DNA of 64,000 bases from Sipunculus nudus (Eukaryota; Annelida; Sipuncula; Golfingiida; Sipunculidae). Positions 1 to 64,000 of the stretch are shown here, in pieces. The stretch's first letter is position 1. Each line of letters starts with the position of its first letter. Both the position numbers and the translations under genes were made by a program. Location of the stretch: contig CM049314.1 of the NCBI GenBank assembly GCA_026874595.1, positions 68,444,300-68,508,299 on the forward strand, written 5' to 3'. The notes under the pieces are model-generated. The model worked only from the letters and a program-made list of their open reading frames with translations, ran no database searches and had not been told where the DNA came from.

Positions 1-941
1 GTAATTCAAGCAGATGTTCTTCTTGTAAAGAATTAGAAACTGCGGTACTCACAAAATTGATAATAAATGATGCACAAATGCCAATTTATCAATTGTAAAG
101 ACTTACAATCTTTGTAGCTGTGTGTAGACAGGTTAGAAAATCTTAAAGACAACTTTATGCAACACATAACACGTTAGGTGTCATAATTTTTAAACGGTAC
201 TTTATGGAGAATTAATGCCCTGTATTTGTACTTATTCCATTAATAGATGCAGAGGTTTAGTTGAACAAGGAAAGAGTATGGCGGAGGAGCAGCTGTTGTA
301 GTAAATAACCATAATTTGTACACAGAGCATTTTCTATACTTTTAAGTCCAACCTTTTGAAGCAATAAAAATTATTTATAATCCTTTGTTTCATGCCCAAT
401 ATATAAGTACAACGTACTGCAGTTTCTAACATAATATCACAAAATGATGCAAATATCCTATTGTTATGCAACAGATGAAACTGGATAATCTAAACTTAAA
501 AATTAAATTTCAAGAATTCTAGTCATTAATTATCAGTTCAAAGAGATGATGTACACATCATTTAATACTTCCATTAAACATAAAACCTGTGAACTGAGAG
601 AAAGCATTCATAATATATGTTAATGATATTATTACTAATTATCAATAATATTTAGTCTCAAATAATTACTAACCTCTTTAAAAGAGCTCTGAAGAAGAAA
701 AGCCTTTTAACCAGATCTGCTTATGATTATTAACATAAGATTTATTTTCTCTGGGGCATATATGACAAAATGTCTTTCTCATCATAATGATACAAGACGA
801 AAAAGTATCAACTGCCTGACTGATTGATAAATTACATATCAACTATCCTGCAAACACAACAACAACTTTAGGTTCGTTAAAAAAATATAGATGGCACTAC
901 GATGGCACAGATCTGAACATGACCTCTAAGGAGGTTAAAGG
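1..941 (-). other. Glypican 3' UTR and downstream flank
   Basis: This is AT-rich sequence after the TGA of the glypican gene. I see no coding exon or recognisable repeat. A canonical polyadenylation hexamer lies about 200 bases after the stop, so the 3' UTR is probably short and most of positions 1-720 would be downstream flank. Longer 3' UTRs using weaker signals (e.g. an ATTAAA at 561-566, minus strand) cannot be excluded. Confidence 0.6.
741..746 (-). terminator. Candidate poly(A) signal AATAAA of the glypican gene
   Basis: TTTATT on the plus strand reads AATAAA on the gene strand, about 196 bases after the stop codon. It is the first canonical hexamer downstream of the stop. Cleavage would be expected around 715-730. 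Confidence 0.5.
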
Positions 942-1150
942 TCAACGGTGAAAACCTAAGATGCCCACCAACAATGTCACGATAACAAGGACTTGTGAAT
1001 ATTGTATATGCGTTGCAGCGCCCCCTGGATTTTGATGCAGATTGCTGTTAGGTCGCACAGTGCTGTAGGGTGGACCTCTGTCTTTGCTTACAAACTCAAA
1101 CCCGTCGTTGTCTCCGATTTTATCCTCTGGCTCACTGGGCCTGTTGGGTT
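942..1150 (-). CDS. GPC: Glypican last coding exon: linker and GPI-anchor signal
   Basis: Two bases plus 68 codons and a TGA stop follow a T-rich acceptor (TTTTTTTATAG). The exon starts PNRPSEPEDKIGDNDGF, an acidic polar linker. It ends with small residues (NPGGAA, exon residues 40-45), a short spacer, a hydrophobic run VLVIVTLLVGILGF (residues 53-66) and a terminal His-Arg. That layout, a small-residue cleavage site, spacer and uncharged hydrophobic tail at the extreme C terminus, is a GPI-anchor addition signal, as all glypicans have. Identification rests on the tail, on the phase fit with exon 2437-2608 and on position. No ORF convention was needed, since the frame runs straight from the acceptor to TGA. 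Confidence 0.92.
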
Positions 1151-1323
1151 CTATAAAAAAAAAAAGGATTATGTTACTGTAGAGTAGTAATGATACATTA
1201 TCTATTCACATGATACTTATCCCAATACTTAAATCGTGATATGGTACATGATAAGATATATTAAAGAGGTATCAGAATTCAATACTCTTCTTTGCTTGTT
1301 CGCCATGCTGTTGCTTCATTTAC

Positions 1324-1400
1324 AATACTATAAATACTACATTATAATACTATAAATATTACACTATAATACTATAAATCCCTGATATTAATACTATAAT
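1324..1400. repeat. 22-bp tandem repeat, about 3.5 units
   Basis: AATACTATAAAT-type units begin at 1324, 1346, 1368 and 1390, an exact 22-bp spacing. AT-rich minisatellite within an intron. Confidence 0.8.
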
Positions 1401-1910
1401 TTGCCGATGAGGATGCTGTCATCCCCAGTGTTCCTCCGGATTCTCCTTGAAAGATACACATCTAATGACCGCCAAACTCTCCGCAGAGAGATTCCCACCA
1501 GGAGACTGTCCTTAAAATTCTTTCTTAATGCAAGTCCCTGCTCTTATATAAAAAAAATACAATACTGCTCATGTAGCCTCCACTTGGTATTCACTCGATG
1601 AGGTACACCCCCAGTAATGAATAATGAAACAGCCCCTTTAGTTGATTTTGATTGGGCAGTATTTAGCCATATTTTAGATGAATGCTTTATACACGCTGGG
1701 CCACTGACTAAGACAGAGAATGCTGGTGGTAAGTTTGGACTTTTCATAGGTAGGGCATGTACTGTTTAAAGTATCAACACAAGGACATACAGGATGACAC
1801 CAGTACAATACTGACTATATGCACCACAAATTACCTGTGCACCAGTGAATAGTTACAGCATGATTATATCATGGGCTGACATGATCAAGCAATCACTGTT
1901 TTACAGACTA

Positions 1911-2347
1911 AACAAATGACCCATGGGTCATGACACTCAGCTGATTGACTACTTGGTATTTGCTATAGTGTGATACCAGATGCAATTATATGTTTGGTAC
2001 TGGTTGTCCTAAGGACACTGTACAGAAGCCTGTAATTTATCAAAATGAGTTAATCCAAAGAATTAGGGTGATCAATGCATTAGTGTTTCAGATACTTCAG
2101 CTTTTGTAACAAATTTTTAATTATTCTAGGGGGTATTTACGAGCACCATAGCTCAGAGGATATGGGTAACAGAGACCTAATTTCAGGTATCCAAGGAGAT
2201 TTTTCATGGACCACCCTAGATGTTAAGTTTTTAGATTCCAGGTCCAGTGGTTAGGATTTGTGCCCTGCTAATGAACGGCCGGACGGTTTGATGACAGACA
2301 ATGACCCATCACTATAGCCCAGCATGACTGAAAGTCAGCTGAGCTAA
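1911..2347 (+). mobile_element. CAGCTGA-ended interspersed element, copy 1
   Basis: It begins AACAAATGACCCATGGGTCA, then a CTCAGCTGA motif, and ends with AGTCAGCTGAGCTAAAA. The same left and right ends recur at 37483-38926 and 56122-57990. The interior shares ATATGGGTAACAGAGACC and GATTTGTGCCCTG blocks with the other copies. It has no coding capacity and is probably a non-autonomous DNA element; the superfamily is not determined. Confidence 0.7.
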
Positions 2348-2436
2348 AATTTGCATTTGACTCTGATTATGTAATCATTTTAAAATGGTGGCAATCTATT
2401 AAAAGTTTAACTGTGGTTATAAATAACAACACTTAC

Positions 2437-2608
2437 TCCCTTGTGATATAACATGGGGATTGTACGAGTTATAACCATCCCCGCTTCCGCTCCCACTGCC
2501 AGACAACCCAAAATCACTGTCATCATTGGGGAAGCCATAATCCTTCCGTCCCTTCTGGAAGCCATTCCAGCCGGGGTCATCACCTTGCATGCGCTCTCGT
2601 TTCTGTTT
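2437..2608 (-). CDS. GPC: Glypican exon: heparan sulfate attachment region
   Basis: The exon is 57 codons plus one base and ends before GTAAGTG. Residues 7-33 are polar and acidic (MQGDDPGW near the start, then FPNDDSDF), followed at residues 36-45 by SGSGSGSGDG. Four Ser-Gly dipeptides next to acidic residues form the classical xylosylation site for heparan sulfate chains, located as in GPC1 and GPC4/6. Unlike the vertebrate proteins, no Cys pair follows the SG cluster. Two AG dinucleotides six bases apart can serve as the acceptor (exon starting at 2608 or at 2602). Both keep the frame and differ by Lys-Gln. The last base (A) joins AA of the final exon to make a Lys codon. Confidence 0.93.
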
Positions 2609-2611
2609 CTG
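2602..2611 (-). promoter_or_regulatory. Tandem splice acceptor (two AGs, 6 bp apart)
   Basis: On the gene strand the sequence reads AAACAG|AAACAG|AAACG. Either AG leaves the downstream frame intact in phase 0. Using the first adds Lys-Gln to an already basic KQKRER stretch just before the heparan sulfate attachment region. Confidence 0.6.
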
Positions 2612-4377
2612 TTTGATGACACAAGCACATTATATTGTGAATCATTATAACAATTTTCAATGTAAGGCAGCACATTATAGATATCTTATTGAAGTTGAGG
2701 ACAAAGTTGAAGTGTGGCTACAAGTGGTGTCCCAATTAATCAAATATATCCATGATTGTTCATTTTACTTCATAATAAATTAACTTTAACAGATTTTTGC
2801 ATAATCAGTCAAATAATTTTGTATACAAATATACAAGTAAGTCATTTTATCCTGAAAAAAAAATAATATATTTTTAACCTGTTAGAGATATAAGAAAGAC
2901 CACACAAAGTAGTGTACAGCTTAAAATTAACCTTGTGCAGCTGACAATTCAGATGTAAAAGTCAGACTGAATTTATTCTGTCTATATATTTCAGGTAATA
3001 ATTCAATACAGTAAATTTCACAGTCATACAGGAGGTACATAAAATAATTGATTCATAATGGATCATTGGTCATTTTTTTTGTCTTTCATCAAAAAAGTTT
3101 TTAACAACCAGATCAGACCACTAGTGGCTATCTTGTTTGACTAATAAACAATTTTACTGGCAGGTGTGGGTTTGAATCTGACAACTGCAATTATCCCAGA
3201 GTCTAAAAATAAATGTGGTAATTTACAAGATAACCCTGTTTTCTGGTGTATAATTTACTTCTCTGGGAATGGAGATGGCAGGCTGTGTGATTAGAAAAGC
3301 ATTGTGCAGATTAGCTGATTATATTGATTGGTCTTTTCCTTTACAATCAATTAAACAGGTCGAATTTGTATGTTATCAGATTTATAATATTTAATATAAA
3401 AATATATAAATATGTATTTGGACTTTTCCCAAAACAAAATTTTAATAGCTCTTCCCCAGGTGGAACCTTAAAGTCAGGGTGCGACTGATAATAAGGATGG
3501 TTCTTATGTTAGGAATTTTACAGTATATGATTATGCTTGTACATTCAAAGAAGTATATTTGTTAACATCTCAAAAATCTGTCATAAATAAGGAAGGCCAG
3601 ACACAAAGTAAGGAAAACTGGTGCAAAATCTCTTGAACCTATGTATGATTAAAAAATCTTGATCGATACAATTACAGTATGATTAATTTAATCTTTCCAT
3701 GATTTCTGGAGATGATTCCCTTAAGCAGAAGGCCATCAAATTACAAAACACCAATGTGCCTTAATGCACCAAAGTGAGTCTATCCTGAGGGTCCTTCAAA
3801 TTTGGAAAAAAAAAGAAACTAATTACTTGGAATGTTCAATCAATATATGATCATCTACTGCTTTTGTCTTGCAATCATCAAACAAGATTTAACAAATATT
3901 TCCTGGCTGACAGTGGTTTTCTCTAGTTCATGGTCTACACCTGTTCTTTTAGTTTCAATATCAGCTGACAGATGGCAGCATGTGAAAGATCAACCTAGTT
4001 TTGACTCATTTGTATATCTGTTTGCCCTAATCTGATTTTGTGTAACCCTTACAATTGTTTGTTCAAGTATGTGTCCAAGTTATGTCTATAAACAGCCTTT
4101 TTTTTGTAACCTACCCTGTAATGTCTTTGTGTTTTTAAAAAATTCCCCCTGTAATGTCTATGAGTTTATGTTTTGTTTAACTTGCCCCCGTTATGTCTAT
4201 GAGTTTATGTTTTTATAACTTGCCACCATAAAATCTATGCATTTATATTTTTGTATAACTTACCACTGTAATGTCTATGAGTTTATTTTTTGTATAACTT
4301 ACCCCTGTAATGTCTATGATTTTATATTTTTTTAACTAACCCCTGTAATGTTTGTGTGTATATTTTGTATATCTTAC
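2609..4377 (-). other. Glypican intron (1,769 bp, phase 0)
   Basis: The gene-strand 5' end (4107-4377) is a minisatellite that includes the splice donor. The rest (2609-4106) is AT-rich and I see no exon or repeat family in it. Confidence 0.9.
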
Positions 4378-4401
4378 CCCCGTAATGTCTATGAGTTTCT
4401 G
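4107..4401 (-). repeat. Minisatellite (about 39 bp) that includes the exon end and splice donor
   Basis: Eight units with period 34-40 bp begin near 4107, 4139, 4179, 4217, 4257, 4296, 4334 and 4371. On the plus strand each reads roughly AACTTACCCCTGTAATGTC then TATGAGTTTAT. The last unit is the exon end itself, encoding LIDITG, plus the true donor. On the gene strand the intronic units at 4263-4257 and 4302-4296 carry GTAAGTT after GGG or GTG, the unit at 4340 carries GTTAGTT, and two others carry GC in place of GT (GCAAGTT). Confidence 0.85.
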
Positions 4402-4504
4402 TGCTAGCCTCGCCATGACATCAGTGCCTGCCCTGTGACCGCCGGCCACCTCAGGATTCTGTAACTGTTCTGTGATGTTAAACTCTGGTACTGGCTTGGT
4501 ATAA
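4378..4504 (-). CDS. GPC: Glypican exon: NPEV segment between core and GAG region
   Basis: The exon is one base plus 42 codons, following a strong pyrimidine-rich acceptor (TTGTTGTTTCAG) and ending at a complete Gly codon before GTAAGAT. It encodes SYTKPVPEF then NITEQLQNPEV. This matches the glypican segment after the CWNG motif, where GPC4/6 have RYLPE followed by NNPEV. Asn9 (NIT) is a potential N-glycosylation site. The rest, DVMARLAQKLIDITG, is helix-like and corresponds to the last core helix before the glycosaminoglycan region. It has no cysteine, as expected here. The last ~20 coding bases and the donor form one unit of a minisatellite that continues into the next intron. Exon size and phases (2 in, 0 out) fit both neighbours exactly. 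Confidence 0.93.
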
Positions 4505-4637
4505 CTGAAACAACAACAAAAAATTCTAGAATGAGGTTGTTTTTGCAATACAAAACCACTTCTCTCCCCTCCCTATGGGCCTCACATCCCCAAATTTAAG
4601 GAAAAAACTTTGGACTATCTCAAAAGTCACAGCATTC

Positions 4638-5028
4638 ACAAATAATTTCTATTTTTGCTCATTAAACCTTGAAAAATAAGGTCAAGGTCATCAGGTTTCA
4701 AACACTTATGAGATTTGGGTATAAACATTTCATGAGTCAAATTTCATTAAAATATACTGAGAGGTTCAAAAGTTATATGTTTACAAATGATTTCTATTCT
4801 GGCTAATTTGACCTTGATGATCCAGGTCAAGGTAACCAGTTTCAAAACTCATCAAAGAATTGGGTTGAAATAATTAGTGTTTCAAATTTGAGCAAAATGC
4901 GTAGTGGTTCAAAAGTTATCACATTAACATATGAAGATGATGCTGACTGTGGACAGTGCAGCTGATGACAACAGACCAAACACTGCATGTCTCCCCCATG
5001 GGAGGGGTGACATAATCAGAGTTCAGAA
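4638..5028 (+). repeat. Repeat with AGGTCA half-sites, two units of about 145 bp
   Basis: Two diverged units start at 4638 and 4783 (ACAAATAATTTCTAT / ACAAATGATTTCTAT). Each continues with a (TGA/AAA)CCTTG...AAGGTCAAGGTCA-like pair and a GTTTCAAA block. The right end has CTCCCCCATGGGAGG, a near-palindrome. No coding capacity. Confidence 0.6.
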
Positions 5029-5381
5029 TAAACCAGATCCATAATCAAATTATGACAATTTCAAAGACATGTATAATTGGTTAAGTGGTAAATGTCAGAA
5101 TACATAATATACATAAATCATTAAATGTGTGTGAGATCACTGCACAGAACAGACCTGTTTCATGATCTACAAAGTTGTTGAGCAGATTGACACCAGATGG
5201 CAGTTAATGCCAAGGTCCTTCCATGTAAAACTTCTGATTAACTAATATGACTGCTAGTAAATTACCCTCATGATGTCATGACTGATCTATTTGACTGAGA
5301 GACAAAATTATTCAAATATTTTGGACTGCTTTAAATGCAAGACAGTTTAAAATAATGAATAAAATAATCCAGTGTTTTTAA

Positions 5382-5832
5382 GGTGCCCATTCACCAACCT
5401 TACCAACAATATCTGGCTTCCTGTTGTATATTTGAAAGATCTCAGGGTAATTTTGGTTATGAAAAGTTTTATACAATCTTTGTGAAGAATGCATAAACGT
5501 ATTTTTCAACAGCATATTTGTAAACACAGTAATGTTGACAAACAGGATTAAAATGTAACCTAAGGTGGTAGGTTACAAATATTTGGAGGTAGAAAGGTAA
5601 CTTGATGCAAAACCCCATTTGCAAAGCTCTGGTTTACCAGGCTTGTTGCCTAATGCCATTGTTAAATTTGTTTTGGTGATTTTGGTGGGCCCCAACATAT
5701 TATAAATATGTTGATATAAACAAAACAAGCAGCCTGTATGTGGTGATAAATACATTTCCTGGCCTGTTTGTATATAAAAGGACCAAGGGATTACTTTTAG
5801 TTTATTAAGGTCAGCTAGCTGATCGGGCCCCT
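5382..5832 (-). mobile_element. TTAA-flanked MITE, copy 1 (451 bp)
   Basis: It lies between TTAA at 5378-5381 and TTAA at 5833-5836. The imperfect terminal inverted repeats are GGTGCCCATTCACC and GGGGCCCGATCAGC (right end reversed). It is the reverse complement of copy 9926-10376, with the same 451-bp length. The TTAA duplication and TIRs point to piggyBac-type mobilisation, by analogy. There is no transposase, so it is non-autonomous. Confidence 0.75.
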
Positions 5833-6039
5833 TTAAATATATCCTGAAATTCAAATAGCCGCATTTACTGAATATAACAATAGTGGAATTTTAAAGAGTC
5901 ATATGCTTGACTTGCAGGTTATGATAATGTAATAGTACTGATAATAAAAAACAAATTCAACATAAACTCCATATTCTGCATATCACATTGTATATTTGTC
6001 CCTTTTAGAAATTGTTATCAAAATGAATGTATTTTTTTT

Positions 6040-6260
6040 TTTGTTTTTATTGGAGGTACCCACCTCCATATTTTAATGCTAGTTAGCTTTACTGTAAGTA
6101 CGTTTATGTACATCTGCAAAATTCCATTCAGGTTTTTTAACTATGTGACAGAGCATTATCACATGCTTACTCTTGTTTTATATCCTGGTACTAACTAGGC
6201 CCAGTGACTACTGCACCTGTGGGGACACTCAGCATACCCATAACTTTCATACTTGCAAAT
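6040..6260 (-). mobile_element. SINE family A, 5'-truncated copy
   Basis: Shares GCAAAATTCCATTC, the TATCACATGCTTAC-type block and the TGCACCTGTGGG block with the copies at 28130-28350 and 31115-31462. The tRNA-like head is absent, so only the 3' body remains. Confidence 0.6.
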
Positions 6261-6829
6261 CGAGTGTCATAATCATTAGATCATGTAGTTCCACAAACAG
6301 CAATTATGATGAACATTAGTTCCCAGTGAAATTTTGCTTTGGATGTATAACTATACAACATTCTAGCATCTGGATAGGAAAGACCAAATGTTGAATGTTT
6401 AACTCTAGGGTTTATTATCGCTCACTGCTCGGGGCATCCAGGAGCTTGTAAAATAAAAGAGAGTAAAATACAAACAAAAAGTTAATGCAATGTGTTGCAT
6501 AATTATCTTAATAATTAATAAAAGATATGCTAATTATGAAGATACACACTAATAATACATTCATACTAATAATATAATAATAAACTGGTTAAAATTATAT
6601 GTTTTAAAAATGAAAACTCAAAAAAACTGTATGAAATGTCAATCTAAAGATCAAATCTTTTCAACATTCTGAAAAAAAACAAACTTGACAACTTTTATTA
6701 ATATCACTACAATAAAATAATTAAACACCTTATAAGTCTGTAAAAAAATAACATTAATTAACACCAAGCCTAACATAAGTCACAAATATCCTGTAAGGGT
6801 GAATATTTAGTGATGAATACCAAACTTCA

Positions 6830-7560
6830 GCAGAAAATTTCACTGACATGACGACATGGGGAAAGGATATGAGAACGATTCCTGTCACAAAAAAGGAGCT
6901 CTAAACGAGATTAGCCGAGAGCTTTCAAGATTACTGTGAATTGTGTTTACAGGAAAGCGTCCCTTTGGGATACCCGCCTGTCTGTGCAGTCTTGATTACA
7001 TTGTCTTTTGCAGCATTATAGTCTGTCTCTAGGGCCGGTGTTCAAGGTCATGTAGGGGGCGTGTGGGGCAGCTCCTTCATAAAAACAGGTACATATGCAC
7101 GGAGAATAGCTGGTATCTTTGTTGCACATTTTCGTGCTGATCATATTCTTGGAATACTCAGGTCTAGCAGTTGTCAACATCTATTATTGACTGGACTCCA
7201 AACAGACTTTCAGGAAAAACATGCTGGCACCCACCATGTGACATCCTTATTAAACCAGTCACTCTCTGGCGTTTTGTCAGCCAGCTTGGAAGAGCACGGG
7301 AGACTCGCCCCCAATGGCACAAAGTGATAAATTAGGACCGGGATAATTGCCAAATTAATTCATGGGATCAAAGCCTGATAGATTACTTTTGCTCAGTAGA
7401 CAGTCTGGCGGGCTCGATATATTGTTTGGGATGATTCATCCTGAGACACCAAAGCAGCAGACAATAGAACTTCCTGCTGGTCATTGTGCTGGGAAACAAA
7501 TATTTGACATCTGACATCTTTTCCTCATTATCTGTCTTAGTGTCACGGAATTCATACCCC
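6830..7560. promoter_or_regulatory. Less AT-rich island, candidate intronic regulatory element
   Basis: Markedly less AT-rich than its surroundings and free of the repeat families seen elsewhere. Around 7330-7385 it packs TAATT-type homeodomain cores, GATCAAAG (TCF/LEF-like) and TGATAGATTA. The open frame at 7061-7327 has no recognisable protein character. A regulatory role is inference from composition and motifs only. Confidence 0.25.
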
Positions 7561-9239
7561 AAAGTTTCCTCAATGCCAGCCTTTATTTTCTCAATGCCAA
7601 ACTATTTGTAAAGGAATATGGATCACTCCTGCTTATGAAATATAAACAAGAAGGATTACTACTGATTTTTTTGTGTATGTGTTCTTGTGTTCTAATATAT
7701 TGTACAAGATACCTTGGTAAATTTACTTTTTATTTCTGTAAATTATCTCAGTTCTTTTTTTCCCAACTGGAAACCCACTATATATATACAATCCCAATGA
7801 GTGCAAATACATAATTTCATATACATATATTACACAATTAAATATATATGCATTTATCTTATAAAAAAAAATTAAATATTAAAAGTTTACCACAAAATAT
7901 GCAGTTACATTCACATACACCAAACACCTTTATATTCGAAAAAAAAAAAAGAATTTAAATAATTGTCAAGATTTATTGGTAAATAAAATGGTAAATATGG
8001 CCTTATCCATAAGCCTTATTCTTAAGACAAGCATATTACAGATAATATTATCAATCAATATTACAGGCTCTTGTCAAAAAGACTGAGATTTATATTCTTC
8101 TAATATTGAGCCTTAATTATGTCAATAAATGAGTACTTTGATCATCATAAGTATTAACATTTCTCTTTGCTCTCTACTGTGTATTCTAATTATGGTACAT
8201 TGGGTTCTGGTGTATTCTGATTGATGACTACTTGATCAAGGAAGTTTTGTAGGCTTAGAGCCTTCCTAACTCATGATCATGTAAATCAAATTTTAACTAC
8301 AACAGTACCTGTTGTGAGGGGATACCTGTGGGATATTGCCAAAGTGCCCTACATTTCAGGTGTCCCTTGATGAGAGGTAGGGACATATGCAGGTGGGGAT
8401 CAGCAATTAAAAGAAAAGAATTATATGCCTATTAGTAAATAAAATAAAATGTTTTTATGTAAAAATATATAAGAGAAAAATATCAATGTGGGCATCTAAC
8501 ACAAGAAAGCAGGTTTTCTGATGCCATGATTAAAAAAGTCTTTATACAGCTGGTTCATTTATAAACACAAAATTAAATAAATGATGGATCAGGAGTATAA
8601 TTTCATAGAAATAGTTACTATTTACTAAAAGAATTATTCAATAAAATATAGTATTTATAATATTCCTTCATTATATATTCTTTCTGGATAAAAAAATAAA
8701 TGTAAATAAAAGTCACCCTGCAAACCGAACTTGTTTTTGAATTTAAATTTACCATGTGCAAACCTTCAGGTAATTCAGGTGTTTAGTAATAGGCCTGGAA
8801 TTGTGAGGGCCCTTATAATCACTTCAATTATTGGTTCTTTACCTTTGAATCAATTCTCGACTCAATTCTTACTTTTTGAGACCTTAAAAACTAAAAGCAA
8901 TTTGGCCAAAATGAATTTTTGTTCTCTCTCTGTATATGTTTCCAATTGAGTGGTGTGGACCACCAGCAAACAATTAAAGTAGAGTTGGGGCACATATGTA
9001 ACAAATTAAGGGCTCCTACATCATAAAACTGCTCCATCAGATTTGAGAGGACTTTGCAATGGTACAAAAAGAAATGGTTAAAAAAAAAATAATCAAAATG
9101 AATCCATTAGAGGTTAATAATTGTTTACAATTTAATCAATAGCTTGCAAATCAATGCATGGTTTCTTCAGTGCACTGTCACACCCCTATTTATTAGTTAG
9201 TGCTTGATGACAAAATGAAGGCATTATAGAACAGGTTTC
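7561..9239. other. AT-rich intron sequence, nothing recognised
   Basis: Short A/T runs and TATATA tracts near 7780-7860. I see no exon, SINE head or TIR element. Confidence 0.5.
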
Positions 9240-9397
9240 CTATGAGATTTTTATAGACCTCCCTGGATATTCAGTTACATGTGCCTAGGTTCAACAGTGT
9301 CAAAACATCCTACTCTAAGGTACGGACAGACATAGAGACAGACAGACACTGACCGATCACTATAGCTCAGTTGACTTATGGTCAGCTAAGCTAAAAA
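9240..9397 (+). mobile_element. CAGCTGA-ended element, right-end fragment
   Basis: Starts within the GGAGATTTTT...GACCTCCCTGGAT block and ends in CTATAGCTCAGTTGACTTAT plus GGTCAGCTAAGCTAAAAA. The GGACAGACAGACA-type stretch before the end matches the other copies. The left part is missing or too diverged to see. Confidence 0.6.
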
Positions 9398-9719
9398 CTG
9401 TAAATGTGTATCTTTGTTTCAACCATCACTAAAATTAAAAATATATCCTTGTATTTAATATGTATGGTAATAATAATGTCTCCTTAGGGACAATATTCAA
9501 ACATGGGGGGAAACAAATTCTTCCTTTCACACTGAAATAATGTTTATCAGTCTTAGTGACTAATATTTTGTTAAATTAAAACATTGGTATATTTACACAG
9601 AAAGTATTTGATTACATATGTGACAGGAGATGTTCCTAATTTAATAATGGTGTATCTAACAATAATTTTACATCTCCTGTGTGGGCGTACCTGAGAAATG
9701 CCATTTAAAGAAAAAAGAG

Positions 9720-9875
9720 GAATACTGAGTGTGTGGGAAGGGGGTCACTTCAAAATTTCCCCATATATCCTTAGAAATTTAACATTATTTTGTGATAGGG
9801 CCAATGCAACCTCATCTATCAGAAACCCAGCCAGTGTATCAACCTGATACTATCAAGTGGGTGAACTTGCAGTGC
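9720..9875 (+). repeat. Dispersed repeat, partner of 62510-62640
   Basis: Shares the ordered blocks CCATAT, ATCCTTAG(G)AAATTT, TGCA(A/G)C(A)CC and GTATCAACCTGATA with 62510-62640 in the same orientation. Two copies only in this window; class unknown. Confidence 0.55.
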
Positions 9876-9925
9876 TATCTATAATATTTAGAATGAAATT
9901 AAACTGGTCTTCAAGTGCAAGTTAA

Positions 9926-10376
9926 AGAGGTCCAATCACCTTTCTGACCTTTATAAACTAAAGCTAATTCCTTGGAGTTATGATAAAAACAGGCTGGGAA
10001 AACAGGCTGCTTGTTTTGTTTTTATCAATGTGTTTATAATATGTGGGGGCTGCCAAAATAATTTAAACAAAATCAACATGGGCATCTGGCAGCAAGACAG
10101 ATAAGCCAGAGCTTTGTAAATGAGGTTTTGCAACAAGTGACCTTTCTACCTCCATATATATGCAACCTATCACCTTAGTCTACATGTTTTTTTCCCTTTT
10201 GTCAACAGAAGCTGAGTTCATAAAAACTCTGTTGAATAACAAGTTCATACATCCTTCACGGAGGCATATTATATGAACTTTTCACAACCAGAATTACCCT
10301 TATATCATTAATATATACACAGAGAAAGCCAGAAATCATATAAATTCTTTTTCAAATGGTAGGTGAATGGGCACCT
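9926..10376 (+). mobile_element. TTAA-flanked MITE, copy 2 (451 bp)
   Basis: It lies between TTAA at 9922-9925 and 10377-10380, with ends AGAGGTCCAATCACC and (reversed) AGGTGCCCATTCACC. The interior shares the CAGCCTG/AAACAAAACAAG, CTGCCAAAATAAT and TGCAACCTA blocks with the other copies. It faces copy 1 as an inverted pair 4.1 kb apart. Confidence 0.75.
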
Positions 10377-10439
10377 TTAATGAAAATGTAATATACAAGT
10401 ACAGTATAATGCAAACTAATACATATAAAACTCATACTT

Positions 10440-10930
10440 AAGATGCAGTGAACAAAGTTTAATGGCAGGGACCAGTATAGACTGAGTTTTTTAATCATCC
10501 GGCCTACTGTCCGTGCTGTGTTAACTCCTCTTTTGAGATGCCCTCGATGTTTTGACAGCGTAGTAGCAGCAAACTGCACTGTAATGGCCTTACACGTGAT
10601 AGGAAAATCTAACATAATTGTGATGTTTTGGAGTCTACCACCCCTGGATTCTGGGGTGTTAGTGTATGAACACGTCTGTTATTGTAAGTTCATCGCTGTC
10701 AAAACAATTACCTGTCCAAGCAGCATGGTATACTTGTAATGGTCTCATACCGGTCGGTAATTATTGTCTGTGGCCTCCAGGTTTGCTGTCGTTATTATGA
10801 GGCATCATTATTTCCAGGCTATCACCGCTGCCCACGCTATGGTGTTATATACTAATAATGTCATTTATAGCTTTAAAGTCAGTGTTCTAGGAATGTGGCT
10901 CCCTCTGCTGGGAAAGACATGTAACTAAGT
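10440..10930. promoter_or_regulatory. Less AT-rich island, candidate intronic regulatory element
   Basis: A roughly 490-bp stretch with several CpGs and no repeat similarity within the window. Open frames occur on both strands (10352-10615 minus, 10518-10739 plus) but overlap each other, lack splice or start context, and resemble no family I know. I read it as possible conserved non-coding sequence. Confidence 0.25.
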
Positions 10931-11149
10931 CAAGAGTATTAAGCAGAAATAAAATTGTTTAATCAATAAATGAAAATTAAAAAAAATTACGAGACTGTGT
11001 GATATTTAAAATTTTAAATTTATAAATTAATATAATATTTATATCATGAGTCTAGCTATGAAAGAACTTATTCTCAAGCGCAGAGTGATTTAATGATTTG
11101 TACTAAAATAATTAGGATGCATGTATTGTATGAAATTACCAAATTTGTT

Positions 11150-11530
11150 TTTCATGTCACCATCTTTGTCATCATCATAATTATCATATCTATCATCTTC
11201 ATCATCAAAACATAACTGCTGTTATCATCAGCTGTAATCATCATAACCTTTCTCACCAATATCACCATCACCTTTAGTAACAACACAATATACATCTGGA
11301 CAGCATATATTATACACTGTCATCTTCATCATCATATTTTCATTGTCATTATCATCATCATCACTTACACAGAATAATCTTTGTCACTAACCATCATTAT
11401 CCTTATAATCATTACATATAACCATTCTTGTGTCATTACATATCATCTTCGCCTCTTTCATCATCAGTTGATCATTATCATTATCTATGTAATCAGCACA
11501 TCAACAACACTATCACCACTATATTTGAAT
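11150..11530 (+). repeat. Degenerate (ATC/TCA)n microsatellite
   Basis: Long imperfect run of ATCATC, CATCTTCATCATC and ATTATCATCATCATCA blocks. Apparent frames through it are low-complexity artefacts. Confidence 0.85.
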
Positions 11531-11937
11531 GAACATGATGCATATAAAAAATTGCGGTCTGTACATGGTACGGTTAATAGAACACCTTTCTTTGTATGCT
11601 GACAGTGTACTGCTATTTGCAGTGGTTCGATCAACATAAGATATTTTCACAAATCATTTCATGCTAAAGTATAGAAAATAAGTTTTTCAAAGTAACCTAC
11701 AAAAAACTGCTGTTCATGAGTAATTTTCAGTCCCAGGCACCCAATTAAGTTAACTGTACATAGATAATGATCAGGATCCAAAATCATTATCCCACATGCA
11801 TACTAATGTGCATTATTATACATGGTCCTTCAGTCTTTCATAACTACATGGGTTATTATCATCAAAATTCTTGATGATGGCCGTACCTATAGGAATAACA
11901 GATTAAACAGGAATCTTTTGTTCTGCAGGAAATATGG

Positions 11938-12055
11938 AATTTATACATGTGTTAAAATATGTAATATTATACATTTGTGTTTAAATATGTAATATTATAC
12001 ATTTATGTTTAAATATGTAATATTATACATCTGTGTTTAAATATGTAATATGTGA
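11938..12055. repeat. 28-bp tandem repeat, about 4 units
   Basis: Units of AAATATGTAATATTATACAT followed by TTGTGTTT are nearly identical, so the array is recent. Confidence 0.85.
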
Positions 12056-12879
12056 ACTGAAAAATGTTTCTACTAATTTGTTTTAAGCCCCACAGGATAC
12101 CTTGCACAAAATATCCTGTGACAATAAAGTTTAATATGAGAACATTTAATAAAGGATTTGGCAAACTATATACACTTAATTTACACAAAGCTGCACAGCT
12201 AATTAAAATTTATTTATTATAATTTGAATTTTTAAATTAATATCAATCCATGACCAAAAATGTCAATGTTAAATAGAAGACTACCATCCCAGAAACTTAA
12301 TATATCATACTGATTTCATATAAACTAAGAAATGGGATAATACAGCGAGACCGCATGCTTCAATAATATCCCAGTGCACTATAAACAGAAAAAAAATCCA
12401 ATACAAGACCATATTTTGGATATAAAGAACAGACTGCAATTTGGATCCTATGACTTATTCAAATTTTATACAATGCTGCTTTATAAATTAGGAGATTGAA
12501 CTTAGAGTGAAAATGTAATAAAGAAATGCCTAAAGTCTAAACCTCATTAACAAACACTAAACTTTTCAAAGAGAGATTACATTTGAGATAATTAAGCAAT
12601 AGACAATGCATGACTGACCTTTTTTTGAAGAAATACCTTGAAACTATACAGTATGAGCAATATTACCTTCAATACAAAAGTCAGCATGGGACCATATTTT
12701 GCTTCTGACACCATATTTTGGAGATTTGGCTAAGCCTTTTACAAGTGATCACAGGTTCTGACCATCAACAGTCTAGAATCAATATTTATTCTCTGGGGCA
12801 AGAAAACCAGATCACCATTTTCACTATAGCAACACCATGTTAGAAGAGCGAGAGCCACAAGATAACATCTGATCTCCGA

Positions 12880-13110
12880 TGGACTAGACCCGATTTGCGT
12901 CAGATGGAAGTCTGGTTTTGGCGATTCATGTGGACGTCCCATATTCCTGCCGTGACTTGAGCCTAAGAGTGCCAGGCGGCCTTGTGATTTACTGTAATTC
13001 GCCAGAATCACGCAGAAAGGAACTAGTCTGCGAGCTCTTTGACTGTATTTGGAACCAGTCATTTTGGCTGCATGGCTTTGGTCATGCAAGTCTACTGGCA
13101 GAAAATGTCT
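12880..13110. promoter_or_regulatory. Less AT-rich island, candidate regulatory element
   Basis: Composition contrasts sharply with the flanks. It lies in a 116-codon minus-strand open frame (12739-13089) and a 64-codon plus-strand one; neither has recognisable domains or splice context. Regulatory or chance open frame are both possible. Confidence 0.2.
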
Positions 13111-13139
13111 AGGTCTCTCCCCATACTCAGAAATGTTGT

Positions 13140-13400
13140 TTATTACCAGAAATGTTAATATTTTTTTTTCTCTGAAATATGTGCCATTTTTGTTACTGTC
13201 AAACTATACATGTAAATTTTTTCTTTTGTAAAATATATGCCTTTTTTCCCAAATATACAAATTTTTTAATATGTTCTCTTCCAATGAAAATTATACACAT
13301 GTCAATATTTTTCTTTTTTTTTTTTAATATGATTTTTTCTCCCAAAGTACAAGCATTTTAACATATTCTCTTTACAAAGTGTAAATATTTTCTCAAATCT
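13140..13400 (+). repeat. Degenerate T-rich tandem repeat
   Basis: Repeated TTTTTTCT...(A/C)AAA(T/G)TA(T/C)A-type segments of about 45 bp, strongly strand-asymmetric (T on plus). Low complexity, no gene. Confidence 0.5.
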
Positions 13401-13557
13401 ATTTGATTAATTTCCCTTGTACATGGCAGATTTTACATTCTTACAATTACAATTCAGTATCTGCTTTCCAGGAAATAATATAAATGTCACTTATATTCTG
13501 ATAAGTTTATATTTCAATATTGTTCCTGATATGATAATTTAGCTTTCACAAGTAATA

Positions 13558-13705
13558 TCCGAAAAATATAGGAGTTTAATAGTAATTTTCAATCTTTTAA
13601 TATAGGAGTTTACAGAAATTTTCAAACAATATTATATCATAAAAATATAGGAGTTAATAGGAATTTTCAATCAATATAATATTGGAAAAATATAGGAGTT
13701 TTCAC
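13558..13705 (+). repeat. Short tandem repeat with AAAAATATAGGAGTTTA core
   Basis: Four spaced copies of AATATAGGAGTT, three followed by an (A)ATTTTCAA block; spacing 40-60 bp. Confidence 0.7.
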
Positions 13706-14881
13706 TGCAATATCATGGTTTATGGTAAATAAACATTGACGCTCTATTCTCCAGGCAGCTCATAATTAGATCTGTTTATAATTAGATAAGATGGCTATAC
13801 TTGGATTGCCTGCACCACTTGCATGCATGGTCAGTTTTATAAAAGACAGCAAGATTTCAACAAAAATATATATTTATAGAGCAATATTCATAAAATAATA
13901 AAGGATATATCAGAAACATGACTGTGCTGTGAAATAATATAGAAAATTATAGGAGACAATTTGATCATAGTAAAATAAAGGAAATACAGGAGCGAGGGGG
14001 AGCCTGAAGGGATTATATTATGTATTTTCTGTTATATTACAGTACAGCAGCATCTGGCATGGAAAGTTACTGCTGCGGTAGCCATGTACTGTAAAAGGTA
14101 GATGTAATACACATGTAGTGTAGGTAGTTAACACAACCAGAACTGACAAGACAATCCACTCCACAGAAGAGGTGAAGTCTAAGCTAGATGGCCTGTCCAA
14201 TTGAGTCTTTTTCTTCCAAGTGCAGCAGACATTGACTGGGGGAGTCTGTAGTATAAATACAGAAGGATCACTGTCGCAGACAATTACAGAAGAATTTACG
14301 GAACTCTTATTTGCAAAAGAGGTTAATACACCATGGCAGTAGCCTGGTCAACTTGTCTACAAACTAATTACCTACATGCCAATGGCCGGGAGTCATAACT
14401 GCTACATCCATTTTCTCTGGTATTCCTAGCAGTTGAGATAATTCGGTTCTTCTGTGAAACATGCCAAGCATACTAGAAAAGCCATCATATATCTTATATT
14501 GTCGATAATATAATCTCAATATTGCTATCCTATACAACAATATAATTCACTATTTGAAAAGTTTATAGTGCATGAAAAAAATATAATTGCTATGGAGTTA
14601 TAAATATTGCATCTGTGATCTGCATATGTTTCATCATGTATTTGGTAAACAAATGCAAATTTAACTGACTACAGGTAAAACCAGAAATTAGAGGTTGTTA
14701 AGCAGAGTGCATATACCTCAGCAAAGGGAAAATGATTAGGCTGGAGAAGAGAAAACAATTTATCCAATATATTTTGAAGTGATGTCACTCTAAAATTGTG
14801 TGAAAAAAAGTATAATATCTCTTAACAAACATTAAGAGCACAAAGAGTACATAATACACCTGTCATATATATATGCCTTAA

Positions 14882-15255
14882 TTGTGGCCTCTGACCTCAT
14901 ATGCATGGGTTTTTGCCCAGAATTTAATTCAGGTGAGAAACTAAATGTAAATATTGATAATAAGTTTAGGGCCTGCCAAAATAATCCACAAGCACACATT
15001 CAACAAGGACATCTGGTGATTAGTGAAATGAACAAGTGTTTTGTAAAGAGAATTTTGCAACTGGTCACCTTTCACCTTCCCAGCATATGCAACCAAACAC
15101 CTTAGGTTACATGTTTTTTATCTGTTTGTCTACAACTTGTAGACAAACAAGCTCAATTATCCATCACAGAGATGTTATAAGAACTTGTCTTAACCTGTAT
15201 TACCCGAGTTCATTAAAATGTATGCAAAGTAAGCCAAAAATCTACATAGCTGGCT
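14882..15255 (+). mobile_element. TTAA-flanked MITE, copy 3 (374 bp, internally shortened)
   Basis: TTAA at 14878-14881 and 15256-15259. The interior shares GGGCCTGCCAAAATAATCC, the GCAACTGGTCACCTTTCA block and CACCTTAGGTTACATGTTTT with copies 2 and 4. It is about 80 bp shorter than the 451-bp copies, probably through internal deletion. Confidence 0.7.
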
Positions 15256-15279
15256 TTAACAAGCAAGTTCCAGGAATTT

Positions 15280-15590
15280 ATGTCCCCCACTAGCAACACC
15301 TGTTGGTGATTAGTGACACTTAAAATGCTGATTCATCATATCAACAATGAAAGATCTTATTGTATTATTATCTTATCAGACAGACACACCAAAACCAATC
15401 CCATCCATGGTAAACATGAAGGCAATCACTGACCCAAATTTAAATAAAATGGGATAAAATTTTTAGGAAAGTTATCACACAGATATGAAAACCCGACGGA
15501 CGGACAGACAAAAGTATGGACAGACAGAAAGATCAACAGACTAACCCAAATCAATGTCCCCGTGTTGAGGAAGCTGGGGAAAAAAATGTA
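15280..15590 (+). repeat. Possible interspersed element with ATGTCCCC-type ends
   Basis: Begins near TTATGTCCCCCACTAGCA and ends near CAATGTCCCCGTGTTGAGG, with a GACGGACGGACAGACA stretch before the end, as in other elements here. It is a single copy in this window, so the boundaries are uncertain. Confidence 0.35.
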
Positions 15591-15968
15591 CTGAGCAATT
15601 CTGCAGATAAAAATAACTAACTGTTCCTTCTACATGATTCTATATTCCCATTCCTGAGGTAGCTGCAATTCATCCAGCTTGGTGCTTGGAATACTCAAAA
15701 TCCACTTGGGGAGAAATATACAAACATTTCTATTCCAGCAGTAACTTAATCTGAATATTCGTACTGTACTACCCCGCCAAGCAGCAGGTTGCAGGATACA
15801 AAACATCCAGTTTCTTTTTATTGAACCTGAGTTTCTTTCCTTTATAACATCTTGTATTCAGGGTCCCGTTTCTCCAAGAACTCATTAATGATATAGGTTC
15901 CAGATTGCAGCAGTGTCCCATGACAGCTGTAGACAGGTGTCTCCTTGAGAAACTACACTAACTGCTGC
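15591..15968. other. Intron sequence, nothing recognised
   Basis: Moderately AT-rich; no exon, repeat or structural element identified. Confidence 0.4.
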
Positions 15969-16582
15969 CTATTTTTCGCTAAAACAAGAAGAAGAGCATG
16001 ATGCTCCAGATGAAGGGGATTTTTTGACACCTGCACAAAATGTGAGCAGCCTTGGAGCAAATATCCCTGCAAACCACAGACTTTTATAGTAACCAATTTC
16101 ACCACCAGATATCAGCACCCTATCAAAAGCTCCAGGCAGTTCTGTAGATGTACAAATAAGCTTACAATAAAGATGAAGACAGTGCCCGAGTAACTGTTGA
16201 AATGGCTGATACGAGGCCAAGCAGCAGCTCAATCAGCAATATTAAATTGGATATAATCATTGGCTTTTTATTTATTTTTGTTAAGGAGACAATTTAGAAA
16301 TGATTGAGTTAGAGGTGAAATAATCTGAGCTATAATTTTGCAGATGCCAAGACAAGCACTTAGTGTCCAAGATGCAATATATCCAGGACAGCTCCAGATC
16401 TTCTGCACTGATGATAAACTAGAAATCAGACAAGCCAGCAGAGCAACAGCACCCATGACAAACACAGTGAGCACCCAAGCCTGAGCATCCTGATCACCAG
16501 TATTCAGATGGTTTAGCACTTGTCTAGAACTCTCATCACAAATCTTTATTATCATCCTATAGAAAAATGTATAAATATTCAA
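15969..16582 (-). other. Possible relic or nested exon with hydrophobic segments
   Basis: On the minus strand a 104-codon frame (16268-16582) follows a plausible acceptor (TTTTTCTATAG). It contains a membrane-like run AWVLTVFVMGAVALLACLI and a second hydrophobic stretch, and stops within sequence carrying an AATAAA. A second frame at 15969-16232, plus an overlapping frame reading LIELLLGLVSAIS, looks loosely similar. I recognise no family and see no upstream exon. It could be a small nested gene, a decayed gene copy or chance. Confidence 0.2.
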
Positions 16583-17639
16583 TATTTCTCCTCATTGATA
16601 ACTGGATATTGACACTTGGATCCCTTTTTTTACACTAGTGTACAGGAGTAAGCTAATGATTTCAGTACATACTTTGACAGGTACCATATTTCATTTCAAA
16701 GTGAAGACACTATTTTTTGTGTAAATTCAACATGCTTTGTTTGTGATAAGGTCCCTTTAATCTCAAAAGGGATGGACAGGAACAGATCACATAAAAAGAC
16801 AATTGAGTTTTTTAAGCAAGATATGTTTTACCTCCCTGCAGTTCTACCATTAACTCCAATAACCGAAACAAACAAGAATTCTTGATAGTAATCAAACAAA
16901 ATATCCTAATCAAGAAAAATACAACCTCTATACAAGCCAGTTATCAATATATATGTGATATTGCTGGGAGATATATGATCACTATATATTAGCAACTTCC
17001 AGTAATAAAGAAAAAATGACCTCTATCCAAGACATTTATTGATATATATGGGATCATGCTCAAGGGATATATATATTCTCATTAAATGTAACACAGAAAA
17101 AATGGCAAAGTTATCTGTTCAGATAATCTATTGGGTCAAGGAAAATGGTTACCATGGGAACAAAACAACTGATTGATAAAAAAGATTATCAAGAGGTACC
17201 ATCTACACTCATGAATATTCATGATTCAAGTTTGGTGTTCATTCTTCAAAACATTAATCCACACATGCAGCTATGAAAATTTATACAAGTAATAGAATGG
17301 AATATCAATAATATTGTTATACATAAGTACTTATATCATATTTCTTAAAATTTTACAGGAAAAAGATTATGTAAAACATAGTAAACTGAAAATATTTATG
17401 TGATGTTCTTAGAAAAAATGTTAAATTCACAGGTTAATTACACACAGTTTTAAAATTTGTTTAAGCATTCTTAAAACTCACATAAGTTCAATGTGAATAC
17501 AATTTGCATATATAAAAACTATTTTCACTGATATTAGAGAGATTCCCTGAAAGCAATTTGTTTGAAACCATTAAACAGTGCAGGACTATAAATGATAATG
17601 AAATTACTCTAGCTGATGTCAAGCTAGTATTACAAGCAA
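16583..17639. other. AT-rich intron sequence, nothing recognised
   Basis: Includes loose repeats of ATATATG(G/T)GAT-type sequence around 16945-17070 but no definable unit. Confidence 0.4.
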
Positions 17640-17740
17640 GTGGCTTATTAATAATTAATAATAATATTATTATTATTAATGATATTGGTTTTATTAATAA
17701 AATATCATATATATCATATATATATTAATTAATAATAAGG
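17640..17740. repeat. AT-rich inverted repeat cluster
   Basis: AATAATATTATTATTATT-type palindromic stretch followed by repeated ATATCATATATATCATATAT. Could extrude as a cruciform; no gene. Confidence 0.6.
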
Positions 17741-17929
17741 TCCTATGATAAACTTTTTTAATTCAGAAATACAAGGAAAATTGTTATATTAAGCAAATGT
17801 TTGAGAAAAATGTAAAATAGAACATAAATACCTGTATTTCCAAGAAATTAAGTCATCAGGGAAAAAATAAACAGGGGTATAATTGAATGCTGGTGTAATG
17901 ACCTACAATTTTTCCTGAAGGTTAGGGAT

Positions 17930-18190
17930 GACGGCTAAATGCAGGTGTTAGAACGGAAAAATCAGAAGCCATGGAGTAACACACTAATGGCTCTGTGCTA
18001 TAAGCTGTCAATCATGTTGATTGACAGCTATATGGGTTCACACAGCAATGTAAGGTTTTAATACCAAGTATGACTTCATTTGGGAAGATCCTGTTATCCA
18101 AAATACCACGTAGGGCATCTGTTCACATTTTAAGAGCCTTTCCCTAAGCTGTCAGTTTCGGTCTGGCATTTCAAAAGTTTTATAGCTACA
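17930..18190. promoter_or_regulatory. Candidate enhancer with inverted PBX-MEIS-type sites
   Basis: A perfect 12-bp inverted repeat, AGCTGTCAATCA (18003-18014) and TGATTGACAGCT (18018-18029), is separated by TGT. Each arm contains TGATTGACAG, the known composite site for PBX with MEIS/PREP TALE homeodomain proteins. A further CTGTCAG lies near 18150. The surroundings are less AT-rich and repeat-free. The motif is seen; the regulatory function is inferred. Confidence 0.4.
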
Positions 18191-20239
18191 TTAATTGGAC
18201 CTTGATGTATATACCTCTCTGATCATTACTACGCACATTGTATGAGGCATCTTTACAGACATATCCTTTGATTATCATCATAACTAAAAAAAAAATATAT
18301 TTACACAATGTTGATAAATGTCAATTTTGTTTGGCAATTTCCTATGGGTTTACAATTTTCCTATTTCAGAGAAATAGGTGCATAAAAAGTACACTCCGCT
18401 CTCACATTTTATACATTAATGACAAATACATCTATAATTGATTTCGGACAAATATTTTTCTTTAATCCAGAGCAAAATCTTAGGGTAATTTGGTATTAAA
18501 TGTAAATTTTAACTGAGAATTAGAGTGACTATGGCTATGTGATCTCAAAGTCTCTCATGTACATAATTTAGTAAAAAGTAATATACAAGGCCTGCATATA
18601 ATGAAAAATTCTTGTTTAATATAATGAAAAAAATAATAATAATAAAAAACTCTTAAAGGAAGAAAATAAGTTCTTAATTCAGTTGTGATGTTATTGTCAA
18701 AAAGAGGGTAAGACTTCAGACTTTCTTTTACAAAATTATATAAATTCTAGTGGCTATTTTGGGATCATGACAACCAGCTACTCATACAAACACATGATGT
18801 TGAATCCTGGGGATGTTATTCCATGAGTCAAAATGACCCCATCATATGTATAATGGTCAACAATTTCAAACATGGCAACACAAACAACAAGGATTTACAT
18901 ACAAAAATCAAACTGAAATCCATGCAGGCATACATCAAAAACCACCCCAGATCTAAAACTGCCCACACATTTACTCCTTTGCATATCATAATGACTTTAA
19001 AATTACAACACTATCCTGTATGATTCATATGTCAAATGTAACATTGTCAAGTCATTTAGAATATAATGTCATGTATAACAAGCAGAAAAGCAAGAAACCT
19101 GTCAAGTGAAAAATGTCTGACTCACAACATCAGTGATGTACAATACTTACCAAATTACCCAGTCATTGAGTACACAAAGAAAAGGGCAAAATATGGGGGT
19201 GTAGGACAATGTATATATGCCAGCACTCTGTCATGTTGAAATGACTTTCATAAACTTGGCTAGTTATGCATATCAATCTGAAACTTTTGTCATAATATGA
19301 ATGTCAAAATATGACCCTTTTCTTTCTCTCTACATGGTGTCCTAAGAGTTTATTGTTACCAAAACTTGTCCAGGGTTCTCACAGATTTCATTACATTTGA
19401 TGTGCATGTAATTTAAGACATGACAACCAAGGATGTTTTATGTTCATATATCACTGAAGAGCTTCTAACCTTCTTGGCACAATAAGAAAACATCTTTGTC
19501 AAAAGTGACAAACATTTTTCTTACCTAAAGTTGAAACTATCATTCAAAGATGGTATTTATTTGTTGCAGTGCTTTAGTATACTGTACCTAAGACAACCCA
19601 TGCCTGAAGTTTCAGGTTAAAGAATTCTGAATTATTTTGTTTGAGGTGATGATTTAATAAATACATATATTTCCTTAAGCATACTGAGATTCATACATGA
19701 TCCAGTATGGATTCATTTTATTATTAGTGATCCGACCAGTATATTAGTAAATCAGGATTGATATCATACTGGCTTCTGTTCAGCAAGTGTTCATGCATGT
19801 TTACTGATCTATATAAATTTTCATTTCTGAAATCTGATTAAATCTGGGTGATATTTCAAATTATCTTCATTATCAAACATTATGGTTGTAAAAATATATT
19901 TGGACACAATCAGTGGTTTCACTGATATGATATGTCACCATATATATTTTATATATATCTGGTAATATTTAAGGTGAAATATATGAATATGATATCTGAC
20001 ATTATTATTCTTCTACAATTATAATTAATATATTTAATATTAATATATTTATTATTATGAGCAAATTTAACATTTTACCTTAAGGTGTTTTAATGACTTT
20101 TTATCTCAATGATAATCAATTTATAATATGCTTTTAAAGCCAAAACCTCATCATATTATCAAAATGTAACTGGTCATAAATTAAATTCTATGATAATAAT
20201 TCCTAAACACTGATAATAGCTGCAAGGAGTTTTACTTTC
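18191..20239. other. AT-rich intron sequence, nothing recognised
   Basis: Contains AT palindromes around 19930-20060 (TATATATTTTATATATA-like). No exon or repeat family identified. Confidence 0.4.
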
Positions 20240-20720
20240 TTGTTACAAAAAGAAGCAGCACCTTTATTTTTCACGAGAACAGACTGCACAGATGTGCTGT
20301 CAGCAGCAGTCAGCGTTGATTATTTCTTGTAAATACAGCCATAATAACAACCTATGTACTGAACATTACACCAGCGCTGTGTGGAACAGAATGTGGCTGA
20401 AAAACGCGCAGGATGAGGCACGGGCCCTATTTCATTCCTACAGCGGCACCTTTAGCTGCGAGAAGACTGTGGGCGAATAACCAGCTATTATGAACTATCA
20501 CGGGGAATCCTTTGTAGAAAGAAGTGCACTCAGTGACCTGTCTGCCAACATGGTGATCACCTTCTGCGCTTCTTGATTATACTCTCCAGGGGAATATGAT
20601 TTGTTATCGAGGAACCATTTCCCTGAACCAGCTGCTCTGTGGAGATGTGCTGAGCAGCAACATATAAACCCTAAAGACACTCTTCCCATCAGTCAAACCA
20701 GACAGCTCCTTATTTCATTC
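20240..20720. promoter_or_regulatory. Less AT-rich island, candidate regulatory element
   Basis: Several hundred bases with CpGs and no similarity to the repeat families. The short frames on both strands (20292-20480 plus, 20498-20689 minus) have no recognisable protein features. Confidence 0.22.
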
Positions 20721-20887
20721 ACTCTTATCAAGACCCACAGTTTGCTGATATCAAAAGTCACTTAATATGGATTTTGAATGATTTTTTGGGTTTATAAAAT
20801 TTTTTGGACTAGTAAATATCAGATAAAGCATTTGATTATGTACATTTAACATTACTTAAATATTTGTGAATTTAAAATTATCTGAAT

Positions 20888-21165
20888 TATTTGTATGGGG
20901 ATCTAATCATTCAGGTAAATTCGCAAATTAATAACTTATTTGTAAGTACTGAATTATGTTGATTTTACATAATTGATATTTTATGTGGGTCAATCCTCTA
21001 CTAAAAAGCATGAAAAAATAAACATGTTCATTATTTGTAGGGATCTAATCATGCATGTGAATTTTTGAATTTATAACTTATTTGTAAGTATTATATTATG
21101 TTGATTTCACATTATTCATATTTTGTGTAAATCAATCCTCTACTAAAAAGCATGAACAAACTATA
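20888..21165 (+). repeat. Tandem duplication with 142-bp period
   Basis: GGGATCTAATCAT, AACTTATTTGTAAGTA and CAATCCTCTACTAAAAAGCA each occur twice, 142 bp apart. Confidence 0.8.
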
Positions 21166-21691
21166 ATTAGTATAAAATCAATACAAATTGGGCAACTTTT
21201 TGAAAATTATTCCTGTATTTAATACTTGTTACAATATTCTAGGTACAAACCACAATGAGACAAGAGGTGCTTTATATTGTGTTCATTTTATTGTTCATTT
21301 TTTACATTTTGTTGCAAATCAGCAAATTCATGGCAGCTACACTTAATGGCTGAATGAAATGTCCATATTTTTTGTAAACCTCCATACATCTTTTTATAAT
21401 GAGTTCTGAAATTTTATGAGTGAAGGGTAAAAAAACACAAACCAAAAAAAAGAAAACTGTTGATAAAAAAGAGTATATCTTTTATATCTGTAAAGGTATT
21501 GACAAAATATAAAAAAGTAGTCTTTCCTTTAAAAAAAGTATGAAGTTGCAGGTAGGATTTAAAATATTAAAAAGTCCAAGCTAAGAAGTCAATTGTCATG
21601 AAATGTTCCTCAAAATAATACATCAATACTTCACAGCAAGATCTCAACTTCTGAAATCTTGGATGCTAAACATTCTTTATGTATATCTTAA

Positions 21692-22163
21692 AGGGGCCTA
21701 TTCCAATATTTAATGTTTGTTAACTAAAGATAATTGTATGAAAGTTATTTACAAACATATATGCCTGATCATGCTGATCCCACCATATGGTCTGTCTGTA
21801 TGTTTTGTTTACACCCATCTGCTTATAAATAACATATGTTGTGGGGGGACCTGCCAAAATAATCCTAACGCTTGCAACCAGAGTTTTGCAAAATGTGTTT
21901 TGTAGCAGTGACCTTTCAACATTTGCACATATATGCAACAATTAAACCACCTTCGGTTACATGGTTTTTAATTTTTATCAATATTGGTCCATGTGCCATG
22001 TAACAGCTTTTAGATAAATATAAGCTCCTGCATCTGTTACAGATGCGTTATACAGCGTTTTGTGGAAGGGAATTACCTACATTTCATTAACATGTACCAC
22101 TTAGCAAAGTTAACAAGAAATCACATAATTCTACAGAAGAGTTAGGTGAATACATGGCTAGCT
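21692..22163 (+). mobile_element. TTAA-flanked MITE, copy 4 (472 bp)
   Basis: TTAA at 21688-21691 and 22164-22167. The left end AAGGGGCCTATTCC and right end TTAGGTGAATACATGGC resemble those of copy 2. Interior ACCTGCCAAAATAATCC and GGTTACATGGTTTTTA match copies 2 and 3. Confidence 0.7.
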
Positions 22164-22758
22164 TTAAGAAATCCACACAGAAAAATCTGCCCCCAAACTA
22201 AAATACATAAAGAATGGTGACTGGGTATATTTATAAGTCCCTGTGGCCATGAAAAAGTTTAACTGGCTCTCAATCACTGGATGGCAGGGGGACAGATGAG
22301 AATTTGCTTCTTGTGCAACAAATTGCTTCCATATTCCCTGCAGACAGATCACATGATTTACTGGGACTATAACGCAATAAAGAAATCCTGTCAAAGATGT
22401 TTATTCTTAACCTGGGAATATCTATCTTTTCTGATGTGCCCAAAATTTTCAACTGAACAAAATATATAATGCACTCATGGCAAATATTTGGCAAGAAATA
22501 AATTTATCTATGAAGATCACGTTCAATTTGGATAAAAAGTGGAAGCAATAATTCATATCAAATAAGAAATAACTGGCCTGACCTTTTTAAACCATTTTCG
22601 GAATTTTTGGTTTTGAAGAATTACATAAAGATAATTTTTAGGGTGTCTATATTTTTTATTAACCAAACATTTGTTATTATGATTTATGCATTTTTATTTA
22701 CTGTTAACAAAACTTTCAATAGGAAGAAATATCAGAGTCCAGGATGCTGGGTCAAACT

Positions 22759-22860
22759 TTGGAAATTTTGAGGGTCCCATAGGGAAGAGAATTGGAAATT
22801 TTGAGGGTCCCATAGGGAGGCAAATTGGAAATTTTGAAGGTCCCATAGGGAGGCGAATTG
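22759..22860 (+). repeat. 33-bp tandem repeat, 3 units
   Basis: TTGGAAATTTTGAGGGTCCC plus ATAGGGA(A/G)G starts at 22759, 22792 and 22825. Near-identical units. Confidence 0.9.
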
Positions 22861-22861
22861 T

Positions 22862-24469
22862 GTAAAATTTTGAAAGGTAATGTAAATGGGAATCATTTGA
22901 AAATAATTTTACATAATTAGAAATGGTATTATTATATGATCATTAGAACAAAATGATATATAAGGGTCAGTGGATTGAGGTAGTTAGCAATTGTAAATTA
23001 CTGCCAAAAGAACCACCTTTGTTCCTCTCAGTCCTTAAGACAAAATTAAAGCATCCCATAGATATTTTGAGCATTTCAGATGCTAAGCCCCATGTACCGG
23101 AAAGTTCTGAGATATTTATAAAATAATTGTTTGTTTTCTTGTAAGCTAGTCTCCTTAATCTTTAATAAACAAAAAATTTCTAACAGGTTAGCCAGATCAA
23201 TAATTCCTGGACCATCTAGCTTTTTCATTAATAATAAATCTGCCTCTGCAAGCAGTAAACTTTGTAACCTCCACATCGTGGAAGGAAATAAAAATAAAAT
23301 CTTCCGTTATAATTATAATCCTTACTTTGTATCTAATATATCATCTTGCTTTCCTGAGATCCAACTTGCTTCTAATATTAATTGTCAGGCAATTAATCTT
23401 AAAATATTATATTATCTGCTATCTGTCAAACTTCACTGGTTGTTAATCTTGTGTAAAAGAAAATACAGCGTCCTTCATTCTTGATCTCATAAGTAACTCT
23501 ACAACCAAATATACAAAAGAATCAAAGAATTTTTTAACCTAAAAAGAACTGAATTAAAGCAACTTATAATAACTAAAAAGATGCTAAGAAATAACATTTG
23601 CTTTATTGCATTATAAACCATTACATATTCAAGGAATCTTTGCTTATGTTATAATGCACACATATTGATCCCTTTTTTATTTTATTTAATTGGAAATTGT
23701 TACCATGAGGACAGAACAGCCAGAGTAGAAAAACATTGACATTATTGGCCAGGGTCCCAGGATTAAATATGAATTATAGTGACCAGAGCATAATTAAGGA
23801 AATTGTAAATATCACTTAATATCAGCAATATATTATAAATAAAATATCAACATGTTTATGCTAGGAGAGTCTCTAGAATTTATATAAATAAATGCACCTG
23901 TCAGTATCATGGTCATGTTTATCAATTACAGAATAATTACTGCATTGTCATGCCAATGTTAAAAAGTTTTTAATATGCCTTGATGATTCTGAGCATTAAA
24001 ATAAGAAGTGTCTCCACCATTGCTGCAATATTTTCAATGCTACAGAGGTTAAAATAATCTAAAATATTGCATGGATTACTGAGCCAGTCTATGAAAATTA
24101 ATTTTAATGTATCAATTCCTTTGCTATACCATTAATCCTTGTCTTGTGAGAGCCATACTCTTTCTTGTCAGAGCCATTAATACTCAAAACATGAAATTAA
24201 TTTGAACTGACAACCAGATTTTAATGGCTTGAAGATCATTAAAATCTATGAACTGATTCTCATGAAGAACAGACCATTTATTCATTGATATAACAATACA
24301 TGAGACGGCGTAAACAATATGGGAAAAAATGAAAGTACATCGGGAAAAATATGACTGTGAAGTGTGCACAATACAAATGCTGCATGTGTGACTCATTTGA
24401 CTTTTTTCCTCATTCTCTTAAATAACATGAAACAAATTAAAAATTAAAAGGACTATTCAATTTATGATA
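22862..24469. other. AT-rich intron sequence, nothing recognised
   Basis: A 117-codon plus-strand frame (23131-23484) is AT-driven and Asn/Lys/Ser-rich with no recognisable domain. No repeat family seen. Confidence 0.4.
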
Positions 24470-24680
24470 ATGACTTCTAAAACACCCACAGCATCCTCTC
24501 GTGTTCTGGTTTTGCGCCATTTGCACGAGATCATGTTCAGGCACGTGTTAACGATATCCTGTCATCTCTTTGAAAGCGAAAACATCCTGCAAAAATAGCC
24601 CTAATTGATCTTTAGTCAAGGCTCATTTTCTGAACCCCAATGCATAATTGAGTAAAGTGTAACATAAAAATCATGATATA
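24470..24680. promoter_or_regulatory. Less AT-rich island, candidate regulatory element
   Basis: Around 24500-24570 the sequence has CpG sites, a CACGTG E-box in AGGCACGTGTTAACG, and TGCGCCATTTGCACG. It lacks open frames and repeat similarity. Regulatory role is inferred only. Confidence 0.22.
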
Positions 24681-27600
24681 GCCCTTTGCAAAGCTTTGGA
24701 CTTACAAATAAACCACCCATTTTAACAAGCTGGACACAAAGCCAACCATTACGCAAACATGAGGAAAATACAAAACGACCAAAAAAACAAACAGGGTGAG
24801 GATAACAGACAGCTGATCAAAAAAGACAATAAAAGAGTTTTTTGGTGATATTTTGCACCAAATTGATCATGCTTCAAACAAGTGTGCAGAGCGTCATGTT
24901 TTCCCACGAACTGTCAGCTTATTATGGGTGTGATGTTGAATCATAAGTTTTTTTTTTCATGTTCCTGTTTAGGCCACACCTCTGTTGTCAACATCCATCC
25001 GTAATGGCTATAGCATGTATGATCTTTATATGAAATGGTGTCCAAATTTCAACATTTGACCTATGACATCTGGGTTTCAGGGTGTAGGCAAAATGGCAGC
25101 CGCCATCAGCGGTTTAGATAGTGGAGAAAGTAAACATGTGAGGGTCTTATAAGGGCACTGAGATGCAACATTTAAGTAGTCACAGGATAGTGTCCAGGTG
25201 AGAATGTACCTATGGAGACAGTTCAACAAGTGGCAAAGTTTATACTGGAAGAATGCTTTTCTTTGGACCATGCCCAAATCCTCAAATTTTAAACAGGATA
25301 TAAAAGATGTTTATGTAAACATCTTTGAGCTTTCTGAACAATTAAGATAATTGTAAATTATATCAGGAGCTTGTTCACCACAGAGATATGGTGCATATCA
25401 TGAGAGTATTTTTTCAAAGTTCAAAGCATTTCATTTTCACAAGATTTCTCGATTTATGCCTGGCAGTTTCCCTGATGAATTTTAAAATTCATGAAAAATT
25501 CTTATTTTTCTCTTTCCCCCACTGGTGTAAAAGCCTGCTTAAAAAAAGCTATTAAGCTATTAAGGTCTTCCAGTAAATCCATTGTTCCTGTTATAAAATA
25601 TCTTTACTTTATATCTATGATATTCTTGTATTATATGAAAAGTCAACAGAACCTTAATTAAGATTGCCTGAAATCTACTGCTAAAGATGTCCAATTTTAT
25701 TTTTACTGAAAGATCATATATGAAGCTAATAAAATAACTAATGATATCTGGTTAAAGCTAGGATAAGTGCTGATTTTTAGCTCTTATGTTTTCCTCTGAA
25801 GAAATGAAAATGAAGAGACAATTAAGCTTTGATCCTTAATTTTTGTTATTCTTGTATTTTTAAAGAGAATAAATAGTTTGTTGTGATCTCTCTCTTTCTC
25901 TCTCTCTCAATTAATACCACTGTCTAGATTGTCAAAAATTACAGCACAGAATGATTATGAATTAATTATTATTCATGAGACATAATATGTTTCTGCATAT
26001 ATTCATAAGGTAATAGAGTATCAAATATACCACCCACAGACAGAAGAACCACTCAGGAGTGATTCACATTCATCTGAATATACAACTGAGGTCACAACCT
26101 TGTAAGAAACTCAGAACATCTGCATAAAGAGGTCATGACCTCTGGGCATGACAAGAATGTGGGAGTAACTAAGAGCAGTCTTCCCTGGCTTTCTGTCAAT
26201 GAAAGAGATATAAAAGAAACCTCTCCACAGATGTGTAGAGTTCAAATGTCATAGTGTCTTTTGTTGCTGTGCCAAGCAGAGCAAGTTTTTGACAAAGTGC
26301 CACACAGGGCCTCACTTTAGGGTATTATAATAAATATTATCCTGCAAAGAGGAGAGTTTCTTTGAAACGCCCTAAGATGAAAGAAACTAAATGTCTAATC
26401 AACCCCTGGGGTGTGCACCAGTTTTTAATGGTATCTTTACTTTCTTCCTAAAGTTAATCATTATCATCACATGGTTTGTGCTGTCATATAGCAGCCATAC
26501 AGACTCTTAGTATGATAAAGTGACATAGGAAAGTATAACTGTAACTTCAACATTGTTTATTCAGGTGGCCATGGATGTCCTATTTCAATAATAACTGAAT
26601 ATAACTATACTAATGGGTAGGCTTTTAATAGACGATATACATATGATGCTAAGCCATAAATCAATGCTGCCATTGTGCAAATCGATTTACCTGGTTTGCA
26701 AACATCCCTTGCAGACATGCTGAAACCAGGAATAGGATACTTGTGTAAGGGAGAATACCAGCTGGTAGATTATGTCAGTAAGAATGCCACTTATTCCCAC
26801 TTGAAATGTGTTTTCTGTACTAAGGTACTGTACTCCAAATGGTCAAGGACTGTGACATCATTTAAAACTTTAATGTTACATGTCATTGCACATACTATTT
26901 TAACACCCATTTATCTCCATGGCAAGAAATGTTTTAAAAACCAGTCATTTTGCATGTGAGAGATATTTAAATCATCTTGGCACTGTTATCTGTTAATTTT
27001 CCTAACACCTGCTGTTTTGATGTTCTGGGTGGGCTGAAAGTATCAGAATGCACCAAATGAATGGTGTTTCAATTCCTTACTTTGCATAAACAGCAAAATA
27101 GCCCACCCAGCTTAGTATACTAATCTCCCTGGAACAATTTATTTAAAGCATAAAATTGGAGGCCATATACAAATACACCAAGTGATGTCAATCTGCCCCC
27201 TACTTTATGTGTAGGTGCCAATCTAAACTCACTATGAGGTAAAATTACAGGGTAAAATATTTGGGTAACTATCCTTTTCTAACACACCCACTCCATGCTG
27301 AATAAACATATAAAATAATGAACAGCTGTACTTTGATAGAGAAAAGGGATAAAAAACTTGATACATGCAACTAAAGGGAGTCACTTAGCTCATTGAAAGA
27401 GGTCATATTTTTTCAAGCTTAAAAAATACTTGTGAGAAAAAATATATGTATCCCCTCAGAGAAAATAAACAATAAGATATCCCTCACTAGCTTAGGTAAA
27501 AACTCCATTTCAGCTGAAAAGGGTTAGGCAGAACATGGTCTTCAGACAGACATAAGAGTTTATACAGCTATTGTTGGGCGGAGATGGTTGGTATGGCCTG

Positions 27601-28129
27601 CACCGGCTCTCAGTACAACACCAAACAAACAGAACAATTTAGGCCCCATTTACATTGGCTCATTTGGTAACATTCCAGCACCTGCAATAACACACTGGTT
27701 ACGAAGTGTATTGTGAAATACAATAGCTTTTGCGTTCCTTTTATTCACCAAAACAATGCACTATTTATACCATCAGTCGAAACTTTATCTTCTCTAACAT
27801 ACATCTGAGTGCATATGGAGAAAACAACCTCGGAATCTGAGAAAATTTAAAGAATATTAAAATGGCTAACAAGACGCATCTTTTTATTAAAATTTCCAAA
27901 AACAGGCAGTTATGTACACGTTGAGACAATAGCTGCCTCAGGATATGTGAAATTTCACACTATTATTTTGCTGAACATGACATTGTTTCAACATTCCATC
28001 AGATTTGGTTAAATTTATATCGTACCCACTGTCATTCAGCTTGTTCTGTCGAGCTTTGTACTGCTGTGACTTTATAAATTTCACTGCCTTGCTTAAGTTT
28101 TTTTTTATATTTAATATTTCAAATTTTTG
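24681..28129. other. Intron sequence with few features
   Basis: Contains a short CT-rich microsatellite at 25885-25910. The 94-codon plus frame at 26675-26959 lacks recognisable features. No exon or transposon ends seen. Confidence 0.4.
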
Positions 28130-28350
28130 TTGTTGGAGGAAACCACATACATATGTGCATCTGCAGCATTTCATTCCGGTTTCATACTTCATAACAGGGC
28201 AGTATCACATGCTTCCTCATTTTATATCCTAAAATTAACCAGGCCTGATGACTAATGCACCTGTGGGCCCTGGGTGTGTAGAAATCCCCATTGTTGGGTC
28301 ATACATTGAAGGAACCCCCTAAAGGTGCACCCATTTGTGGTAGAATGCAC
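28130..28350 (-). mobile_element. SINE family A, 5'-truncated copy
   Basis: Shares GCATTTCATTCCGGTTT, GTATCACATGCTTCCTC, TTATATCCT and TGCACCTGTGGG with 6040-6260, and the GGAACCCCC(T/G)AAAGG block with 31115-31462. The tRNA-like head is not present. Confidence 0.6.
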
Positions 28351-30834
28351 ACATTGTATTCAATATAGCACTGGAGGGAATTGTAACAACCTGTATATAT
28401 ATGTATATATATAGAGAGAGAGTCAAAGGCAAAAACTAATTATACCTCCATAATTTCCAATGGTACAAATGGGACAGCAGTAGTAATATCTTTATTCCTT
28501 TAAGCGAACTAGTTGTAACCTATACATAATTTTAACATGTGACATCTAAGTTTGACATGGAAGTACTTGGAGGACAGTGTCCAGGAGATGACCTATCTGC
28601 TGAGAGAGTTTGGTGGCAAGGGGACAAGCATCATTAAAGTTTAGAGTGGAATAACACTTTTTTTTATCACACATGTTATGGTGTGCTTCATGCAGTAAAC
28701 CATAGCTGTGGCAAGTTGTTTAGTTCTTTTTTCAAGTGAAAAAAAAATAAACCTTTGAGTTTTGCAGGTATAGCGATCAAAGTAAAAAAAAGCAGGAACT
28801 ACATCTATGAACCGAAAATCACAAGAGAGCATGGTATATGACATAAATGTTGAAAGAAAACAGGAAATATTTATACCTAAAATAACTGATAAGCCCATGA
28901 TAATATAAGACATCAAAACACACAACATACATTTTAATACACCTAAGTTTGCACAGCTGATTAGGATCTGGCTATTAAATCCATCTGCCTATGGGACACA
29001 GGTGGTTTCCCGTGGCTCCCCAATTATGTACAATGTCTAGACTGGTCTCTTTACCATAAAATCAATAATTTACTATATATGTTCTGAGGTCTTGAACTAA
29101 CACACCTGGGGTTACACTGTCCAGTTTGTTGAGAACTTCCTAAACTACTCTGCACATTGTATGCCGTATGCTGACAACCATCAATCTACACCAGACTTAT
29201 ATCGATCCCATAAAATAAACATTTCACTGGCTTATCGATGAGAGCTGTTGCACCAGCTGAACTCTTATTAACCATGTGGTCAGTGTATAGTCCGTCTTTA
29301 TTGGCATTCATATAATGACAAAATGTTAAAACTACTAGTACATTTCCCATTCTTTGGGAAAGGTCTGCTGGAATTCAGTTGGGTTTGTGAAGGATGACTT
29401 TTCCAAGGGGTGAGTAAACATGTGCTGAGTTTAATGGTGGTCCTAGCTGACATGGGTCAAGTAAACTGAAGTTGTTTTTGATAGATGGCAATGTTATAGT
29501 CCCTTCACAAAATAATATCAAACTTCTCAGAATGTATGCTGGATGCACTTTGCAGTGACATGCACCACTAGAAATAAATTACTGAATGGTTCTGGGACTG
29601 GGCTACAGTATATGCTGATATAACCAGTAGAAATGCATGTTTCAGAGCCTGGGTGCTGTAAACTTGTACCCACTACACTTTTCTGCCTATCAAGATCGAG
29701 AGTTCATCTTTGACAGAAATAATGTCCAAAAGAGGAAGATCATATGAAATCATCTGATTGGATGATACTGGATTTGTGATCATCTGATTGGAGGAAACTG
29801 ATAAGATATGCATTAAATAAATAAATGGTAACAAATTATTTGAGCCACCTCTTTCTCCTTCCAATTTTCTTTAAATCAGAGTCCTTCAGGAACTCTTATA
29901 ACAAAATTATCAAGAAAACTTTCAAGTAGATTTAAGACTTATGTATGTGGCAGATTTTTCCCTTACTATCAATTTCTGAAATAAAACAAAGAACATTTTA
30001 ACAGGTATAAAGGGAAACATGTTACTCAAGGCTAAAGTGTTTCTACATTTACAAAATATCTCATAAAAAAATAACTATTTCTGTTTACAAGGCATATTTG
30101 CCTTTGTGAATTTGCAGAAAAAGCCCACATCTTTGCCAATTTTATCCTCCTTACCCATCAAAGAATGCCCTGAGTAGACAATGTAAGATGTGCAGACTTA
30201 AATCATTGTTCATCTTTAAAGATCAGACACAACAAAGTCCATTAACTTATAAGTAACAATAGTTATATCTTAAAATGTCAAAGCTTGAGCCAGGTAGATC
30301 AAAGGAAAATTTCCAGGAAGGGAAGGATTATAAAGAGAGCTTTCATTAACTAGGTAAAACCAATCTGGAGAGAAGTGTGTCTATAAATGAACATTATATC
30401 CATGGGCTCATTTATATTGAACTGGGTTCATCTTCTTTATTACATTAACCAGGGGTTGGAAGTTAGATATTTCATTTAAATATGCCTCTGTTTGTTTTTT
30501 GAAAAGGAATAAATGTATTTATCTGGAATTAAAATAAATATGTGACTGTTATTGGTTATTGCTAGGTTTCATGGATGCTAGCCCATTTTTCTGTTTACAT
30601 ACATCACAGCTCTTACAGTAAAATATTGACACTAGGACACAAATAGACATTAAGCGGAATGATTTGGAGGTAAAAATAAGTGGATCATTAGGACTGATGA
30701 TTAAACAGGGAGGTAAAGTCAAGTTATATATGAGAGCTACACAAGTCATGAGAAAAGGGATGGATAAATTAATACTGGAATTTGGAAGGTGATAAGACAA
30801 GAACAGGGAATTTGAGGAAAAAATTATATATGTA
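28351..30834. other. AT-rich intron sequence, nothing recognised
   Basis: A short TATATA/GAGAGA microsatellite at 28395-28425; otherwise no definable unit. Confidence 0.4.
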
Positions 30835-31016
30835 GAGTGGGACCTGTTTGAATGAACACCTCTCTAATAAGACCACCTGTCTACTGAGACCACCTGTGGG
30901 TGAACTGAAAACATTCAGATAGATTAAAACAGACCTGTCTAATAAGACCACTTGTGAATTAAGACTAACTTTTGGCCAGTCTGACAGGTGATCTTTTAAC
31001 AAAAGTTTCACTGTGT
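30835..31016. mobile_element. Short TIR element, mariner-type MITE candidate
   Basis: The left end GAGTGGGACCTGTTTG and right end, reversed, CACAGTGAAACTTTTG are imperfect inverted repeats next to TA (left). The interior repeats TAATAAGACCAC(C/T)TGT, typical of short mariner-like elements. The interior is non-coding. Confidence 0.4.
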
Positions 31017-31114
31017 TAAGAAAGAGGAATGTGTCCTGGATAAAAAAAGCACTTTTCAAACTTCCCCACTTGATAAAATAATAAGAGAATGAATACAAGC
31101 AGTTACTTCAACCT

Positions 31115-31462
31115 TTTCCTTGGTGGAGATTACTGCCTCTATTTTTTAATGCTTGCTAAACTATATACTATGTACAGCTGCAAAATTCCATTCCAGTTTG
31201 AGACTGTGGCAGGGGCTTACACATGATAATCGTAGCATCAACCAGACTGTGTACCACTCCTGTAGGACGTTCCCATAACACTGAGGAACCCCCGAAAGGC
31301 CCTGTCACATAGCTGTCATTGAAACCCAACTGTTGGGCACAGCCTCCCCATTAAGCCTGTAGGATGCTCACCCAGGGTGGGGGGGCCAACCCCGAAAAGC
31401 TGAGATTGTAACTCATGATCTCCCGTCTTTAAGCCCTATGCTCTACCCCTAGACCTCAGAAT
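31115..31462 (-). mobile_element. SINE family A, full-length copy with tRNA-like head
   Basis: On the minus strand it starts with TCTAGGGGTAGAGCATAGGG (box A-like) and has ATCATGAGTTACAATCTC (box B-like) about 30 bases later. It then has the family body with GTGAGCATCCTACAGGCTTA. The body matches the plus-strand copy at 49385-49670. The region thus carries an RNA polymerase III internal promoter of tRNA origin. Confidence 0.7.
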
Positions 31463-33029
31463 TAAGCCAGAGAAGATACTGCAACTTGCAATACCCAGCT
31501 CCGCCATCTGATGTCTGTTTGATGCCTTTGAACTATTATAATTAAATTATGTCAGAGCTGATTCAATTTGGTCTTGTCCACTAGTTGGAGGAATCTATTT
31601 TGTACCTAGCTAGCAGGGGAACGAATGGGAAACTAAGTCAATTATCATCAATCTGTGCCTTGATTCTGACAGGGGTGCATTAAGGTACCTGCATGGGTTC
31701 CTAAAAATAGCAGGCATGTGTGGTTTTGACAATTTTGATAGGTTCAATGAAAATGTAAAAATGAAAATGCAATGTTAATTATAATTTTACATATCAGTTA
31801 AAGATCAAAGTTCATCTTTGGATTAATTGAAAGTTTATCAAGTAGTTAGTATAAATGTTCACCTAAAATATTCCAAAGGAAGAAAAAGAAATGAAAAGTC
31901 TATCTGAGAAAAGTTCTCATATCTAATAACTGCACAATGCAAATAAGTACGCCATCTGGTGATTGATCTAGATCAATACACCCACGACCTTGACCAGATA
32001 ATGTGAGCAGGAAGTCACAGAAATGACTTCCTCTCTCTGTGGTCACTGGTTATTATTATGGAAGATGAACACTAGTGTCTGTGGATAATGGACATGGGAT
32101 GAAATGTTGCTGTACTTATAAGCTGTACTAGACCTACATGGACATGATCAGTTGTCCATTCCGGGCATAAAACTACCCATGAATCGGTGCTTTCTTTTAC
32201 ATGGGGGTAGGCATCTGTGATGCTCAAAATCTCATTTGGATGCTTTATTTTAGGGGTCCAAGCATCCCACATAATGTATGTGCTCTGATTTCATGATACA
32301 ATGAGAATAAAGATGAAAGAATTTTCAAACAGTCAGAACAAAAATATTTTCTTGACATTCTCATGGCTTGATAAAACATTTTTTCATGACTTTAAAAATT
32401 TCATGGCTTTAACAAATTTAAGAGCAATCATGCAAACTCTAACAGAGAAACAGCTGGATCCAATTGTATATTTTTACTTTGATCCTCAAAAACAATGTTG
32501 TAAATCTAATCCATAACCGGTCAATCACTTTGCCATAATTAAGACATGGGGGAAATGACTATGATAAAAAAATACCTGAGTAATCTAGTTATCTGAGTAT
32601 TCTTATTTATATAACATCACATAGTGGGTGAAGAAACTGGTCTCAAACTATAAGTGAAAGGCAGAAACATTATCAATAAACTGAATAAATGTGTACAATA
32701 AATAAAAAGTAATTATTTGTCTTAAAATAACAAGCTATACTGATATAGACGAGAAGAATTTTATTGATTAATAATAAACCCTAGTGGCTTAGGCAGAGAG
32801 CTATGATCAGAGCAATTAAAGAAGAAAAGTGGGATAAAATCAATTTAAAACATTCAGTGCATAATTTAAAACTGAGAGCAAAGGGGCAAGGACTGTGCAT
32901 GGAAAGATAACGCCATGAATAGAGTGAAGGCTGGACAGTATTGGTAAGTGGCCGACTCTGAGGCACGATTCCTATCCAGGGATTATGGTGACTACCTTGC
33001 AGTGACACACGGTCACATTTGATGTACCC
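31463..33029. other. Intron sequence, nothing recognised
   Basis: No exon, SINE head or TIR element identified. Frames such as 32072-32272 (minus) have no family features. Confidence 0.4.
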
Positions 33030-33270
33030 CACAGAAATCAATCACTATAGAATGAGCACGGACCGAGCCTGTTAATATTGATCATGTGATGGAGAACGAA
33101 GGTGGACTAGATTAGCGGAATCAGTGGTCAGAAGATGAATTCTGTGCTCTCAAACACCCCGCCTCTCCTGCTATAACGTCCCAGTTGCGCATACATCCCA
33201 TCATGCACCAGACGGATGGTATCTGTGAGACTTACCATTTGGTGTTTTGTTTATATCGATGCTTATTAAT
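33030..33270. promoter_or_regulatory. Less AT-rich island, candidate regulatory element
   Basis: CpG-containing stretch with no repeat similarity and no plausible exon. Placed here on composition only. Confidence 0.2.
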
Positions 33271-33666
33271 CTCATAAGTCCAGTTTAAAATCTCTGGTGC
33301 GTCATGTGATATTCCATGTTGTCAAGGTAATCGATGTGTCTGGTCCCTCATGCCATAACATTAATCATCAAAGACGAAATGAAAGTCCATACCCACAAAG
33401 TAGAAGGTTTGGGTCCTTTATGTTAATTCCTATAGACATGCATGAGCGCCATATTATTAAACATACCTTCACCAACTTATAAGCTGAACACTTAAAACTA
33501 ATCAACATTTATACACAGAAATATTCATCTTAAACTTCTTTAAGTCAGGCCCACTTCCAAATTTCAGCAAATTTTCCTTGTTTCTGACAAATACTCTCCA
33601 CAAGACATGGTTGAAATAAATAAATAACATACTAAAATGGGCAGTATAAAACAGACTTAAGCACTT

Positions 33667-34260
33667 ACAAGTGACCAAGGGGTAATGACACTCAGCTAAC
33701 TAGGTAAACATTCACAAAGGGAATTTTTTCAATGTTAAATTTTGAGGGTGGTATCCCTATTCAACTTAAGCGTAGCTCAGAGGATATGGGTAGCAGGGAC
33801 CTAATTTCAGGTTTCCACCACAGAGACTTTTCATTCAGGCCTCCCTGCATGTCAAGAGAGAAGATTCTAGGTACAGTTGTTACAATGTGTGCCCTGTCAA
33901 CAGATGACTGCATCTTGAGAGGTCTCAAAAATAGAGAAAAAATGTGTAAAAATTGAAAAAATACAGGTGGCACCACCAGACTTCAGAAACTGATGAAACA
34001 TTGTATGATCAATATCCATGCAAAGATTCATGGTGACCAATGCATTAGTTATTCAGATACTTGAGCTTTTGTACCAAATTTTCCATTATTCTGGGGGGGG
34101 GGGGGTACTTCAGAGTCCCATAGCTTGAAGAATATGGGTATCAGAGACCTAATTCCAGGTTTTCGAGGAGATTTTTCATGGACCTCCATGGATGTCAAGT
34201 TAGAAGATTCCAGGGAGTGGTTACGATTTGTGCCCTGTTAACAGACAGACAGCATCCAGA
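33667..34260 (+). mobile_element. CAGCTGA-ended element, two internal units, right end missing
   Basis: Left end ACAAGTGACCAAGGGGTAAT then CACTCAGCTAACT. It has two copies of the unit with ATATGGGTA(G/T)CAG(G/A)GACC, one flanked by CAGGTGGCACCACCAGAC. It breaks off in ACAGACAGACAGCATCCAG without the CAGCTGAGCTAAAA end. It contains a run of 13 G at 34093-34105. Confidence 0.65.
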
Positions 34261-35939
34261 TTTGCTTCAAAGAACAAAACTTCATTACAAGCCATATAAC
34301 CTAAAGTTAAGCTATCCAGCAGACAGGACAAGCAGTATGTCACCAATGAAAACTGGACTGTCTATTAATTCACACTTTCATCAAACTTTCACAGCATCTT
34401 CTCAAAAGCAAACAAAGTTACAATTCCTACATATGTAGCCTTTCTTAATACCTCTAAAATATGCTTTGAAATTTGTTTTAAGTTTAAATGTACATTCACA
34501 GCTACGAATAATAATATGATTCATCTAAGGTATTTATATATAACAACTGTTATCTTCTCAAGTGAAATTATAATGCTGACCTATAAAAATCGAACTCACT
34601 ATACTTACAAAGTGAATACACAAGGCTATTCCAAACTTTGGGAATTAAGATTACATTTTCACATATTAACCGTTAATTCATATATACTAAGGATAAATTT
34701 CCCTTGAGCAAATAAAAATGAGCAGTCCTATAATTGCTGCCATTACCCTCGACTGTCCCCGTCAGAGCAGGAGTTTACATTCAGATAAGTAAATTAAAAG
34801 AGCAGGGCACATATAATGTTATTTATAAATCAATGAGCAGGCAATTTGCAGACTAATATAATGTTTCTGATAGGATTGTTGCCAATTCAATTTTCCTTTA
34901 ACTGGATATAAGCAAACATCAAAGGGCTTTCCCTTTGATCAGTAATGACTTTCCAAGACTGCAGGTTATTTGTGAATATATATAAGTATTAATGTACTGA
35001 TTGTCTAGCTCTATCGTTGAATATGTAATCATTGATCACTGAAATATAGATCCTGTGAAGGCATTTCAAGTAGATGGAGTTATCCATATGAATTGCCTGT
35101 TGACTCTATATACATGTATCTCAGGAGGGAATATTTTATTCATTAATTCATATACTTATATATATATATTCCATCATGGGTAACTGCTCATATGAACTCT
35201 CATGAAATTTGAATTTTAAGAGAAAAGACTATTTTAGATATATGACATATATCGCTTATACAAATCTAACTTAAAAATAAGTTTTATTAATATGAAATTT
35301 TAAGAATCCCTTAAATTGTAGGATATCAAATCTTGATTAACCCAAGAATCAAAAACAGAATTTGGTAACTATATAAAGGGATTTTACTGTGGTTGCTTTA
35401 AGTTTATAAAGGTATCCAATTCATGGTATTTGTGAAAGGAGAATTATCATAAAATAAAACATTCCTAAATATGAGGTCCTAAGAAGGCAGATTGAGATTT
35501 AAAAGATTGATATAAAATTAAAATAATAATGATCTTGTATGTTCAAAGATTGCTAATATAAAATATGTCAGATCATTCAAATTATCTGCCATTAATGAAT
35601 AATAATTTCAACTTGTTGGATTTTTCCTTTGGTCCTCAATCATTAAGGAAATTTTTTTAAATATATTTTTTTATTTTAAAAAGTAATGGTTTACTTTGTG
35701 TAGATTTTAAAATGGTGAGATCGATGAAAAGGGAAACCTTGCAATACACTGAAAATAGAAAATAAAACAATTTACCATTTTAATAAATTCAAATAATTGA
35801 AGCCTGTGACCACGGTACATTTTTTTTATGGATTTATCAGATTTGAACTAAATAGGAAGAAGTTTAAACTAGGGACCCATTGATCTCGATGCTCAGCTGC
35901 ATTTGTCTATAAGGATATATGTTTACGAGGTTTTCCAAA
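34261..35939. other. AT-rich intron sequence, nothing recognised
   Basis: Long A/T-rich stretch; no exon or definable repeat. Confidence 0.4.
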
Positions 35940-36895
35940 ATATTGGTCCTGTGATAAGTTTGAAGCCAACCTGTCGACCAAAACTGGAGTTATCATCCAT
36001 AAACTAATTTGTAAATGGATGGGCCCTGTGACCTTAACCTTTGACCTTATGACCCAAAAATCAAAATGAAACTTCCCCTATTGGCAGGTGCACCAAGTGT
36101 TGATGATGGAAGGACTGAGATGAAAAGTTTGGCTTCAACAATATTTCTATAAAGTAGTGGGTCCTGTGACCTTGACCTTTGATCTCATGACCCCAGAATC
36201 AACAGTTCTTACTTCAGTGATGGGCCATATATAAGTCAAGTTTGAAACCAATATTTCAAACTAAATTGGTGTTATCATCTGGAAACTAATATGTGGATTG
36301 ATGGCCCCCCATGACCTTGACCTTGTGACCCCAAAATCCATCAGTTACTTCCACTATTGGCAGGTGACCAACATCTGGAAGATAGAATGTTTGGGACAGA
36401 AAGTTTGGCTAAAAATACATCAACAATTTTTTTAAAGAAGTGGGCCTTTGACCTTGACCTTTGACCGTTGGACCCCAAAATCCACACCGTTCTTACTTGA
36501 GTGGTGAGTCATATACAAGTTAAGTTTGAAACCAAAATGTCAAACTAAACTGGAGTTATCATCTGGAAACTAATTTGTGAACAGATGGCCCCTGTGACCT
36601 TGACCTTTGACCATGTGACCCCAAATTCATTTATGCTCTTCCCATACTGGCAAGTCAGCTAAATACACAAAATGGAAAGTTTGGGATGAAAAGCTTGGCT
36701 TAAAATGCAGCCATAATCTTTTAAAAAAAGGGAGTCTTGTGACCTTGACCTCTGACCTCATGACCCCAAAATCATATAGGTTCTTGCTTTAGTGGTGGGC
36801 AATATGTAAGTCAAGTTTGAAATCCATGTGTCAATACAACCTGGAGTTATCATCTGGAAACAAAATTGTGTGGGTGAATAGATAGACAGACAGGG
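35940..36895 (+). repeat. Dimeric repeat array carrying nuclear-receptor half-sites
   Basis: Half-units of 137-146 bp alternate, so the full period is about 285 bp. GTGACCTTGACCTTTGACC-type motifs occur near 36028, 36166, 36311, 36448, 36594 and 36739. Between them alternate AGTTTGGCTTAAAAT and GTTATCATCTGGAAACTAAT blocks. It contains AGGTCA direct repeats spaced 0 (TGACCTTGACCT) and 1 (TGACCTTTGACC) on the minus strand. No coding capacity. Confidence 0.8.
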
Positions 36896-37019
36896 TGATA
36901 ACTATATTGCATCCACTTGTGATCAATAAACACACCAGGTTTTAGGACACTAGATGTAATTACAGCTGAGAAACTGATATGATTGTTGTAATTTTATAGT
37001 AAAAAAAATTTTTAAATAT

Positions 37020-37400
37020 TCTTTAAAATAACAAAATATACAGGTGGCACCACCACTTTTCGGGAACTGACAATACTAGTCATGGTCAATATTCAAGGCC
37101 AGATTCATGACAATCCATGCATTAATTATCAAGATATTGGACTTTTTGTATTATATTTTTGATTATTCTGGGGGGGTACTTTCAAGCCCTATAGCTTAGA
37201 GGATATAGGTCGCAGTGACCTAATTTCAGGTTTCCAAGGAGATTTTTTATTGACCTCCCTGGATATTCACTTAGAAGTTTCTAGGTCCAGCAGTTACGAT
37301 TTGTGCCCTGCTAACTGACGACCGGACGCCCGGACAGCCTGACGACGGAAAAAGCGCCATTCCAATACCTCAGTTGACTTACAGTCAGCTGAGCTAAAAA
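37020..37400 (+). mobile_element. CAGCTGA-ended element, right part
   Basis: Starts within the CAGGTGGCACCACC block, continues through ATAGGTCGCAGTGACC and GATTTGTGCCCTG, and ends GACTTACAGTCAGCTGAGC plus TAAAAA. Confidence 0.7.
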
Positions 37401-37482
37401 ACACTACTGGTATTCAGTGCATATCTTACCCCATGCGGCAATATGGTGGTTACATGTAAATTTTTTAATTTAGTTTTATAAT

Positions 37483-38926
37483 AACAAGGGACCCATGGGT
37501 CACGTCGCTCAGCTGAATTTTGGAAAATATTAGTAACTGCAAAATATTTTATTTTCTTATGGTTTTTCCATGTATATTACCATTTGAAAAGCTAAGAGAA
37601 AATGGCCCGGCTTAAATGAAACTCTGTAAATTATCCAATAATGGACATGAGCTAAAGCATATGGACTGTGTAATAAATGAAACATTTGGCCTGAAAGCAT
37701 TTAGTGATGCACCAAGGGAAAAAATGGGCCTACGGTAAGTGTCATATAAAAGTTCCATTTCATAAACAAATAATGTGTGAAGGTGATTAAGTTTTCAAAA
37801 GGTAAATATACGGCCATATGAGTTAAAAATTAATCCCAAAAAGTTTGACCAATATTCCTAATTTTAAAAACTAGGTTTAACAGTGTTATTCACACCTAGG
37901 CTCCACCAACTTTAAGAGATATGAACGAAATGCTACAAAGTATTTATATCTTCTTAAATCTTGTCAGTGAGCACTTACATTAGGTCCTAATATTTTACCA
38001 TATTTGAATATTAGGATTAAATTCTTGAACATTTTTTTCTTAAAAAAAAATTTCAAAATTGTCCAAGTCTCAACAAAAAGAATTTTTTTAACATTAAAAT
38101 TATAAGCTTTGTCTTGTATATTAGTCCCTGTATATCGAAGCGGTGGGTCAGGGAGGGGTCTCTGTTGTTACTGTTCATCGCTGAAAAAATGTGAAATTAT
38201 AAGATTCATCTTGTTTAGAGTACAGGTCTGTCAACAGAAAGGCTCCCTGTGGTATTTATGCTGGCAGCCTGATCAAGCTCAACAAGAGAGAGGGCTTGCC
38301 CGAGTGATGGGATTACATAACAGCCTGGGGAGCATAGAGAGTTGCATTGAATGACCTACAGTGACCTCAGTGGACTGCTTGACAAGGTAAGGGAATACAA
38401 CAAGAGCCTCCAAACAAATTCAATAACTAGCCTAATTTTGCAGCTTTTATTTTTTCAAATTTAAGATTTTAACAGATTTAATCCTTATGTGTACATGCTG
38501 TGAAAATAACACCCACAGTACTTACAGGAAAAAATCGTGCCGTGGCCAAAGTTGGGCAAAATTTAAGGTACTGATTTTATATTTATGCCAATATTTAAAA
38601 AAAATTTAAAAGATCTTAATCTAATTTTGGGTATACAATTTAATTTTGATTAATTAAAGTTATATTACTGGAAAAAAGTCCATAGGTTTTTAATAAAAAA
38701 TTGAGATTTTTCCTTGATTTCTCAAAGGAACGAAGTTGCAAAGACCCAGTTTTTGGCTTGGTAGGAGATCTTGGGGACATCTAACATTATGCCGAATTTT
38801 GGATTCCTAGGTATTATGGTTTCAAAACGTGCCACATCTACGGACCGACGCACAGACAGACGGACGGACGACGGACAATGGACCACGACTATAGCTCAGA
38901 TGACTTATAGTCAGCTGAGCTAAAAA
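37483..38926 (+). mobile_element. CAGCTGA-ended element, long variant (1.44 kb)
   Basis: The left end is AACAAGGGACCCATGGGTCA plus CGTCGCTCAGCTGA. The right end is CTATAGCTCAGATGACTTAT then AGTCAGCTGAGCTAAAAA. It shares ends with 56122-57990 but has a different interior (e.g. CCGTGGCCAAAGTTGGGCAA). The 81-codon frame inside (38109-38354) has no recognisable domain. It appears non-autonomous. Confidence 0.6.
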
Positions 38927-41502
38927 TGTACTATTCATCTTACTGCTGTCTGAATTTAGTTGTTTCTAGAGTCTTATAAACAATGTAAAAATCTTAGTAC
39001 AGTCAGTATATTTGGCCAAGAAAATATGCCGGGTAACGTGATAAAGATATAACCGGTATTTCCATATATATGACAGTACACATGAGATATATGTCAATAT
39101 ATTCCTAAGTATTAGCTAGCATATTTCATCTTGAAGCTCTCATATCAGGCACAGCTGAAATGTGCTTTTCTTGAGATGCAGAGATGCCATTCCAAGTAAA
39201 ACCTTGTATCAAGTGGAAGTTATTTTCCATGTTTAAATGACTGGTATATCATGTATGAAACATATTTCAAGAAAAAAACTTGTGAATGCTATCATTTCAC
39301 ATTAACTTAGTTGATTTGCAAACTTTGTTCATCTGATTTGTTACCAGAAATCCTTGTTGGACGTGTCTGTATTCTGAGAGGCCGCCAATTAAAGTTTTGG
39401 CAGGCTACCCATATATCTGTGCTTTCTGACTTGATTTTATACACAGTTCAAGATAATATTATCTAAACTTAATACATATTAGATATCTGAATCAGCCCCT
39501 TTAAGTGGTGATGGCAGGGACTGATGATCTATTACAACTGATGATTGGTTGGCTGATGAAAACAATCCACTGATTGATATCAGACACATATAATGATGGA
39601 AGATACGCTTTTGTAAAATTTATGCAAACAAACATTAGAACAATACCTGTTTACTTACAGATTCACACCTTAGTTTCCTATAAAAACATGTAGGCTATAG
39701 AGTTATTATATATATATATATTAGACAATATGTAGGTCTATACATCAGTTTAGAGGATGTGCCGGTCTATTTTTGATGAGAAATTTCATTCTTCTAATAT
39801 CTGATTATTGATCATGAAATAACTTTTGCAGACACTTCTCAAAAGTGACAAATAAAGGATCATCAGTTATGGATCTATTAATTGTTGATGATTGATTACT
39901 GGTATAACCAAGGAAGCGACTCCCAACATCACCTTTAAGACTGCCAGCTGTGCTATAAGGTTATATTTAGTCAAAAAGGTCTTCCCAGTTGTTTGCTATT
40001 TGGTCAACACAGTTGATTAAGTTTATAAACTTTAACACTATTATTCAATCGCTACTTCATGGACATTCAAATAAGTCAAATTTCATTATTTAAAACTGAC
40101 TATTTCAAAGAGATATTAAGTTTAGTCAAGCAAGTCATTTGAACACTGGTTCATCTGAATTCAATGAAGCCAGCCAGGCTCTGGTGTGTTGCGCAACTCA
40201 AGTGAACAACGCAGTTAAAAGTCAAACATTATTTGAACTGAAGACCCTTGAATTTGTTTAAGTAAGCATCTCAGACACCTTTGTAAGTGCTGCAGAAGCA
40301 TTCATTTGCAGCAACTGACAGAGCTTATATTATATAAATTTGAGGAAAAATACATCAGACATATTTCCCGCATGAATCAATACAAATATCCTTGGTCTTG
40401 GGCCAAAGCAGACATGCTTGGCGTCCTTTTATATTTATTTTGACATTTTGCAGCTCATGAGTATGAAAAATCTATAAAGAGATTCTTTTAAGTTTAAGCC
40501 GAACATGGCTACCACGATCCAAGATCTATAGCTGACATGTCACGTTCCGAACACGAGTCGAGCATGAAAGGCTGGTTGCTACTGAGTGAGGATTTGAACC
40601 AAAAGATGCAGTACAATAAACATATCATAGGGCCTAGGGGTCACTTGTTATGTGCATTGGGCTTTGCTTATATGAAGTTCTGCAAATCCTTCAAACAAGT
40701 GATTAATTAACCTCACATTATACGTTACCCACTGATAATTTTTTTCTACTTAAAGTAACACTATATATATTTGGATCACAAATTATTTACATTTATTCAG
40801 AAAACTGTTTATCTGAAATACCCTACTGCATCACCATGGCAACCCACAGATGGAACAACCCATCATGCTGCCCTATCTTTAGGATTTGAAGAAATCAAAG
40901 AAGCAAGGTCATCGAAGTTCATTCCAGATAGTCTGAACAAGCTCCCAGTATAAATGAGATCCCTGTGCTTCGTAGCTATCTATTTCACCGTAATATAAAT
41001 CTTCCACTTATCCTTACGATCAGTAAATTGGATCAATATTCATAAAACATATCCGATAGTTCATCTTAGACGATGCTGCTACAAGCATCCCACTTATCTT
41101 ATTATGTAATATGGAATTTGATCGATACAGGATTTGTAAAACAGTCACATGATCATAAACCACAGAGCGCAATATAACGCTATTTAATGAGATTTCAATT
41201 GGATGAATATGAAACTGAGAACAGGTTAACTGTAATGAAGTTCACGGGGTTCCATTGTTTTACATCTGCTAGAGAATACTCTTGATTAGCTCTGACCGAA
41301 TTATTTGTGATTTTCTTTATAATTTCATTGACTTCAAGGTTTAGAAATATGAATTTACAAATATGATTAATTAAAGTTAGAACAGAATAAAAATTAAAAT
41401 TCAATCAGTGTTAAAAATGTGAATTATATCACATTTATACTTCACTCAATGTTTTATAACAATTACAACTATAGTATATTTTAAATAATCACAAAAAAAA
41501 CA
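38927..41502. other. Intron sequence, nothing recognised
   Basis: TATATA run at 39710-39721. A 60-codon plus frame at 40771-40953 follows an AG and ends in a stop but has no identifiable family. Confidence 0.4.
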
Positions 41503-41504
41503 TA

Positions 41505-42712
41505 CAGTCGCTCCTGCTTAATTGTATATCGTTTAATTGTATATCCTGTTTAATTGTATAAAATAATGAAAACCAAAACCTTTTCCTATGTCTTCTTAAT
41601 AAAATTCTCCATTTAAATGGATATCTGATAAATGTATATATCAGGTAATTGTATAGTAAATTCCGTTAATCATGCACAAAAATCCTGGATATTCATGTGC
41701 GACAACGGTCTCACGGACTACTGACCGCCCAGTGCTCTAATTAGCCTTTGAAATTGCTCGATCGACAAGTTGGACGGGTTACCTCATGGACCACTGACCA
41801 CTCTTTGATATGACTCGAGCCACCGTCTCAATTGGTTTTCCTCCTTGATTACATGCTTGATTTAAATGTTTGTTAGATGCGTTAACTATATCCCCGGTCA
41901 AACTGTCACAGGGTAGGTTGCATTATAAACACGGGATACCCAATAAACATGGTTTTTTTATTTGAGAGCATTACCTGCCACTCACACTGCGAGGGATCGT
42001 ACTCACAATGGTTTTGATTGGAAGTGATCTCTGGTGAACAGATGACATTTTCCAGAAACTTTTTTTAAGACTATAAACTAACAGGTAAACATGCAGAAAT
42101 TATTTTAAAAAGTTAAAAATGGAAGACAAAAAAAGTGTTATAAAAATAAAAATCTTTTAGGAATCTTGCTAAACATCGTGACCTTTGACACAATCACATG
42201 ATCGTTAAGCTGTCAGCCATTTTGCAGCATTGCTTTTTATAGATGACGTACAGGAACAGGTAAATGCACAGTAATTCTCTATTTCTTTAGTTGAAAAAAA
42301 AAAATAAAATGTTTTATGATAAATCAAAATTCTTGAGGAATCGTATTAAACCTTTGACAACATTATTATATATTCACGTGATCGGTAAGCTGTCAGCCAT
42401 TGACAGTAAGATTGTTTTTTATCAATAATAAAAGAAAACAGGTGAATATACAGTACTGTTGATGTATAAATTATAAACAAATAGAGTATATAAACTAATG
42501 AATTGAAACACCATTAAATGAAAAATTCCAAAACAGATAATTCAGAACCCTCTGAAAATATGAGAAACACATACAAGCCATCCGATAGCAATTTTTAGTA
42601 TTTTTTGTAACGGCTACAGCCTTGAAGATTTTCACCCCGTTTATTTGAATAGCCTGCTTAAATGAATATAATTCATTGACAAATACAATATTCAATTAAA
42701 TGGGACCGACTG
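41505..42712. mobile_element. pogo/Tigger-like TIR element, non-autonomous (1,208 bp)
   Basis: Flanked by TA (41503-41504 and 42713-42714). The left end CAGTCGCTCCTGCTTAATTG and the right end, reversed, CAGTCGGTCCCATTTAATTG are clear terminal inverted repeats. CAGT(C/Y)G termini and TA target sites are typical of the pogo branch of Tc1/mariner. Inside, a roughly 190-bp segment is duplicated (CACATGATCGTTAAGCTGTC / CACGTGATCGGTAAGCTGTC). No transposase frame is visible, so it would need an enzyme in trans. Confidence 0.75.
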
Positions 42713-42714
42713 TA

Positions 42715-45700
42715 TATATATATATTCACTTAATCAATTATCTATCTTATTCTATATTAAACTTCTATTTCTAAAGATGTTTTAAAACAATCAGATCAAT
42801 ATGAAATTTTAAAATGCAGACCTGTGGCTTCTAAACTAGGCTTATTTTAGAACTTTTACATGCAGATCGACTGCTGACTTGCTCAAGTTATAATTGATTT
42901 TGCACCCTGTAAATTGTTTCAAGTGCCACAATGCCAAAAGACATCTGCAGACAGACTACTATTAAACTGGCAATCCGGCGCCTCTTGGAGTTTAAACTCA
43001 CAACCAATGAATCTTATTCAGTGTAGAAAGAAGTTCAGCGCAATTATGTCCGAGTCGTTTATTGGTGCAGCTGTGTCTGAAACAAAAAACACAAGGTACA
43101 CAACTCTCAGAATCCTGTGTTCTAATTACGCCACTTCACGATCCTAGTATTTACCTGAGAACTGCATAAGTCATTGAGAAAGCACTGATGTTCAGCCATT
43201 TTAGTAACTTTTACAGAGGTTATTAGGTAAACAAAGGATATATGATCCACAGTCAGGCTGCAGCTTGTAAGAAAAGCCTCCCAAAGCACGCAATCAGAGG
43301 ACTTGGTTATACCTATAGGATACAGGTTTGAGGCTACATGTAATGGAATGTTTCTGCTTATCTTGCCATTTTCCATGTTATCTATCTATGTTTTGGTTTT
43401 CCTGGCATTTTTCTGTTTTTTTTCCTGGCATTTATTTTTCAGATATTTTTGCCCCTTTTTTAGGTCCTAACAAATATTAACAACACAATTTCCATGATAC
43501 ACCTGATATTCTTTATATTTAATCCAAACTATTCTCCATTATTTTAGATATGGTAACTGTGGACGCCTTTTATTTGAGTTGGTTTCAAATTCATGATCTT
43601 CAAAAAATGAAAATGATCGTAAAAATTAAACCTTTGTGAATAAGACAACCCTTCAATGCAGGTCATTCATTTCGTAGCATCACTGGCAGCTGGTAATTAT
43701 GTTATTCATGCCTGCTGCTATTTGTATTATTGACAGTCAAAAGATTGATCTATTATCTACCACCACTTAACAAAAACTCCACTCATGTCATGTTCAATAT
43801 GAATAATTCATAAAATAATGGATATACACGTAGTATAGCTTACATTTTGGTGAGGCCACAAAAATGGAGCCCCATGATACAATAAGATGGTGAAAATCAT
43901 AAAATTTAACCCCATGATTATGAAGCAAACCACATTATAGGCAGAAAGAAGAAATATATTATTTTATAAGAATAGCAGACTGCAGTGTATAAAATTCTGG
44001 ACAAATAAGTCATACATTTTCAGAAGAGAATGGATTTAAGGTTTCATGCATCCTACTAGAATTCTGGTATCTCCAAAATGGTTTCTATAAAAGAAGACAG
44101 AAAGAAAGAAAAGACTGAAAGAAAAGATGTGTTTAATTAATAATGATTTAGTTTTATTGAGTTTATACAAAATTACAGTTTACAAATTGCAACATTTATT
44201 TTCAAACCTATAATACTACTCAAACAGCAAGTTGTTTTCTTGTTGTGTTCTTGTTTAGGGGCAGATTCTGTGTCAGCTAAGTGAGGTGGATAGCCAATGG
44301 CTCTCTTTTCCCCTACATCTTTTCTCACATTATCTACCCCTGGGTAGTGCATGCCAAAGGTGCCAGGGCCTTGCTGTTGGCTGCAGTGGCTGCTCACCCA
44401 GGCCTGGGTGGCATCTGGTGTGTTTAAAATTCACATCTTAGTTTGTAAATTTTCATGTCCAATTTGAGAAGCTTGATGGCTGACAGCTAGGTATATATTA
44501 GAGTGAGACCTCCCTTCTCTATGTCACAGCTTAATTAAGCACTGGTTAGATAATTTTTCTAGTCCATGACACTCTGTTTATGGGATGTTCTATTGAGTTT
44601 TCAACAGTTTGCTATAGAGACTGTAAAACTTTTATCTAAAGGGACCTTATTAATGAACCAGGTGTATAAAATATACATATAGTGCATGTATTCTCCTCAA
44701 ACTATTGCACCATCTGTGAATATTTTGTTCTAAATAGTTTGCTGTAAGATTGGACCTCTGGTTACAGAGTCTAGTTATGGTATACAGAGGCATGGCCAGT
44801 GTTTACTCCCATACAGAACCATAACAACAGATAAAACACTGGTGCACTGTAGATATTAACCTGTGTGCTGGGATGGTTTTGCTTAGAAATTGTTCAATTC
44901 AGGCAAATGATGTAATAACATGAAATAAAACACATGTTACAAATGAATAGGAAACTTTATGCAAACACCTGTTTAATCTCTCCTGAACCAACCTATATCC
45001 CCAGTGGATCACATATTGAGACATTGCAGTTTTTTCTTGATTCAAAGACAATATGTACCTTCTCTATGAGCCAGTCCATAACCCTGTTCCCATGGCAGCA
45101 CCTGTCCCCATAGCATCAGTGGCTGTAACCATGAGGACAAGTGAGGGCAACACCCAGGAGACAGCTGACAGAGACTGACCAAGCATGTCTCATGTAACTG
45201 TCTGCCTGCAGTCCTGTGGGAGCTGCCACAGCATCTGAGGCTGCAGCCGAAGGCCAATCACCACCTGGGGCAGGAGCCTGATGGCTGTATCAGTGCTGTC
45301 ATCATTAACAGCAGAATAATTAAGTATCACTGACAAAGCTTAATCCATAGGCTTTAAGTAATTTGCACTATATCCATTGATACATTAACTCCATGTACAA
45401 ATGTAACAAATCTTTTATATGAACTTGCCATGTATTGTAGCAATATTTTTATGAAAAAAAAAAGATTTAGTAATATTTATTCCTATAACATTCCTGCAAA
45501 TTACTAAACTGTGGGTCAGTAAAAATAAAAGGAGCACTGCTTCTGAAAGCATGAAACTGACTGCAAAAGGGAAACATGTTTCAACTCAGCTCAATTTGCC
45601 TTGAATTTATTTATTGCATAAATTTTCCAAGCAATACATATCTAGAATAATCTTAACATGTGTTCTGGATGGTTTAATGTAGTTCAGAACACTGTATTTC

Positions 45701-45719
45701 TTTTCTGACAGACTTATCA
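42715..45719. other. Intron sequence, no recognised gene
   Basis: Two less AT-rich patches (about 44220-44420 and 45050-45300) have short frames on both strands, but none has splice context or family similarity that I recognise. Confidence 0.35.
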
Positions 45720-45724
45720 ATAAC

Positions 45725-46012
45725 TGTATGGACTCATGTCAGAGCCACCAATTATCATATTGGTCTAGCAATGACTGTATGGTTTGTTGTCAGAGCCATC
45801 AATTATCATATGCAGTAATACTTTTATATACAGACTGTTACTCTACCAATGTACTAGTGCAAACCCTAACAAAGGCCTTGTGCACTTGGGGATGCACTTA
45901 AAAGATATGAATGAGTGTATGGTTTGTTGTCAGAGCCGTCAATTATCATATTGGTCTATCATTCAATGACTGTATGTTTTAATTGTTGTCAGAGCCATCA
46001 ATTATCATATAA
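45725..46012 (+). repeat. Four spaced copies of a roughly 55-bp repeat
   Basis: TGTCAGAGCC(A/G)(C/T)CAATTATCATA starts near 45737, 45788, 45928 and 45987, preceded by CTGTATG(G). Three of the four are separated by unrelated sequence or small gaps. A weaker TTGTCAGAGCCATTAATAC occurs near 24165. Confidence 0.8.
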
Positions 46013-49000
46013 ACCCCTCTGCATCATCAAAATATCAGTTGAAATATAGAGACCATCAATGTGATAAAGCTTCATGTCAGACAGGCAACACTGAAAGCTT
46101 CTGATGCATCCAGCAAGATCATCCCTTGGAGCATCATATGATGACTTGAGCAGCAACAAATCCTGAGCCAGACAAGACCAGATGAAACAGTTTCAGGTTT
46201 GCCTTGGGCTCTGCTGGAGGCTCTGGGGATCAGACTGGCCATGGAACAAGGATGGTTTGATGTATGTAACAAGATGACTTATCTAACACATGGTTTATAA
46301 AACTAATTACTGATGATCAATAAACCAGCCCTTGCCAGGGGACCGACAACATCTGGACTAGCCCTGTTCCTACTAGAATTCACCATAGCTGTAGCTTTTA
46401 TTATGTCCCAAACATCTCCATGATCACAGGGTTTTCAAAAGGAATAGTTAGGGGCACTGGGGCCAAAATGTTGCCACTCGAATGGGAATTTGTAGCACCC
46501 AAAGGGGAAGTTATATGTGTTTATAATTTTTATGGGTTTTGTGAAACTATTTTTTTTCATTTTTCATATCATTTTATCATTAGAAATTTTCTCATTATAT
46601 GATTAATTACTTGATCAGAGTAAAATCTATAAGGGTCAGCTGTCAGCATAATGGGCTAGTTTTTTAGATAGACAGCAATGGTCAGTAAAAGATAAAAGAA
46701 CCCACTTTTAACCACTCAGTCCATCTGATTGGATGCACAGACCTGAGCTCCAAGAGCTTTAACTCCACATTCCTGATAACCCTGATTCCTGTGGACATTA
46801 AAACAAATCCTGACAATTAATCCATGGATTAAAGCTGAAGGAAATCATTTTATTTATAATTTAATTTCCATTTAAATCTTAGAGAGTGGCATTTTACTTA
46901 AGGGTATCAATCAACATTACTTTGAATTGATTTTGTTTATTTACTGGTATATGGACAATAGTTATCTTTGGCTATTTCAGATTTTTTGTCATGGTAAAAG
47001 AGACAAGACAGGGCCAGAGAATTCTTTGAGTAATTTTCAAATTAAATTTACCTTTTAGTATAATTGTAACTTATGATTATATTATATATAATTATAAATC
47101 TAGCAACAAATGTACATTTCAGGAAATATGCTGTAGAAATCTGGTGGTCATTTCAAATGCAAATGATGTACGTTAAAATTATATATAATTATACTGAATA
47201 ATAAATAATTAATCAAAATAAATCACAGAACAAAATTCCAAGACATGTATTCCTAAGATTTATTTAAAATTGTGAGGTCCTTTTAGAATATTAAACGCAT
47301 CATTTTTATCATTAAAAGGCAGAAGGCTGGTCAGCAAGCCCTGTGCTGCACCAGCCCTGCTGTAGTTAAATGGTTGTCTGATCAATAACTTGGTCTGGCT
47401 GTAGGCTGCAGCAAGCTGGCATGTGTAGTCAGCCATGTCTATTGCACTGCGCACCGGTTCCTTGGAACACAGGAGTTCGGGGCTATCACTATGTATAATC
47501 CATTCTCTATATCTTGTAATTGTTTGCTTCTCTGACCTCCTGTCCAAAAATTTTCTTTTGCCGCATGAAAAGCTTAAAAAAACTGCAAAACGTGAAAGCG
47601 AAGCATACTCGCCACGGGTAAAGTTGTCAAAAAACCCATGGCATTAATTTTATGGCTGCCATTAGGACATATCTAATGCATGAGCTATAATGCAGCCATT
47701 TGAAAGTTTAATGCTCCTTAGATTGACTGCTTATAACTTGGTTGAACTTTTTAATGCATCTTAGAGAATAAGCTAGCTTATGTTGGCTGTTGTATGGACA
47801 GTCTTATATATCAGTTAAATGAATGAAAGTATAACATGCTCTGTTGTTCCAATCATTTTTTATTTAATCCAACATACACAAACAATTAGTTTATAATAAC
47901 AAAAGGTCATTTTCTGGTAATAATATTGATCATTCGGAAACATCATCCCTTGCAAAATGGCCTGTCCAAAACATCCTAGTAAGGAATATCCTAGTCCGGA
48001 ATGTCATAGTCCGGAACTTCCGTGTCTGAAACGTCCTACATTCAAATAATTATTGTGTTGATTTTCTCTCTTTCTTTCCCAAATAATTATTTGTTATTTA
48101 ATCAGTGGTGGACATAAACTTTCCTTAATGGTTAATGTATCTTGAATTTGAAAACAAATCTGGCAAGCATGATAATCACAAAATTTAAATGTACAAAAAA
48201 ATTTCCAATATACATTTATATTAAAGACACAAAGAAATTTTAAGCAGTGTCACACTAGCATGAACTAGGGGTTTCTGTAATTATATAAGTTATGGAAAAT
48301 ACCAATGGAATTGCCAAATTAATGGTTTAATTATAGAAAGAATATTTTGCATGGAAAACAATGAATCCTAGATAATACCACTTGAAATATCTGGTAATCT
48401 CAAATTTGACCCATGATGTGTTTCCAACAATTTCAGCAACTGCTTGTCAGTTAACTGTTTCAGGATAAAATATACATGGAATTTGGAGCAAAGGTTTCAT
48501 CATTCTAAGTACTGAAACATACTGATAGCACACTCTGCAAGCCCTGGACCATATAAAATGGAAAATATAGGATTGGCAGAAAATTGAAATGGAAATTGGA
48601 TTTGAGTGAAATGGAAGTTTACTCCCATGCCCTGAGCAGGCCTCTGGAACTGCCAGCAACAGAAACAACTCAAATACTCACATGACCTGGTATAAAGGTA
48701 TAGAATAGTAAAATTTCCATCGGTACATATTGTTTAAATGATTCTGTTTTCAAAATAAATAAAAAAAAGGAATTAATTAACTTTATCCGCTAGAACATAA
48801 TAATAAAATTATCACGATGCGCTCTGAAATTTCTGTTTTAGAGAACCAGTTTACAATGGGACACTCACACTGAATGCACTACTGGCTTTGTAAAATACAT
48901 ATATGCAATATATTTGGACAAATAAACCTGTGAAGAAGTCAGTCTTACATCACTTCACATATTCACCAAATGTAGACAAATAAATGCAACACACAGTCCA

Positions 49001-49379
49001 GCAGTCAAAATTCCACTTGGTATTCGGCAAAAAGTTAACGGGAAGATCCAAATGTACAGAATACTGTGTGGCTGACCTGTCATAACAAGTTGTTCCCTGA
49101 ATACAATAAACAGCCACAGCAAGCAGGGGAATTTAGAATAAAGGACCTCTCCAGAAGTGTCACAACCCCCTGGTGGTGATTTGCATAAATCAATTATGAG
49201 TAGGTTCCAGTCTATGTCTGGGTGTCATCATGAATGAATTCACACACTGCCCTCTGATGTCCCAGGTGTATGTGTGGTATACAAGTCACATGGCATGCTA
49301 ATCTGTTAAAATTCTATGGCATTGTGAGAGGTTCTTTTAATCCTTCTATGACCCAGGTATAGTAAATAACATATGCTGA
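46013..49379. other. Intron sequence, mostly unrecognised
   Basis: Includes a cluster of GGAA(T/C)(A/G)TC(C/A)TAGTCC units at 47985-48040 and a less AT-rich patch at 47330-47660. The latter holds a 95-codon minus frame (47260-47547) with no recognisable domain. Confidence 0.35.
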
Positions 49380-49384
49380 CCAGC

Positions 49385-49670
49385 TTCTGTGGCTCAAGGG
49401 TGGAGCACACGATTCAAAGCTGGGAGGTCATGAGTTCAAATCTCAGGCATGGCAGTGAGATTTTTACAATCACCCCCGACACAGTGTGAGCACTCTGTAG
49501 GCTTATTTGGAAGGCCGTGCCCCACAGCCATGTATCATTTCAAAAGAGTGTATCTTTGGGAGGTTCTTCGGTTTTATGACCCCGCAATGGGAATGATTAC
49601 ACACACTTGATCTACAGGTGCAGCAGGACCGGGGCTTGGTTGCATGACACCAGGAAATAAAATAAAATGA
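49385..49670 (+). mobile_element. SINE family A, full-length plus-strand copy
   Basis: Box A-like TGGCTCAAGGGTGGAGC (49390-49406) and box B-like GAGTTCAAATC (49432-49442) form a tRNA-derived head. The body GTGAGCACTCTGTAGGCTTA and GGGAGGTTCTTCGGTTTTAT corresponds to 31115-31462 reversed. The 3' end is A-rich (AATAAAATAAAA). Confidence 0.75.
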
Positions 49671-50149
49671 CAGGAAGTGAGTACTACCGCCCTGTTACAT
49701 AGTCCAAAAGTAAAATGAACTCTGCAAATAAAAAATACTTAGCTTAAGAATTAGATACTGTTAATTAAGACATTAGACCAATTTCTTAGGTTATAATAAC
49801 TACTGATATAAATGTGAATTTGCCTCAAAGCTTTTGGTGGGTATTGAACTTATGAACTAATGCTCAGAAGCAACACATTGATCACAAGGGTTGTTTTCAT
49901 TTTGTTTTCACTTTGCATAAATTACTAAGTTTTTTTCCTGCCAGAGTAACACAAAAAAATTTGTCACCTGTGAGCCAATTTAATGGGTCACTTGTTAAAT
50001 TAACTTATCAGCTGAACGTCATGACCAATGGGTCACTTGTTTTAACTGGGTATCAGCACGATATTCTGCTGTGCTGTGTTAACCAAACAAATGTAAGTGA
50101 AGGTGACTGGACAGAATGAGTCATTGCATTCATACTGGCAACAGGTTGA

Positions 50150-50560
50150 AGATTAACAGTTCCGTTCCATCCAGTTGTCTAAGCCCGCTTCTGCGGTGCA
50201 CTAAGCTCTCTGACAGAGTGAAGAATTACATGTCGGGAGCGATCTATCACGAACGAGAGTAACACGCATGACAATCCCTGTCTGTGATCTGGTCTGATCA
50301 AACAAAGCCATAACGATATTGATAAAACATACACTGTGTGTTGTGAGCTTTTATCAACCAAACCACATGTAAACAGTGTCTGCAGAAAATGATTTCCCCT
50401 TTGCATTTTTTTCCTATAGAACAAAAGATGACAAAAATAAATTTCCCCAACGAATGAAATTCACGAACAGCAAGAGTAGCTGCAAATCTATACTTGTGTA
50501 CGAAAGGGTTTCTCAGACACCAGAGTACCGCAACCATCGCAAATGATTAAGGCCAAAATG
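50150..50560. promoter_or_regulatory. Less AT-rich island, candidate regulatory element
   Basis: CpG-bearing, repeat-free stretch. Near 50350-50380 it has TTTATCAACC (homeodomain-like), AACCACA (Runt-like) and ATGTAAACA (Forkhead-like) within about 30 bases. Overlapping minus-strand frames (50179-50537) show no protein features. Function is inferred. Confidence 0.25.
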
Positions 50561-50807
50561 TAAGCACAAAAAATATGGACGAAACTCCAAATTATGGACA
50601 CTGACCCAGTAGGACATTGTTTGATTGTTCATACATGAGAGGTTTCAAAACTCTGAATTAAAGTTTAATCAAAAAGCTTCAAGTAATCAAAATAGTGAAT
50701 CAATATGACACAATCCTGCAATATTTGTGTGTAATAGAGATGTTATCAACCTCTGAATAGTGTTTTGTGATACACCCAGAGGTGCCCGTATTAGACAGGA
50801 TCACAGG

Positions 50808-51950
50808 ATATATATATCATATGTTTCATGACACAGCCTAAAATGTCCGTAACATAAGAACCTGAATCCATATTTCATGACATAGCTTATAGAATTTACA
50901 TAATAGAGAGGATAACTGTCTTTTGAATCCATGTTTCATGAACAGCCTATAGTGTCTGTAACATAAGAACCTGAATCCATTTTTCACGACATAGCTTATA
51001 AAATTTCCATAATAGAGAGGATAACTGTCTTTTGAATCCATGTTTCATGAACAGCCTATAGTGTACATAACATAAGAACCTGAATCCATGTTTCATGACA
51101 CAGCCTATATAGTTTCAATAATAGATAGTATAACTGCCTTTGAATCCATGTTTCAAGACACAGCCTATATAGTTTCAATAATAGAGAGGATAACCGTCTT
51201 TGAATTGATATTTCAAGACACAGAATAAAGTGTCCATAAAATAAGAACCTCTAGAAATCCATGTTTCATGACACAGCCTATAAAGTTTAATAAAAGAGAG
51301 GATAACCGCCTTTTGAATCCAATTTTTCGTGACACAGCCTAAAGTGTCTGGAACATAGGAACCTGAATCCATGTTTCATGATACAGCCTATAAAGTTTCC
51401 ATAACAGAGAGGATAACTGCCTTTTGAATTCATGTTTCATGACACAGCCTAAATTGTCTGTACCATAAGAACCTGAATCCATTGTTTTATGACAAAGCCT
51501 ATAAAGTTTCCATAATAGAGAGGATAACCGCCTTTTGAATCCAATTTTTCATGACACAGCCTAAAGTGTCTGGAACATAGGAACCTGAATCCATGTTTCA
51601 TATCACAGCCTATAAAGTTTCCATATCAGAGAGGATAATTAACTGCCTTTTGAATCAATGTTTCATGACACAATCTAAATTGTCTGTAACATAAATATCC
51701 ATGTTTCATGACACAGCCTATAACCTTTCCATACATGAGAGGATAACGGCCTTTTGAATCCAATTTTTCATGACACAGCCTAACGTGTCTGAAACATAGG
51801 AACCTGAATCCATGTTTCCTGACACAGCCTTTATTGTTTCAATAATAGAGAGGATAACTGCCTTTTGAATCCATGTTTCATGACACAGCAAAGTGTCTGC
51901 AATCATAAGAGAGGTTATCAACCTCTGTTTCAATGTTTCACATAACACAT
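50808..51950. repeat. Dimeric satellite array, about 110-bp higher-order unit
   Basis: Two related monomers alternate: one of about 61 bp (AATCCATGTTTCATGACACA, then CCTATAAAGTTTCCATAATA) and one of about 49 bp (same start, then CCTAAAGTGTCTG...AACATAAGAACCTG). Around ten dimers are present and copies have diverged by point changes and small indels. Minus-strand frames 50838-51041, 51175-51372 and 51718-52014 are products of the array, not genes. Confidence 0.9.
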
Positions 51951-51956
51951 TTTCAG

Positions 51957-52190
51957 GCCTGGATAGCTGAGTGGTAAAATGCTTGGCCCTCTCTGCTGGC
52001 AACCAGGGTTCCATACCCAGTGTGGCTAATGGCTATGAGAGTGAATTGTAGTGGCTCATGAAAGGTTGGTGGCTTCCTCCGAGTCCCCTGGTTTCCAACT
52101 ACCAAATGCCAACATCCTAGCCATAGAGAATGCCTCATCTTAGTTATTATAACTAGTTGTACAATCCATGTTAATAAATAAAGTTTATTT
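51957..52190 (+). mobile_element. SINE family B with tRNA-like head, inserted at the satellite edge
   Basis: Starts GCCTGGATAGCTGAGTGG with a box A-like segment (51963-51982) and box B-like GGGTTCCATACCC (52006-52018). The body differs from family A and the tail is AATAAATAAAG. It sits between satellite-like sequences on both sides. Confidence 0.7.
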
Positions 52191-52341
52191 TTTTTACACC
52201 CTCATTTTCCATAATAGAGGGGTTGAGATCCTTGGAAACAATGTTTAAAAGTTGTACAATCCATGTTAATAAATAAAGTTTATTTTTTTTACACCCTCAT
52301 TTTCCATAATAGAGGGGTTGAGATCCTTGGAAACAATGTTT
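52156..52341 (+). repeat. 95-bp tandem duplication including a SINE tail
   Basis: Two virtually identical 91-bp segments start at 52156 and 52251. Each contains the SINE tail (CCATGTTAATAAATAAAG), a T-run and satellite-like CCATAATAGAGGGGTTGAGA. High identity implies a recent event. Confidence 0.9.
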
Positions 52342-52489
52342 CACAACATATAAATCAATCTTCATTCTCCTTAAAACAGGGATTTCCAAACTCGGAATAA
52401 ATATTTCACATTGTACCTACTAGAGTCCACAATGAAGATGCTCATTAATATGAAGTGTCACTCTCTGATGCCTGTGATTCTTGGCTGAG

Positions 52490-52605
52490 ATAAACATAGA
52501 TGAAAACATATCCACCTTGGCAGTTATTAACACAAATGAAAACATATCCTCCTTGGTCAGGTAATAAACATAGATGAAAACATACCCTCCCTGACAGAGA
52601 AGATA
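52490..52605 (+). repeat. Tandem repeat of about 37 bp, 3 units
   Basis: AACATAGATGAAAACATATC-type units at 52493, 52529 and 52567, each followed by a CC(A/T)CC(T/C)T(G)G block. Confidence 0.8.
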
Positions 52606-55439
52606 AAGTATTTGAAAACTTACACCAATGAGAGTTAAAAATTCAGCAATGTCTTGATAGAAACTCAATTACATTTCCATTAATCAAAATATAGAAAACC
52701 TAAGAAAGCTACTCTGGCACAAACTGAATCTAATTCCTAAGCTGAATGTTGAAGCCATAAAATGATGCAAAATTTTGTTAAGCTATTAATAAGCATTTAC
52801 AGAATAAACTTGATTTTTAGCTTTAATGGACAAATTATATATAATATTGCATAAATATTTTAAAGTGATTGAAATCTAGAATTCTGATTTTATTTATTTT
52901 TTTCAACAAGCCTGACATGTTTTGTTTATGTTCTGAGATTATTTCCATATAATGACTCAGTACAATGACTTAATGATTGTGGCCAAAATTTTCTTAGAAA
53001 ACCTGGATTCAGATTCTGGGAACACAGTCCTTTCAAAGACATCTTCATGAGAGGACCCAATATCAATCACAAACTTTTTTTCTGGGTAATTGGAGCCACT
53101 TTCTCTAAAATAATTAGGTTAACAGTTGCTGTTTCTAAAGAAAATCTTTAATTGCTTTTAAGATGAGACTGCTGGTAATGCCCCATTGTTTGAAACAATT
53201 CACTGGGTGATTATGTACGGCAGTGAGTCATACAGCTCACGGAAACACTTGGTGTCGATTTACGACATTTAACTAATTTACCATCTTTTCTGAACGGAAG
53301 GATCATATTTCATGAAATTTTAAACAATTTTCAAGCAAAACCTGATAATCATAAGTGAATTTTCTTTTCTAAAATATTACAATCAGCTTAAATCTCAAGA
53401 GGCATTTACATCATTTTAGTAACAGCTGGTTAATTTTCTATCTTTGAATGTTGAATTTAACAATATTAAACAATTTCTTGCATGAGGCGTTTTAATCAGT
53501 AACTTGAGACTATGATCAACTAATTAAGATTAAGTTTTAAAGAAGAGAAATCTAGTTGGGTAAAGATTTACTAATATATGAAGCTGATCTAAGCTTAGAG
53601 ATAATCCCTTCCCCAAACCTCTTTGGGCCACAGGTAGGTGTTCAACTGGCAAAATAATGCACAGGTGTGGTATGTCTGTGCATCAGACGCAAGTAATCTG
53701 TTGTTTACACACACAGCAGCACCTCAGGGTCAGCTATGTCATGGCTCATACAAACGCACTTGAAAATGACGAAATAGCATTTGAAAATGACAACGTATTA
53801 TACTCGAAACTATTTATTCTGTTGCCACACCATTTTATGAAAGTTGCGTTCAGGATTAACTGTCATGACTAATATTTCAGATACAAGGTTTACTACAGGA
53901 TTTGAACTAAATAAGATGAAGAAACACGCATGTGATGGGTAACGCTGATTATTATGCAACCAGAGAATGCTGATTAACTTATTCTTCTCTACAATAATAA
54001 TACAGGCTGCATGTGTATATATACAATATTGGGGAGCAGTAAAATTCTATAGATTAGTCAATATACTGGTTAAAAATAGGTCACAATGACATAGTTTAAA
54101 ATATGAAGGTAGATCACAAATAGATCATGGTCTGAGAGAGGAACTGCTTGTAGCGCAACGTGTGTGCCAGCTATAATCTTAAAAATTAAACTCTACTGCT
54201 ATTTTATTTACAACTAAAACTGTATGCAAAACATTCATATAATATTCAAAATCTTGTCTATATTTGCTCTGTTGGTCATTGCAGATGTATAGCATTTAAT
54301 TTAAATGTCAAAAACAAAATCTTATGGATTATATATAACATTTAGGCAAGATATTATAAAGGTTAATATTTCCATTGAGTTTCATCAAAATCCATCATGT
54401 TCCCCAGCAATTTAACAAGGCAACACGTCAAAGAAGCCTGTTAACCTCTGACCTCAATAAATATATGTATATTTTGCCTAGAATCGAACTCTGGCAAGAC
54501 AATAATCTATTGCTAAGAATATGGTAATTTTCATGAAAATCCATCAAAGCACTCGTAAGTTATCATGCCAACACTAGACATTAATGGATGGAGAGACCAT
54601 GCATAGGTATACCATAAAATGTCACGTCTATGATGGGCGAATACAAAGGCATTGTACATTATGTTAAGAAATTATCAACTTGGTTGATAATTATTGAATA
54701 TTACTGGCCCAAGCAGGATATATACTCTCTCCAAGTATGACTACGCGTGCTGGGATAAGTCAGGGAAACTACCTCTGATGTTTTGCCAACAGGAAGGACA
54801 TTAATACATTGATTATGTACCTTTGGCAGACAGAAATGATGAGGCCACTATGGGCTAAAATATTAATCTAAAGATGAATTTCTAGCAAAAAAAAATTAAA
54901 ATTAATGAGCAGCCACTGCAAGCTTCAGAAAACAATTAATGAACCACTTGGGACAGTTCCAGTTGAATCAAGTTTTAAGAGGATTTGCCCGACTCAAGAA
55001 AATAAGCCATAACTGATGTCATACCCCCCATCTATCAAATCAAATCCAGACACATATGCATGAGTATAAAACATCAGACTGCCCTAAAATATATATGCAT
55101 TTTTTAAAACTGCATGGAAATCACATTTAACTCATCTGTATGGGATCTCATGTCAGGAATCAAGATATAATACTGGACATATGTCAGGACATTAAAGTGA
55201 CAAGGTTGATATACATCATAACATTAATAATTAATGCTGCCCAGTTCACATATTTCTAAAAGGTTGGTATTAATTTGCCAAATTCCAAAATGTTAGAAGC
55301 TCAAACCTGCCACATAATTTTAAAAGAGGACATCCTTGGGGATTGAAACACACTAAATCAGTAGAATCTTTTGCCCCACTAAAGTAGAACTTTTAACTAT
55401 TAAAGAATTACTTTGATGTGGCACAAGTACATGTAGACA
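52606..55439. other. AT-rich intron sequence, little recognised
   Basis: A short less AT-rich patch around 53180-53280 has CCATTGTTTGAAACAATTC (an inverted pair of SOX-like ATTGTT cores). No exon or repeat family seen. Confidence 0.35.
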
Positions 55440-55660
55440 GTATTATATATATAAGTCAAGGCCAAGATCCTGCAATCTGGACCAATCAGCAATTGGTCCA
55501 GACCAAATCCTATTCGGGATTCAGTCCAGCCTAAACCCTGATCGGGATTTGGCCAGGACCAGATCACTGACAATACAGATTTGGTCTGGACCAATCACCA
55601 ACTGGTCTGGACCAATTCCTGATCATACTACATACATACATACATACATATATAAATATA
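55440..55660. repeat. Palindromic GGTC-GACC cluster and CATA microsatellite
   Basis: Repeated TTGGTC(C/T)(A/G)GACCAA and related ATCGGGATT / ATTCGGGATT segments occur in both orientations at 55475-55620. These are followed by (CATA)n at 55625-55650. Confidence 0.65.
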
Positions 55661-55829
55661 CAAGAGTAGATACAAAACTTCATTTTAGCCAGCTAGGATA
55701 AGCTGATGGAACAATGATGGATTCTAAGTTGTATTAAAAAAATAATCCCATTAGGATAATCACGTGACCTGTCACTGATCATAACAGAAATAATGGAAAA
55801 ATGAAATACTAAAATAACCCCCACAAATG

Positions 55830-56085
55830 GCGCTCCTCACGGGTGCCATGGAAACCATTCTTTTCTCTCATGCAAGTGAGGAATTAACAAGGGAAAATAT
55901 ATCTGTGAAACAAAGGAAATAAGCCAATAACAGTATTCCGCAGGGGAATTCGGAAGGCCAGCGGGAGCTGTTCTCTCTAACCCAACATGGCTGACTGACT
56001 CTAATGAGACTATTCTATATTTGGTTGCACTGCTGCTCTACGAGTTCCAGACTTTATCAAAGACGGGTTGATCACCTTTAGAGTT
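55830..56085. promoter_or_regulatory. Less AT-rich island, candidate regulatory element
   Basis: Repeat-free stretch between the CATA microsatellite and the tandem element. It has CpGs and a TATCAAAGACGG (TCF/LEF-like) site near 56055. Placed here on composition and motif only. Confidence 0.2.
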
Positions 56086-56121
56086 CAAAAAAGGTCACAT
56101 TTGTTCTAAAAGACTAAAACA

Positions 56122-57990
56122 TAACAAGTGACCCATGGGTCATGACGCTCAGCTGACTGGGAAGAGATTTGCAAAAGGAAATTTTATCACCTGAATGGTA
56201 GTATATAACAATTCAACTGAAGCATCAAACAGATTAAACAACAGGCTGAAATTGTGTCTGTATTAATATATCTCAAAAATAGAGAAAAAATGTTTAAACT
56301 TTAAAAAAAAATACAGGTGGCTCCACCAGTCTGCAGAAACTAATAAAAACACTTAATGGTCAATATCCATGCAAAGAAGCATGGTGGTCTCTGGATTTGT
56401 TGTTCAGATACTTCAGCTTTTGTATCAAATTTTCCATTATTCTGAGGGATACTTTTGAGTTCTATAGCTTGAAGGATATGGGTAACAGAGACCTAATTTC
56501 AGGTTTCAACAGACACTTTTCATGGGCCTCTTGCATGACAAGAATGAAGATTCTAGGTCCAGTTGTTACAATTTGTACCCTGTTGACAGATGTCCACATC
56601 TTTAAAGGTCTCAAAAATAGAGAAAATAATTAGTAAAAATTTGAAAAAAAATAGAGTTGGCACACACAGTCTGCTAAAACTGATGGAACATGTCATGATC
56701 ATTATGTATGCCAAAAATCATGAGCATCAGTGTTGTAGTTATTGAGATACTTGAGTTTTTGTATCAAATTTTTCATTATTCTGGGGGGTATTTTGGAGCC
56801 ATACAGCTTAATGGATATGGGTAACAGAGACCTAATTTCAGGTTTCAATGGAGACTTTTCATAGGTCTCCCTGTGTGTCAAGAATGAAGATTCTAGGTCC
56901 AATTTGAACCCTATTGACAGATAACTACATCCTTTACAGTCTCAAAAATAGAGGAAAAAATTGTAAAAATTTGAAAAATACAGGTGGAGCCACCAGTCTG
57001 CAGAATCTTATGAAACATCTCATATGTATGCCAAAAATCATGACTATCAGTGATGTAGTTAATCAGATATTGAAGTTTGTTTATAAAATTTTTGACTATT
57101 CTGGGTGGTACTTTGGGGTCCCTTAGCTTGAAGGATATGGGTAACAGAGACCTAATTTCTGGTTTCCATGGGCACTTTTCATAGGTCTCTCAGAATATCA
57201 AGAATGAAGATTCTAGGTCCAGTCTTTACGATTTGTGCCCTGTTAACAGATGTTCACATTTTTAAAGGTCTCAAAAATAGAGAAAACAATTTGTAAAAAA
57301 TCGAAAAATACAGGTGGTGCCACCAGTCTGCAGAAACTGATGAAACATCTCATGATCAATATGTATGCCAAAAATCATGACCATCAGTGATGTAGTTAAT
57401 GAGATATTGAAGTTTTTGTATGAAATTTTTCACTATTCTGGGGGGTACTTTGGGGCCCCAAAGCTTGAAGGATATGGGTTACAGAGACCTAATTTCTGGT
57501 TTCCATGGAGATTTTTTATAGGTCTCTTAGAATGTCAAGAATGAAGATTCTAGGTCCAGTCTTTACGATTTGTGCCCTGTTAACAGATGTCCACATTTTT
57601 AAAGGTCTCAAAAATAGAGAAAAAAATTCGTAAAAAATAAAAAAATATAGGTGGCGCCACCAGTCTGCAGGAACTGATGGAACATCTCATGATCAATATG
57701 TATGCCAAAAATCATGACCATCAGTGATGTAGTTAATGAGATATTGAAGTTTTTGTATGAAATTTTTGACTATTCTGGGGGGGGGGGGGTACTTTAGCTC
57801 GAAGGAGACCTAATTCCAGGTTTCCAAGGAGATTTTGCATGGACCATTCTGGATGTAAAGTAAGAATATTCCAGGTCCAGCGGTTATGATTTGTGCCTTG
57901 TTAACGGACAGACGGCCGGATGGCCGGACGGATGATGGACAAAGAGTAATCGCTATAGCTCACATGACTTACAGTCAGCTGAGCTAAAAA
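56122..57990 (+). mobile_element. CAGCTGA-ended element with five-fold tandem expansion
   Basis: The left end contains the palindrome TGACCCATGGGTCA (56129-56142) and GCTCAGCTGACT (56147-56158). The right end has AGTCAGCTGAGC (57973-57984), its exact reverse complement. Between them a unit of 320-339 bp repeats, with CTGGG-run landmarks at about 56441, 56780, 57100, 57437 and 57774. Each unit has ATATGGGTAACAGAGACC and GAAGATTCTAGGTCC blocks and a GGTGG(C/T)(G/A/T)CCACC palindrome. Frames inside are repeat artefacts. Confidence 0.8.
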
Positions 57991-58396
57991 TTTGCATTGA
58001 AACAAATTTTTTTCAAATAATTTAAGTGATATGTAATAGAGTTAAATTATAACAGCTGTTTTATAATCAGGCATTCCCACTTGTGATTAAATGCTCAGTC
58101 ATGCAACGAACCATTTTGTAAGATGCTCTTGCATAGAAAACCCATAAACTTGTTAATATTATACATTGTTCCTGGGCAAGAGTTCCACCTTGACAAAGGA
58201 AAATCACCACAGCAGTAATTTTCATCTGCTAAGTCTCCTGTACCTTTTTCAGTTTACATACATAATATAAAAAAATAATTGACTGAACCAATTTTCTTTA
58301 TGATTGTATAAGAGGAAGACTTTCAATTCAACCTGTGACCTTTCTGTTGTATATGAAGAAGATAACTAGAATACGGGTAGTCGACAAGCGACTACG

Positions 58397-59545
58397 TGTA
58401 TCCGCCTAAATCAGAGTGGAACAGGTGAAGTGAGGCATGGATTGTGTGGCAAGGGGAAATAGAGTGAAGTGTTGCATATTAGCATGGATGTCTGCAGCCA
58501 AATTGTGTATGTAGGTTGCGCCACCTACCACAAAAACCAGAAAGCCGTCCAAGTTGAATACATATGCAAAATTTAAGGCAGATAGATCAAACCAATACAT
58601 GTATATGAGTGATTTTAGCCCACGACATACAAAGAGATGGACGCTGTGCAAAAATGGTTGCAGGTGACGCCACCAGTTTTGCGTATGATAAAGAGCTATG
58701 AGAGAACTATAAACATGCAAAACTTTGGCCCAATCGGTCAAACGGTTCCCAAGATATGAGCTTGGATGTCTGCTGCATAAACTAGAATGTAGGTGGCGCC
58801 ACCTGTCATAAAATCGAAAAAGCTATCCAGGATGTATAAACCTGCAAAATATTTAGCAGATATGTCAAACCACTGCCGAGATATGAGTGATTTTATCCCA
58901 TGGCAGACAAACAGACAGACGCTGTGCAAAAGTGGTTGCAGGTGGCGCCACCATTTTTAGTGTATTTTATAAATTAGCTATCCAAGGGCTACATTTGTAT
59001 AAAATTTTTAGCCTGATCAGTCAAACGGTTTCCAAGATATGAGCTTGGATGTCTGCAGCATAAACATGAATGTAGGTGGCGCCACCTGTCATAAAATCAG
59101 AAAAGCTATCCAGGATGTATACGCATGCCGAATTTCAGGTGAATAAGTCCAACCAATGCAGAGATATGACTGATTTTATCCCAAGGCAGATGAACAGATG
59201 GACACTGTTCAAAAATGGTTGCAGGTGGCGCCACCATTTTTTGTGTATGTTATAAAGCTATCGAAGGGCTACATTTGTGTAAAATTTTTAGCCTGATCGG
59301 TCAAACGGTTCCCAAGATATGTGGGTTTATGTGTGGAAACAGACGCACAAACGGACGCAGTGTGCAGAGGAAAGGTCAGAGGTCAAAACAAAATCAGGGC
59401 GCAGCAGTTCACATGTGACCCAAACATAATCCCGAGTTTTGTAAAATTCCGCCCAGCGGTTACGGAGGAGTTCTCCGGACACCAACGCTGCCGCCGCGGC
59501 CAGCTGAAAACATAGTATCCGCAAAACTCTGTTTTGGCGGATACA
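58397..59545. mobile_element. TIR element built of GGTGGCGCCACC repeats (about 1.15 kb)
   Basis: The left end TGTATCCGCCTAAATCAGAG and the right end, reversed, TGTATCCGCCAAAACAGAG form terminal inverted repeats next to TA. The interior is a tandem array of about 284-bp dimers. Palindromes GGTGGCGCCACC or one-base variants occur at 58514, 58673, 58792, 58941, 59075 and 59224. The right part (59330-59510) is CpG-rich and unlike the rest. There is no transposase; probably a TA-targeting MITE. Confidence 0.7.
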
Positions 59546-59819
59546 ATGATATATATTTTCACAACAATAGTGTATCTGATGGGAGACATTAGAGTACCTT
59601 TGACAAACCATTTACCTTTCCACATAAAACAAATCTGAAACTTGCTCTAGACTTGGTGATTTGATCTATTTCAAATTTGGGAAATATTTGAAATTTTGAC
59701 CATTTCTTGGACATTCTATTGAAGAAACACTGTATAAATACTGTACAATTTCTGTCTGGCTGAAGTGTCAATTTCTGCTGGGAGGCTGAGTGAACCAAAT
59801 TCACAGACAAAATATCCTT

Positions 59820-60055
59820 AGCAAAAATTATATCCATTAATTGCCCTGCAGTCTAGGACATTCCAATTATCACAGAGGTTTGGTAACTTTTCTTATGTTA
59901 ATTGTTGCACAATTCTGTCAAAGTATATTTTTACCATTCAGAAAAACACACCTGCTTGGAAAGTGACCTGAACTTCATAGACTGAAATTTCTTTGGCCAA
60001 AATTATATCCTATGCAATGTACAGTTAGGACATTCCAATTGCCACAGAGGTTCTT
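59820..60055 (+). repeat. Diverged tandem duplication, about 175-bp period
   Basis: AAAATTATATCC...AGGACATTCCAATT(A/G)(T/C)CACAGAGGTT occurs at 59822-59880 and 59997-60052. It lies just downstream of exon 60248-60501 in the transcript. Confidence 0.7.
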
Positions 60056-60247
60056 GTATCATCACCCAATATTAACTGCAGCATAATTATGCCTAAATTC
60101 CTGAATGGAAACCATGTAGGCAAGTTCCAAGACCAAAACATCCTCAACTGTAACAATTTAGTATAACCAAAAGGCATATCCCCATATTTCAGGAAGGAAA
60201 ATCTTTCCAGCTCTTATTTATTCAAATAAAAGAAAACAGACACTTAC

Positions 60248-60501
60248 CTCCCGACTTTTTCACCAGTCCAGCACTGTTCTTTGTGGGATTTGAACTTGGC
60301 ACTTTTGCACATCTGGTCAGCCAGTTGGCTAAAGAAACTGCGTGACTTTTTGAGAGTTGTTAAGAACTCCTTCAGGTTTTTACTCAACGTGGTGTTAACT
60401 TTGGCAATGTTCATGTATTTCACCGATGTCTCCAGCTGGGCTGCATCTCTCGTCGTCTGTTTTAGCTGTGATGTTTTAGGATGACCACATCTTGTTACAA
60501 C
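60248..60501 (-). CDS. GPC: Glypican exon: C-terminal part of the cysteine-rich core
   Basis: This internal exon of a glypican has 84 codons plus two bases. It starts in phase 0 after the acceptor TTTGCAG and ends with AG before the donor GTAAGTG. It opens VVTRCGHPK, which lines up with VFQGCGQPK in vertebrate glypicans, and near its end has QCWTGEKVG, matching the family ECWNG landmark. Cys 5, 65 and 77 occupy the three family cysteine positions expected here. Asn36 (NTT) is a potential N-glycosylation site. Glypicans are extracellular heparan sulfate proteoglycans held by GPI that modulate Wnt, Hedgehog, BMP and FGF signalling. The two left-over bases join the first base of exon 4378-4504 to make an AGT (Ser) codon. 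Glypican identity is strong; placement in the GPC1/2/4/6 (dally-like) branch is moderate. Confidence 0.95.
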
Positions 60502-61339
60502 CTGCAAATATATATATACACAACCCCTGTAATAAACCCATATCTGTATACTGGTATATGTAAAACTAAGTCCGCAGTTTATGACTGGCACAATTTATCA
60601 ATTCATCAGCTGATCCAAGTGAATCCATACAATTGATAAATCAGACAAGTATATTTACAAACAAAGTTATTATAATTGTACTTAACATGTTTATATATAT
60701 TTTGCATTTTATTCAAGAGATCTATCTGCAAATATTAGCTAACTTCTTGCCATTCAAATTACATACAGTTTTGGGAATATATATGGTCTTATCAGTGCCA
60801 CAAATGGAGTGTTGGACACTCTCTGATGTTAACTTCAGTGACAAGACTAACATATGGTAAAAATAATGGAGAAACATTTTTAATTCAAAGTTACATTATT
60901 TCTCACTTACATTTTACTTAACATCTGATTAATTAAAACAGTTATATTTATCAAAAGGACCTGCCTGACAGTCTACCAAACTACTTTAGTTTTAATTTTC
61001 TCCTTTCCAAATTTGAAAGCCAATGTCTAAGGAAATATACAAAATATCTAATATATCAACAGTATTATATTTCATAATGACAGCATCTGAATTATGCAGT
61101 TAAACTCTCCAGTTGGTGACAGAATGTTAATAAGGGGGTTATTTTGATCAATTCAGTATTATCTGGTTAAACACTGAAACCAGTACATGGCAATTATAAA
61201 GGTCACCTGACCAGTGTTCAAATATACCAAGACCTAGTAGACAAACAACAATTATACTGAAATGTCTGGACAAATAGCACAAAGCACTGAAACAGTAACC
61301 CTACAACAGTAACTCAATAATCACCAAGGATATCTGAGA

Positions 61340-61560
61340 CAGCTTGTCAAGGTCAGGCATAAGGTCAAATGACTCAGGAACAAGGTCAAATGACAACTGT
61401 GCATCAGGCTTCATGGGCTGTTCTATATAGCTGAAGGTAGTTGGGCATACCATTAAGTCTGGGTGTCATGTGACCTTGGTGATCCAAATGAAGAATGTCA
61501 AGATTAAACTTTCTCTACCTATGATCTGTAACAATTAAGTGACCTTGACCAAGGTCACAC
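61340..61560. repeat. AGGTCA half-site cluster with 20-bp palindrome
   Basis: At least six AAGGTCA / TGACCTTG motifs occur in both orientations. At 61539-61558 GTGACCTTGACCAAGGTCAC has 9-bp arms around AC. It resembles the repeats at 4.6 and 36 kb in motif content but not in overall sequence. Confidence 0.5.
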
Positions 61561-61968
61561 TAATGCATTTATCACAAAATGTGGTTGCCTTTTTGTTTGT
61601 GAGGGATTTATTTTGGTGAAATTCGAGAATGGGATATAATTGTTCTCAGCCTATTTTGTACCGAGGAAGTTAAAATATGAACATGTAGGACACAGGCCTA
61701 TAGCCTTATACAGGACTGCCACCAAATGCAAGATGTCTACCGCCGCTGTAAATGCGTCAATTCTCTCTGGACAAATACTATCAGTTGTTGATGTTATAGG
61801 TGCTTGATGCTTTCCAGAATGTTTTTTTTTTCATTACAGGCCTTTTGACATACAACATTATGTGAACATTGGTTTGTTAAAACAATAGGAAATATTTTTA
61901 TTTAGTTTCCTTTCTAAGGGTAACAGATCCTATCGTGCTATAACCCCAGTTAGCCCTTTGGTGGGCCG

Positions 61969-62003
61969 GCGACGCAACAGAAACCTGAAACCTGTTGCGT
62001 CGC
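61969..62003. repeat. CpG-rich perfect inverted repeat (hairpin)
   Basis: Arms GCGACGCAACAG (61969-61980) and CTGTTGCGTCGC (61992-62003) are exact reverse complements with an 11-base loop. Flanking GCCGG and CGGCGGC could extend the stem across a small bulge. Very unlike the surrounding AT-rich DNA. Confidence 0.8.
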
Positions 62004-62509
62004 TGTCGGCGGCTAATCGCGAATATTAAACCCTCGGGAATAAGCTGCCATTTTATCGAGGATTACAAGGGGATATGATGCATCTGCAGATTCGTCACAA
62101 ATGAATTAGTTATCAAACCTAAAAAACAAGTTTGTAAATTAACAAAATAATTTGTGGATGGTATCGCAACCTTCCCATACAAACATTTAATGGTCAAAAC
62201 ATCAGTTATTAGACAGGTTTTAATACAATGACTATAACAGTTTACAATGAGTTAGGTATTGTGGGATTTATTTTTATTTTATAATTAACATAAATATTAT
62301 TGTACTTTGAATTCACAGAGTCTGATGCAATCACGAAAAATGAAACCTTTTAAAAACATTCAAAATTAAGAAATTGTGAAATTTCAGCCTCGTGAATATG
62401 AAGCCAACCAAAGTAATTTTGGTGAATTCTGGGTAAGATTTGTTTGTATTGTGGCCTCAAAAATGCCAGTTATTACCTTGAAGTGTAAAGAATGATACAA
62501 AGTATGCCA

Positions 62510-62640
62510 ACAGAACTCAGGTGGTAACTTTCCATATTTTCCTATAAATCCTTAGGAATTTTATATTTTTTCTTGAAGGGTCTATTGCAGCACCCTCTAC
62601 CAGACACTATGTGTATCAACCTGATAAACTCACCAAATGA
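62510..62640 (+). repeat. Dispersed repeat, partner of 9720-9875
   Basis: Same ordered blocks as 9720-9875: TCCATAT, AATCCTTAGGAATTT, the GCAGCACCCTCTACCAGA region and TGTATCAACCTGATA. Confidence 0.55.
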
Positions 62641-63279
62641 CAAACCTGTCCCTTACCATCCTGGCTCAAATTTCATGTGACCCATCATAATGTATAAGTA
62701 AAATGTTAGTTATAAGTATGTATATCATATATATCTCTTCACTCAATTAATATTATACTATCATTTACTTCCTCACACTGGTGATGCACTGTTATATATA
62801 ATCTGATGGGTTTTTGCTACAATAGCGGTACTGTATAAAATATTTATCTGAATAGATATATCCCATTAAGTGCATGATAATATGACAAAATGTTATAGAT
62901 AAAGTTTTTTCCTTTATGATGGAAATATCCTGTATGATCGAAAATAACCTTGATGAGTGTATGATAAATGTCTGCACAACAGTTATCTATCGATTATTTA
63001 TCTGCAATTAACAAATAGGAAGTTTTCTGACAAGTGCTCATAAAATATTTAGTAAAACTCGCTGAAAAGTATAAGCTTATATATTAGTATTGTATTATTT
63101 TGATAAATATCAACATTTCTAACTTGCATTAATGTCACTGCTGAACTGGATATCCCATTCTGCAGCAAGTATATACCGGTATATACTGCACTAATTAATT
63201 CTATATAAAACATGAATATTTATTAGTCAAAATGATTACCAGTTTGTTACAGTTAAGAGTCATATCCTTATGACCACAT

Positions 63280-63560
63280 TTTATCATAACGATAACGAAT
63301 ACGGAGTCTTGCCTTTGATTATAAAAGCTGTTCCATAAAACATTTTATGTTGCGCAACAATGGCAGTGGTAACTGCAAGTCTCGGTTACATGTCCTGGTT
63401 ATTAAGTGCATTTCTCAAGCCGGTCCATCACATGCTCATTAAATCTGGATACCAGCTATCTCTAAATATAGCGTTCTGCTTTGAACAACTTTTAATGAGC
63501 CTTTGCGAGACCATCCTAGAGACTCGACCATAAAGATGACATGAAACTAACTTCGTCAGA
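63280..63560. promoter_or_regulatory. Less AT-rich island, candidate regulatory element
   Basis: Repeat-free stretch with TTGCGCAACAATGG (a C/EBP-like palindrome beside a SOX-like core) at about 63350-63363. The minus frame 63428-63637 lacks glypican or other recognisable features. Confidence 0.22.
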
Positions 63561-63986
63561 CGATAATCACATACTGTGCAATACACATCATACAACGAAC
63601 AATAAAAAGACAAGCCATAATTAATGTTGCCATCCATATCTGCCGATTGTCCTTTATAAACATGTAATAACTTTGGTCTAGCTCTTTTCCTTTTCCCGTC
63701 CTTGAGATTCTGATATTAACTACTCAGCTAAGATTTAAGTCAGTTGTTTTATAAATATTTTTGGACATAAACCACCTATAATGTTTACTAATGTTATTTC
63801 TTCATCTGTAAGCCTATTTCATTAGAAAATAAATTAAAAAATGAAATAAATGAATATGTAAAAGATTACTCAATGATTTTTATAATTAATTCCATCAAAA
63901 AAGTAGGAGTATATGTTTTCACTTATGTTTGACTGTCATTTTAAAGGTCGACATGGTTGTACACCTTTATCTGCTGTCGCTGTGTC

Positions 63987-63992
63987 ACTCAC
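63987..63992 (-). promoter_or_regulatory. Possible splice donor of the preceding glypican exon
   Basis: On the gene strand AGCAACAA|GTGAGTGAC fits the donor consensus. If real, the upstream exon occupies 63993 onward and must end in phase 0 (reading ...Gln-Gln) to join VVTRCG. Only eight exon bases would be visible, so this is weakly supported. Confidence 0.2.
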
Positions 63993-64000
63993 TTGTTGCT

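Follow-up and report, generated by a model that had tools for sequence, protein, structure and literature searches.

A tandem array at a glypican exon/intron junction

The window analysed here, a 64,000-nucleotide stretch of one contig (C9) of the 1.43-Gb Sipunculus nudus genome, carries part of a glypican gene on the minus strand. The Pfam Glypican family matched this gene at window positions 60504-60244 and, beyond the window, at C9:68529995-68530714. The exon that concerns us (Table 1) gave no Pfam family match on its own. The preceding exon alone scored 38.6 bits and the two exons joined scored 60.9 bits, above the cut-off of 26.4 bits, which bears out the glypican identity proposed in a preliminary description of this DNA. 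When the joined peptide was compared with solved structures using phmmer, the best match was glypican-2 (E 0.0026); the alignment ran to residue 115 of 125, and the last six residues, LIDITG, fall outside it. Read on from the donor at 4377, which we took as the true one from the reading frame, the gene continues in frame through SGSGSGSGDG to VLVIVTLLVGILGFHR and a stop codon, as expected from the heparan sulfate sites and glycosylphosphatidylinositol (GPI) signal described earlier. Both are predictions, and the GPI signal was judged by eye.

The upstream intron, as we place it, would run from 60247 to 4505, a distance of about 56 kb. This intron also holds other long tandem arrays (50821-51910, 56271-57782 and 58476-59321; periods 50-337). 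Farther along the gene, the tandem acceptors at 2608 and 2602, six bases apart and in the same phase, could add or drop two residues. On the minus strand of C9:68436300-68444299, two long open frames of 502 and 528 amino acids extend from about 3044 down to 1; the second resembles a reverse transcriptase by eye and perhaps belongs to a retroelement downstream of the glypican gene. A second glypican locus lies on the same contig at 20.38-20.41 Mb, where an exon near its end reads ...NGQHVEYIDI. None of the six donor stretches from this paralogous locus (L049-L054) has an array across the donor; one of them (L050) has a two-copy 13-bp repeat from the sixth intronic base.

Tandem Repeats Finder (TRF) reported an array of about 39-bp units at 4146-4398 on the minus strand (score 308). 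The segment 4050-4504 scored 339, whereas none of 500 dinucleotide shuffles scored above 55 (periods of at least 20 counted); a chance origin of the array is thereby ruled out. Laid out from their donors, eight units, each starting at the higher coordinate given in Table 1, span 4398 to about 4097 and are followed by a small ninth remnant, which was read by eye below unit 8. The units are 32-40 bases long, with the far end of unit 8 fixed by us at 39 bases, and are 55-88% identical in pairs. The consensus unit is 39 nt long and open in the frame of the exon (LIDITGVSYTKNK). Both the eight-unit, 39-bp layout given by the preliminary description and its joint unit of coding end, donor and intronic bases were thus recovered, and its GTAAGTT, GTTAGT and GC units are all present.

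Table 1 Features of the glypican gene and its array in window positions. A slash marks the exon/intron junction in a donor or donor copy.
Feature	Positions	Strand	Description
Preceding glypican exon	60248..60504	-	Pfam positions 327-423; donor GAG/GTAAGTG at 60247; 60504 is where the Pfam match starts, not an exon boundary
Glypican exon ending LIDITG	4378..4504	-	127 nt, ends in phase 0; acceptor TTTGTTGTTGTTTCAG; reads YTKPVPEFNITEQLQNPEVAGGHRAGTDVMARLAQKLIDITG
Array unit 1	4362..4398	-	Last 21 coding bases, true donor GGG/GTAAGA at 4377 and intron start
Array unit 2	4324..4361	-	Weak donor copy GGG/GTTAGT at 4340
In-frame TAG	4336..4338	-	Within the unit-2 donor copy (GGTTAG); met by products of donors beyond 4340
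Array unit 3	4285..4323	-	Strong donor copy GGG/GTAAGT at 4302, 9.58 bits
Array unit 4	4245..4284	-	Strongest donor copy, GTG/GTAAGT at 4263, 10.85 bits
Array unit 5	4207..4244	-	GTG/GCAAGT at 4223
Array unit 6	4168..4206	-	GGG/GCAAGT at 4185
Array unit 7	4136..4167	-	Dead donor copy GGG/GGAATT at 4146
Array unit 8	4097..4135	-	Donor copy AGG/GTAGGT at 4114, 8.57 bits, on a par with the true donor
Ninth-unit remnant	4079..4092	-	TTTATAGACATAAC; without a donor
Next glypican exon	2437..2608	-	SGSGSGSGDG, likely heparan sulfate sites; placed from frame and splice signals
Last exon, coding part	942..1150	-	Hydrophobic C terminus, likely GPI signal; stop 944-942; placed from frame and signals

Strength of the donor copies and products of their use

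To score the donor copies, we trained a nine-position matrix on 52 picked donors from the same genome. Its source was 45 exon ends from 63 Pfam Cpn60/TCP-1 matches (the other 18 comprised 11 on small bacterial-looking contigs, 3 that looked like long single exons and 4 terminal exons), to which we added the window exon at 60244 and seven ends of glypican exons. Of these 53 stretches, all but L021 yielded a donor pick, and a few picks are doubtful. By this matrix the true donor is mediocre, scoring 8.55 bits, above 23% of the picks. The copies at 4302 (above 54%) and 4263 (above 81%) outscore it, as the ranking in the preliminary description had it, and the copy at 4114 (23%), which that description did not mention, ties with it and matches it in strength. 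These three lie 75, 114 and 263 nt, respectively, from the true donor. The copies at 4340, 4223, 4185 and 4146 all scored 4.03 bits or less. Energies of the duplex with U1 RNA gave the same leading four sites (4302, -10.3 kcal/mol; 4114, -9.7; 4377, -9.2; 4263, -9.1), although on energy 4263 comes out no better than 4377.

Bacterial-looking contigs were also noted in the host assembly. GroEL-type matches with identical scores occur at nine places on eight contigs (C61, C62, C66, C72, C73, C75, C89 and C99), and COX1 matches with nearly equal scores at nine places on eight contigs (C60, C61, C62, C66, C72, C74, C75 and C89). On C89 each of the two genes appears twice, with about 2.04 Mb between the copies, as would result if the reading had gone twice round a circular genome of that size. 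Among the matches listed, the best 80 GTDB loci share no more than 58% identity with the bacterial-looking oxidase, and these contigs perhaps represent a divergent symbiont.

As a control, we searched 49 introns, left after removal of three with implausible picks (L005, L008 and L010), over a span of 270 nt beginning 10 nt beyond the donor. One site equal to or stronger than the intron's own donor was found in 6 of the 49, and two in none. With the threshold set at 8.55 bits, 7 of the 49 had one or more such sites, 1 had two and none had three, whereas the glypican intron has three in the same span; because each pick is the best site near the end of the match, these control counts run low for rivals within about 70 nt. 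TRF found repeats in 12 of the 53 control stretches, none of them over the donor; the nearest to such a case is the short repeat of L050.

We then joined seven donors to the acceptors at 2608 and 2602. From 4377 the reading frame stays open through SGSGSGSG to the GPI-type last exon; from none of the others does it. The donors at 4302, 4263, 4223, 4185 and 4114 each add 13 codons before the TAG at 4338-4336; with 4340, the extra 37 nt put the next exon out of frame and lead to a stop within it. A truncated protein, and never a full one, is therefore predicted from each of the six spare donors that we tried, in line with the 13 codons, the TAG and the loss of the heparan sulfate sites and GPI signal set out in the preliminary description. 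The TAG lies 33 nt upstream of the junction when 4302 is used and 72 nt upstream when 4263 is used, and another junction follows; because of this position, the mRNAs would likely be degraded by the usual rule.

Origin and decay of the units

Neither the array nor its unit was found elsewhere in the assembly. A search of the whole genome with the 295 bp of the array returned a single copy, the array itself, and a search with the consensus unit, allowing up to three mismatches, returned three places, all inside the array; because these searches skip simple repeats and common words, they do not prove absence. On this basis, and short of such proof, we rejected a mobile-element origin. The preliminary description spoke of a splice site 'captured' by a minisatellite. 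The joint exon/intron unit stands, but since the unit was found nowhere else in the genome, the event is better worded as tandem duplication of the exon/intron junction. About 39 bp over the exon end (21 coding bases, the 5' splice site and about 18 intronic bases) would have undergone repeated tandem duplication, at a time remote enough for the copies to drift apart to their present identity; because the units are so degenerate, the array is probably old. A consensus unit of 39 nt without a stop in the exon frame implies that the earliest copy would have done no harm, irrespective of the donor chosen. Intron gain by tandem genomic duplication is a kindred idea, but it concerns the making of new introns, and none was seen here. 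Degenerate arrays of this kind generally vary less than uniform ones. No structured RNA of Rfam matched positions 1-10000 of the window at the gathering threshold.

Selection on the spare donors was considered and set aside. Among the seven intronic units, the mean match to the consensus was 6.0/7 for the donor hexamer, 6.1/7 for the coding-derived part and 5.3/7 for the other intronic columns, which are gapped, partly through the short unit 7. GT is lost from three of the seven intronic donor copies, in two of them to GC, which can act as a weak donor. Because 20 of 32 six-column windows, the donor window included, are as conserved as the donor hexamer or more so, this window is unremarkable. 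The pattern looks like uniform decay and does not point to upkeep of the spare donors, but it may be compatible with selection on units 3 and 4.

Comparison with known arrays and likely effect on splicing

Judged by its anatomy, the glypican array is a new locus of a known arrangement, in which a repeat array covers the end of an exon together with the 5' splice site there, as in human CBS, ABCA7 and IFI6. It has the true donor inside the first unit, usable-looking donors in the units and, as in the CBS form, coding bases in the unit. The primary papers are said to be Lievers 2001 for the CBS variable-number tandem repeat (VNTR) and Turri 1995 for the IFI6 minisatellite, the latter a title in the references of the IFI6 source cited below.

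According to published accounts, the CBS repeat is a 31-bp VNTR at the exon 13/intron 13 boundary (PMC5188458, PMC1395315), and its name, c.1444_1467+7(16_21), reads as 24 coding and the first 7 intronic bases per unit (PMC2630376), at odds with the term non-coding used in PMC5188458. Coding and intronic bases share one tandem unit, the same architecture as in the glypican array; however, CBS has 16-21 units, varies in length and shows an association with enzyme activity, whereas the glypican array has about eight degenerate units of about 39 bp. The 25-bp VNTR of ABCA7 includes the donor of exon 18, and a donor opens every unit; when the donor of the next unit is used, one unit is retained and the mRNA is out of frame (PMC5954066). 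It resembles the glypican array in containing the true donor and having a donor in each unit, but is described as starting at the donor, without coding bases, and as longer, strongly length-variable and measured in RNA. In IFI6 (6-16, G1P3), two downstream units of a minisatellite are reported to serve as donors, giving three mRNA species (PMC4526556). This is likewise a minisatellite supplying multiple splice donors, but its isoforms are documented in use. A literature search on mollusc glypican splicing found nothing relevant.

We consider it likeliest, with a probability of roughly 60%, that the array is a tolerated relic with leaky, unproductive splicing. The duplications would cost little and be tolerated because the first donor would still give normal mRNA. 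U1 snRNP could bind several of the donors, most transcripts would choose 4377, and occasional choice of 4302, 4263 or 4114 would yield mRNA with the early TAG and two exon junctions downstream of it, which would probably be degraded. In favour of this reading we count that only 4377 keeps the frame, that the unit was found only at its own locus, that three copies equal or exceed the true donor in a span where no control intron has three sites of that strength and one has two, and that the donor hexamer is no better kept than the coding-derived part, with GT lost from three of the seven copies. An equivalent human array, that of ABCA7, does leak one-unit retention, adding a stop codon (PMC5954066). 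Against it, the strongest copies, 4302 and 4263, are undecayed, which weak selection could also explain, and the donor columns are somewhat better kept than the remaining intronic ones, whose alignment is gapped. Published work suggests that, of competing strong donors, the downstream one can win when U1 is plentiful; in that case the leak would be large rather than small.

Another explanation, less probable but to be taken seriously, is that splicing practically never takes place at the spare donors, with exon signals or the position of the first donor deciding the choice, so that the array is without effect. Several copies have indeed decayed, and 6 of 49 control introns also have a nearby site whose strength equals or exceeds that of their own donor, but here three copies match or beat the true donor at short distances and the exonic end has been copied with them. 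It is unlikely that the row of donors is a kept switch, by which U1 or SR protein levels in different tissues would shift use to 4302 and 4263, send the TAG products to decay, lower glypican output and allow copy number to tune the effect. Such a switch would fit two copies that outscore the true donor and one that ties with it, a set of three seen in none of the 49 controls, and the truncation predicted from all six spare donors tried. In published work, more CBS repeats went with lower CBS activity (PMC5188458), and ABCA7 repeat length was inversely correlated with ABCA7 expression (PMC5954066). However, conservation in the donor columns does not exceed that in the coding-derived ones and GT is gone from three of seven copies; moreover, ABCA7 unit retention is given as constant across repeat lengths, with exon 19 skipping varying instead (PMC5954066), and the nearest measured case thus speaks against tuning by copy number through spare donors. 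We are slightly more doubtful still that the row is a working dimmer of glypican, in which splicing at units 3-4 would send a regulated share of transcripts to decay and alleles differing in unit number would alter that share. It is very unlikely that the extra donors are supportive, with U1 along the array strengthening recognition of the exon; a mediocre true donor after an intron placed at 60247 to 4505 would suit such a role, but a neutral array predicts identical anatomy.

The array is, on present evidence, a tidy instance of a known arrangement. It would provide a further case, outside the human ones, of a minisatellite in which a 5' splice site and coding sequence are copied as one, and a natural experiment in donor choice by the spliceosome where near-identical sites follow one another. 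If the length of the array varies, it could affect a morphogen co-receptor.
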